A DNA stretch of 39,158 nt. It comes from Candidatus Saccharimonadota bacterium. GTDB lineage: Bacteria; Patescibacteriota; Saccharimonadia; Saccharimonadales; Saccharimonadaceae. The stretch is taken from NCBI GenBank assembly GCA_020428315.1, contig JAGQNA010000008.1, positions 1 through 39,158 of the forward strand, read 5' to 3'. Below, piece by piece: positions 1 to 39,158 of the stretch; position 1 is the first letter of the stretch; each line of letters opens with the position of its first letter. The notes beneath the pieces are model-generated. The model worked only from the letters and a program-made list of their open reading frames with translations, was not told the DNA's origin and searched no databases. Both the position numbers and the translations under genes were made by a program.

Positions 1-1
1 A

Positions 2-1714
2 ATGGAGGAGCTTGATACAGAGCTGATTAGGCTTGCTGATGCTGGTGAGCTTAAGATAAGTATAGATGGTACAGAACATGTTTTGACGCCAGAACAAATC
101 AGAGCCTACTTAGATGATGGTAAGATTGTTGAGCTTGAAGTTAGTGGCAAGAGTAAAGAGTCAAAGGAAAGCTCTGAAGAAAAGAAGGCTAGAGAAAAGG
201 CTGAAAGAGATGCACGTCTTGAGGAGTTGAAAAAACTAATCGCTAGCTACGAGAGTGTGATTGCGAACGAGACAGCTGGAGGAGAAGACGACTTATCCGA
301 TAAGAAAAAAAATATGATTAAGGAGCTTCGAAAGAGCCTTAAGGAATTAACTAATGAAAAGAGTGAGCTAGATAAAGCTAAAAAGAAGTCAAAAAAAGAC
401 TCAAAAGAGAGTGATGGTCAGCCTGGCAAAAAGCCAAGTAAGAGTGATTTAGTGGATCAGAAAATGGAAGAGGGCCACTCAGAGTTATTGGCAAAAGCTG
501 AAGAGACAAGAAGTAAGTATCTCGAGATTATTGCTAAAGAACAAAAGAAGACTCTGAGTTTTAGGGTTAGGCAGAATGGGTTTGTAGATAATGCTTTGCG
601 ATATTCAAGATTTGGTAATAAATTTGGTAATAAGCTAGCTAATAAATTAACTGAAGGTGGAAAAGAAGAGGAGCAGGCTGCTCGTGAATACGTAGAGGCT
701 CTTCAGGCAGTTATGGATGAAAGAGCTAAGCAGTACGAGGCTTTGTTTGAGGATAATGATAAGCGGAAGCAAAATGTACGAGCGTCAATACAAGGTGATT
801 ACGCTAAGCACATGGTTGATGATCAAAAAATTATTAATAAGCTTCAAAGTGATGCAGTAGGGAAGCCGATGAACAAGTGGCTAAGGCGAGTCGGCTATGC
901 AGCGGCTGCTATCGGAGGTGGTAGTCTAATCGCTCTAACTCCAGTCGGCTGGGTCGGTGGACTTGCCTTTGCCGGAGCGGGTGCTGGGTCTCTTCGAATT
1001 TTAGCGAATCGACGTAACGCAAATACTGAAGTAAAGAATAAAGAAGGTGAAAAAGTATCAGTTGCCGATATAAAAGCTCAGACGAATATCGATAGATTTA
1101 AACGTTCAATCGATGCACAACCTGATATGGACGCTGCTGGCTTGGTGGGTCACCATCGAAATAATACATCATTCGAAGCTAGTGCGAATAAAATAAGATT
1201 TGCTAAGCCAGTGGCTGGAGCTGTGGGTGTGGGGGTTGCTACTAAGTTTGGAATAGATGCGATGCAGGGTAGCGGAGTACTACCTACTGGAGATCACAAT
1301 GGAAATAATACTCCAGGCAATGGTGATCACAATGGTACAGGTAGTACTGGTGCTGGAACTGGCACAGAACGTGGCGACGAGACAGGACGAAATATTGGAA
1401 TAGATCAAGGTGCTAATAACACAGGGACAAATGGAGCTGAACATCAACCTATCGAAGATAGATACCTAGACTGGGCAGCCAATGACGGATATGGAAATCA
1501 GAAAGACAATGCAGCAGACGTATTTCATGACGTGCTCGGGTACCCAAGAGAAGCAGTTACACCTGACTGGCTAGAGAATCTTGCTAAAGAGGCCGGAGTT
1601 AATTGGCAAGAAGGACAGACCTTATCATTTAAAGGAAGCTTGTTAAATAATCCCGACAACAGCAATCTATTGAGAATGTTAGAGTTTTCAAGGGATAATA
1701 ACATCATACCTTAG
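2..1714 (+). CDS. Coiled-coil protein with a hydrophobic hairpin and Gly/Asn/Thr-rich linker; function unknown
   Basis: I do not recognise a family. The reading frame begins with an ATG at base 2, so the true start may lie upstream and the gene may be cut by the window edge. As visible it has 570 residues: a highly charged Lys/Glu segment (about 45-145) with coiled-coil character, a second helical charged region (about 150-285), a Gly/Ala-rich hydrophobic stretch at about 297-333 that could span the membrane as a hairpin, a weaker one at 401-415, and a low-complexity Gly/Asn/Thr/Asp linker (about 425-480) with repeated GDHNG. A compact C-terminal region of about 85 residues ('DRYLDWAANDGYGNQ...') follows. 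No signal peptide is visible at this start. The layout suggests an envelope-associated protein, by inference only. The next gene follows after 48 bases. Confidence 0.75.
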   Translation: MEELDTELIRLADAGELKISIDGTEHVLTPEQIRAYLDDGKIVELEVSGKSKESKESSEEKKAREKAERDARLEELKKLIASYESVIANETAGGEDDLSDKKKNMIKELRKSLKELTNEKSELDKAKKKSKKDSKESDGQPGKKPSKSDLVDQKMEEGHSELLAKAEETRSKYLEIIAKEQKKTLSFRVRQNGFVDNALRYSRFGNKFGNKLANKLTEGGKEEEQAAREYVEALQAVMDERAKQYEALFEDNDKRKQNVRASIQGDYAKHMVDDQKIINKLQSDAVGKPMNKWLRRVGYAAAAIGGGSLIALTPVGWVGGLAFAGAGAGSLRILANRRNANTEVKNKEGEKVSVADIKAQTNIDRFKRSIDAQPDMDAAGLVGHHRNNTSFEASANKIRFAKPVAGAVGVGVATKFGIDAMQGSGVLPTGDHNGNNTPGNGDHNGTGSTGAGTGTERGDETGRNIGIDQGANNTGTNGAEHQPIEDRYLDWAANDGYGNQKDNAADVFHDVLGYPREAVTPDWLENLAKEAGVNWQEGQTLSFKGSLLNNPDNSNLLRMLEFSRDNNIIP

Positions 1715-1762
1715 GTGTAAATGACTAAACGTGGGTATTATTAAGCAGAAGGGTAGGAGAAT

Positions 1763-2041
1763 ATGACAACAGAAGAGATATATAAAGAGCTGGGTATCGA
1801 GAACGCAGATGCTGAAATAAAAGAAGCTACACTGGTGAGTATAGTTGAGCTTGCTAACTTACGCTTGCTAGAGCTAGTGGCTAATCTTGTTGATGAACAA
1901 CAGGCTGCTGAGCTACAACAGTTAGTAAGATTAGAAGACATCTCTAAGTGGATAGATGAAAATACGCCCGAGATAGCCAATGCTTACGATGCAATCGTAA
2001 GAGACGTTATTGTAGAATTACAAGCAGTTAAGCTAGGGTAG
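1763..2041 (+). CDS. Small acidic DUF5663-like protein
   Basis: A 92-residue, Glu/Asp-rich, predicted all-helical protein without Cys or membrane segments. Its end (EIANAYDAIVRDVIVELQ) and general pattern resemble the next gene and the DUF5663 family that I associate with Saccharibacteria and other CPR genomes; the family call comes from memory of the pattern. The start is supported by the ribosome-binding sequence AGGAGA a few bases before the ATG. It lies 48 bases after the coiled-coil gene, probably in the same transcript. Molecular function is unknown. Confidence 0.7.
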   Translation: MTTEEIYKELGIENADAEIKEATLVSIVELANLRLLELVANLVDEQQAAELQQLVRLEDISKWIDENTPEIANAYDAIVRDVIVELQAVKLG

Positions 2042-2071
2042 TAAAATACTAGTATAATTTTATTGCTTTGC

Positions 2072-2077
2072 TATAAT
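2072..2077 (+). promoter_or_regulatory. Promoter -10 (TATAAT) before the second DUF5663-like gene
   Basis: TATAAT lies 28 bases before the ATG at 2106. A purine-rich ribosome-binding sequence (AAGGGG) sits between them, so this gene should have a normal 5' UTR, unlike the leaderless starts elsewhere in the window. Confidence 0.5.
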
Positions 2078-2105
2078 ATAAGACAAATAGCATTAAGGGG
2101 TATAG

Positions 2106-2573
2106 ATGTTTCAACTAGATGATAAGTTTTTACAAGATATAGGACTAGGGGATTTACCTGAGGATCAAAAAAAGCCGTTCTTACAGCATATTTATAGTGA
2201 ATTGGAGCTAAGGGTTGGAACCAAGCTGGCTGATGGCTTAAGTGATGCACAGCTAGAGGAGTTTGAACAGATTATTGACCGTAAGGAAGATAAGATTCAA
2301 GAATGGCTAGCACAGTATGCGCCGAGCTATAGTCAGGAGCCAGGCTTTGTGAAGCTACAGCAGGCTACAAAATTACCCGCCAACGACGTTCGACTTATCT
2401 CTGAATACACTGCAACTAAGTGGCTAGAAGTAAATCGTTCAGACTATAGAGATGTAGTTGCGGCGGTGCTTGCTGAGTTAAAGCAGGAGATTATGTCAAA
2501 TAAAGACGCAATCCTAGGTGGTATTCAGGCTGCCCAAGCTACAGAACAGCAGCAGCCACCAGCTGCAGCCTAG
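2106..2573 (+). CDS. DUF5663-family protein
   Basis: A 155-residue acidic helical protein. The N-terminal half ('LQHIYSELELRVGTKL', 'LSDAQLEEFEQIID') matches the DUF5663 pattern well, and the C-terminal part ('VVAAVLAELKQEIMSNKD') completes it. About 50 residues lie between the two parts, which may be an insertion or duplication compared with the shorter neighbour upstream. The tail is Gln/Pro/Ala-rich. Function is unknown. The TAG stop overlaps the stop of convergent fmt by four bases, leaving no room for a separate terminator. Confidence 0.8.
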   Translation: MFQLDDKFLQDIGLGDLPEDQKKPFLQHIYSELELRVGTKLADGLSDAQLEEFEQIIDRKEDKIQEWLAQYAPSYSQEPGFVKLQQATKLPANDVRLISEYTATKWLEVNRSDYRDVVAAVLAELKQEIMSNKDAILGGIQAAQATEQQQPPAAA

Positions 2574-3469
2574 AGTTTGTCTTTATAGCCAGCTAGAAAT
2601 GCCTTGACGGGCATTTCTTTTTTACCTATCGGTTTAAGTGAATCAATTGATAGATACTTTCCGTCACTAAATTTAACTGACAGCTGTTCTGGATTGTCTG
2701 AGACGTGTGCAGAGGTGATTATGACATTAACTCCATGACTTAGCTCTATATGGCTCTGTGGGAAGCCGAGATGGGCCCTTACGCGGCGTTCTGCTTGTGA
2801 TGCGGTATGCATGATAGTGTCTAGCCTGCCGTCAGTCTTCGACAGTAAGCGAGAGTAGCTACCACCAGCAATATCCTGAGATTTTGGTACGATACTACCG
2901 TCTAGTATAGAGGGCAGGATTTGCAATAGTAGGTCGGTACCAGAATCAACCAGTTTATCGTAGAGTGAAAACTTAGTATCATTCGGCAGAATATCTACAG
3001 TACTCTGCGAGTAGACTGGCCCAGCATCCATCTCTTCAGATAGTTTCATGATAGAAATACCAGTCGTATTATCACCGTTCAAAATAGCCGATTCGATAGG
3101 AGTTGAGCCACGATATTTTGGCAATAGAGAAGGGTGTAGATTAATAATACCTTTTGGAAATAGATCAATAATTTTTTTAGGAATAATTCGTCCATAGGCG
3201 ACCAAGATTGCAGCATCTGCATCTAGCTTTACTAATTTATCGAATATATCTAACGGCTCATTTGGTAGTAGTACAGGAATATTATGTTCGTTGGCAAGTT
3301 CCTGTATTTCGAGCTGGCGATTTTTTCGAGATGTTCCATCGGTATGGCTGGCAACTACGGCGACAATATTATAATTAGCTTGAATTAATCTTCGCAGAAT
3401 GGGTGTATTAGTGTGCTTAAGCCCGCTAACAAGCCTCTCATTGCCAAAGAAAATAAGGTTTTTAGTCAT
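2570..3469 (-). CDS. fmt: Methionyl-tRNA formyltransferase
   Basis: Transfers the formyl group from 10-formyl-tetrahydrofolate to initiator Met-tRNA. The 299-residue protein has the usual two parts. The catalytic formyltransferase fold occupies about 1-190, with the signature SLLPKYRG and the conserved Asn110/His112 (NLHPSLLP) and Asp148 (EMDAGPV) equivalents of the catalytic triad. A C-terminal OB-like tRNA-binding domain runs to the end ('AHLGFPQSHIELSHGVNVIITSA'). It overlaps def by 8 bases upstream, the common def-fmt pairing, here in the order def then fmt after priA. It keeps its initiator-formylation partner despite the small genome. It is somewhat shorter than the E. coli enzyme. Confidence 0.95.
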   Translation of the reverse strand: MTKNLIFFGNERLVSGLKHTNTPILRRLIQANYNIVAVVASHTDGTSRKNRQLEIQELANEHNIPVLLPNEPLDIFDKLVKLDADAAILVAYGRIIPKKIIDLFPKGIINLHPSLLPKYRGSTPIESAILNGDNTTGISIMKLSEEMDAGPVYSQSTVDILPNDTKFSLYDKLVDSGTDLLLQILPSILDGSIVPKSQDIAGGSYSRLLSKTDGRLDTIMHTASQAERRVRAHLGFPQSHIELSHGVNVIITSAHVSDNPEQLSVKFSDGKYLSIDSLKPIGKKEMPVKAFLAGYKDKL

Positions 3470-4046
3470 TATCTGGCCAGAGTTCAGAATTATTCTTGAT
3501 ATTTTTGTCGTAATCTAGTGGCTGAAGTTCGCCATTCTCATCTAGTGTGAAAAAAGCTTTTTTGTCATTTTTGATATGATCGACAATACACAAGCCATTT
3601 GTATGGTCTATTTCGTGCTGGATGACGCGAGCAAGGAATCCTTCAGCTTTTAGTCGGATTTCGTTTCCTTCAGTGTCGAGAGCTTTTACACGGACTTTAT
3701 TCCATCGAGGTATCTTGCCATAGACAGATTTAACAGATAGGCATCCTTCAAAATCAGTATTTTTTCCAGATTCACCCTTGATAATCTCTGGATTTATTAG
3801 GGCGGTAAATTCACGGTTTGATTTGTTATCAAAATCACTACGAATTATAACCACGCGTTCGAGCCTGTCGACCTGAACGGCTGCTAGGGCTGCACTAATT
3901 TCATGTGGTCGGCTATCTTCCCAGTCAAGAGCTGCGTTGGTCATGTCTTTTATTAGCTGTATGGTTTCATCTGTAACAACGTGCACTTTTGTAGATTTTT
4001 GACGGAGATGAGGATTTGGTAGGGTAATAATATCTTCTTTTTTCAC
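3462..4046 (-). CDS. def: Peptide deformylase
   Basis: Removes the N-formyl group from nascent proteins using a bound metal. In this 194-residue protein motif 2 is EGCLSV with the metal-binding Cys102, and motif 3 is QHEIDHTNG with His144, Glu145 and His148. Motif 1, normally GxGxAAxQ, reads SAALAAVQ: both glycines are replaced but Gln58 is kept. The protein is longer than typical enzymes at both ends. The start is GTG at 4046, directly 7 nt after a TATAAT box, with no ribosome-binding sequence: a candidate leaderless mRNA. It lies between priA (21 bases upstream) and fmt (overlap of 8 bases). Confidence 0.93.
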   Translation of the reverse strand: MKKEDIITLPNPHLRQKSTKVHVVTDETIQLIKDMTNAALDWEDSRPHEISAALAAVQVDRLERVVIIRSDFDNKSNREFTALINPEIIKGESGKNTDFEGCLSVKSVYGKIPRWNKVRVKALDTEGNEIRLKAEGFLARVIQHEIDHTNGLCIVDHIKNDKKAFFTLDENGELQPLDYDKNIKNNSELWPDND

Positions 4047-4053
4047 TGAGGTA

Positions 4054-4059
4054 ATTATA
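4054..4059 (-). promoter_or_regulatory. -10 box of def, leaderless geometry
   Basis: Read on the minus strand, TATAAT is followed by 7 nt and then the GTG start of def at 4046. Transcription starting at the usual distance from a -10 box would begin at or next to the start codon. Confidence 0.6.
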
Positions 4060-4067
4060 GCAGATTT

Positions 4068-6002
4068 TTACAGAAGAGATACCGGGTCAATGTCATATTG
4101 CCAGTGTGGGCCGGGAGGTATCAATTTTATAGACTCTAGTAAGTTTAGGCGACGAGTTGATTTAACTAGCAATTGCCATCGGTAGCCTTTTGGGCTCCGT
4201 TCGTAAAATGCTGGTGAGGGCTGGCTGATTATGAGGCTAGAGTCGAATAATGTTAGTCTTTTAGCTAATTTTTTACAATTTGATATTGCCAGTTTTTCAG
4301 TTTTATAGGTACAAGTGATTTGCAGGAGAAAGGTGAAAGGAGGGAATTTAGCTCGCTTTCTTTCTTCTAGCGTATATTTATAAAATGATGAATAGTTTTG
4401 TTCAACACCTAGCTGGATGACTGGGTGCGATACTTGATATGTCTGGACAATGACTTGGGTTGAGTGTTCGAATCTGCCTACTCGGCCAACAACCTGACTT
4501 AGTAGCTGGAAGGTTCGCTCGCTTGCGCTATAGTCAGGTAGGCTTAATCCTGAATCAGCCTGTGGTACGTAGACAAGTCGTAATTTTGGCAAATCTAAGC
4601 CTTTTGCTATGGCTTGTGTTCCAATGATAATGTCAATGTTACCGTCGTACAGCTCTTTGTAGCGAGATTCGATAGTCTCATTTTTGTCGGTATCTGTATC
4701 GAAGCGTGCTATATTTGCTGTAGGAAAGAGTTTTTTTAGCTCAGACTCAATTAATTTTGTACCAATCCCTTTATGGATAATCTGTGTTCCGCTGCAGTCG
4801 GGGCAAGAAGTTGGTACCTGGTGAGTTTGCCCGCATGCATGACAGCGTAGATGGTACTTGTCGTGATGCAAAGTTAGTGGTAAAAAACATGACGTACACA
4901 GCGCTTGCCAGCCGCAGTTGTCGCAGAGTGTTGTCGTGGTTGATCCACGACGATTATGGAATATAAGAACTTGTTCTTTGCTTTCTAGTCTCTTTTCAAT
5001 TGCAGAGAGTACAGACCTGGCAATAAATCGATGTGAGCTAAACTCGGTACGTTTGGTGGCATCGATAATAGATATGACTGGTGGATTAATGTTGCGTGCT
5101 GGCTTGTCAAGTCTGTGTATCTTGTTCTGTGATTTGGCTAAATAAAAGTCAACAATATTTGGAGTGGCACTACCAAGTACTAGTCGTGCATCATGATATC
5201 TAGCTAGCATACTTGCTGCCCGAAGGGCAGAGTAGCGAGGGGATTTGTCTTGCTTATAGCTAGGCTCATGACATTCGTCGATAACGATAAGACCAAGATC
5301 TTTTAATGGCATGAACAAGGCAGAGCGAGGACCTAGTACCACTAAAGGCTGCTTCGATACTAAACATGTACGCCATGCGATATGGCGTTGAGCAGGAGTT
5401 TGCTTTGAATGAGTGAGGAGAACCCTATCAGGAAATTGTTGCATGAATTCATCGACCAGTTGGCTGGTTAGTGCTATTTCCGGAACAAGGACTATCGCGG
5501 ATTTATTTATTTTAAAACTTTTGTTTATTAATTCTGAATATACCGCAGTCTTGCCGCTGCCAGTAACGCCATGCAATAAATGGGTGCCTGAAGTTGACAT
5601 GATTGAGCTCGCAGCAAGAGACTGATCTTTATTGAGTAAAAAATGTGTTCGTTTTCTGATAGCATCGCGAGCTTCAAATATTTGCTTTCGCCTGGTTGTA
5701 TTTAGGCCGGCTGGAAGCATTGTTTGCCATATTATCGGTAGGGGAGTTGAATAAAAAGTTGATAACCAGGTTGCTAGCTTAATAAGATATCTAGGAAGCG
5801 GTGTATGTTCGATAATGCTATGAATATTTCTTGTCTCGTATGATGGTTTTTGAACCTCTTTAATGACTATGCCTGTTGTTGTTTGTCTACCGAGTGGTAT
5901 ATTTACCACAAGTCCGATTGGTAATTTCTCAGAGAATGAGTAGGTGAGCGTATCGCCAGATGATCGGAAAATTTTAGTAGGGCTGACCTCATAGTACCTC
6001 AT
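4068..6002 (-). CDS. priA: Primosomal protein N' (PriA replication-restart helicase)
   Basis: A 3'-5' helicase that reloads the replication machinery at stalled forks. From the ATG at 6002 it has 644 residues. An N-terminal DNA-binding region (1-105) is followed by Walker A GVTGSGKT (145-152) and the Walker B box as DECH (242-245). A zinc-binding insertion carries paired cysteines (CDNC, CTSC, CHAC, CPDC). Helicase motifs GTQAIAKGLD and SQVVGRVGR follow, then the C-terminal domain. Five extra upstream codons are open, but the ATG at 6002 sits exactly 6 nt after a TATAAT, so that start is preferred. It is shorter than the E. coli protein (about 730 residues). It is divergent from the phosphoribosyltransferase-like gene. 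Confidence 0.95.
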   Translation of the reverse strand: MRYYEVSPTKIFRSSGDTLTYSFSEKLPIGLVVNIPLGRQTTTGIVIKEVQKPSYETRNIHSIIEHTPLPRYLIKLATWLSTFYSTPLPIIWQTMLPAGLNTTRRKQIFEARDAIRKRTHFLLNKDQSLAASSIMSTSGTHLLHGVTGSGKTAVYSELINKSFKINKSAIVLVPEIALTSQLVDEFMQQFPDRVLLTHSKQTPAQRHIAWRTCLVSKQPLVVLGPRSALFMPLKDLGLIVIDECHEPSYKQDKSPRYSALRAASMLARYHDARLVLGSATPNIVDFYLAKSQNKIHRLDKPARNINPPVISIIDATKRTEFSSHRFIARSVLSAIEKRLESKEQVLIFHNRRGSTTTTLCDNCGWQALCTSCFLPLTLHHDKYHLRCHACGQTHQVPTSCPDCSGTQIIHKGIGTKLIESELKKLFPTANIARFDTDTDKNETIESRYKELYDGNIDIIIGTQAIAKGLDLPKLRLVYVPQADSGLSLPDYSASERTFQLLSQVVGRVGRFEHSTQVIVQTYQVSHPVIQLGVEQNYSSFYKYTLEERKRAKFPPFTFLLQITCTYKTEKLAISNCKKLAKRLTLFDSSLIISQPSPAFYERSPKGYRWQLLVKSTRRLNLLESIKLIPPGPHWQYDIDPVSLL

Positions 6003-6008
6003 AGCAAT

Positions 6009-6014
6009 ATTATA
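6009..6014 (-). promoter_or_regulatory. -10 box of priA, leaderless geometry
   Basis: TATAAT on the minus strand, then exactly 6 nt, then ATG of priA at 6002. It lies back to back with the promoter at 6042-6047; only 51 bases separate the two divergent start codons. Confidence 0.65.
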
Positions 6015-6041
6015 CACATGAACCTGTAAGGTGATGAGTGG

Positions 6042-6047
6042 TATAAT
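6042..6047 (+). promoter_or_regulatory. -10 box of the phosphoribosyltransferase-like gene, leaderless geometry
   Basis: TATAAT, 6 nt, then ATG at 6054, with no ribosome-binding sequence. It has the same geometry as the divergent priA promoter. Confidence 0.65.
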
Positions 6048-6053
6048 TAAACC

Positions 6054-6710
6054 ATGTATTTCGATGATAGGGCTGAAGCAGGGCGCAAGTTGGCGGCTGA
6101 GCTTTTTGAGGCATATAGATACGATAACTGTGCAGTTGTTGCGGTAAGTGATAGTTCAGTGCTAGTTGCCGAGGAAATATCTACATATCTTCACTGTCCG
6201 TTGACACTAATGTTGATCGAGAATATTGATATCCCTGGTGAAAGCTTAAGTTTTGGTGGAGTCAGTCAAGGTGGAAACTTTACTTACAATAGTACTTTTA
6301 GCTCAGGTGAAATAGAGGGCTATACATCAGAGTTTCATGGCTATTTAGAAGATCAGAAAAGAGAGAAGTTTCAAAACATAAATCGCTTACTGGGTGATGG
6401 GGGCGTGATGGATGTAGATTTATTACGGGACAGAGTAGTGATAGTAGTGGCTGACGGGATTGATAATGGTGCAGCAGTCGATGTAGTTTTTGACTTTCTA
6501 AAGCCAATACGTACGTTAAAGATTGTAGTTGCAACACCAGTAGCATCAGTGCCAGCAGTTGATAAAATACATGTGATTGCAGATGAGATTCATATTCTAG
6601 ATGTAAAAGAAAACTTTATGGGGATAGATCATTATTATGAAAAAAATATTATTCCATCAAAGGAAGAAACTATTCAGAAAATTAACAACAATATTCTAAA
6701 TTGGAAATAA
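6054..6710 (+). CDS. Phosphoribosyltransferase-like protein
   Basis: A 218-residue protein resembling the stand-alone phosphoribosyltransferase family (COG1926 type). It opens with 'FDDRAEAGRKLAAEL', typical of that group. The segment at about 128-145 (RVVIVVADGIDNGAAVDV) lies where the PRPP-binding loop (VDDGIATGAT type) is expected. The acidic pair is reduced to Ala-Asp and the Thr of the loop is replaced by Asn-Gly, so PRPP chemistry is uncertain. The middle holds a glycine-rich segment (FGGVSQGGNF). No substrate can be assigned. It is transcribed divergently from priA. Confidence 0.75.
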   Translation: MYFDDRAEAGRKLAAELFEAYRYDNCAVVAVSDSSVLVAEEISTYLHCPLTLMLIENIDIPGESLSFGGVSQGGNFTYNSTFSSGEIEGYTSEFHGYLEDQKREKFQNINRLLGDGGVMDVDLLRDRVVIVVADGIDNGAAVDVVFDFLKPIRTLKIVVATPVASVPAVDKIHVIADEIHILDVKENFMGIDHYYEKNIIPSKEETIQKINNNILNWK

Positions 6711-6723
6711 TCAAGCTTGATAG

Positions 6724-6751
6724 TTGTTGTAAAAATGTGTAAGATTATAAT
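6724..6751 (+). promoter_or_regulatory. Promoter of the winged-helix regulator gene
   Basis: TTGTTG (6724-6729) and TATAAT (6746-6751), 16 bases apart. An AAAGGGAG ribosome-binding sequence follows before the ATG at 6781, so this is a leadered gene. Confidence 0.5.
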
Positions 6752-6780
6752 AACGAACTGTGTAATCTAAAGGGAGATAG

Positions 6781-7077
6781 ATGTTAGACGTTTTTATTAC
6801 ATCAAGAGTGCGACGGAAAATTGTGGTTGTATACGCTAAATACCCAGATTTTAAAACACATGTTCGAGGCCTAGCTAAGCTTATTAAGGAAGACCCAGGA
6901 AATATTCAACGAGAACTGAAGAAGCTTGAAAAAGTAGGTTTTTTAAAAAGTGAAAAACAAGGTAACACTAAAATATATGCTACAAATAAACAGTTTGCTA
7001 TTTTTAAAGAGCTACAAAGTATTGTTATAAAAAGCCAGCAACATGCTGGCCGGCCAAAGCGTGGATCAGAGATATAA
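6781..7077 (+). CDS. Winged helix-turn-helix DNA-binding protein
   Basis: A 98-residue protein built almost entirely from an ArsR/MarR-like winged helix. The helices around 'VRGLAKLIKEDPGNIQRELK' form the helix-turn-helix, 'KKLEKVGFLKSEKQGNTKIY' gives the recognition helix end and wing, and a final helix could dimerise. It has no ligand domain and no Cys pair for metal sensing. It is a single-domain transcription regulator with unknown target, perhaps itself or recJ 43 bases downstream. The AAAGGGAG sequence supports the ATG. Confidence 0.8.
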   Translation: MLDVFITSRVRRKIVVVYAKYPDFKTHVRGLAKLIKEDPGNIQRELKKLEKVGFLKSEKQGNTKIYATNKQFAIFKELQSIVIKSQQHAGRPKRGSEI

Positions 7078-7108
7078 TATCTCTGGTGAGTATTCAGGTT
7101 GAATCACG

Positions 7109-7114
7109 TACAAT
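7109..7114 (+). promoter_or_regulatory. -10 box of recJ, leaderless geometry
   Basis: TACAAT, 6 nt, then ATG at 7121, with no ribosome-binding sequence. It lies in the 43-base gap after the winged-helix gene. Confidence 0.6.
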
Positions 7115-7120
7115 AAAACT

Positions 7121-8815
7121 ATGGAGATAATTGAAACAATACTGGCTCGGCGAGGGTATAATACTCAGTCTGCGCGTGACGCATTTTTATCACCAGACTA
7201 CGGGATGGCACATGACCCATTCTTACTTCCTGATATGGATCTAGCGGTAGATCGATTAATACTTGCACGAAAAAAGCAAGAAAAAATCATGATTTATGGT
7301 GATTACGACATAGACGGGTTAACCTCAACCGCCTTATTAATGGATAGTCTTGATAAGTTTGGTTTTAAAAATATAATGACTTTCATTCCGAACCGTTTTA
7401 TAGAGGGGTACGGTTTGACGATTGACGCGATTGAAAATATTTCCAAGACCGATACTCAGCTTATTATTACCGTAGACTGCGGTAGCTTAAGTGAGAAAGA
7501 AATAGTACGGGCTAATGAGCTAGGTATTGATGTGATTGTGACCGACCATCATAATGTCGCGCCAGTGCAGCCTCCGGCGGTGGCAGTTATCAACCCAAAA
7601 AGACTACTTCAAGACTATCCAGCTGACTATAAAGATTTAATGTTGATTCCTGATTCAAAACAGAAAGGAAAAATTTATCCATTTTTAGACCTACCAGGAG
7701 TAGGTGTAGCATTTAAGTTAGTTCAGGCTCTGCAGACAAGACTTAATGGATTGCCAATTGGCCAGGAAAAGTGGTTGCTTGATCTCGTGGCATTAGGCAC
7801 GGTGTGCGATGTAGTGAATTTAGTCGATGAAAATCGTATCCACGTACATTGGGGCTTAAAAGTACTCGCCAAAACTAGACGGTATGGCCTGAAGGCGTTG
7901 ATGGCAGTTTCAGGGGTTGAACCTGAATCAGTTAATGCTCGTAGCCTTGGCTTCGCGTTGGGGCCTCGCATGAATGCCGCTGGTAGGTTAGTAACGGCAC
8001 AAATCGCACTTGATATGCTCACGGCAGATGACCCACAGGTAGCTTTAATAAAAGCCATGAAGCTAGATGAGATGAATAAAACTAGGCGGGCGGAGCAGGA
8101 TATTATTTTTCAGCAGGCGATAGAGCAAGCCGAACGTCAAGCTAAAGATAGTGTACTAGTAGTTAGTCAAAAAGACTGGAACCACGGTATTGTCGGAATA
8201 GTTGCTGCGAAATTGCTTGAAAAATATAAAAAACCAACCTATGTTTTATCTGAAAATGGTGATGAGACAAAAGGAAGTGCTCGTAGCTTTGGTGATTTTA
8301 GTGTAGCAGATGCTATACGAGCATCAGATGATATTATCACTAAGGGCGGTGGGCATAAATTAGCGGCTGGCGTTACGTTGCCAACTAAAAACATTGTAAA
8401 ATTTCGTGAGAGAGTAAACATGTTTTATAGTGATCTGCAGCTAAAATCACAAGCTGAAAAGCTTCTCGCGGTTGCAGATATTGAGGTATCCTTCGATAAG
8501 ATTACAAAAAAATTAGTAGATGATATTTCTAGACTGGAACCATTTGGCAATATGAACCCCCAGCCAGTCATGAAGACGTCTAGCGTACTAGTTCAGGCTA
8601 TTAGAACTATGGGTGTTAATAATCAGCATGTAAAATTATCAGCAGTAGATAATAATATTACGTTGCAGTTAATTGCATTTAATGCGCCCGAGCATTTTTT
8701 TGTTGAACCAGGAACTAGTGTGGATATTTGGTATGAGATAATAGAAAATGAATGGAGAGGCAACACTAGTATTGAAGGTAGATTACTTAGGGTCGATGGA
8801 GTAGAAAAATATTAA
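7121..8815 (+). CDS. recJ: Single-stranded-DNA-specific exonuclease RecJ
   Basis: A 5'-3' single-strand DNA exonuclease of recombination and mismatch repair. At 564 residues it is close to the bacterial norm. The DHH phosphoesterase motifs are intact: DYDIDG (61-66), ITVDCG (116-121) and TDHHN (141-145). The linker contains GPRMNAAGRL, the DHHA1 domain has GGGHKLAAG near 408, and a C-terminal OB-fold-like domain follows. The metal-binding Asp and His residues expected for activity are present. The start is set by the -10 box 6 nt upstream. Confidence 0.96.
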   Translation: MEIIETILARRGYNTQSARDAFLSPDYGMAHDPFLLPDMDLAVDRLILARKKQEKIMIYGDYDIDGLTSTALLMDSLDKFGFKNIMTFIPNRFIEGYGLTIDAIENISKTDTQLIITVDCGSLSEKEIVRANELGIDVIVTDHHNVAPVQPPAVAVINPKRLLQDYPADYKDLMLIPDSKQKGKIYPFLDLPGVGVAFKLVQALQTRLNGLPIGQEKWLLDLVALGTVCDVVNLVDENRIHVHWGLKVLAKTRRYGLKALMAVSGVEPESVNARSLGFALGPRMNAAGRLVTAQIALDMLTADDPQVALIKAMKLDEMNKTRRAEQDIIFQQAIEQAERQAKDSVLVVSQKDWNHGIVGIVAAKLLEKYKKPTYVLSENGDETKGSARSFGDFSVADAIRASDDIITKGGGHKLAAGVTLPTKNIVKFRERVNMFYSDLQLKSQAEKLLAVADIEVSFDKITKKLVDDISRLEPFGNMNPQPVMKTSSVLVQAIRTMGVNNQHVKLSAVDNNITLQLIAFNAPEHFFVEPGTSVDIWYEIIENEWRGNTSIEGRLLRVDGVEKY

Positions 8816-8837
8816 CCTAAAATATTAACCATTGTTC

Positions 8838-8866
8838 TTGCATAGGTTGAGCTAATCTGTTACCAT
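8838..8866 (+). promoter_or_regulatory. Promoter of the rpsU operon
   Basis: TTGCAT (8838-8843), 17 bases, TACCAT (8861-8866), then 8 nt to the ATG of rpsU at 8875. The leader would be absent or only a base or two long. Confidence 0.55.
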
Positions 8867-8874
8867 TATAGAAT

Positions 8875-9090
8875 ATGGTACAGGTAACACGTAAAGACGA
8901 GAAGGAAGCTAACGAGAATATTATTCGCCGCTTTAATCGAAAAGTATTGCAAAGCGGTGTTCTTAGTACTGCTAAGACTAGAATGCGTTTCGAGAAGGCA
9001 ATGAGTAAGTCTGACAGGCGAAAGAAAGCGATTATTCGCAAAGAACGTAAGGCTGAAAAGACAGCAAAAATGCGTCTCGGGATTCGCTAG
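8875..9090 (+). CDS. rpsU: Small ribosomal subunit protein bS21
   Basis: A 71-residue, strongly basic protein with the S21 pattern: acidic start, 'NIIRRFNRKVLQSGVL', then a long Lys/Arg-rich helix ('DRRKKAIIRKERKAEK'). S21 sits near the anti-Shine-Dalgarno end of 16S rRNA and helps initiation, which is of interest here because many genes look leaderless. It is first in an rpsU-yqeY-adk-map operon, and its stop overlaps the next start by one base. The rpsU-yqeY order is common in many bacteria. Confidence 0.9.
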   Translation: MVQVTRKDEKEANENIIRRFNRKVLQSGVLSTAKTRMRFEKAMSKSDRRKKAIIRKERKAEKTAKMRLGIR

Positions 9091-9554
9091 TGAGCGAAGC
9101 TAGTCAGTTGAAGCAGCGAATTGAGGCAGACTTAAAGTCTGCCTTGCTTGCTGGTGATAAAGATACTGTGCAAACACTTCGGGGGCTTAAAGCGTCAATC
9201 TTAAGTGAAGAAGTAGCTACGGGGAAACGCGATACTGGGTTAGAAGATAAAGAAATTGAAGTAGTTGTAGCGCGCGAGATTAAAAAACGGCGCGAAAGTA
9301 TCGAGATGTATAGTCAAAATAATCGTGATGAACTTGCAGAAAATGAACAGTTCGAGATTGATGTACTTGAGAATTACCTTCCTCCGCAACTAACCGAAGA
9401 TGAGATACATGATAAAGTAGAGGCAAAAATTACCGAACTAGGTGCTGCTGGCATAAAAGATATGGGTCGAGTAATTGGTGCATTAAAAACAGAACTAGGT
9501 ACTAGTGTCGATGGAGCATCGTTAGCAAAAGTAGTGAAAGATAGGTTAAGTTAA
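9090..9554 (+). CDS. yqeY: GatB/YqeY domain protein
   Basis: A 154-residue protein of the YqeY family, related to the C-terminal helical domain of the GatB amidotransferase subunit that contacts tRNA. The pattern is 'LKQRIEADLKSALLAGDK', 'LRGLKASI', 'ENYLPPQLTEDEI', 'KDMGRVIGALK'. The start is GTG overlapping the rpsU stop by one base; no other good start is close. The stop TAA overlaps the adk ATG (TAATG). The precise role in cells is not established for the family, but a tRNA or translation link is usual. Confidence 0.92.
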   Translation: MSEASQLKQRIEADLKSALLAGDKDTVQTLRGLKASILSEEVATGKRDTGLEDKEIEVVVAREIKKRRESIEMYSQNNRDELAENEQFEIDVLENYLPPQLTEDEIHDKVEAKITELGAAGIKDMGRVIGALKTELGTSVDGASLAKVVKDRLS

Positions 9555-10102
9555 TGATACTATTGTTCGGTCCGGTTGGTGCTGGAAAGAGTGTTCAAGG
9601 TGAAATACTGTCAGAAAAACTTGGCTGGAAATGGCTGAGTACGGGGCAAATGTTTCGTTCGAGTCAAGACCCTGAGGTTAAACGAATCTTGGCCTCTGGT
9701 GAGCTAATCGATGACGAAACAACATATGGCGTCGTGCAAGAGGCCTTTGCTCATGAGCAAAACGCTAGTCGAATTATCCTCGATGGATTTCCAAGAACGA
9801 TGGCGCAAGCGGAATGGTTAGAGAGGCCAGCCAATGGACTAGGTCGAAATGTAGCACTTGTATTGGTGCTCGAGGTTTCCGATGAGGAAATTACTAATAG
9901 ATTAGCAGGGCGTGGGCGTATAGAAGATACACCTGATAAGATAAAGCGACGTATGGAGATTTATAGAGCTGATACAAATCCAATCCTAGAATATCTGGAG
10001 AGCAAGGATGTGGTAGTTGAAAGAGTAAATGGCGAGGGAAGCGTTAACGAAATCAACGATCGTCTAGTAGGCGTAATAAAAAAATATAAGCTAGCTAACT
10101 AG
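9554..10102 (+). CDS. adk: Adenylate kinase, short form
   Basis: Interconverts ATP, AMP and ADP. At 182 residues it is the short type without the large LID insertion or its zinc cysteines. Visible are the P-loop GPVGAGKS (6-13), the AMP-site segment 'STGQMFRSS', DGFPRTMAQA, and GRGRIEDTPDKIKRRM, where the short LID carries the catalytic arginines. A UMP/CMP-type specificity cannot be excluded from sequence alone. It starts inside the yqeY stop codon (TAATG), so it is translationally coupled. Confidence 0.92.
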   Translation: MILLFGPVGAGKSVQGEILSEKLGWKWLSTGQMFRSSQDPEVKRILASGELIDDETTYGVVQEAFAHEQNASRIILDGFPRTMAQAEWLERPANGLGRNVALVLVLEVSDEEITNRLAGRGRIEDTPDKIKRRMEIYRADTNPILEYLESKDVVVERVNGEGSVNEINDRLVGVIKKYKLAN

Positions 10103-10103
10103 T

Positions 10104-10862
10104 ATGCAAGCCAAGAAAACTTCTCAACAGATTGATGCAATGCGTCAAGGCGGGAGGATACTTGCCACAATATATGAGAATTTAAAGACCCAGGTGCACC
10201 CTGGAGTTAGTGAACTTGAACTTGATAAGTTCATCGGTGTGCAAATTGAAAAGTACGGAGCACAAGCAACCTATAAGACTAGTGAAGTGAAATTCCCAGC
10301 CAATATATGTATAAGTGTCAATGATCAGATAGTCCACAGTGTGCCTAGTGATTATAAATTGCAACTTGGAGACGTAGTTAGCTTTGACTTAGTTATTACA
10401 TACCAGGGTATGAAAACAGATAGTGCTTTTACTATGGTTGTGGGTGAAGCACCAGCAGGCGCAAAAAAACATCTACTGAAGAAAACCGAACAAAGTTTAA
10501 TGGCAGGAATAGATGCCATAAAAGGTAGCGGTACCCGAGTAGGTGACATTAGCAACGCGGTTGAAAGTGTGTTGTCTGGTGCAAAACTGGGTATTATTCG
10601 AGACCTTGTTGGGCATGGTGTTGGACAAGAAATGCACATGCCTCCAGAGGTGCCTAATTGGGGAAAGCCAGGTAAGGGGGAAGTATTACAGGCAGGTGAT
10701 ACAATTGCGATTGAACCGATGGCCACACTGGGCGGTGAAGGAATAAATAGTAAACATGAAGATGGCTGGACGATCAGTACTCGTGACAAAAGTTTAGCAG
10801 CACATTTTGAGCATACCGTACTCATCACCGAGACTGGTGCAGAGGTTTTGACACAACTGTGA
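10104..10862 (+). CDS. map: Methionine aminopeptidase, type I
   Basis: Removes N-terminal Met after deformylation. The 252-residue protein has all five metal ligands: Asp95 and Asp106 (VSFDLVI, KTDSAFT), His171 (GHGVGQEMHMPP), Glu204 (IEPMATLG) and Glu236 (FEHTVLIT). There is no N-terminal zinc-finger extension. It begins one base after the adk stop, in the classic adk-map order, without a clear ribosome-binding sequence; coupling is likely. It ends in TGA, evidence that UGA is a stop codon here. It works with fmt and def of this window in N-terminal processing. Confidence 0.96.
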   Translation: MQAKKTSQQIDAMRQGGRILATIYENLKTQVHPGVSELELDKFIGVQIEKYGAQATYKTSEVKFPANICISVNDQIVHSVPSDYKLQLGDVVSFDLVITYQGMKTDSAFTMVVGEAPAGAKKHLLKKTEQSLMAGIDAIKGSGTRVGDISNAVESVLSGAKLGIIRDLVGHGVGQEMHMPPEVPNWGKPGKGEVLQAGDTIAIEPMATLGGEGINSKHEDGWTISTRDKSLAAHFEHTVLITETGAEVLTQL

Positions 10863-10868
10863 GAAATC

Positions 10869-10898
10869 TTGCTTAAGTAGAGTTGGGCAGAGTACAAT
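10869..10898 (+). promoter_or_regulatory. Promoter of the prepilin-like gene
   Basis: TTGCTT (10869-10874), 18 bases, TACAAT (10893-10898). The ATG at 10908 follows after 9 nt and a GTG at 10902 after 3 nt, so the mRNA has almost no leader. Confidence 0.5.
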
Positions 10899-10907
10899 AT
10901 AGTGGCT

Positions 10908-11687
10908 ATGACCAGAAAAACGGATGGGTTTACAATAATTGAGCTATTGATAGTCGTAGTTGTGATCGCAATCTTGGCAACCATTACAACCGTAGCATTT
11001 AATGGAATACAAAGTAATGCAGATAAGTCAGCAGTTGATTCTTTTTTGTCACAGTTTTCGAAAAAACTTGAACTGTACAAAGCTAGCGAAGGTATATACC
11101 CGAATACGCTTGCAGAAGTAGGTATCACTATTGGCAGTGAGTATAGTTTTGAGTATTTGCCGTCAAGCTCAACATTTTGCTTACAGATGACTAAATCTAG
11201 TACGACACGCCGTGTCAATAACACATCTGGTGCTCCTGGTTCGGGAAGTTGTGCTTACGTCATGAGTGCCTGGAGTGCACCCGGGCCAGGGGTTACATAT
11301 AGTAGTAGTGTGGGGCAGTTTGAACTAAGCACAGCATCTTCTGGCATCGCACGGTCTCCTTTTATACCGAATGAAGGAAAGAGTTTTATGAAAATCTCTT
11401 ATGAAGGATTTGCAACACAGCCATCTCCAAACGGTAGCCCGGATTCACTAGTTTATGTTGGATCTTATTATTATGCAGCAGATAAAGTAACACCCGTGAA
11501 GAATACCTGGGGTTATACCGGAAATGGCGATGCATCATGTAGGGTTGGTATGTCAGTTTGGAAAAGCTGTACCTGGACTGCTGCAACTGGTCCAAATGTA
11601 AAATGGGTTCGATTTAGAGTTCATTCTTCACCAACAAACTATACAAGTAATAATTTTGTTAAAGTTACTAATATTGAGCCACTGTAG
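10908..11687 (+). CDS. Type IV prepilin-like protein with a large C-terminal domain
   Basis: The N-terminus MTRKTDG-FTIIELL is a class III (prepilin peptidase) signal: a short basic leader, Gly, Phe at +1, Glu at +5, and a hydrophobic helix of about 20 residues. The protein has 259 residues from this ATG (261 from the GTG at 10902). After the pilin stalk ('AVDSFLSQFSKKLELYKAS', 'YPNTLAEVG') comes a Ser/Thr/Gly-rich C-terminal half with one Cys pair and aromatic residues that looks like a separate beta-sandwich domain. It may be a minor or tip pilin with a binding domain; that role is inferred. It stands alone between map and ftsA. Confidence 0.88.
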   Translation: MTRKTDGFTIIELLIVVVVIAILATITTVAFNGIQSNADKSAVDSFLSQFSKKLELYKASEGIYPNTLAEVGITIGSEYSFEYLPSSSTFCLQMTKSSTTRRVNNTSGAPGSGSCAYVMSAWSAPGPGVTYSSSVGQFELSTASSGIARSPFIPNEGKSFMKISYEGFATQPSPNGSPDSLVYVGSYYYAADKVTPVKNTWGYTGNGDASCRVGMSVWKSCTWTAATGPNVKWVRFRVHSSPTNYTSNNFVKVTNIEPL

Positions 11688-11700
11688 AACTATTACAAGC

Positions 11701-11730
11701 TTGCATTGATATTAACGTAACCTGTATACT
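11701..11730 (+). promoter_or_regulatory. Promoter of ftsA, leaderless geometry
   Basis: TTGCAT (11701-11706), 18 bases, TATACT (11725-11730), 6 nt, ATG (11737). No ribosome-binding sequence is present. Confidence 0.6.
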
Positions 11731-11736
11731 GTGTAT

Positions 11737-12993
11737 ATGCAAGAGAACTCTAAGTATGCTGTCGGTTTAGACATTGGTACAACAGTGATTCGATGCGTTG
11801 TCGGGCACATAGACTCTGTAAATGGCACCCCAACCATCGTTGGAATCGGTAAAGTCCCCAATAAGGGTATGCGTAAAGGTGTCGTAGTGAACCTAAACGG
11901 CCCAAGTGATGCAATAGACCAGGCCCTTGGAGATGCAGAGCGGATGAGTGGATACCAAGTAGATGCCGCAACTGTAAGTATAAATGGACAACATATACTT
12001 AGTACAAAAGCCGATGGAATGATTGCTGTGGGCGGTGTAGATCATGCAATAAATAGCGAAGACCTAGCAAGAGTAGAAGAGGTAGCTACCTCTGGTAAGA
12101 TACCCGCAAATCGAGAGATTATTGAAGTTGTACCACATAGCTACAAGCTAGACGGACAGGATAATATAAAAGACCCCCTTGGGATGACCGGTACAAGGCT
12201 CGAGATTAGCTCTAATATAGTATCGGTCTTGGTGCCACATTTAGATAACCTAGAAAAATCGACAGAAGCAGCAAAGGTGCATCCAAATGCTATTGTACCT
12301 AGTGTTCTAGCATCGTCTCGGGCTGTGCTAAGTGAGAGTCAATTAGAAAATGGTGTGGCAGTGATTGATTTTGGTGGCTCAACAACTAGCGTTGCGGTTT
12401 TTGAAGAGGGAGACTTACAGTATATCGGCGTGGTCCCGATAGGTGGAGTCAATATTACAAATGATCTAGCAATAGGACTTAAGATAACACCAGAAATTGC
12501 AGAAGGAATCAAACTTGAACACGCGGTTGCCATACCACGTGAGCAAAAATCAGGAGTCAGTATTAAGCATGAGGACGAAGTACTAACGTTTGATACCGCT
12601 GAAATTGATGATATTGTTGAAGCACGCCTTGAAGAAATATTTGAGGGTATCCAGAAAGAGTTAAAAAAGGCAGGCCGAGCGGGTAAATTACCGAACGGAA
12701 TATTGTTGACGGGTGGAGGTGCAAATTTAAAACAGATTGCTGAATACACAAAACAGTCACTTGGGTTGGCTGCAAAGACTATAAAGGCTAGTGGCTATGC
12801 AGGGGTGTCTGAGGAGGCCGAAACCTTTGAGTTCTCATGTGCTGTAGGTCTAATGTTGATTGACAGTGAGCGTGGCTTTGCGCAATCAAAGAAGCATAAT
12901 AAAAAATCTGGGGGATCTGGGTTTGATTCAAAGGGTAAACTAAAGAAGGCAGGTGGTGTTTTACAGAGATTTCTAGGTAAGTTTAAAACATGA
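11737..12993 (+). CDS. ftsA: Cell division protein FtsA
   Basis: An actin-like protein that tethers FtsZ to the membrane. The 418-residue protein has 'YAVGLDIGTTVIRCVVG' as phosphate-1 loop, the 1C domain region, 'AVIDFGGSTTSVAVFE' as phosphate-2, and 'GILLTGGGANLKQI' as adenosine motif. It ends with a Lys/Gly-rich linker and a short amphipathic helix (KAGGVLQRFLGKFK) that fits the membrane-targeting sequence. A GTG two codons upstream is also open, but the ATG at 11737 lies 6 nt after TATACT and is preferred. It ends in TGA, and ftsZ follows after 95 bases. Confidence 0.95.
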   Translation: MQENSKYAVGLDIGTTVIRCVVGHIDSVNGTPTIVGIGKVPNKGMRKGVVVNLNGPSDAIDQALGDAERMSGYQVDAATVSINGQHILSTKADGMIAVGGVDHAINSEDLARVEEVATSGKIPANREIIEVVPHSYKLDGQDNIKDPLGMTGTRLEISSNIVSVLVPHLDNLEKSTEAAKVHPNAIVPSVLASSRAVLSESQLENGVAVIDFGGSTTSVAVFEEGDLQYIGVVPIGGVNITNDLAIGLKITPEIAEGIKLEHAVAIPREQKSGVSIKHEDEVLTFDTAEIDDIVEARLEEIFEGIQKELKKAGRAGKLPNGILLTGGGANLKQIAEYTKQSLGLAAKTIKASGYAGVSEEAETFEFSCAVGLMLIDSERGFAQSKKHNKKSGGSGFDSKGKLKKAGGVLQRFLGKFKT

Positions 12994-13018
12994 CCACTGC
13001 TAAGTGGAGTATTTAATT
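12994..13018 (+). terminator. Weak hairpin with T-rich tail between ftsA and ftsZ
   Basis: CCACT (12994-12998) pairs with AGTGG (13003-13007) across a 4-nt loop, followed by a T-rich stretch. With a stem of only 5 bp it may attenuate rather than stop ftsA transcription. Confidence 0.3.
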
Positions 13019-13035
13019 TTTGTATTCACCTAGTG

Positions 13036-13041
13036 TATACT
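13036..13041 (+). promoter_or_regulatory. -10 box before ftsZ
   Basis: TATACT lies 47 bases before the ftsZ ATG; the -35 is weak. A 14-codon open frame starts 3 nt after it and ends in the TAATG overlap with ftsZ. Confidence 0.4.
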
Positions 13042-13088
13042 GAAATGAGTAAAGATTTTATATCAAATGATGAAGCGGGGAGAGGGTA

Positions 13089-14288
13089 ATGCCGGAAGTT
13101 AAGCCAAGTGAAATCCAGACGTTTGCTAGCATAAAAGTTGTAGGTGTAGGAGGCGCTGGAGGTAGTGCGGTTAATCGAATGAAAGATGCCGGGCTTACGG
13201 GTGTGCAATTCATCGCTATGAATACCGATGCTCAGGCGCTACACAATTCAAAGGCAGATATTAAAATCCATCTAGGAAAGGATACCACTGGTGGACTTGG
13301 AGCAGGTGCTGATCCGACTAGAGGAGAGGACGCAGCTAACGAGTCTAGAGCAGATATAAAAGATGCACTCAATGGTGCAGATATGGTATTTGTAACAATC
13401 GGTGCTGGTGGCGGTACCGGAAGCGGTGCAGGTCACGTGGTTGCAGAAGTAGCACGCGAGCTCGGTATATTAGTGGTTGGCGTGGCTACAAGACCGTTTA
13501 GCTTCGAAGGAGAAAAGCGACGCATCAATGCCGACGGGGCTATTAAGAATCTTAGCAGGCAAGTGGACACATTAATTACTATTCCAAATGATCGTCTACT
13601 CCAGACTATAGATAGACGTACTCCATTGCTTGAAACTTTTAAAATCGCAGATGACGTGTTACGTCAGGGAGTACAGGGTATTTCTGAGCTAATCACTGAA
13701 CATGGTCTGATAAATCTAGACTTTGCTGACGTAAAGGCAATTATGAGCAATGCAGGAAGTGCACTTATGGGGATTGGTCGAGCAAGTGGAGAAGGTCGTG
13801 CAGCTCAGGCCGCTCAGCAGGCTATTGAATCACCACTTATTGAAGTGTCGATTGATGGTGCAAAAGGTGTACTATTTAATGTAACCGGTGGATACGATAT
13901 GAGTATGGCGGAGATAACTGAGGCTGCCGAAATTATTACGAGTGCAGTAAGCCCAGATGCAAATATAATATTTGGTGCAACTCTGAGACCTGAGATGGAA
14001 GATGAAATCGCTATTACGGTTATTGGAACTGGCTTCGATAGTAATTATATGGACGATGATGAAGATGATACCCCTAGGGACCTCATGAAAGAAGCCGAGC
14101 TAGAAGACGATACTATCCAATCTGTGGATATGAGCTTGGATCAGCCAGATTCGGCAGCAGAGTTTGCAGATGACACACAATCAGACATCTGGAAAGAGCC
14201 AGCTCTAGCTGATGACGATGATGACACTCCCGCATTTTTACGCCGACGAAAGAAAAAGAAGGCAGATAAAAACGAAAACAAGGAATAG
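13089..14288 (+). CDS. ftsZ: Cell division protein FtsZ
   Basis: Tubulin-like GTPase that forms the division ring. In this 399-residue protein the N-terminal nucleotide-binding region has '[15 protein letters not shown]' and the tubulin signature GGGTGSG (107-113). T7-loop residues lie in '[19 protein letters not shown]'. A long acidic Asp/Glu-rich linker runs from about 320, and the C-terminal conserved peptide [12 protein letters not shown], which normally binds FtsA, is near the end. The start has a good ribosome-binding sequence (GGGAGAGG). The TAG stop is only 9 bases before the GTG of nrdR and in the same frame. Confidence 0.97.
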
Positions 14289-14297
14289 AGGTTTCGT

Positions 14298-14753
14298 GTG
14301 GCAGGACAGGTAAATATTGGAGATAGTCGGGTTCTTGAATCACGAGAGGTAGGTGACGGTAAGACAATTCGTCGTCGCCGAGAATCACCAGACGGGACTA
14401 GATTTACCACCTATGAAAGAATTGAAAAACCTAATTTAGCGGTTATCAAAAAGGATGGTACTCGCGAACTATTTGACAGAAATAAACTCGAAATCGCTAT
14501 TAAACAGTCAGTTGGAAAATTTTTTGCTTCCGAAATGGAAGTTGAAGAAATTGTAAACAAGGTTGAAGATGCTGTGTACGATAAAGGTAAGAGCGAGATA
14601 TTCTCAAAAGGTATAGGGCAGATAGTACTCGATGAACTAGAGGGTAAAAATCAAGTTGCATATGTCAGGTTTGCAAGCGTATTTCATGATTTTAAGACTT
14701 TAGATGATTTTGTTGACATACTTGCTCGTCGACATGCGAGTGCAAAGGATTAA
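14298..14753 (+). CDS. nrdR: NrdR-like ATP-cone regulator lacking all zinc-ribbon cysteines
   Basis: NrdR represses ribonucleotide reductase genes; it normally has a zinc ribbon (CPxC...CxxC) followed by an ATP-cone. This 151-residue protein keeps the flanking signature DSRVLESR, IRRRRES and RFTTYERIE and a full ATP-cone (about 46-135). The four zinc cysteines are absent: the start reads MAGQVNIGDSR and the second pair reads ESPDGTRF. The frame is closed by the ftsZ TAG three codons before the GTG, so no upstream extension can restore them. DNA binding may be metal-independent or lost. It probably belongs to the ftsZ transcript. Confidence 0.85.
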   Translation: MAGQVNIGDSRVLESREVGDGKTIRRRRESPDGTRFTTYERIEKPNLAVIKKDGTRELFDRNKLEIAIKQSVGKFFASEMEVEEIVNKVEDAVYDKGKSEIFSKGIGQIVLDELEGKNQVAYVRFASVFHDFKTLDDFVDILARRHASAKD

Positions 14754-14758
14754 TCAAT

Positions 14759-15016
14759 ATGCGAGCAGTAATTGTCTATAAGCCAAACAGTGAGCATGCA
14801 ACTAGTGTCGAAACGTATTTACGAGATTTTAGTCGGCAGACTGGAAATATTATCGAAACTATTGATCCAGAGACTCGTGAAGGGCAATCTTTTTGCCAAA
14901 CCTATGACGTTGTTGAGTATCCAAGTACAATAGCTCTAGATTACAGCGGTAAAATGCTTAATTTTTGGAAAGGCCTACCCCTGCCTTTGATAAACGAATT
15001 GAGTTTTTATGCGTAA
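14759..15016 (+). CDS. Thioredoxin-fold protein without a CxxC motif
   Basis: An 85-residue protein matching the thioredoxin/glutaredoxin-like fold: a first strand (MRAVIVYKPN), a helix, 'IIETIDPETREGQSF', then 'YDVVEYPSTIALD', where Pro55 is at the cis-Pro position, and a final strand and helix. The usual N-terminal active-site CxxC is missing, and the only Cys is Cys46, before the cis-Pro loop. It has no signal peptide or membrane segment. Its end overlaps the VKOR start by 8 bases, which suggests linked roles in thiol chemistry, although it lacks redox Cys pairs of its own. Confidence 0.75.
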   Translation: MRAVIVYKPNSEHATSVETYLRDFSRQTGNIIETIDPETREGQSFCQTYDVVEYPSTIALDYSGKMLNFWKGLPLPLINELSFYA

Positions 15017-15638
15017 GCTAATCAATTTTTTTACACATAAAGATGATGTAATTCGAGACAATCGCTGGATATTTGGGAGTATGCTTGTTGGCTCCATATT
15101 AAGCTTAATTGCCTCGCTTGTACTAAGTATCGATGCTTTGGAGTTGGCTAAGAATCCAAATGCAATTCTTAGTTGTAGTGTTAATGTCGTAATTAACTGT
15201 GCAACAGTTAATCTGCACCCAACTGCTTTTCTTTTTGGATTTCCAAATAGCTTTATTGGCTTGATGACCGAACCTGTTGTGATTACAGTTGCTGTTGCCG
15301 GGTTGTCTGGTATATTGTTCCCAAGGCTTTTTATGGCAGCAGCTCAAGTTGGGTATACTCTGGGTTTTATTTTTGCTCTATATTTATTCGGTGTCAGTTT
15401 CTTCGTCATAGGGGCACTTTGTCCATGGTGTCTACTAGTTACGTTAACTACAACTTTAGTCTGGTTTTCAATCACTCGATATAATATTCGTGAAAAAAAT
15501 CTTTATTTACCAAAAAAACTACAAAAAAATCTTGAGAAATTTATAAGTAAGGATTATGATAAGCTTACTATGGCTGCACTAGTCGTTACATTAATTGCAG
15601 CAATTTTGATTAAGTACGGCGACGGTATATTTACATAA
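15009..15638 (+). CDS. Vitamin K epoxide reductase (VKOR) family membrane protein
   Basis: VKOR homologues re-oxidise disulfide-forming proteins and pass electrons to quinone, replacing DsbB. The 209-residue protein has four to five hydrophobic segments, the loop cysteine pair Cys56/Cys64 (SCSVNVVINC), the conserved Ser/Asn region 'FGFPNSFIGL', and the quinone-proximal CPWC (Cys138/Cys141). A final membrane segment ends the protein. No thioredoxin domain is fused; the upstream Cys-poor thioredoxin-fold protein overlaps by 8 bases and DoxX follows 17 bases later. It should drive disulfide formation in exported proteins such as the Cys-containing pilins. Confidence 0.88.
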   Translation: MRKLINFFTHKDDVIRDNRWIFGSMLVGSILSLIASLVLSIDALELAKNPNAILSCSVNVVINCATVNLHPTAFLFGFPNSFIGLMTEPVVITVAVAGLSGILFPRLFMAAAQVGYTLGFIFALYLFGVSFFVIGALCPWCLLVTLTTTLVWFSITRYNIREKNLYLPKKLQKNLEKFISKDYDKLTMAALVVTLIAAILIKYGDGIFT

Positions 15639-15655
15639 CAAGGCGGGAGTATTAA

Positions 15656-16177
15656 ATGGTAAAAAAGAATAGTAAGGTAAAAAAAATAAGTTATGAAAAG
15701 GCATGGCGTATCCTCGCTAGCGTTCGGATTATGCTAGGTTTTGTATTTTTGTGGGCATTCTTAGATAAGACATTTGGTTTCGGTATGGCAACAGCTCCAG
15801 ATAAAGCATGGATTTCTGGTGGCTCGCCGACAACAGGCTTTTTAAAATTTGGCGTTAATCAAAATAGTCCATTTGTAGATTTATTTTCAGGTTTAGCAGG
15901 ACTTGCATGGGTAGATTGGTTGTTTATGGCTGGACTATTGGGAATAGGAGTAGCGCTTATTCTTGGTATAGGCTTGAGAGTTGCGGCGATGACCGGCTCA
16001 TTATTGCTTATCATGATGTGGGCGGCTGTTTTGCCGTTAGAAAATAATCCAGTTATTGATGAACATCTTATTTACGCTGCTGTACTCGTAGTTATCGCAG
16101 GTTCACCGCGCAAGTGGAGTCTTACGGACTGGTGGTTGAGCCAAGACTTTGTTAAGAAAAATAAGTGGCTCTGGTAA
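15656..16177 (+). CDS. DoxX-like membrane protein
   Basis: A 173-residue protein with four hydrophobic segments. The pattern 'SVRIMLGFVFLWAFLDK' at the N-terminus, 'LLGIGVALILGIGLRVAAM' in the middle and 'DEHLIYAAVLVVIAG' near the end fits the DoxX/DoxD family of small quinone-linked membrane proteins. A ribosome-binding sequence GGCGGGAG precedes the ATG. It is the last gene of the run from ftsZ and is followed by a strong hairpin terminator. With VKOR just upstream, a shared quinone or redox role is reasonable but unproven. Confidence 0.8.
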   Translation: MVKKNSKVKKISYEKAWRILASVRIMLGFVFLWAFLDKTFGFGMATAPDKAWISGGSPTTGFLKFGVNQNSPFVDLFSGLAGLAWVDWLFMAGLLGIGVALILGIGLRVAAMTGSLLLIMMWAAVLPLENNPVIDEHLIYAAVLVVIAGSPRKWSLTDWWLSQDFVKKNKWLW

Positions 16178-16196
16178 AACCTAACGTTATCTAGTA

Positions 16197-16225
16197 AAAT
16201 GAGGGCAGAAGCGCCCTCATTTTTA
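16197..16225 (+). terminator. Intrinsic terminator after the DoxX gene
   Basis: AAATGAGGGC (16197-16206) pairs perfectly with GCCCTCATTT (16213-16222) across a 6-nt loop, followed by further T. It ends the ftsZ-to-DoxX transcript just 8 bases before the T-box leader begins. Confidence 0.8.
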
Positions 16226-16232
16226 TATGTGA

Positions 16233-16417
16233 GGTGAGTGGTTATCGGCCGCGAATGCCCCCGAAAGAAATCTGGCAAACAGAAACTAGACTCGGGCGAC
16301 CATCGACTCGTCAGATCGAACAATAAAGTGCGAATATAGAGTAAATCTCTTTTTCGAAACTGGATGGCACCGTCCGCACAACCCTTGCGGATTCCAGTAA
16401 CGAAGAAGGGATTTTTT
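16233..16417 (+). promoter_or_regulatory. T-box riboswitch (tRNA-Ile type) in front of GNAT-ileS
   Basis: Stem I: GGTGAGT (16233-16239) pairs with ACTCGTC (16306-16312), and GGTT (16240-16243) pairs with GACC (16298-16301). This leaves ATC plus a purine (16302-16305) bulged as the specifier, an Ile codon. A stem III-like hairpin spans 16331-16356. The antiterminator is textbook: ACTGGA (16359-16364) with TCCAGT (16393-16398), the 7-nt bulge TGGCACC (16365-16371), and GTCCGCA (16372-16378) with TGCGGAT (16386-16392). Two competing structures exist: CCCTT (16382-16386) with AAGGG (16406-16410) followed by six T (terminator-like), or TTCCA (16392-16396) with TGGAG (16421-16425), which hides the ribosome-binding site. 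Uncharged tRNA-Ile should switch the operon on. The promoter is not evident. Confidence 0.85.
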
Positions 16418-16429
16418 GTTTGGAGAAAG

Positions 16430-17014
16430 ATGGAACAAGAGCGACAATCAGATTACGAGATACGTGAAGCGACTATCGATGACGTCAATCCTATCCGTAC
16501 TATGCATGGACAATCTTGGCGCGATACTTATCGCAATGACGAACTAGGCGTTACCGAGGAGTGGTTGGCGGAAGAAACAGCCAAGTGGCTCACACCCGAG
16601 TGGATGGACAAGTCGTATCAAAAAATGTCTGAGGTGTTTGCCGACCCGGAGCAGTTTTATAGAGTTGCACTTCAAGGCGACAGGGTAGTCGGTATGGTTC
16701 ATGTTCTTACCAAAGAAGACGGCACCAAGCACCTTGGTGCGTTGTATACGACCACTGAGACGCACGGTAGTGGCTTAGCTCAAGAGCTGATGTCCCTAGC
16801 AGATAGCTTTGTGGGTGATGACGAGATTGACCTAGAGGTTGTAGATTATAACGAACGGGCCAAGGCCTTTTATCGCAAATGTGGCTTTGTCGATGCGGGT
16901 GAAACTGGAGAGTTATTTCGTGACAAAATGCCGGTATTACGCATGGTGCGAAGGGCTGGGTCACGTAGCGATTATTGTAAATATGATAAAAAGGGAGAAT
17001 GCGATGAAGTTTAA
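16430..17014 (+). CDS. GNAT-family N-acetyltransferase
   Basis: A 194-residue GCN5-related acetyltransferase. It has 'YEIREATIDDVNPIRTMH' at the start, 'QGDRVVGMVHVL' as the central strand, a modified acetyl-CoA loop ('THGSGLAQELMSLA'), and 'NERAKAFYRKCGFVDAG' as the last signature. The substrate is unknown. The reading frame is open further upstream, but that part lies inside the T-box antiterminator; the ATG at 16430 follows GGAGAAAG and is chosen. It overlaps ileS by 11 bases, so the T-box controls both genes. Its DNA is more GC-rich than the genes before it, like ileS. Confidence 0.88.
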   Translation: MEQERQSDYEIREATIDDVNPIRTMHGQSWRDTYRNDELGVTEEWLAEETAKWLTPEWMDKSYQKMSEVFADPEQFYRVALQGDRVVGMVHVLTKEDGTKHLGALYTTTETHGSGLAQELMSLADSFVGDDEIDLEVVDYNERAKAFYRKCGFVDAGETGELFRDKMPVLRMVRRAGSRSDYCKYDKKGECDEV

Positions 17015-19976
17015 ATCAAACAGCCGCCGTCGGGCGCTAGAATACGAAAAAGAGTGGGCAAAGACCTGGAAAGACAACAAGACGTTTGAAAAATCAGTCG
17101 AAAATCGGCCAGCAGATGACGCCTATGTATTTTACGACGGTCCGCCGTTTATCACGGGTGTGCCACATCACGGCACACTGCTTAGTTCTATTGTAAAAGA
17201 CGCTGTACCGCGCTACTGGACTATGAAAGGTAAGCGTGTCGAGAGAGTCTGGGGTTGGGACACGCACGGTCTACCGGCCGAGAATTTCGTCGAGAAACAG
17301 CTCAACATCATCGACCGACGCCAGATAGTAGCTAGTCTAGATGACAAGGCGCCACTTGACAAAGAGGGCAATGAATTATCGACTGTCAGCCTAGAAACCT
17401 ACATAAATAAAGCCCGCGAAAGTATGGTCGCAAACGCTGCCACCTGGGAAGATGTCGTCGATCGCGTCGGTCGCTGGGTAGACTTTAACGGTGCCTACAA
17501 AACCATGGACAAAGACTATATGGAAAGCGTCTGGTGGGCATTCAAAGAGCTTTACGAAAAGGGCAAAATCTACGAAGGTGAAAAGGTGCTGATGTACGAC
17601 ACCAAATTCGCTACGCCTGTCAGCAAAAACGAAGTTACCATGGATAATGATGCTTATCAGACGGTGACGGATCCGAGTGTGTATGTACGATTCAAGTTAG
17701 CCGATAACGCCAGCCTGCTCGCCTGGACAACCACACCATGGACACTACCTGGCAACACAGCACTAGCTGTCAGTAGCGAACTGGACTATATCGAAGTCGA
17801 GCTAGACGGTGAACGCCTTATCGTTGCCAAAGATCTAGCACCAAAAGTTTTTGTAGACGACAAAAAACAGCCACTCGACTATAGCGTTGTGCGCGAGCTA
17901 AAAGGCTCAGAGCTAGTAGGGCAGAGCTATCAGCCGCTATTTGAAGACCACGGCGGCAACGCGCACAAGATTTGGGCGGCCGAATACGTTAGTGCTGACA
18001 GCGGTACCGGTATCGTCCATATCGCGCCGGCCTACGGTGAGGATGACTTCGAGCTTGCGGGGGCAGAAGACATCCCAGTCGCGCATACGCTCGACGACAA
18101 CGGCTTTTATTTCCCAGAAGTTGCCGAACAGCTATTCGCACTCATGCCATGGGTCGACAGCACCAAACCACTTGAAGTCTGGGACAATAACAAAAACATT
18201 GCCAAAGGCCTGCAAAAAGCTGGTATCGTCTGGAAAACCGAATACATCCAACACGAATATCCGTTCAATCCACGTAGCAAACAGCGTATTATGTATCGCG
18301 CTATCCCTAGCTGGTTTTTCGACGTGCAGGGTAGCAAGCCAAAGATGCTCGAGCAAAACGAGAACATTAATTGGTTCCCAGAACATCTCAAACACGGCCG
18401 TTTCGCCAAAAATATTGAGCAAGCACCAGACTGGAATCTGTCACGCGACCGCTTTTGGGCGACGGCTATGCCTGTCTGGAAAGGCGACCGCGGTACCGTA
18501 AAGGTCATCGGTAGCTACGCCGAACTAAAAGAACTCAGTGGCGTAGAGCTAGAAGATTACCACCGCCCATGGGTCGACGACATCACCTTCGAAATCGACG
18601 GCGAGAAATTCACTCGCATCGAAAAAGTCCTAGACTGCTGGTTCGAGTCTGGTAGTATGCCATTTGCACAGTTCCACTATCCGTTCGAAAACAAAGAAAA
18701 GTTCGAAGCCAATTACCCAGGCGACTTTATCGTCGAATACATCGGCCAAGTCCGCGCTTGGTTCTACTACGTACATACCATCAACACGGCGTTGTTTGGC
18801 GAGCAAGCTTTCAACAACGTCATCACCACCGGTACGCTAGCTGGCAACGACGGCCGCAAGATGAGCAAAAGCCTCGGCAACTACACTGATCCAAATGAGC
18901 TGATGGACAAGTTCTCGGCCGATAGTCTGCGTTTCTTACTACTCAGCTCACCGCTGCTTAAAGGCGAAGACTTTAGTCTACAAGACAAGGACGTCGGCGA
19001 CGTCGCGCGCAAACTTAGTATGGTTTGGAATATGTACGATTTCTTCACTATGTACGCCGAAGTCGACGGCTGGGAATTTGACGCTAGCAAGCCGTTTACG
19101 ACAAACCCAGACGATGTGTCTAACCCGCTCGACAAATGGATCATCAGCCGCGTCCATCAGCTAAATCAGCACATCACCGAGCATATGGATGACTACAATC
19201 TGCCAGAGGCTATGAGTGACATCTTGCCGCTACTAGATGACGCCAGTAACTGGTACGTACGCCGCAGCCGTCGCCGTTTCTGGAAGAGTGAAGATGACGG
19301 CGACAAAGCCGAAGCTTACCGCACGCTTCACTACGTGTTACTTAAACTCTCAGTTGTCTTGGCACCATTTACACCATTCCTAGCCGAAGAGCTTTACCAA
19401 AAACTCGGTGGCGGAGCAGCGTCTGTTCACCTGCTGGATTGGCCGACAAATTATACCGTCGACCAGAAGGTTTTAGATGAAATGCAGCAAGCTCGTAGCG
19501 TAATCAATGATATATTGTCGATTAGGGCGAAGCAGGGTATCAAGACGCGTCAACCGCTTGGCTACGCCAAGGTCGAGATAGCGCATGATTTCCGACCCGA
19601 AATCCGTGAAATGGTGATCGATGAAGTGAATATTAAACAGATTGAGTTTGTGTGCAACCCAGCACTGCAAGGCCAGCGTGAAAATACCAAGATTGACGTT
19701 GAGCTAAATATCACCCCCGAGCTTAAGCGTGAAGGCTATATGCGCGAAATTATTCGTCATGTTCAGGCGGCTCGCAAGTCTGCTGGGCTAAATGTTGACG
19801 ATCGTATAAAACTTCAGCTAGATACCGATGACACTGAACTAGCCAAGGCTCTAGTGGAGCATCACGACATCATCTATGCCGAGACTCTGGCTGCAAAGAG
19901 CGATAGTGTGGCAGTAGAGCCAGTTGTCTCCAAGATAGACGGCATCAAACTATCGATATACTTAGCCAGAATGTAA
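17004..19976 (+). CDS. ileS: Isoleucyl-tRNA synthetase, eukaryotic-like (type 2)
   Basis: Charges tRNA-Ile. The 990-residue class I synthetase has the HIGH motif as HHGT (residues 55-58, in GVPHHGTLLSS), WGWDTHGLP, the editing domain with 'LAWTTTPWTLPGNTAL' and 'GTGIVHIAPAYGEDD', the KMSKS motif (619-623, in GRKMSKSLGN), and a long helical anticodon-binding domain. The HxGH environment and overall form match the eukaryotic-like branch found in some bacteria, several of which resist mupirocin; the C-terminal zinc finger of type 1 enzymes is absent. ATG at 17004 has the ribosome-binding sequence AAGGGAG. Codon use is strongly C/G-biased compared with most of the window, suggesting separate acquisition together with its T-box. 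Confidence 0.96.
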   Translation: MKFKSNSRRRALEYEKEWAKTWKDNKTFEKSVENRPADDAYVFYDGPPFITGVPHHGTLLSSIVKDAVPRYWTMKGKRVERVWGWDTHGLPAENFVEKQLNIIDRRQIVASLDDKAPLDKEGNELSTVSLETYINKARESMVANAATWEDVVDRVGRWVDFNGAYKTMDKDYMESVWWAFKELYEKGKIYEGEKVLMYDTKFATPVSKNEVTMDNDAYQTVTDPSVYVRFKLADNASLLAWTTTPWTLPGNTALAVSSELDYIEVELDGERLIVAKDLAPKVFVDDKKQPLDYSVVRELKGSELVGQSYQPLFEDHGGNAHKIWAAEYVSADSGTGIVHIAPAYGEDDFELAGAEDIPVAHTLDDNGFYFPEVAEQLFALMPWVDSTKPLEVWDNNKNIAKGLQKAGIVWKTEYIQHEYPFNPRSKQRIMYRAIPSWFFDVQGSKPKMLEQNENINWFPEHLKHGRFAKNIEQAPDWNLSRDRFWATAMPVWKGDRGTVKVIGSYAELKELSGVELEDYHRPWVDDITFEIDGEKFTRIEKVLDCWFESGSMPFAQFHYPFENKEKFEANYPGDFIVEYIGQVRAWFYYVHTINTALFGEQAFNNVITTGTLAGNDGRKMSKSLGNYTDPNELMDKFSADSLRFLLLSSPLLKGEDFSLQDKDVGDVARKLSMVWNMYDFFTMYAEVDGWEFDASKPFTTNPDDVSNPLDKWIISRVHQLNQHITEHMDDYNLPEAMSDILPLLDDASNWYVRRSRRRFWKSEDDGDKAEAYRTLHYVLLKLSVVLAPFTPFLAEELYQKLGGGAASVHLLDWPTNYTVDQKVLDEMQQARSVINDILSIRAKQGIKTRQPLGYAKVEIAHDFRPEIREMVIDEVNIKQIEFVCNPALQGQRENTKIDVELNITPELKREGYMREIIRHVQAARKSAGLNVDDRIKLQLDTDDTELAKALVEHHDIIYAETLAAKSDSVAVEPVVSKIDGIKLSIYLARM

Positions 19977-20029
19977 CTTTAGGCACTACAGTGTAATTAT
20001 GAATAAAGCACTATTTTAATACTGGCTGT

Positions 20030-20676
20030 CTAGCTTCCCAGCACTCCAACTGATCTAGCGACGACTAAGGCGAGTGTAAATATAGAGATAGACGCTTGGG
20101 TGGCCATCAGTAGCTTGGCGTGGCGGGTGATAGGGTGAGCGCTGGTGGTGGCGCCGTTGAACGAGTTGATGAGCGAGATGAAAAATAGTCAAAGAACTCT
20201 GGCTTCCAGTCCGGAAAGTCAGCTGGCATATTTTGCTGGGTGAACTGGAAATCTTTGTCAGATTTGGTCCAGTTGCGCTTGGTCAGGCCTGGGCTATCTA
20301 TCTCCCAGTACCAGAGAGCAAAGACGATGACATTTGTGAAGAATATAGCCAAAGCCGAGCCCAGTAAGGCGGAACCGTCGCGCACCAAGCTGTCTGTCAG
20401 TAGAGCGGTGATGATAATGGCTAGTGATGCGAGGTTTGCTAGGGTTATCACGGCTATCATGGCGATGGCTGTGGTGTGATGAGTGGCGCGAGCCTTGGCG
20501 CTCTTGCTGCCGGTCGTCAGTGCTAGTACTATCATCAAGATCACCTGAGCGATGATGACGGCATATTGGAACTCTGAGAAAACATCGTGATTGACCAGCC
20601 AGACTACAAGTTGTAGGCCAACGGCGACTAGTAGTGCTAATTGAGCTTGGATTAATTCGGTTTTTTGTAGTTTCAT
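20030..20676 (-). pseudogene. DUF1345-like membrane protein gene with a C-terminal frameshift
   Basis: The first frame runs from ATG 20676 to 20107 and encodes four hydrophobic segments followed by 'FALWYWEID' and 'FPDWKPEFFDYF', typical of DUF1345 proteins. After that it turns into Ser/Pro-rich nonsense. From the A5 tract at 20181-20185 (T5 on the coding strand) the next frame continues the family perfectly with 'ISLINSFNGATTSAHPITR', 'HAKLLMATQASISIFTLA' and a last membrane segment ending at TAG 20030-20032. One extra base in the tract would restore one continuous protein of about 215 residues. This is either a real frameshift, a phase-variable or slippage site, or a sequencing error. The start lies 6 nt after TATAGT. 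Confidence 0.8.
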
Positions 20677-20682
20677 GAATAC

Positions 20683-20688
20683 ACTATA
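20683..20688 (-). promoter_or_regulatory. -10 box of the DUF1345-like gene, leaderless geometry
   Basis: On the minus strand TATAGT is followed by 6 nt and the ATG at 20676. The geometry selects this ATG over one six codons upstream. Confidence 0.5.
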
Positions 20689-20717
20689 GCACAAGAGCCA
20701 CGAGATACCTTAGTTAC

Positions 20718-20746
20718 TTGACACTGCTTATCTTTTATGCTTAAAT
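20718..20746 (+). promoter_or_regulatory. Possible promoter of the metallopeptidase gene
   Basis: Perfect -35 TTGACA (20718-20723), 17 bases, TTAAAT (20741-20746). The ATG at 20773 follows after 26 bases, with no strong ribosome-binding sequence. Confidence 0.45.
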
Positions 20747-20772
20747 AGAATAGCATACGACTGAAAACTAAT

Positions 20773-21150
20773 ATGATACATCTTACTGACCAACAATTTG
20801 ACGCACTGGTAACTCGTGCTATGGACGAACTACCCCAAGAGTATATCCAGGGGTTAGATAATGTCGCTATCTTGATGGCGGACGACCCGACACCCGAACA
20901 GACAGATAAGATGAAACTACAAGGCAAACTCCTCCTCGGTCTCTACGAAGGTGTACCTCTGACTCAGCGGGGTAGCGGCTGGAGTGGCATGCTACCAGAT
21001 CGCATTACCTTGTTCAAAAATCAGATACTTACGACGGTAGACAGTGAAGATAGCTTGTTCGAGCAGATAAAACGCACTCTATGGCATGAGATAGCACATT
21101 ATTATGGATTGAATCATCGACAGATGGATAGGTTACAGCAGAAAAACTAG
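20773..21150 (+). CDS. Zincin-like metallopeptidase family protein
   Basis: A 125-residue protein of the small zincin-like metallopeptidase group (PF06262 type). The family pattern is visible throughout: 'FDALVTRAMDELPQEY', then 'LLLGLYEGVPLTQRG', 'LPDRITLFKNQIL', and the zinc motif HEIAHYYGLNH near the C-terminus, giving two His plus Glu and a possible third ligand at the final His. There is no signal peptide, so it acts in the cytoplasm. The substrate is unknown for the family. It is divergent from the frameshifted membrane gene. Confidence 0.88.
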   Translation: MIHLTDQQFDALVTRAMDELPQEYIQGLDNVAILMADDPTPEQTDKMKLQGKLLLGLYEGVPLTQRGSGWSGMLPDRITLFKNQILTTVDSEDSLFEQIKRTLWHEIAHYYGLNHRQMDRLQQKN

Positions 21151-21185
21151 CAGCTCATACTCTGTATAGTTATATGAAAATTTAG

Positions 21186-21191
21186 TATTAT
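21186..21191 (+). promoter_or_regulatory. -10 box of galU, leaderless geometry
   Basis: TATTAT, 7 nt, then ATG at 21199. An alternative TATACT abuts the ATG and would be too close to serve as the -10 box for this start. Confidence 0.45.
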
Positions 21192-21198
21192 ATATACT

Positions 21199-22038
21199 AT
21201 GGTAAAAGTTACTAAGGCAATAATACCGGTGGCTGGGTGGGGTACACGTATGTTGCCGATTACGAAATCAATTGAAAAGTGTATGCTACCTATCGGTACG
21301 CGCCCAGTAATAGATTATATTGTTCAGGACGTACTAGCAGCGGGAATTAAGGATATTTATTTTGTGGTCGGGGAACAGTCCTCACAGGTTCAGAATTACT
21401 ATCGTAGCAATATACAGTTAAATGACTACTTAAGACGTAATGGCAAAGATGATATATTACCACTAGTAGCCCCCTTGGAAGGTGTAGAGATTCATTTTAT
21501 TGTTCAACCTGCAACTGGAGGATACGGTACGAGTATTCCAGTAGGACTCTGCAGTGAATTTATTTCCGATGATGAATCTGCACTAGTGATTATGGGTGAC
21601 CAGATTTTCCTACGTAGTGATGATGGTTCGAATGCTAAGGACCTGATTGATATGGTAGCAGAAAGTGATGCTACCGCTGGCTTGCTTGGAGTGCCGGTAC
21701 CGCATGAGGATATTTCGAAGTACGGTATCATTGAAAAAGATACGGATAATGTATTCGTAAGGATACTTGAAAGACCAGCACCAGAAGACACTAGTTGTAA
21801 CTTAAATAACGCTAGCTTCTACTTGTTTGATAAGCAGATTTTTGAACTAGCACGTACGCTACCAGCTAATGCTAGTCGCGGTGAATTTGAGGTGACTGAT
21901 GCTATCAATACTTATACAGCAAGAGGGGAAAGAATTATCGTAGGTGAGGCAGCAGGGGAATATCTGGATGCTGGTAATCCTGAAGGCTGGCTACGCGCCA
22001 ATACTGTTGTTGCTAATTGGCAAAAATCCAACGAATAA
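21199..22038 (+). CDS. galU: UTP-glucose-1-phosphate uridylyltransferase
   Basis: Makes UDP-glucose from UTP and glucose-1-phosphate for glycan synthesis. The 279-residue nucleotidyltransferase begins with 'KAIIPVAGWGTRMLPITKSI', followed by 'EKCMLPIGTRPVIDYIVQD', the uridine-binding region 'VQPATGGYGTSIPVG', the metal-binding 'LVIMGDQIF', and 'DAGNPEGWLRA' at the end. The canonical KEMLP/KPMLP lysine region reads EKCMLP. It is convergent with the Cys-rich gene and overlaps it by 26 bases tail to tail, so the two 3' ends are antisense to each other. Confidence 0.93.
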   Translation: MVKVTKAIIPVAGWGTRMLPITKSIEKCMLPIGTRPVIDYIVQDVLAAGIKDIYFVVGEQSSQVQNYYRSNIQLNDYLRRNGKDDILPLVAPLEGVEIHFIVQPATGGYGTSIPVGLCSEFISDDESALVIMGDQIFLRSDDGSNAKDLIDMVAESDATAGLLGVPVPHEDISKYGIIEKDTDNVFVRILERPAPEDTSCNLNNASFYLFDKQIFELARTLPANASRGEFEVTDAINTYTARGERIIVGEAAGEYLDAGNPEGWLRANTVVANWQKSNE

Positions 22039-22711
22039 CTTCTAGCTTAATTCGTTCGTATTCTTCTTTCTCGAATTGCATATTGGCTATACAATATTGC
22101 TTGCCGGCAGTATGTGAACAGAACATGCAATCTGACATATCATAACAATCTTGGATAAAAAATGAGTTAGAAATTTTGGCTGACCATACAACCTCGAAGC
22201 TGTTTGAAACTAGTTGACTGTCTTCAACTCGAATTGAGAAAGCGGATGTTTGTGACTCAGAACTTGCCACTAGAAACTCCGAATCAGCGCAGCCTCTCGA
22301 GAACAGAATATTTTTACAGCGTCGAATCAAAGCTGAACGATAAATATTCTCGCTGTTATTTACGCTGTCGCTCTCTGCTACGCCTGTTGATTCAATTTGT
22401 CTTTCGACGGTTGTGTAATTTGTTTCAGCCCACGCGGCCAGGATGTCTTCTATCGAGTTTAGCTCTCGTTTTGGCAGTATCCATTCGTCAATACCTGCAT
22501 GCTTTAGTGAATTATCCATAGTGATGAAGCGTGATGGGTTAATTGAATTTGCCCAGGTTATCTCGCCAGTCGTGCTATCATACACTTGTTGGGGCAAGTT
22601 AAGGTCAAATGCAAACTTTTGCATTGCTTGTTCGAGCGTTAGAGGGTTTTGATAGCCAAAAACTGCTCCGACAATTTTATCTAATATTTCTTTTGCTTGT
22701 TTGGCATCCAT
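22013..22711 (-). CDS. Cys-rich protein paired with the VirB4-like ATPase; function unknown
   Basis: A 232-residue protein. The N-terminal part ('AKEILDKIVGAVFGYQNPLT') and the end ('DCMFCSHTAGKQYCIANMQF', then KEEYERIK) form a pattern I know from many CPR genomes, where it is carried beside a VirB4-like ATPase; it is often annotated with unrelated names. The Cys cluster (CYDMSDCMFCS...YC) could bind a metal. No membrane segment is visible. Its ATG overlaps the ATPase stop (TAATG), so the two are translationally coupled and may act together. Confidence 0.75.
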   Translation of the reverse strand: MDAKQAKEILDKIVGAVFGYQNPLTLEQAMQKFAFDLNLPQQVYDSTTGEITWANSINPSRFITMDNSLKHAGIDEWILPKRELNSIEDILAAWAETNYTTVERQIESTGVAESDSVNNSENIYRSALIRRCKNILFSRGCADSEFLVASSESQTSAFSIRVEDSQLVSNSFEVVWSAKISNSFFIQDCYDMSDCMFCSHTAGKQYCIANMQFEKEEYERIKLEVIRWIFAN

Positions 22712-24804
22712 TATTTCTTCTTCCTTCCGTGTTTAGTATCTATGTTGAGACTTTGCGATGAGAGAAAATCGGCAAGACTGGGTGTGCGGTTTGGTTGCGG
22801 CGATGGTTGAGTAGGTGTTTGTATGTCTGGTGTTAGGATCTTAGTGGATGATTTATCGGTTAAGAAATCTGCCATCGATATTTTTTCGATTTTTTTAGCA
22901 ACTGGTTGATTTGTGGGGGTTGGAGCAAAGCTGTTTTGAGCAACTACTGCTTCTTGGAATTTTGAAGGTAGATCGGTTGTATTGTATTTTTTTAAATCAA
23001 CACCTTGAGTCTTATGAGTTGGCTTAAAGTCCATCGTCGTTGCTTTAATGCCTGGAAGTATTTGGCCACCTACACTTAGCCTGAGTAAGCATTCTCGACT
23101 ATTCAGTGAGGTAAGTATTCGAACACGAAGCTCATTTTCTTTATTGCCGACTTCTTTTTCTTCGAGCAATGCTTCTTTGGGTAGTTCGATAGTTAGGTTA
23201 CCCTCTAATGCACGTGCATCTTCCTCTGACACTCTAAATACATAATAGTTAGATACATTTGTGAAGATTGCTTCTTGAATATTCTTTTCGATTTGGCCAA
23301 AGTACTGCTGGGTTAAAAACACAAACAAGTTATATTTTCGGGCTTCGGCTAGAATTTGTGCAATGGCAGGGTTTTGTACCACGGACACTTCGTCGATAAT
23401 AAGTATTATTTTTTCGTTAAAACTGCGTGATTGAGCGAGGAGGAATATTTGCTGAATTAGTAGACCGGCTACGGTTTTAACGACTTTTTCACCCATACTT
23501 ACTTTATTGAGTGAGAATACAGTCAGGCGGTGTGCGTTAATGAGCTTACCGAGCGATGCCGAATTATCGTTTTGGGCACCAAGCGACGGTTGCATTTGCA
23601 TTTCATCAACCAGTGACACAACCGGTGATATAGCCTCGTTGTAGTATTTGGTTCGCATCTCATTAAAGTCTGAACCAAAGAATTTAATGATATTCTGCGG
23701 GATAAAACTCTCAACGTGATTGAGCAGTTTTTGGCGATACTCTATATCTGTCAAGAATCGTTTTAAGTTGTCGAGTGACATAACCTGACCGGTCATAAGC
23801 ACGTACAGACTAAACCTTAGTACTCGTTCAAGTTTTGGGTTATGCTGGTCAGCTAGTAGCGATTTAAACAGCGTGCCAGTGAGCTCTGTAGCGGCTGATA
23901 TATCTGTACCAGCACCCGCAAATAGCTCGGCACCGTCGTCTTGGTTCTTAAAACTAATGACGTTGCTACCTTCGATACCACCGAGATCGTCTTCTAGTGA
24001 GGCATGTGGATCAATCACGACGATACGGTACTTTTGACGATTTACGCCATTCGAAAGTAGCTTCTGAGTAAGAAGTCCGATGAGTTTTGATTTACCGCTA
24101 CCGCTAGCACCAATAATGAATGAGTGCTTATCAAAATCGTAACTCTCGAGCGGAAGATAGTAGTTTTTCGGTAGATAGGGGAATGTGTCTACTTCAAACA
24201 CAGCACCCACATTATCACTTCTCATGATATGAAGTGACTTTTGAATATCAAGATATTTTGGCTGTTTTTTACGTAGGTACTTAGTATTGGTCAAAAAATT
24301 AACTGCGAGCAGCTGGGAAGGAAAGTTAAGAAGCATTTTACGGCCAGTTGTGTAGTTGCCGCCTTTATCTTTGAAGCAAAATTGAGCTTCACACATAGCT
24401 TTATCTATATTGACTGCACGGATAGATACCGACATCCACTCGAGTTCTTTGCCGCGTTTGACTGAGTATTTTTCGCGTACATCAAGCAAATTACCGCCAC
24501 TCACAAGTTGAATGAATCGTTCTGACGGTGTATTTGTGGGTGGGTTTATAGCGGTAGCATCAACAGGGCGTAACACGACACTTTCAAGTTTATTAGAAAG
24601 CATGCCAATATCTTTATTGATGCCAACGAAGTAGCGGACAGTATTGTTTTCGATATGCACAAACACTATCCAGCGACGCAAAAAACCGATGTACTGTGAG
24701 ATCGAGAGGATAATATTCTGCCAATCTTGGACAGTGTATTCATCTTTCATCATATACAACTCGAACCAGTGTGTATAACCAAAGTGTTTATGGCGAGATG
24801 TCAT
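22711..24804 (-). CDS. VirB4/HerA-like ATPase (DUF87 type)
   Basis: A 697-residue P-loop ATPase. Walker A GASGSGKS is at 232-239, a second conserved strand '[15 protein letters not shown]' lies near 260-274, Walker B 'KIILIIDE' is at 465-472, and the sensor-like 'VFLTQQ' near 495-500. An N-terminal domain of about 225 residues precedes the motor, and the last 100 residues are Pro/Thr/Gln-rich. This order fits the VirB4/TraC and HerA family that powers type IV secretion or pilus-related transport. The start follows TAATAT by 6 nt. With the TrbC/VirB2-like protein near 37 kb it may be part of a secretion machine scattered around the chromosome. Confidence 0.87.
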
Positions 24805-24810
24805 AGTTCA

Positions 24811-24816
24811 ATATTA
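24811..24816 (-). promoter_or_regulatory. -10 box of the VirB4-like gene, leaderless geometry
   Basis: On the minus strand TAATAT is followed by 6 nt and the ATG at 24804. A GATAAT two bases upstream is an alternative. Confidence 0.45.
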
Positions 24817-24868
24817 TCACGATTATCATCAGGGGTATATTGTTACATTAATTTGTGCCGTCCTAGCT

Positions 24869-24897
24869 TGAAAAAGCCTGGTGTATCTGTTACAATC
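24869..24897 (+). promoter_or_regulatory. Promoter of rplU
   Basis: TTGAAA (24869-24874), 17 bases, TACAAT (24892-24897). A leader of about 20 bases with AAAGGAAG precedes the ATG at 24926. Confidence 0.65.
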
Positions 24898-24925
24898 AAT
24901 CGAGTTGGTTAAAACAAAGGAAGTT

Positions 24926-25231
24926 ATGAAAGCAATCGTAAAAATCGGTGGAAAGCAATATATTGTTACCGAAAAAGAGACCCTCCTGGTGGACCTCCTC
25001 CCGGAAGGAACTAAAGAGCTCACACTCGATGCTATGTTGGTAATTGACGGTGACAAAACAACTGTCGGTGCCCCAACAGTTAAAGGCGTGAAAGTAAAAG
25101 CTAAGGTAGTGGAAGAATTAGTTAAGGGTGATAAAATCCGAATTATTCGCTACAAAGCTAAAAAGCGTGTTCATAAAGAAAACGGTCATCGCCAGAAGTA
25201 CTCACGAATTGAGATAGCCTCAATAAAATAA
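24926..25231 (+). CDS. rplU: Large ribosomal subunit protein bL21
   Basis: A 101-residue protein with the full L21 pattern: 'MKAIVKIGGKQYIVTEKETL', 'LTLDAMLVIDGDKTTVGAP', and the basic C-terminal signature 'KIRIIRYKAKKRVHKENGHR', then QKYSRIEI. The frame is open 15 codons further upstream, but that region holds the promoter; AAAGGAAG directly before the ATG at 24926 decides the start. L27 (rpmA), often next to L21, is not here; a terminator follows immediately. Confidence 0.95.
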   Translation: MKAIVKIGGKQYIVTEKETLLVDLLPEGTKELTLDAMLVIDGDKTTVGAPTVKGVKVKAKVVEELVKGDKIRIIRYKAKKRVHKENGHRQKYSRIEIASIK

Positions 25232-25245
25232 GAACTTATTCTTGT

Positions 25246-25282
25246 AATAAAAATCCCTGGTATAGAGCTAGGGATTTTTATT
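25246..25282 (+). terminator. Intrinsic terminator after rplU
   Basis: AATAAAAATCCCT (25246-25258) pairs perfectly with AGGGATTTTTATT (25270-25282), a 13-bp stem with an 11-nt loop and T-rich 3' arm. It separates rplU from the parA promoter at 25293. Confidence 0.85.
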
Positions 25283-25292
25283 ATGCTCGTGG

Positions 25293-25298
25293 TATAAT
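25293..25298 (+). promoter_or_regulatory. -10 box of parA, with a leaderless 7-codon minigene
   Basis: TATAAT is followed by 7 nt and an ATG at 25306 that opens MRQGNKQ and stops at 25327-25329, overlapping the parA ATG (ATGA). Geometry matches the leaderless genes, so translation may enter parA through this minigene. Confidence 0.5.
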
Positions 25299-25325
25299 TG
25301 AGCCAATGAGGCAGGGAAATAAACA

Positions 25326-26093
25326 ATGACAACTGTTCTAGCGGTTACAAACCAAAAGGGTGGAGTTGGCAAGACAACAACTGCGATAAATATAGCATAT
25401 TATCTTGCTAAAAGTGGCAGAAAAACACTTTTGATTGATTTTGATCCTCAGGGTAATGCCACTAGCGGAATCGGTATTCAAAAGTCTGAACTTGAACATG
25501 GAACTATGAGTGATGTGATGCTGGAGACCAGACAGTTATCACACATTATACTTGATACTAAGTATAAAAATTTACAGGTTGCTCCAACGATATCTCAACT
25601 CGCTAATACAGAAGCAGAACTCGGAAGCTTAAGCCGACGCTTTACTAGATTAAAAAATGCCATCAGTATAACTAGCGGTTTTGACGTAGTAGTAATTGAC
25701 TGCCCACCCTCACTAAGTCTGCTCACGGTTAATGCTTTAATTGCGGCTAGGTACGTTCTATTGCCAGTACAGACTGAATTTTATGCGTTAGAAGGGCTTG
25801 GCCAGCTACTTGAAACTATGAAATTAATTCGTAAAAATATGAATCCGACGCTAGACTTGTTAGGAGTACTACCAACTATGGTAGATAGCCGAACAACATT
25901 AAGCCAGCAAGTCTATGATGAAATTAAGAAGCATTTTCCTGGCAAAGTATTAAATACAGCGATTCCACGTAATATTCGCCTTGCTGAAGCGCCTAGTCAC
26001 GGAGCGCCAATAGGAGTTTACGACAGGTTTAGTAAAGGCGCACGCGCCTATAAAGCTGTCACTAAAGAAATTATAGAAAGGATGGGGCTATAA
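25326..26093 (+). CDS. parA: Chromosome-partitioning ATPase ParA (Soj type)
   Basis: ATPase that moves replicated origins together with ParB. The 255-residue protein has the deviant Walker A KGGVGKT (10-16, in NQKGGVGKTTTAINIAY), the A' motif 'LLIDFDPQGNATSG', and Walker B 'DVVVIDCPPSLSLLTVNAL'. The length and absence of an N-terminal helix-turn-helix place it with chromosomal Soj/ParA rather than plasmid type Ia. Its last base is shared with the parB start (TAATG). No strong ribosome-binding sequence is seen; see the minigene just upstream. Confidence 0.95.
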   Translation: MTTVLAVTNQKGGVGKTTTAINIAYYLAKSGRKTLLIDFDPQGNATSGIGIQKSELEHGTMSDVMLETRQLSHIILDTKYKNLQVAPTISQLANTEAELGSLSRRFTRLKNAISITSGFDVVVIDCPPSLSLLTVNALIAARYVLLPVQTEFYALEGLGQLLETMKLIRKNMNPTLDLLGVLPTMVDSRTTLSQQVYDEIKKHFPGKVLNTAIPRNIRLAEAPSHGAPIGVYDRFSKGARAYKAVTKEIIERMGL

Positions 26094-26974
26094 TGTCCAG
26101 CAAGAAGGGTTTAGGACGTAGCTTTGAATCTCTGATACCAGATGACCTATTTGATGAGTCATTCGACTCTACGTCGCTAGATAATAGTGTTGTAAGCGAC
26201 TTACGAATGATAAATATTGACAGCATTAAGCCTGATAAAAATCAACCACGCAAACATTTTGATGATGAGGCTCACAAAGAACTTACTAAATCTATCGAAC
26301 TGCATGGAGTGCTTCAGCCAATCGTCGTAGTTCCAGTAAAAAATGGTGGCTATAGTATAGTAGCAGGTGAGCGCCGTTGGCGGGCTTCAAAAGCTGCAGG
26401 GTTAGCAAAAATACCTACATTAGTACGAACCTTAACTAGTCAGCATAAGTTAGAACTTTCGATTATTGAGAACGTTCAACGACATAATTTAAGTCCACTT
26501 GAGACAGCCCGGGCTTTTTCTGAATTGCGAGAGAAGTTTAATCTTTCACTTGAAGAGATTGGCTCCAGGGTTGGTGGAAAGAGTGTTAGTGCGGTTAGTA
26601 ATACTTTGAGGCTACTGAGATTACCAGAAAAAGTTCAAGATGCACTTCAAAAAAGAGACATCACAGAGGGGCAGGCACGCCCACTAATAGACCTGAGTGA
26701 TGATGTGATCGATGAGATACTACCAAAAATTATTCAAGAGCAATGGAGTGCGCGTACTATCGAGAAGAATGTTGCGAGTAGAAAAGCCCAGAAGCCGTCA
26801 AAAGCCAGAGGGGCTACTGGCTCCAGTAATTTCAAGCAGTTGCAAAATTATCTAACGCAGAAACTAGGCCGAAATGTTAATGTCATACAAAAAAGAAACA
26901 ACAAAGGCGAGATCAGGATAGAGTTTAGCAGCGAAGATGATTTGGACAAACTAAAGCAGCAGCTACTATCTTAG
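26093..26974 (+). CDS. parB: Chromosome-partitioning protein ParB (Spo0J type)
   Basis: CTP-dependent DNA clamp that loads at parS. The 293-residue protein starts 'KKGLGRSFESLIPDDLF' (the ParA-interacting N-terminus). The ParB/Srx domain has 'NQPRKHFDDEAHKELTKSI', the CTP-site motif GERRWRA, and 'IIENVQRHNLSPLETARAF'. A helix-turn-helix domain follows ('EEIGSRVGGKSVSAVSNTLR'), and a C-terminal dimer domain ends the protein. The classic 16-bp parS palindrome was not seen in this window. It is convergent with lepB and their stops overlap by 4 bases. Confidence 0.95.
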   Translation: MSSKKGLGRSFESLIPDDLFDESFDSTSLDNSVVSDLRMINIDSIKPDKNQPRKHFDDEAHKELTKSIELHGVLQPIVVVPVKNGGYSIVAGERRWRASKAAGLAKIPTLVRTLTSQHKLELSIIENVQRHNLSPLETARAFSELREKFNLSLEEIGSRVGGKSVSAVSNTLRLLRLPEKVQDALQKRDITEGQARPLIDLSDDVIDEILPKIIQEQWSARTIEKNVASRKAQKPSKARGATGSSNFKQLQNYLTQKLGRNVNVIQKRNNKGEIRIEFSSEDDLDKLKQQLLS

Positions 26975-27573
26975 AACGTACGAATTTGGTTGAATGGGAA
27001 GATACGAAGACTTACTGGGCCAATAACATCGAACAAGGGTATGAAGCCAAGTCCATTACGTGAGTCGAGTGAGTTATTGCCGTCTCTATGATCTCCGCTG
27101 ACGAATAGGGTACCGTCTGGAACAGTTGTATCTACAGCCCCACTTGTGGGTGATCGTGGCGTACAGTTACAAATCTTATCTGGGTCAAATCCATCAGGTT
27201 TTTCGTTGTTATATATGGTGTATTTACCATTAGCCAGGACTACCCGCTCACCTTCGAATGCAATAACTCGTTTTACGATATATTTTTCCTTATTTTCAAT
27301 TTCGTCGTAGTTAGGGTTCTTAAAGATAATTATTTGACCTCTTTTTGGTACGTATGGTTTATTTTGTATTTGTGACATAGTGACCGGAAGACGATTGACT
27401 ATTAGCCTGTCTCCATCATGCATCGTGTCTTCCATACTTCTACCTTGTACGTTAAAGCTTCGAAAAATAAATGTGTTAATAAAAACAGCACCGATAATAA
27501 CTAAAATGACAAAGAGAGCGATTCCTAGTGAGTCTTTTAATCCTGAATGTCGATCCAAAAAGCGTGCGTGCAT
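26971..27573 (-). CDS. lepB: Signal peptidase I
   Basis: Membrane serine protease that cleaves Sec signal peptides. In this 200-residue protein one membrane segment (about 17-37) precedes the catalytic region. The nucleophile is Ser46 in GRSMEDTM, the general base Lys101 in 'YIVKRVIAFEGERV', and the box E region reads 'FVSGDHRDGNNSLDSRNGLG'. The Pro of the usual SMxPT motif is replaced by Asp. The ATG at 27573 lies 6 nt after TAAAAT (27580-27585 on the minus strand) without a ribosome-binding sequence. It is divergent from the membrane protein-htrA pair. Confidence 0.94.
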   Translation of the reverse strand: MHARFLDRHSGLKDSLGIALFVILVIIGAVFINTFIFRSFNVQGRSMEDTMHDGDRLIVNRLPVTMSQIQNKPYVPKRGQIIIFKNPNYDEIENKEKYIVKRVIAFEGERVVLANGKYTIYNNEKPDGFDPDKICNCTPRSPTSGAVDTTVPDGTLFVSGDHRDGNNSLDSRNGLGFIPLFDVIGPVSLRIFPFNQIRTF

Positions 27574-27579
27574 TATTTT

Positions 27580-27585
27580 ATTTTA
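27580..27585 (-). promoter_or_regulatory. -10 box of lepB, leaderless geometry
   Basis: Minus-strand TAAAAT, 6 nt, ATG at 27573. Confidence 0.5.
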
Positions 27586-27632
27586 GCACAAATATAAGCG
27601 TAATATGTGATCATGATGAAGCGCAATCGTGC

Positions 27633-27638
27633 TATAAT
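27633..27638 (+). promoter_or_regulatory. -10 box of the membrane protein-htrA operon
   Basis: TATAAT is followed by 12 nt and the ATG at 27651, predicting a leader of only about 5 bases. It is divergent from lepB. Confidence 0.5.
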
Positions 27639-27650
27639 AGGCCTATAGCG

Positions 27651-28424
27651 ATGGAGTTTTTAAAAGTATCTCGTAAGAAAACCATTATAAGTGAAATTCT
27701 ATATGTTTTGCTAAATATATTGATGGCAATTGCTATTTTAGTAGTTGTTTTAACTGTGCAAACACCTTTACCGGCGTTTTTGTTAGTTTTACTTAGTAAA
27801 TGGCGAGTTTTTGCTGTACGCCCTCAGCATTGGATCGCAAATATTATAAGCAACGTAATCGACACTATAGTAAGTCTTAGCTATGTAATTCTATTGTATG
27901 TAGCAAATGGTTCTCTTGGTATTCAGATTTTCCTCACGTTGTTATATATAGGTTGGCTATTGATTTTAAAGCCTCGCTCTAGCCAAAAAGCAGCTTCTAT
28001 CCAAGCAGGAGTAGGGCAGTTTGTTGGAATTACTGCTCTGATGCATGTTTCCTACGACTGGTGGGCAACTCCTGTAGTCGTACTAATGTGGATCATTGGC
28101 TACAGTACAGCTAGGCATATTTTAGTTTCCTACAGGGAGCCCAATTTTAAATTGATAAGTCTTATTTGGGCATTGATTGTAGCTGAGCTCGGATGGCTGT
28201 TTTATCATTGGAACTTTGCATATAGCTTTGATATATCAGGTAATATCTTACTCTCACAAGCAGCAATAGTAGTTGGCCTATTGGGCTTTATGGCCGAAAA
28301 ATACTACGAAAGTTTTCATAAGTTCGGTAAGGCAAAACGTAACGAAGTTCTGTTGCCCACAATCTTGGTAATTAGTATGATAGTAGTATCGCTAACAATA
28401 TTTGGAAGGATTGAGGGGCTATGA
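27651..28424 (+). CDS. Polytopic membrane protein of unknown function
   Basis: A 257-residue protein with about seven to eight hydrophobic segments and short, mostly basic loops. I do not recognise the family. The frame is open upstream, but the -10 box at 27633 lies in that part, so the ATG at 27651 (MEFLKVSRKK) is used. Its end overlaps the htrA start by 4 bases (ATGA), so it is coupled to the protease and may be its membrane partner or a protected substrate. It is rich in Trp and Ile and has no catalytic motif that I can see. Confidence 0.8.
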   Translation: MEFLKVSRKKTIISEILYVLLNILMAIAILVVVLTVQTPLPAFLLVLLSKWRVFAVRPQHWIANIISNVIDTIVSLSYVILLYVANGSLGIQIFLTLLYIGWLLILKPRSSQKAASIQAGVGQFVGITALMHVSYDWWATPVVVLMWIIGYSTARHILVSYREPNFKLISLIWALIVAELGWLFYHWNFAYSFDISGNILLSQAAIVVGLLGFMAEKYYESFHKFGKAKRNEVLLPTILVISMIVVSLTIFGRIEGL

Positions 28425-29572
28425 TCGATAAAAAGGAAGATTCTAAGGCTAAAGCAAATGATAATACGGCCGTAAAGAATATGATGCTTGTTGTTGGGCT
28501 TGTCGTGGTCGCACTTTTCTCGGGAATGGCAGGTGGTGCGCTTTTGGGTGCTGTAGGCAATAGAGCAGGCGACACTGTTGACTTTAAACGGGTTGAAGGG
28601 GATGGTAATAAAATTATCAGTCGAGAAGATAATTCGCTCATTTCGTTAGTTGATAATGTATCGCCGAGTGTAGTCTCAATAATAACATCATCAGGTTCAA
28701 GCTCTAGGTACGCTGCAGCAGGTACGGGGATGATTGTCAGTAAGGATGGCTACATTATGACTAATAAGCATGTTGTAAGTAATGCTAATTCAGCAACAAT
28801 CATAACTTCATCTGGTAAGGCATACCAAGACGTACCGGTACTCGGTGAAGATCCTCTAAACGATATTGCATTTTTAAAAATCCCAGATGTAAAGGATCTA
28901 CCAGCTATTCAGCTCGGTGATTCAAAAACCGTTAGAGTTGGTCAAAGTGTAGTTGCGATAGGCAATGCACTTGGAGAGTTTAAAAATTCAGTTACTACCG
29001 GGATAATATCGGGAGTTGGACGTCCAATTGTAGCTAGCGAAGACGGTACTCAAGCAACAGCTTCGAGCTTAAATGATTTATTGCAAACAGACGCAGCGAT
29101 AAATCACGGTAATTCTGGTGGGCCGTTGCTTAACATGAAAGGACAAGTTATTGGTGTAAATACCGCAATTGCTGAAAATGCCCAAGGAATCGGGTTTGCT
29201 ATTCCTATAGGTGCAACTAAGGGGATGATTAATCACTTGATAGCTACTGGCAAGGTTGAGCGACCAATTGTTGGCGTTAGCTTTGTGTCGATCAATCCAG
29301 AAATTAAAGCTAGGTACAAGCTTGATGTTGACAAGGGTGACTTAATAATGTCAGACTCTGGTCGTTCTATTATTCCTGGAAGTCCAGCAGAAAAAGCAGG
29401 ACTGAGAAAAGGAGATATTATTGTGAAGGTAGGTAGCTATGAAGTAGGAGCAGGGCGTAGCGTATCGACGTTGGTTGGTGAGTTTTCACCTGGTGATAAA
29501 ATAGAGCTAACGATAATTCGTAATGGTAAAACAATAGTCAAAACTTTGACATTAGCAAGCTATAACGGCTAG
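28421..29572 (+). CDS. htrA: HtrA/DegP-type serine protease with PDZ domain
   Basis: Envelope quality-control protease (S1C family). The 383-residue protein has a short cytoplasmic N-terminus, one membrane segment (about 25-45), and a trypsin-like domain. His117 (TNKHVVS), Asp148 (LNDIAFLKI) and Ser232 (HGNSGGPLLN) form the catalytic triad. A single PDZ domain follows from about 285 ('IIPGSPAEKAGLRKGDIIVK'). The active domain is outside the cell. It is translated with the preceding membrane protein and meets prmC tail to tail with 2 bases between. Confidence 0.94.
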   Translation: MIDKKEDSKAKANDNTAVKNMMLVVGLVVVALFSGMAGGALLGAVGNRAGDTVDFKRVEGDGNKIISREDNSLISLVDNVSPSVVSIITSSGSSSRYAAAGTGMIVSKDGYIMTNKHVVSNANSATIITSSGKAYQDVPVLGEDPLNDIAFLKIPDVKDLPAIQLGDSKTVRVGQSVVAIGNALGEFKNSVTTGIISGVGRPIVASEDGTQATASSLNDLLQTDAAINHGNSGGPLLNMKGQVIGVNTAIAENAQGIGFAIPIGATKGMINHLIATGKVERPIVGVSFVSINPEIKARYKLDVDKGDLIMSDSGRSIIPGSPAEKAGLRKGDIIVKVGSYEVGAGRSVSTLVGEFSPGDKIELTIIRNGKTIVKTLTLASYNG

Positions 29573-29574
29573 CT

Positions 29575-30393
29575 TCAAATCTTGATATATTGAGTGACGA
29601 AACTACTTTCCTGTTGAGGTATTAGGCTTGCAGCTAATGCAAATTTATGAATTTCGTTCCACTGTCTTGGGTCGGCTTCAAAAATTGCAATCCCTCCCAC
29701 GGGCAGTCTATGGCTTAACATATCAAAACATTTTTTAATCAAAGCGAGCCCATTATTATTCGCAAACAATGCCAAATCTGGTTCGTGGCTGGTATCTTTG
29801 CTTATGTCCCATGATTTATCAACATAGGGTAGGTTTGCCAGTACGATATCTGGGCTATGTGGGTAATTGTTTAGTAGATTACTTTCTAGACAGACGATAT
29901 CGGCGTTCAGTAGCTTAGAATTTTTAGATGCTATTTCAAGTGCGGGTTTACTGATATCGCAGAGCGTCACGTCTAGTCGGGGCCATTCGAGCTTAGCGGT
30001 AATACCTAAGCAGCCACTACCTGTCCCAATATCGACTAATTTAAGTGTTTTATTGGCATCTTTTTGGGGTAGTATTTTTAGTAGCTGCTCAATTACCTGT
30101 TCGGTTTCGGGGCGTGGTATGAGCGTGTTGGTATTAACTAAAAATCTCCGACCGTAAAACTCTTTATGGCCAATAATGTAGGCAATTGGTACATGATTCA
30201 CACGTAGCTCCAAGCGTGCATCTGCAATTTCTACATAACGTTGGTCGAGTGAATCGTCTACATGTGCATGTAGCCAGGCGCGTGGTTTGCGAAGAGTGTG
30301 AGCTAGGATTATTTCAGCATCTAGTCGCGGTGTTGACATCATTAAATCAGCCAGTATATTTGTAGATTTTATTAGCCAGCTCGAAATAGTCAT
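29575..30393 (-). CDS. prmC: Release factor glutamine methyltransferase
   Basis: Methylates the Gln of the GGQ motif in release factors. The 272-residue protein has a helical N-terminal domain ('PRLDAEIILAHTLRKPRAWL', 'RLELRVNHVPIAYIIGHKEF'), the SAM-binding motif VDIGTGSGCLG, and the catalytic NxPY motif as ANLPYVD; NLPY instead of NPPY is an accepted variant. Its substrate RF1 is encoded 1 kb away. The start follows a weak CATAAT by 6 nt on the minus strand. It is divergent from the hypothetical gene at 30434. Confidence 0.93.
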   Translation of the reverse strand: MTISSWLIKSTNILADLMMSTPRLDAEIILAHTLRKPRAWLHAHVDDSLDQRYVEIADARLELRVNHVPIAYIIGHKEFYGRRFLVNTNTLIPRPETEQVIEQLLKILPQKDANKTLKLVDIGTGSGCLGITAKLEWPRLDVTLCDISKPALEIASKNSKLLNADIVCLESNLLNNYPHSPDIVLANLPYVDKSWDISKDTSHEPDLALFANNNGLALIKKCFDMLSHRLPVGGIAIFEADPRQWNEIHKFALAASLIPQQESSFVTQYIKI

Positions 30394-30399
30394 GTCGGA

Positions 30400-30405
30400 A
30401 TTATG
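30400..30405 (-). promoter_or_regulatory. -10 box of prmC, leaderless geometry
   Basis: Minus-strand CATAAT, 6 nt, ATG at 30393. It is weaker than the other members of this group. Confidence 0.35.
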
Positions 30406-30406
30406 T

Positions 30407-30412
30407 TATAAT
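30407..30412 (+). promoter_or_regulatory. -10 box of the hypothetical gene at 30434
   Basis: TATAAT lies 21 bases before the ATG at 30434 and inside an upstream open stretch of the same frame, which argues against the earlier ATG at 30392. Confidence 0.4.
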
Positions 30413-30433
30413 TTAAATAGAAATTCAAGACTT

Positions 30434-31006
30434 ATGAAACGACCTGATTGGACAAAAAGAAACAAGGAATCGATTAATCCAGATACGAAATATACCCTCA
30501 AGGAGTACGTTGACGGCGTTATTTTAGGAAGTGCTGACGCGATCATCGACAGTCAGGTGCCTGCGATGGTTGTATTTAGGTGGGATATTCGCAATATGGA
30601 TACATGGCTTACGATATCTTTTTTGATTAATGGTAAAGATAGTATCCATCGTGAGATCCCGTACGGTTTGCTAGATGGCATGCATGACAAGGAAGATGAT
30701 TGGTATAGGCAGCATTCAGACGTAACCTTAGACAGAGGATACATATCTGCTAGTGGAGATGAGATTAGTCAGCTTACACTTTGTAGCGAGGAAGGTAGTG
30801 CTACTGTTCACCTAAGAACTGCAATCTTGGAGCGAGTAAAGCAGTCTATAATAGACTACGCTACGCTGTATTATGGAAGCGTAGAAGAGATGGAGAGACT
30901 GGCTCTAGATGATATGCTAAGGCTACTTGAAGCAGAATCATGTCGCAAAACTGCTACACGTTGTCTTAAGAAGCATCTGAAAGGCAAAGACAATGTTGAC
31001 AAATAA
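30434..31006 (+). CDS. Hypothetical protein
   Basis: A 190-residue protein without recognisable family, membrane segment or signal peptide. It starts MKRPDWTKRNKESIN, has a mixed alpha/beta middle ('VVFRWDIRNMDTWLTISFLI') and a helical C-terminus ending with two Cys and a basic tail ('CRKTATRCLKKHLKG'). An upstream ATG at 30392 is open in frame, but a TATAAT lies between the two, so the start at 30434 is preferred. It precedes the LysM lipoprotein, whose -35 box overlaps the region of this gene's stop codon. Confidence 0.7.
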   Translation: MKRPDWTKRNKESINPDTKYTLKEYVDGVILGSADAIIDSQVPAMVVFRWDIRNMDTWLTISFLINGKDSIHREIPYGLLDGMHDKEDDWYRQHSDVTLDRGYISASGDEISQLTLCSEEGSATVHLRTAILERVKQSIIDYATLYYGSVEEMERLALDDMLRLLEAESCRKTATRCLKKHLKGKDNVDK

Positions 31007-31024
31007 ACGTTAGTATGATAATAT
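30996..31024 (+). promoter_or_regulatory. Promoter of the LysM lipoprotein gene, leaderless geometry
   Basis: Perfect TTGACA (30996-31001), 17 bases, TAATAT (31019-31024), 7 nt, ATG (31032). This is the best-defined promoter of the leaderless group. Confidence 0.65.
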
Positions 31025-31031
31025 AGACATC

Positions 31032-31367
31032 ATGAAACCTCATAATGAATCAAAACTAGATAAGATAAAGCTGACTGAACGAGGAGAGAAAGCCTTAGCG
31101 AGACTCAAAGGAGTACTGGCGGTACTAGCCTTAACTGGAGCGGTCGTGGCCGGATGCAATGTTCTGGATGACTCAGGATCTAATGAACGCCAGGACACAG
31201 AGACTTATATTGTGAAAGAGGGCGATACGCTTTGGGATATTGCAAGTGGTATTAACAGTGATGAGACTGGTGAGATTGTTGAGAGAATTAAAAAATTAAA
31301 CCCAGGAGTGTTCAGTGACAGCACCACTATTCAGCCTGGTCAACTGCTTACTGTGCCAGCTAATTAA
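31032..31367 (+). CDS. LysM-domain lipoprotein
   Basis: A 111-residue exported protein. After an unusually long charged N-region (about 26 residues) comes a hydrophobic stretch with the lipobox VAGC, the lipidated residue being Cys42. A short acidic spacer leads to one LysM domain (about 58-109: 'ETYIVKEGDTLWDIASGI', 'IKKLNPGV', 'IQPGQLLTVP'), which should bind peptidoglycan. It is likely anchored to the membrane and reaching the cell wall. It ends 7 bases from the convergent prfA stop. Confidence 0.87.
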   Translation: MKPHNESKLDKIKLTERGEKALARLKGVLAVLALTGAVVAGCNVLDDSGSNERQDTETYIVKEGDTLWDIASGINSDETGEIVERIKKLNPGVFSDSTTIQPGQLLTVPAN

Positions 31368-31374
31368 TACCTAA

Positions 31375-32445
31375 CTAAAGACTATTATTTTTAGCTAGAA
31401 GTTCGCGCTCATAGGCAGATAACTTATCGATGATATCATCGATATCACCATTCATGGCCTGAGGTATGCCACTACGGCTGTAGCCAATTCGATGGTCGGT
31501 AATTCGATCTTGGGGGAAGTTATAGGTGCGTATTTTCTCACTACGATCTCCGGAGCCGATAAGGCTTCGTCGTTCCGCACTTTGCTTTGCTTGCTCTTCA
31601 TCGACTTTCGCCTGTAGTAGTCGACTACGTAATACACTCATGGCTTTAGCTTTATTTTTGATTTGAGATTTTTCATCTTGGTTACTGACTACCAGACCGG
31701 TCGGAAGGTGAGTGATACGCACCGCACTGTCTGTAGTGTTGACGCTTTGACCGCCATGACCACTGGCCCGAAAGATGTCGATACGCAAGTCGTTTGGATT
31801 TATCTCGATATCAGTTTCTTCAGCTTCAGGTAGTATCGCCACAGTTGCGGTACTGGTGTGTACTCGGCCTTGACTTTCGGTAGCTGGAACACGCTGTACG
31901 CGATGGACGCCACTTTCAAACTTAAGTAAAGAGTACGGACTTTCGCCTTTTACTTCAAAAATTACCTCTTTATAGCCACCGGCATCATTCGGACTCTCGC
32001 TCATAATATCGGTTTTCATACTATGTGTCTCGCACCAGCGAAGATACATACGATACAGCTCACCTGCAAATAGCGATGCCTCATCTCCGCCAGCACCAGC
32101 ACGAATTTCTACAATAACATTCTTGCCATCATTCGGGTCTTTTGGGGCTAGCATGATAAACAATTCCTCATCTAAATTGTTTATTTTTTCTTCTATCTCT
32201 GGGATCTCACTTTTGGCAAGTTCAGCAAGTTCGTCGCCTCCGCCAGATAGGCTTTTTGCTTCCATGAGCTGTTTTTCTAGGATGTCTCGTGTACTAGCTT
32301 TTTCTATGATTACTTCTAGCTCTGAAAAGCGTTTATTTTTTTTACCAAAATCTGGACTTGAGAATGCGTTTGGTTCTGCCAAGAAAATGGCAATTGCTTG
32401 TTTCTTAGCTAAGAGTTCAGCCGTATTTAAGTTAATTTTTGGCAT
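31375..32445 (-). CDS. prfA: Peptide chain release factor 1
   Basis: Recognises UAA and UAG and triggers peptide release. The 356-residue protein has the codon-recognition PxT motif as PAT (187-189, [17 protein letters not shown]), the catalytic GGQ at 231-233 ([17 protein letters not shown]), and the C-terminal '[20 protein letters not shown]' signature. A partial, decayed copy of residues about 94-133 lies at 35018-35140. TATAAT on the minus strand (32455-32460) is 9 nt before the ATG, so the leader is absent or very short. Confidence 0.96.
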
Positions 32446-32454
32446 ATCTTAGCT

Positions 32455-32460
32455 ATTATA
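32455..32460 (-). promoter_or_regulatory. -10 box of prfA
   Basis: Minus-strand TATAAT, 9 nt, ATG at 32445. It lies just downstream of the terminator of the preceding gene. Confidence 0.5.
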
Positions 32461-32463
32461 TCA

Positions 32464-32495
32464 AAAAACACCCCATGATATCAGGGGGTGTTTTT
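32464..32495 (-). terminator. Intrinsic terminator of the membrane protein gene at 32510
   Basis: AAAAACACCCC (32464-32474) pairs with GGGGTGTTTTT (32485-32495), an 11-bp stem around a loop that is itself palindromic (TGATATCA). Read on the minus strand the stem ends in a T-run, so it ends the gene at 32510-33064 just before the prfA promoter. Confidence 0.85.
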
Positions 32496-32509
32496 GTACA
32501 AAGTCTAAA

Positions 32510-33064
32510 CTATTTTATTAGCGTCTCTTTTACTCGTTTTGAGGTAATGAAATAGAGGCTAATAAGGACGAGGCCAACTATACCACCAATTAAGCCAGAT
32601 AGAACTTGGGCTATTCTACTGTCGTCTGAAATAAGAGGTGATGGATTTACTATTGAAGATACTGTGGAGTAGACTACTGTAGTTGCCCAAAATCCTATGT
32701 AAAGCCATTTTGCAATTTTCATCTCTAGCGCAATTAATATTACACAGGCTAGAGCTAGAGCGAACATGATAGGGGCAAAAATAAGATCAGGGATATTCTG
32801 CGTTGAAAAAGCATTGAAGAACATTGTGACATACCCTAAAGACGCAAGAGCCGCTAGTACCATGAAGAACGCTAACCAACCTCCCTTACCCTTAAGGGAT
32901 TTAGCGGCAACAACGTATTGGACTGGCGCTGCTTGTGGTTGAGCAAAGTATTGCTGTGCCACTGGCTGTTGCTGGTACGGCGTGTTTTGGGGAACAGGCT
33001 CTTGTGATTGGTGCTGTGGTTGTTGTGCCTGTGGTTGCGGCTGAGGTGTTTCTGTTTTGGTCAT
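32510..33064 (-). CDS. Four-helix membrane protein with Gln/Pro-rich N-terminus
   Basis: A 184-residue protein. The first 50 residues are rich in Gln and Pro and probably unstructured in the cytoplasm; four hydrophobic segments follow. The family is unknown to me. The start is supported by AAGGAG a few bases before the ATG and a TATACT promoter box further up, so this gene has a regular leader. It lies between rpmE and prfA, the same relative place as the membrane protein in the decayed copy near 35.4 kb, although the two proteins show no clear sequence similarity. Confidence 0.8.
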   Translation of the reverse strand: MTKTETPQPQPQAQQPQHQSQEPVPQNTPYQQQPVAQQYFAQPQAAPVQYVVAAKSLKGKGGWLAFFMVLAALASLGYVTMFFNAFSTQNIPDLIFAPIMFALALACVILIALEMKIAKWLYIGFWATTVVYSTVSSIVNPSPLISDDSRIAQVLSGLIGGIVGLVLISLYFITSKRVKETLIK

Positions 33065-33173
33065 CTAGACTCCTTATTTTTAGTATAAGCGAAGTATACA
33101 CAATCAGCGCATTACTGTCAATGGTTTACTTATGCTTTTTAACTATTTTACAATATCTAAAATTAGCGTAAAG

Positions 33174-33497
33174 CTATTTTTGAGTTTCTTTTTTAGCTTT
33201 TGCGGCTGATTTTTTCTTTGCTTTGTTGGCAAGTTCTTTTTTGCGAGCTTCTGCTGCGGCAAACTTCGCCTTGAAACGATCGACACGACCTTCGGTGTCG
33301 ATAATTTTTTCCTCACCAGTAAAGTAGGGGTGAGATGCACTCGAGATATGAACTTTAACGAGCGGATAGGTCTTTCCATCTTCCCATTCTATTTCATCAT
33401 CAGTCTGTGCAGTGGATTGCGTTAAGAACGCAAAACCAGCTACATCGTCGCTAAATACGACAGGCCGGTAGTTTTGTGGGTGAATACTGCTTTTCAT
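33174..33497 (-). CDS. rpmE2: Large ribosomal subunit protein bL31, type B (zinc-free)
   Basis: A 107-residue protein. The L31 core is 'MKSSIHPQNYRPVVFSDD', 'YPLVKVHISSASHPYFTGEE', and 'DTEGRVDRFKAKF', followed by a Lys/Ala-rich tail. It contains no cysteine, so it is the zinc-independent B type. In other bacteria such paralogues are often under Zur control. Here the promoter TTGACT-17-TACAAT is enclosed by an inverted repeat that could be an operator. A C-terminal fragment of a second L31 gene is at 35729-35883. Confidence 0.92.
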   Translation of the reverse strand: MKSSIHPQNYRPVVFSDDVAGFAFLTQSTAQTDDEIEWEDGKTYPLVKVHISSASHPYFTGEEKIIDTEGRVDRFKAKFAAAEARKKELANKAKKKSAAKAKKETQK

Positions 33498-33505
33498 AAC
33501 GATAT

Positions 33506-33534
33506 ATTGTAGCGGATTATTATCAGGAAGTCAA
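33506..33534 (-). promoter_or_regulatory. Promoter of rpmE2
   Basis: On the minus strand: TTGACT (33534-33529), 17 bases, TACAAT (33511-33506), then 8 nt to the ATG at 33497. Confidence 0.6.
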
Positions 33535-33545
33535 AACACCTGATA
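33521..33545. promoter_or_regulatory. Inverted repeat around the -35 box of rpmE2 (possible operator)
   Basis: TATCAGG (33521-33527) and CCTGATA (33539-33545) form a perfect 7-bp inverted repeat with an 11-bp spacer that contains the -35 hexamer. A dimeric repressor bound here would block the promoter. It is not followed by a T-run, so a terminator is unlikely. Confidence 0.45.
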
Positions 33546-33595
33546 GGCGATTTATTATTCTAAAACAGAACAGTATAAAATCAGGTTTGTGCATG

Positions 33596-33624
33596 TAGAC
33601 AACGACTAGAGGATATAGTACAAT
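33596..33624 (+). promoter_or_regulatory. Promoter of rpsB-tsf
   Basis: TAGACA (33596-33601), 17 bases, TACAAT (33619-33624). It produces a leader of about 80 bases that contains the hairpin at 33651-33689. Confidence 0.55.
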
Positions 33625-33650
33625 AATTAGGTAATTATATTAATGAAGCA

Positions 33651-33704
33651 ATCATTCACATACTCCTGTATAAAATAGGCGTGAATGATGAGGAATAAGG
33701 AGTA
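33651..33704 (+). promoter_or_regulatory. rpsB leader: hairpin with a loop complementary to the ribosome-binding site
   Basis: ATCATTCAC (33651-33659) pairs perfectly with GTGAATGAT (33681-33689). The loop holds TACTCCT (33661-33667), perfectly complementary to AGGAGTA (33698-33704), the ribosome-binding sequence of rpsB. The two pairings can coexist as a pseudoknot that would hide the start of rpsB. Binding of S2 to this element is a plausible autoregulation. Confidence 0.6.
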
Positions 33705-33710
33705 GTAATT

Positions 33711-34406
33711 ATGGCAGTAGCTATAGATATTAAAGCTTTGTATGAAGCCGGTGTTCATTTTGGGCACAAAACAAGTCGTTGGCACCCAAAGATGGCGCCA
33801 TATATCCACTCGAAACGCCAAGAGAGTCACATTATTGATTTAGTAAAAACTGCAGAAGGCTTAGAAAAGGCGTGTGATTTTCTATCAAAGACTTCAGCTG
33901 CTGGAAAACCAATTTTGTTCGTTGGTACAAAGAGACAAGCGAAAGACATAGTAAAGGATATAGCAGAAAAGCTAGAGCAACCTTATGTGTCTGAGCGTTG
34001 GATTGGTGGCATGCTAACTAACGTAGAGACTATGACTACACAGCTGAAGAAATTACGTGATCTTGAAACACGGATGGCGAGTGGAGATCTAGAGAAGCGA
34101 TATAATAAGCTTGAAGTACAGCGTTTTCAAGAAGACATAGATGAATTAAATCTAAAGTACGGTGGCATAAAGAACCTTAATGGCAAACCTGGTGCGGTAG
34201 TCGTATTTGATATTTTGACAGATGTTAACGCAGTAAACGAAGCTAAGCGACTAGGCATTCCTGTAATTGGTCTTGTTGATACAAATGCAAATCCAGATGG
34301 AATTGACTATGTAATACCAGCTAATGATGATGCTATTAAAGGCTTACAGTTAATCGCTGATTATTTTGTACAGTCAATTGAGATAGGTAAAAAAGGAGAA
34401 AAATAA
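33711..34406 (+). CDS. rpsB: Small ribosomal subunit protein uS2
   Basis: A 231-residue protein with the S2 pattern: 'YEAGVHFGHKTSRWHPKMAP', 'FVGTKRQAKDIVKDIAEK', 'YVSERWIGGMLTNVETM', and 'LGIPVIGLVDTNANPDGIDY', then VIPANDDA. It has a strong ribosome-binding sequence (AAGGAG). The tsf GTG follows immediately after its stop codon, the standard rpsB-tsf pair. The leader upstream suggests translational feedback. Confidence 0.97.
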   Translation: MAVAIDIKALYEAGVHFGHKTSRWHPKMAPYIHSKRQESHIIDLVKTAEGLEKACDFLSKTSAAGKPILFVGTKRQAKDIVKDIAEKLEQPYVSERWIGGMLTNVETMTTQLKKLRDLETRMASGDLEKRYNKLEVQRFQEDIDELNLKYGGIKNLNGKPGAVVVFDILTDVNAVNEAKRLGIPVIGLVDTNANPDGIDYVIPANDDAIKGLQLIADYFVQSIEIGKKGEK

Positions 34407-35003
34407 GTGGGAGTTTCAATCGAGGATATAAAGAAGCTAAAAGAACTCAGTGGGGTTGGGCTTACAGATGCGAAAAATGCACTCTTGGATGCTGATGGTG
34501 ATTTCGATAAAGCACTTGAAGCGATGCGAAAAAAAGGTCTGACAAAAGCTGAGAAAAAAGGCGACCGTGAGGCACGAGCTGGGGTAGTAGACTCGTATGT
34601 ACATGATAATCGAATTGGTGTTGTGCTTGAGTTAAACTGTGAGACTGAATTTGTAGCTAAATTAGATGAATTTAAGACACTTGCTCACCAGATTGCAATG
34701 CAAATAGCAGCAATGAATCCAAGTTACGCAACCACTGACGATATTCCAGCTGACGAAGTTGAGCGTGTTAAGCAAGAGGCAATCGAGGGGGGCGCCGCTA
34801 AGGGTAAGCCTGCAGATATTGCTGAAAAGATTATTGCAGGTCAGGTGGAGAAAAACTTTGCCGAAAAGACGCTATACTCCCAAGTTTATGTACTAGATGA
34901 TAGTAAAACAGTTGAGCAGCATATCAAGGAGCATATTGCTAAGCTTGGCGAGAATATAAAGATCGGACAGTTCAAGCGTATAGAGCTTGGTGTTACCGAA
35001 TAA
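34407..35003 (+). CDS. tsf: Elongation factor Ts
   Basis: Nucleotide-exchange factor for EF-Tu. In this 198-residue protein the UBA-like N-terminus has 'LKELSGVGLTDAKNALLDAD', the TDFVA-type signature reads 'NCETEFVAKLDEFK', and a single core subdomain follows, ending 'KIGQFKRIELG'. It is shorter than the E. coli protein (about 280 residues) and near the short form seen in several lineages. It starts with GTG directly after the rpsB stop, with AAAGGAG inside the end of rpsB. Confidence 0.95.
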   Translation: MGVSIEDIKKLKELSGVGLTDAKNALLDADGDFDKALEAMRKKGLTKAEKKGDREARAGVVDSYVHDNRIGVVLELNCETEFVAKLDEFKTLAHQIAMQIAAMNPSYATTDDIPADEVERVKQEAIEGGAAKGKPADIAEKIIAGQVEKNFAEKTLYSQVYVLDDSKTVEQHIKEHIAKLGENIKIGQFKRIELGVTE

Positions 35004-35017
35004 TATACCACCTATTA

Positions 35018-35140
35018 CTACATACGATACAACTCACCTGCAAATAGCGAAGCTTCATTTCCACCAGCACGGATTTTTATAATTACATTCTTGCCATCAT
35101 TCGGGTCTTTTGGGGCTAACATGATGAAAAGTTGCTCCAA
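35018..35140 (-). pseudogene. Decayed internal fragment of prfA
   Basis: On the minus strand this encodes about 39 codons: [18 protein letters not shown], then [21 protein letters not shown] and a TAG. It matches RF1 residues about 94-133 encoded at 32044-32165, with a 6-base in-frame deletion (GAGGDE becomes GGNE) and scattered changes. There is no start region and neither the PAT nor the GGQ motif. Together with the L31 fragment at 35729 it is the remnant of a second prfA-to-rpmE segment. Confidence 0.85.
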
Positions 35141-35198
35141 TTATTTTATTCGTACCATACGAAGACGAGTGTCGATTGGCTAAAGATAGCATTCAGCT

Positions 35199-35672
35199 TT
35201 ACTTCGATGTTGCTATCATAATGCCAAAAAGACCAGAAGGTATAGACAGGATTATTATAATTTGCCAAATTGCTTCGTTGGCCCCCGGAATATTCAGTTG
35301 AAAAAAGCTGAGTATTGCAACTAATCCGCTGATGACTAGAATAGCTAGTCCCTTGTATTGTTGCTTCTTCGGATCTCGGTTTAGTGGTTTATTACGAAGA
35401 AATGTATTTTGTTTCAGAAGCAAGGCAGTGATAACAACAGTTACGAAGGTAATTAAAAGTAGTATAATCGAGGCACTAAATTGTTTGAATTTCACTTCAG
35501 GATCAGGAGAGTCAAGGAAAAGTAATCCAAAAACACCGAAAATTCCAATAAAAGATGAAACGATGAGCACGGTAAGCCCAGCTAATAGTGCCAACGGATG
35601 TTTTTCTTTAGCAGGGTTAGGTTTATCTATTGATGTATGGCTGGGTTGATTAAAATTACCTTTTAAGCTCAT
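35199..35672 (-). CDS. Four-helix membrane protein, unknown function
   Basis: A 157-residue protein: a polar N-terminus of about 25 residues (MSLKGNFNQPSHTSIDKPNP), then four hydrophobic segments with a basic middle loop (NKPLNRDPKKQQYKG). I do not recognise a family. It sits between the prfA and rpmE fragments, at the place the membrane gene at 32510 has in the intact copy. Topology is similar but I see no convincing sequence match. A TAGGCT is 6 nt before its ATG. It appears intact despite decayed neighbours. Confidence 0.7.
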   Translation of the reverse strand: MSLKGNFNQPSHTSIDKPNPAKEKHPLALLAGLTVLIVSSFIGIFGVFGLLFLDSPDPEVKFKQFSASIILLLITFVTVVITALLLKQNTFLRNKPLNRDPKKQQYKGLAILVISGLVAILSFFQLNIPGANEAIWQIIIILSIPSGLFGIMIATSK

Positions 35673-35728
35673 GTAGTAAGCCTAGCATAACAGTTAGATG
35701 CAGGTCAGATATCTTACACGAAGGCCTT

Positions 35729-35883
35729 TCACTCTACGGCGGCTTTTTTGCGTGCTTCAAACTTATCAACTTGACCTTCGATGTTGATGACTCGTTTTTC
35801 GCCGGTGAAGAATGGGTGTGAAGTACTGGAAACGTGGATCTTAACGAGCGGATACTCATTATCATCTTCCCACCTATTTCATT
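35729..35883 (-). pseudogene. Decayed C-terminal fragment of a bL31 (rpmE) gene
   Basis: On the minus strand the frame reads WEDDNEYPLVKIHVSSTSHP, then FFTGEKRVINIEGQVDKFEA and RKKAAVE before a TGA. This is the C-terminal half of type B L31. DNA similarity to rpmE2 (33174-33497) continues a few bases beyond the Trp with a one-base deletion, and then stops. The N-terminal half is missing. Its protein differs clearly from rpmE2, so the copy is old or came from another lineage. Confidence 0.85.
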
Positions 35884-35889
35884 AGGCTA

Positions 35890-36534
35890 TTATGTGCACT
35901 GTGCAGTTGAGCTAACGCTAATGAGCGTTGGGCCTTCCTCGGCCACCTCTTCATCTTCGGGCGTAAATGGCTTTGGGTCAGGTGTGTTGATTGCAGATTC
36001 TGATACACCGTTGGCTATAAGGTCTTGCTTTAGTTTTTTAATACGACTATTCGATACATCAGGGGAGTTGCCGACCATGTAGCTACTAGTAATTGTCACG
36101 GTTATTTTTGTATTAGAGCTATATTTTTTATAGAATTTACCAACATTTACAATTATTGAATCAATTTCTGCCTGATTGTCTTTTAAGTAGTCGGATGTCT
36201 CTGGAGAAAAGGCAATTGTTTCTGTGTAGAAATTTTTTCCTGACGAAAGCCTAGACTCAGTCGTCTGTCCAGTCAATTCTTTGAAGTAGTCATTGTTTAT
36301 ACATTTTGCTATTTCTGGTGTTTTCTTGACGATTACGAGCATCACGTAAGCCAATATAATACCGCTTACAACTAGTAGTCCAACTACCACCACTATGAAT
36401 AATTTAAACCGAGACTTAGATGACTCTTCTTGGACGGGGGCGACTAACTGTACTGGTGGATCGATAGAATTGAACCATTGTTGCGTTGATTGATCTGGCT
36501 CATTTTCTCTATTTTCAAAGTTATCGTTATTCAT
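35890..36534 (-). CDS. Single-pass membrane protein with an extracytoplasmic domain
   Basis: A 214-residue protein: about 43 acidic cytoplasmic residues, one membrane segment (about 45-70), and an exported domain of about 140 residues with an acidic tail. The part 'KITVTITSSYMVGNSPDVSN' followed by SRIKKLKQDLIANGVSES is faintly like the end of OmpA-type peptidoglycan-binding domains, but key residues are not clear. It begins one base after the stop of the phosphatase gene upstream, so the two are one operon. Function is unknown. Confidence 0.75.
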   Translation of the reverse strand: MNNDNFENRENEPDQSTQQWFNSIDPPVQLVAPVQEESSKSRFKLFIVVVVGLLVVSGIILAYVMLVIVKKTPEIAKCINNDYFKELTGQTTESRLSSGKNFYTETIAFSPETSDYLKDNQAEIDSIIVNVGKFYKKYSSNTKITVTITSSYMVGNSPDVSNSRIKKLKQDLIANGVSESAINTPDPKPFTPEDEEVAEEGPTLISVSSTAQCT

Positions 36535-36535
36535 A

Positions 36536-37672
36536 TTATGCCTTAAATTTAGCGATTAGTTTGTCGATCTCTGCGTCGCTTAATCCTACACCCTTCTTTA
36601 GGTATTTTCTGTATGAGCCATTATATTTTTTATCGATCTGTGTTAGACCAGAATTTATCCAGTTTGGGTCATGGTCGGGATATGCCTTTGTACTGAGGGC
36701 ATACTCTGCGCGTATTTGATCTCTGCTTGCGCCAGAAATCCCCATAATCATAGCAGTTACCCAGCCCGTACGGTCTTTACCAGCCATGCAGTGGATAAGT
36801 ACAGGCCCTGGATTATTTGCCATTGCACGAAAGCTGCCTAAAAATGCTTTTCTAATACTTGGATTGGTTACTGCAACACCTGTATCAGAAAAGGCTTGTA
36901 CGGGTTTGTGAACTCGTTTCACACCGGGGACTACTTTATCAGGAGCCTTCCTGACTTGCTCTGCTGTGCGCAGGTCAATTATAAGCCCGTTAGGTCCAAG
37001 TACTTGACTAAGCGCATTTATATCTTTCGCTGCAGCGTATAATAACTTGGCTGATCTGAATAAAACACCCGGCTTTAATACACCGTTTGAACTAGCTGAT
37101 GCGTCTCGAAAGTTCTTGAATTTAACTTTTGTTACTGCAGATGGGTTATTTGTGCTGGCAGGGCTACTGCTACCACCGTTGCTAGATGGAGAATTTGTAT
37201 TGGCTGTCCTGGTCTCTGGCGTCGCTGTGCCTGTCGTAAAGGTGACTGAAGAACCACCACTATTAGAAAAGACGCCACCCGGTACAAGAAACTGGAGTAG
37301 TGACCACATAAATGCGTACAACACTAACCCGATTACCACGTTTGCAATAGTGGTTTTTGATTTAGTGATTTGGCCTGAATTATCCTGAGCGGTAGTGTAG
37401 AGGATAGCTCCATATATTAGACCGCCAATTGCAACAATTCCAATTCCAGCTGTTAAGATCATGATAACCGCTAGTAGAATACCCCAAATAGCATTATTAC
37501 CCATACCTTTACCATCGCCGCAGTTTAGCTTAATTATATTTGTAGGGGTGCCACATGCGTCTGTTGGTTCGGCGGCAGATGCAATAGTAGTAAATGAGAG
37601 GGTAGAGAACAAAGAAATAAAGACAATAGATAGACACAAATAGATATGTTTAATCGAAAGCAGACGGTTCAT
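36536..37672 (-). CDS. TrbC/VirB2-like membrane domain fused to a PtpB/LipA-type tyrosine phosphatase
   Basis: A 378-residue protein. A signal peptide (1-33, ending ASA) is followed by two membrane segments (about 62-95 and 108-130) with the Gly-rich pattern of TrbC/VirB2-type pilins found in CPR genomes. A Ser/Thr/Asn/Gly linker (about 135-180) leads to a phosphatase domain of the Y_phosphatase3 group. Its P-loop HCMAGKDRTG (294-303) has Cys295 as nucleophile, and 'LIIDLRTAEQVRKAPD' and the C-terminal 'YRKYLKKGVGLSDAEIDKL' fit the family. The topology places the enzyme outside the cell. A TAGAAT is 9 nt before the ATG. The fusion is unusual. Confidence 0.85.
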   Translation of the reverse strand: MNRLLSIKHIYLCLSIVFISLFSTLSFTTIASAAEPTDACGTPTNIIKLNCGDGKGMGNNAIWGILLAVIMILTAGIGIVAIGGLIYGAILYTTAQDNSGQITKSKTTIANVVIGLVLYAFMWSLLQFLVPGGVFSNSGGSSVTFTTGTATPETRTANTNSPSSNGGSSSPASTNNPSAVTKVKFKNFRDASASSNGVLKPGVLFRSAKLLYAAAKDINALSQVLGPNGLIIDLRTAEQVRKAPDKVVPGVKRVHKPVQAFSDTGVAVTNPSIRKAFLGSFRAMANNPGPVLIHCMAGKDRTGWVTAMIMGISGASRDQIRAEYALSTKAYPDHDPNWINSGLTQIDKKYNGSYRKYLKKGVGLSDAEIDKLIAKFKA

Positions 37673-37714
37673 TATGATGTTATTCTAACATAAGTAACCA
37701 TAATCAATATATGT

Positions 37715-38776
37715 TTAGAGCGAGATAATCGATGCATGTGCTTGAAGCTCATCTCTGAGATCGGTCGCAGTTATGATTGACTGGAATGGTTGAAGCTTTT
37801 TCATTAGGTGACGTTCACGATTCACATCAAGTTCACTAAATACGTCATCGAGTAAGATGAGTGGATAGGCTGAGTATTGACGCTGAACCAGGGTTACTTC
37901 AAGAAGCTTGTATGCCAACATAATAGTACGAAGCTCACCACGGCTAGCTACTTCTGGTGCCGGATAATTATCTAGTAGTATTTCAAAGTCGTCTCTATGT
38001 GGCCCTACTGTTGTATGGCCTTTTAAGATATCATTTTCTATAGAATTTGTTAATGCTCCAATAAGTTGTTGTTGGTATGTTTTTTCAGGAAACTGACAAA
38101 TATACCGAACGGAGACTTCGTGGTCTTTGTTTGCCATATCACTATAAAGAGTCGATAGTTGATCATTTGAAACCTTAATAAATGCTCGACGTGAATCTAC
38201 AAGCTGTGAGGCTAGTTCGGCAAGCTTAATATCCCAGGCAAAAAGATGGCTTTGCCACGTTTGCTTAGGGCTGTTTATCGATTGCTTTAGTAGCTCGTTA
38301 CGCTGCAAAAGAGTGCGTTGATACTTTGTTAGTGTACTAGCGTATGAAGGGCTTAGTCTGCTGATAATGCCATCTAGAAAACGACGACGACGGTCTGGGC
38401 TACTTGAGAGCATGCGTAGTTCGTCTGGCTCAAACAAAACTACAGGTAATTTATTTTTTATTGGTAGACGGAAAGTCTTTTTACCATTTACTTCGAATTT
38501 CTTATTTACCAAGTGTCCGGTAAGCGTTAAATCAAGTGCACGAGTTCCTTCATTACGACTCTCGAGGCGTATGCTAGCATTTTTTGTCGTGTGGGCTAGA
38601 ATGTCTTTTGTACTACCGCGAAAACTTACTCCGCGATACATTAGATAAATTGCTTCGAGTAAACTTGTTTTTCCACTTCCATTTGAACCTAGCACGAGAG
38701 TCGTGTGGGGCGAAAACTCAAAACTCGATAGATCGTAGCTGCGTATGTTGTATACAGCAAGTCTCTTTAGTGTCAT
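37715..38776 (-). CDS. recF: DNA replication and repair protein RecF
   Basis: SMC-like ATPase of gap repair that loads RecA. From ATG 38776 it has 353 residues. Walker A GSNGSGKT is at 30-37, after 'LKRLAVYNIRSYDLSSFEF'; 'SSSPDRRRRFLDGIISRLSP' and 'TVGPHRDDFEILLDN' are family signatures; the C-terminal Walker B reads 'PLILLDDVFSELD'. The frame is open 32 codons further upstream, but a TATAAT exactly 6 nt before the ATG at 38776 and the family's usual start support the shorter form. It is divergent from the prepilin gene. Confidence 0.95.
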   Translation of the reverse strand: MTLKRLAVYNIRSYDLSSFEFSPHTTLVLGSNGSGKTSLLEAIYLMYRGVSFRGSTKDILAHTTKNASIRLESRNEGTRALDLTLTGHLVNKKFEVNGKKTFRLPIKNKLPVVLFEPDELRMLSSSPDRRRRFLDGIISRLSPSYASTLTKYQRTLLQRNELLKQSINSPKQTWQSHLFAWDIKLAELASQLVDSRRAFIKVSNDQLSTLYSDMANKDHEVSVRYICQFPEKTYQQQLIGALTNSIENDILKGHTTVGPHRDDFEILLDNYPAPEVASRGELRTIMLAYKLLEVTLVQRQYSAYPLILLDDVFSELDVNRERHLMKKLQPFQSIITATDLRDELQAHASIISL

Positions 38777-38782
38777 ATGTTC

Positions 38783-38788
38783 ATTATA
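38783..38788 (-). promoter_or_regulatory. -10 box of recF, leaderless geometry
   Basis: Minus-strand TATAAT, 6 nt, ATG at 38776. It decides between this start and the longer open frame. Confidence 0.6.
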
Positions 38789-38845
38789 GCTTAGACAATT
38801 ACTATTCAACCTCGAACGGATACTTTGGCATACGTTAATCTGATG

Positions 38846-38851
38846 TATACT
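38846..38851 (+). promoter_or_regulatory. -10 box of the terminal prepilin gene
   Basis: TATACT, 9 nt, ATG at 38861. A TTGGCA lies 15 bases upstream (38825-38830) as a possible -35. Confidence 0.45.
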
Positions 38852-38860
38852 AAAAACAAT

Positions 38861-39158
38861 ATGCATAAGCACAACAAAGGCTTCACCCTAGTAGAACTCC
38901 TAATAGTAATCGTAGTTATAGCTATACTAGCTGCAATTACTATGGTGGTATACAATGGTTTGGTTAGTCGTGCCCAAGATGCTTCTGCAATATCTAATCT
39001 AAATTCAGCCCACAAAAAACTAACACTATACTACCAAGAAAACGGCACCTATCCAGAAGCAAATGAATGTCCCAATCCATCACCAACCAATATCTGTCTA
39101 CCAACTCAGTCAGGTGTAGCACTGGTATATACTCCAAACAACTCAACAAGCCCACCCT
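38861..39158 (+). CDS. Type IV prepilin, cut by the window end
   Basis: About 99 codons are visible and no stop is reached. The start MHKHNKG-FTLVELLIVIVV is a textbook prepilin signal with a six-residue basic leader plus Gly, Phe at +1 and Glu at +5. The stalk continues 'VVYNGLVSRAQDASAISNL' and 'YYQENGTYPEANECPNPSP', with two Cys that may form a disulfide. It resembles the prepilin at 10908 in the stalk (both have 'NG' and 'YP' elements), so the two may belong to one pilus system. It is divergent from recF. Confidence 0.9.
   Translation, partial: MHKHNKGFTLVELLIVIVVIAILAAITMVVYNGLVSRAQDASAISNLNSAHKKLTLYYQENGTYPEANECPNPSPTNICLPTQSGVALVYTPNNSTSPP

Follow-up and report, generated by a model that had tools for sequence, protein, structure and literature searches.

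The window analysed here, a 39,158-nucleotide stretch of contig JAGQNA010000008.1 from a Candidatus Saccharimonadota bacterium, raises the question of how its isoleucyl-tRNA synthetase gene, ileS, is controlled, and whether the leader ahead of it acts on transcription or on translation. A sequence-only reading had proposed a complete T-box riboswitch with an Ile specifier at 16233-16425, controlling a GNAT-ileS operon, and had left the mechanism open. A T-box does lie at that place, with the element itself proving longer and extending over 16210-16417, from the start of Stem I (~16210) to the end of the U-tract (16417). Its T-box identity, its Ile specifier, and its control of GNAT-ileS are supported by comparative evidence, namely covariation, a covariance model, and homologous leaders, and the leader is very probably an Ile-specific T-box with an ultrashort Stem I that controls GNAT-ileS by transcription attenuation. 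Judged from its sequence, 16210-16417 belongs to the T-box class on all structural features tested, the exceptions being the Rfam score and the discriminator match. The features of the leader and operon are collected in Table 1.

Table 1. Features of the ileS leader and of the genes behind it, in window coordinates.
Feature	Positions	Strand	Parts	Evidence
-10-like TAAAAT	16195-16200	+		Sequence; kept in the closest relative, G049; weak call
Ultrashort Stem I	16210-16259	+	Base AGCG 16210-16213 / UGCC 16256-16259; inserted hairpin CCUCA/UGAGG 16215-16234, within the K-turn-like loop; GA/GA K-turn-like internal loop 16236-16237, 16253-16254; apical helix GUGG/CCGC 16238-16241/16249-16252	Sequence; apical helix covaries; base and K-turn by eye from relatives
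Specifier AUC (Ile)	16244-16246	+	Loop UUAUCGG, purine G next	ATC invariant in 38/38 ileS leaders
Stem II	16260-16296	+	Proximal helix 16260-16264/16292-16296; S-turn (loop E) AAGAA/AGUAGA, 16265-16270 with 16284-16291; distal helix UCUG/CAGA 16271-16274/16280-16283	9/9 pairs changed on both sides; AAGAA/AGUAGA motif conserved
Stem IIA/B pseudoknot	16297-16319	+	IIA 16297-16299/16308-16310; IIB UCGA/UCGA 16303-16306/16316-16319; F-box-like CGUCA 16309-16313	IIB: 4/4 pairs changed on both sides, 82% paired
Purine string AAGUG (RRRxG)	16326-16330	+	5' of Stem III	Fits the 5'-RRRxG-Stem III-AA-3' rule (PMC7583486)
Stem III	16331-16356	+	5' strand 16331-16341; 3' strand 16347-16356; AA 16357-16358 on its 3' side	98% and 91% of cells paired; compensatory changes
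Terminator 5' strand	16343-16356	+	Stem III loop and 3' strand	Covaries with 16401-16414
Antiterminator	16359-16398	+	A1 helix ACTGGA 16359-16364 / TCCAGT 16393-16398, perfect, 6 bp; T-box bulge UGGCACC, 7 nt, 16365-16371, between A1 and A2; A2 helix GTCCGCA 16372-16378 / TGCGGAT 16386-16392, perfect, 7 bp	99% and 94% of cells paired; 9/11 pairs changed on both sides
Terminator 3' strand	16401-16414	+	Overlaps the start of the six-U tract 16412-16417	Covariation, fold energy
Shine-Dalgarno GGAG	16422-16425	+	Downstream of the U tract	Sequence
GNAT acetyltransferase	16430-17014	+	First gene behind the leader	Pfam PF00583 (Acetyltransf_1)
ileS, isoleucyl-tRNA synthetase	17004-19976	+		NCBIfam TIGR00392, 767 bits, E 2.5e-230

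The antiterminator is present as it had first been placed, with the bulge TGGCACC set between perfect helices of 6 and 7 bp. The first pair of helix A2 is G16372-U16392, and the same G-U pair is found in 25 of 38 leaders; this pair and the 5'-RRRxG-Stem III-AA-3' arrangement are diagnostic T-box discriminator features (PMC7583486). For the purines that flank Stem III, alignment columns A88, A89, A93, G94, and G96 are invariant across the 38 leaders, and in leaders upstream of ileS the strands of A1/A2 vary around an invariant bulge (ACTGGA..TCCAGT, GCCAGA..TCTGGC, ATTGGA..TCCAAT, and GCGAGA..TCTCGC). A scan of both window strands for TGGNACC lying between two helices gives the antiterminator site a score of 13, with the runner-up scoring 7.

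The proposal that Stem I presents ATC followed by a purine is likewise borne out, with AUC and G lying in the loop of GUGG-UUAUCGG-CCGC (16238-16252). This 7-nt specifier loop sits directly on the 4-bp apical helix with no more of Stem I above it, so that the elbow-binding motif is absent. At the base of Stem I, 3/4 pairs form in the window and 4/4 in its closest relative (G049, with an IleRS 92% identical to that of the window), which carries UGCU, and relatives often have a hairpin inserted at the K-turn-like internal loop. Across the 38 leaders, 3/4 pairs of the apical helix have changed on both sides. The likeness that the sequence-only reading had drawn to the compact ileS T-boxes of Actinobacteria holds for the length of Stem I and fails for the supposed absence of Stem II, since both a Stem II bearing an S-turn and a IIA/B pseudoknot are present and covary, with compensatory changes in IIB exemplified by CCAG/CTGG in one leader (L034) and CTGG/CCAG in another (L043).

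A sigma-70 scan returned no full promoter match at the leader, and transcription would presumably start, from the sequence, at ~16206-16208. At 16197-16225 a terminator-like hairpin (AUGAGGGC / GCGCCCUCAU and a run of T) extends over both the putative -10 box and the first part of Stem I, and L032, L033, L108, and G049 show the same layout. This hairpin could be the terminator of the upstream gene, and a competitor of Stem I too.

Base pairs were counted on 38 aligned Saccharibacteria leaders for Stem I, the two helices of Stem II, IIA, IIB, Stem III, and A1/A2, with the structure string set by hand. Standard pairs occupy 94.3% of cells, compared with a mean of 75.6% in shuffled controls, which ignore the relatedness of the sequences, and at most 47.5% in slid versions, while changes on both sides of a pair occur in 312 cells, compared with 101 in the shuffled controls, and affect 32/38 pairs. 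Comparison of related genomes had been suggested as a check on the T-box call, with a lack of compensatory changes counting against it, and such changes prove to be abundant. Furthermore, an unsupervised RNAalifold analysis of a separate alignment without the window recovered the helices of Stem I, Stem II, Stem III, and A1/A2. A covariance model built from that alignment, which also leaves out the aligned relatives closest to the window (L087-L089), matches the window at 107.3 bits (E 3e-31) and is a non-circular test of the leader, with a second model that includes the window (R1) scoring 112 bits there as the single match across the window's own genome.

The suggested search with the Rfam T-box model RF00230 gave a weak match in the window, below the gathering score, and matched homologous loci at the same coordinates, with E values reaching 4e-10 to 4e-11. 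Rfam at its gathering score returned no match in the window; a permissive search of 351 bases with RF00230 placed one at 16185-16399, of 21.6 bits (gathering score 93) and E 0.0065, with an alignment that covers AAUAAAGUG, Stem III, and UGGCACCG. When RF00230 was run on the whole genome, the window did not stand out, so that the sequence on its own counts for little and the case has to be made with homologues. Among 61 genomes bearing homologues, 34 show a match at E <= 0.01 and three a match above the cut-off, at other loci, with the independently trained RF00230 matching the same coordinates as R1 in, for example, G071, G027, G001, G011, G320, and G140. Because RF00230 matches homologues at the same places, the missed gathering score was not counted as a refutation; the Rfam cut-off has been reported to leave out bona fide T-boxes (PMC12452182). 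Some genomes of the Candidate Phyla Radiation (CPR) hold many RF00230 matches, with ten in G107 and six in G393 (G107, G393, and G287: L215-L217, L253-L256, and L260-L264), and one Saccharibacterium has a second T-box match, of the RF00230 type (L250, G032:C2:70789-70959), adjoining a threonyl-tRNA synthetase gene named by eye.

The closest named IleRS relatives of the window are all Saccharibacteria or unnamed kin of them, and R1 finds a match upstream of ileS, on the ileS strand, at 68 of 80 named Saccharibacteria loci. A family-wide search with R1 gave matches in 144/196 genomes and 39/42 genera, with related ultrashort T-boxes also found by R1 in 117 of 380 Patescibacteria genomes sampled evenly across the phylum. 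Directly behind 42 of the 44 matches examined from outside the family lies an aminoacyl-tRNA synthetase ORF identified with NCBIfam (22 ileS, 13 valS, five aspS, and two lysS), the remaining two preceding an inositol-monophosphatase-like gene named by eye (L158) and, close to the end of a contig, a short ORF (L206). Although R1 was trained on nothing but ileS leaders, elsewhere in the CPR it also picks up leaders of valS, which carry GUC, and of aspS, which carry GAC or AAC. An automatic reading of the specifier hairpin, which misses some hairpins, agreed with the gene at 14/22 ileS and 11/13 valS loci; the remaining loci were read by eye, with nearly all of the remaining ileS and valS specifiers agreeing and no clear match for L198, L199, or either lysS locus. 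The valS-type leaders L179, L184, L185, L187, L201, and L206 have a longer specifier loop, xxUAAUGUCA of 10-11 nt, compared with 7 nt in ileS leaders. The Asn codon AAC is found before the AspRS genes of L193, a non-discriminating aspartate--tRNA(Asn) ligase, and L205, a bacterial-type AspRS, and is consistent with indirect formation of Asn-tRNA.

Of the two operon genes, GNAT is missing from G049, with a short ORF in its place. Across Saccharibacteria the slot between leader and ileS varies, holding GNAT, methyladenine glycosylase, Nudix, SDR, GDSL hydrolase, cupin, ArsC-like, or HAD phosphatase genes or short ORFs (L005, L006, L009, L011, L013, L045, L066, L068, L073, L077, L084, L087-L090, L094, and L108), and resembles a cargo site controlled by the T-box.

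In the minimum-energy fold of the full leader, AAAUCUCUUUUUCG (the terminator 5' strand) pairs with CGAAGAAGGGAUUU (the 3' strand) in a 14-bp helix that runs into six U, and this helix encloses the intact antiterminator, with A1/A2 left paired. As the 5' strand of the terminator is made up of the Stem III loop and 3' strand, the terminator and Stem III are mutually exclusive. Among 36 leaders the terminator helix is 93.3% paired, compared with 80.9% after shuffling, with changes on both sides in 79 cells (18.8 in the shuffled controls) and at 14/15 pairs; with covariation counted for both, Stem III and the terminator are each supported as competing helices. Computed energies are -33.1 kcal/mol for the OFF form and -21.3 kcal/mol for the ON form (Stem III and A1/A2), and the computed minimum-energy fold switches from ON to OFF once the last strand has been transcribed. 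Strong terminators follow 49/54 Saccharibacteria leaders, compared with 32/540 control positions in the same loci, and in 31 of the 49 the 5' strand lies ahead of the T-box sequence, whereas 14 are canonical and use the antiterminator 3' strand. Of the two OFF structures put forward earlier, CCCTT/AAGGG is not the main one, its place being taken by the covarying 14-bp helix, and the pairing that hides GGAG is not conserved in G049, the Shine-Dalgarno sequence sitting beyond the U tract. Transcription attenuation is now better supported than when the mechanism was left open, and is the most likely mechanism suggested by these comparisons and fold models.

Under this mechanism, the GAU anticodon of uncharged tRNA-Ile would pair with AUC in the Stem I loop, with the pairing of anticodon and specifier clamped by Stem II with its S-turn and by the IIA/B pseudoknot, and the NCCA end of the tRNA would dock on the UGGC bulge of the antiterminator, the purines flanking Stem III acting as the latch. 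With Stem III held, RNA polymerase would read through into GNAT-ileS. Were tRNA-Ile charged, or no tRNA bound, Stem III would not be held, and the newly made strand CGAAGAAGGGAUUU would take the Stem III 3' strand to form the long hairpin followed by six U, at which transcription would end. An antiterminator without Stem III hardly binds tRNA (PMC7583486). Removal of Stem III by the terminator would accordingly put an end to tRNA binding, and uncharged tRNA, once bound, would presumably shield Stem III, although A1/A2 stay paired in the terminator form. Sequence comparison supports the secondary structure, the agreement of specifier and gene, a covarying terminator with one strand in common with Stem III, and the leader's conserved place ahead of ileS, whilst tRNA binding, the sensing of charging, actual termination, and the start site are what we infer.

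The discriminator match is an exception among the features of the leader. The UGGC of the window's bulge would pair with G73, whereas A73 is present in the tRNA-Ile(GAU) of G100, a genome in which the leader likewise has UGGC, and in that of G071 (both found with RF00005 and ARAGORN). Complementarity between UGGN and the discriminator is thus lacking for UGGC, and is present for the UGGU of most other leaders. The draft genome of the window has 33 tRNA matches, none of them Ile by ARAGORN, and a pattern search for tRNA-Ile found nothing; the gene is perhaps missing from the draft through an rRNA operon left unassembled. Elsewhere UGGC occurs in the ileS leaders L022, L036, and L172, the G100 leader matching L022, and it seems to be tolerated despite the mismatch.

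If the T-box instead acted on translation, as the actinobacterial ileS T-boxes do, its OFF fold would hide the Shine-Dalgarno sequence or the start codon. Most ultrashort Stem I T-boxes on record do act on translation (PMC7583486), and the minimum-energy fold of the window leader pairs CCAUC with GAUGG around the start codon; this pairing is, however, lost in the closely related G049, which starts with GTG. Additionally, the covarying helix and U tract precede the Shine-Dalgarno sequence, terminators follow 49/54 leaders of the family, and some relatives have canonical terminators (for example TTCCAAT-GAAA-ATTGGAA-TTTTTTT), making control of translation improbable here. A second possibility is that a canonical terminator dismantles the antiterminator strands, with the overlap with Stem III being a by-product. 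The textbook model does place A1/A2 strands in the terminator, their 3' strands forming its 5' strand (PMC7583486), and among Saccharibacteria leaders with a terminator about a quarter (14 of 49) use the antiterminator 3' strand in this way. The 14-bp helix of the window, however, draws solely on the loop and 3' strand of Stem III without disturbing A1/A2, and 31/49 terminators have a 5' strand that lies upstream of the T-box sequence, so that we consider this course of termination unlikely.

One could also read the facing of UGGC and A73 in G100 as the mark of a remnant, or of a constitutive terminator or attenuator, in which tRNA-Ile binding has been lost. Against this, the other tRNA-facing elements are all intact, G049 departs from the window at a single base pair of Stem I and otherwise just in loops and linkers, and the combination of UGGC with an ileS leader recurs in L022, L036, and L172, suggesting that it is tolerated; loss of tRNA-Ile binding is thus very improbable.

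As a presumed tRNA-Ile-responsive attenuator, the leader fits neither subclass of T-box cleanly, having a Stem I of the actinobacterial translational type, a terminator of the class I type, and a Stem III-stealing design. With the class II, translational ileS T-boxes of Mycobacterium tuberculosis and Nocardia farcinica it shares the Ile specifier and ileS target, a short Stem I without the tRNA-elbow-binding double T-loop motif, the Stem II S-turn, the IIA/B pseudoknot, Stem III, and the 7-nt UGGN bulge (PMC7583486, PMC10651847). It differs from these in its Saccharibacteria host, in the intrinsic terminator found where they have a Shine-Dalgarno sequestrator, and in the extra hairpin that many of its Stem I counterparts carry in the K-turn loop. 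The class I transcriptional T-boxes of Firmicutes (RF00230) resemble the leader in its proposed transcription attenuation, the T-box bulge, Stem II, IIA/B, and III, the RRRxG-Stem III-AA motif, and the A2 G-U pair. In contrast to the window leader, with its ultrashort Stem I and a terminator that takes the Stem III 3' strand, class I T-boxes are described as needing a long, elbow-binding Stem I and use the A1/A2 3' strands in their terminator (PMC7583486), and the leader falls below the RF00230 gathering score. The Saccharibacteria leaders with canonical terminators (for example L024, L025, and L037) have the same ultrashort T-box upstream of ileS, and differ in a terminator placed, as in class I, on the antiterminator 3' strand (ATTCCAAT / ATTGGAAT and seven T).

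No publication linking a T-box with Saccharibacteria, Patescibacteria, or CPR was found in the openly licensed papers searched, which is weak evidence of absence, and no description of a Stem III-stealing terminator was found in the same papers. The class II model of the TBDB paper was run on Actinobacteria and also on class I matches with a truncated Stem I, and thus some CPR elements could be in TBDB.

It is likely that ultrashort T-boxes across the CPR attenuate the transcription of several aminoacyl-tRNA synthetase genes without contact to the tRNA elbow, and that many of them, that of the window included, use a new platform whose terminator takes the Stem III 3' strand for itself and encloses an intact antiterminator, Stem III and not the antiterminator being the switch. 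Timely tRNA binding by transcriptional T-boxes is held generally to depend on a long Stem I with a grip on the elbow, the ultrashort ones being mostly translational (PMC7583486), and so many natural examples that combine an ultrashort Stem I with an intrinsic terminator would make this long-Stem-I rule testable. Annotation by the Rfam cut-off alone overlooks almost all CPR ultrashort T-boxes. With these elements the CPR would gain a shared, amino-acid-sensing control of ileS, valS, and aspS, which fits the host-dependent scavenging of amino acids.
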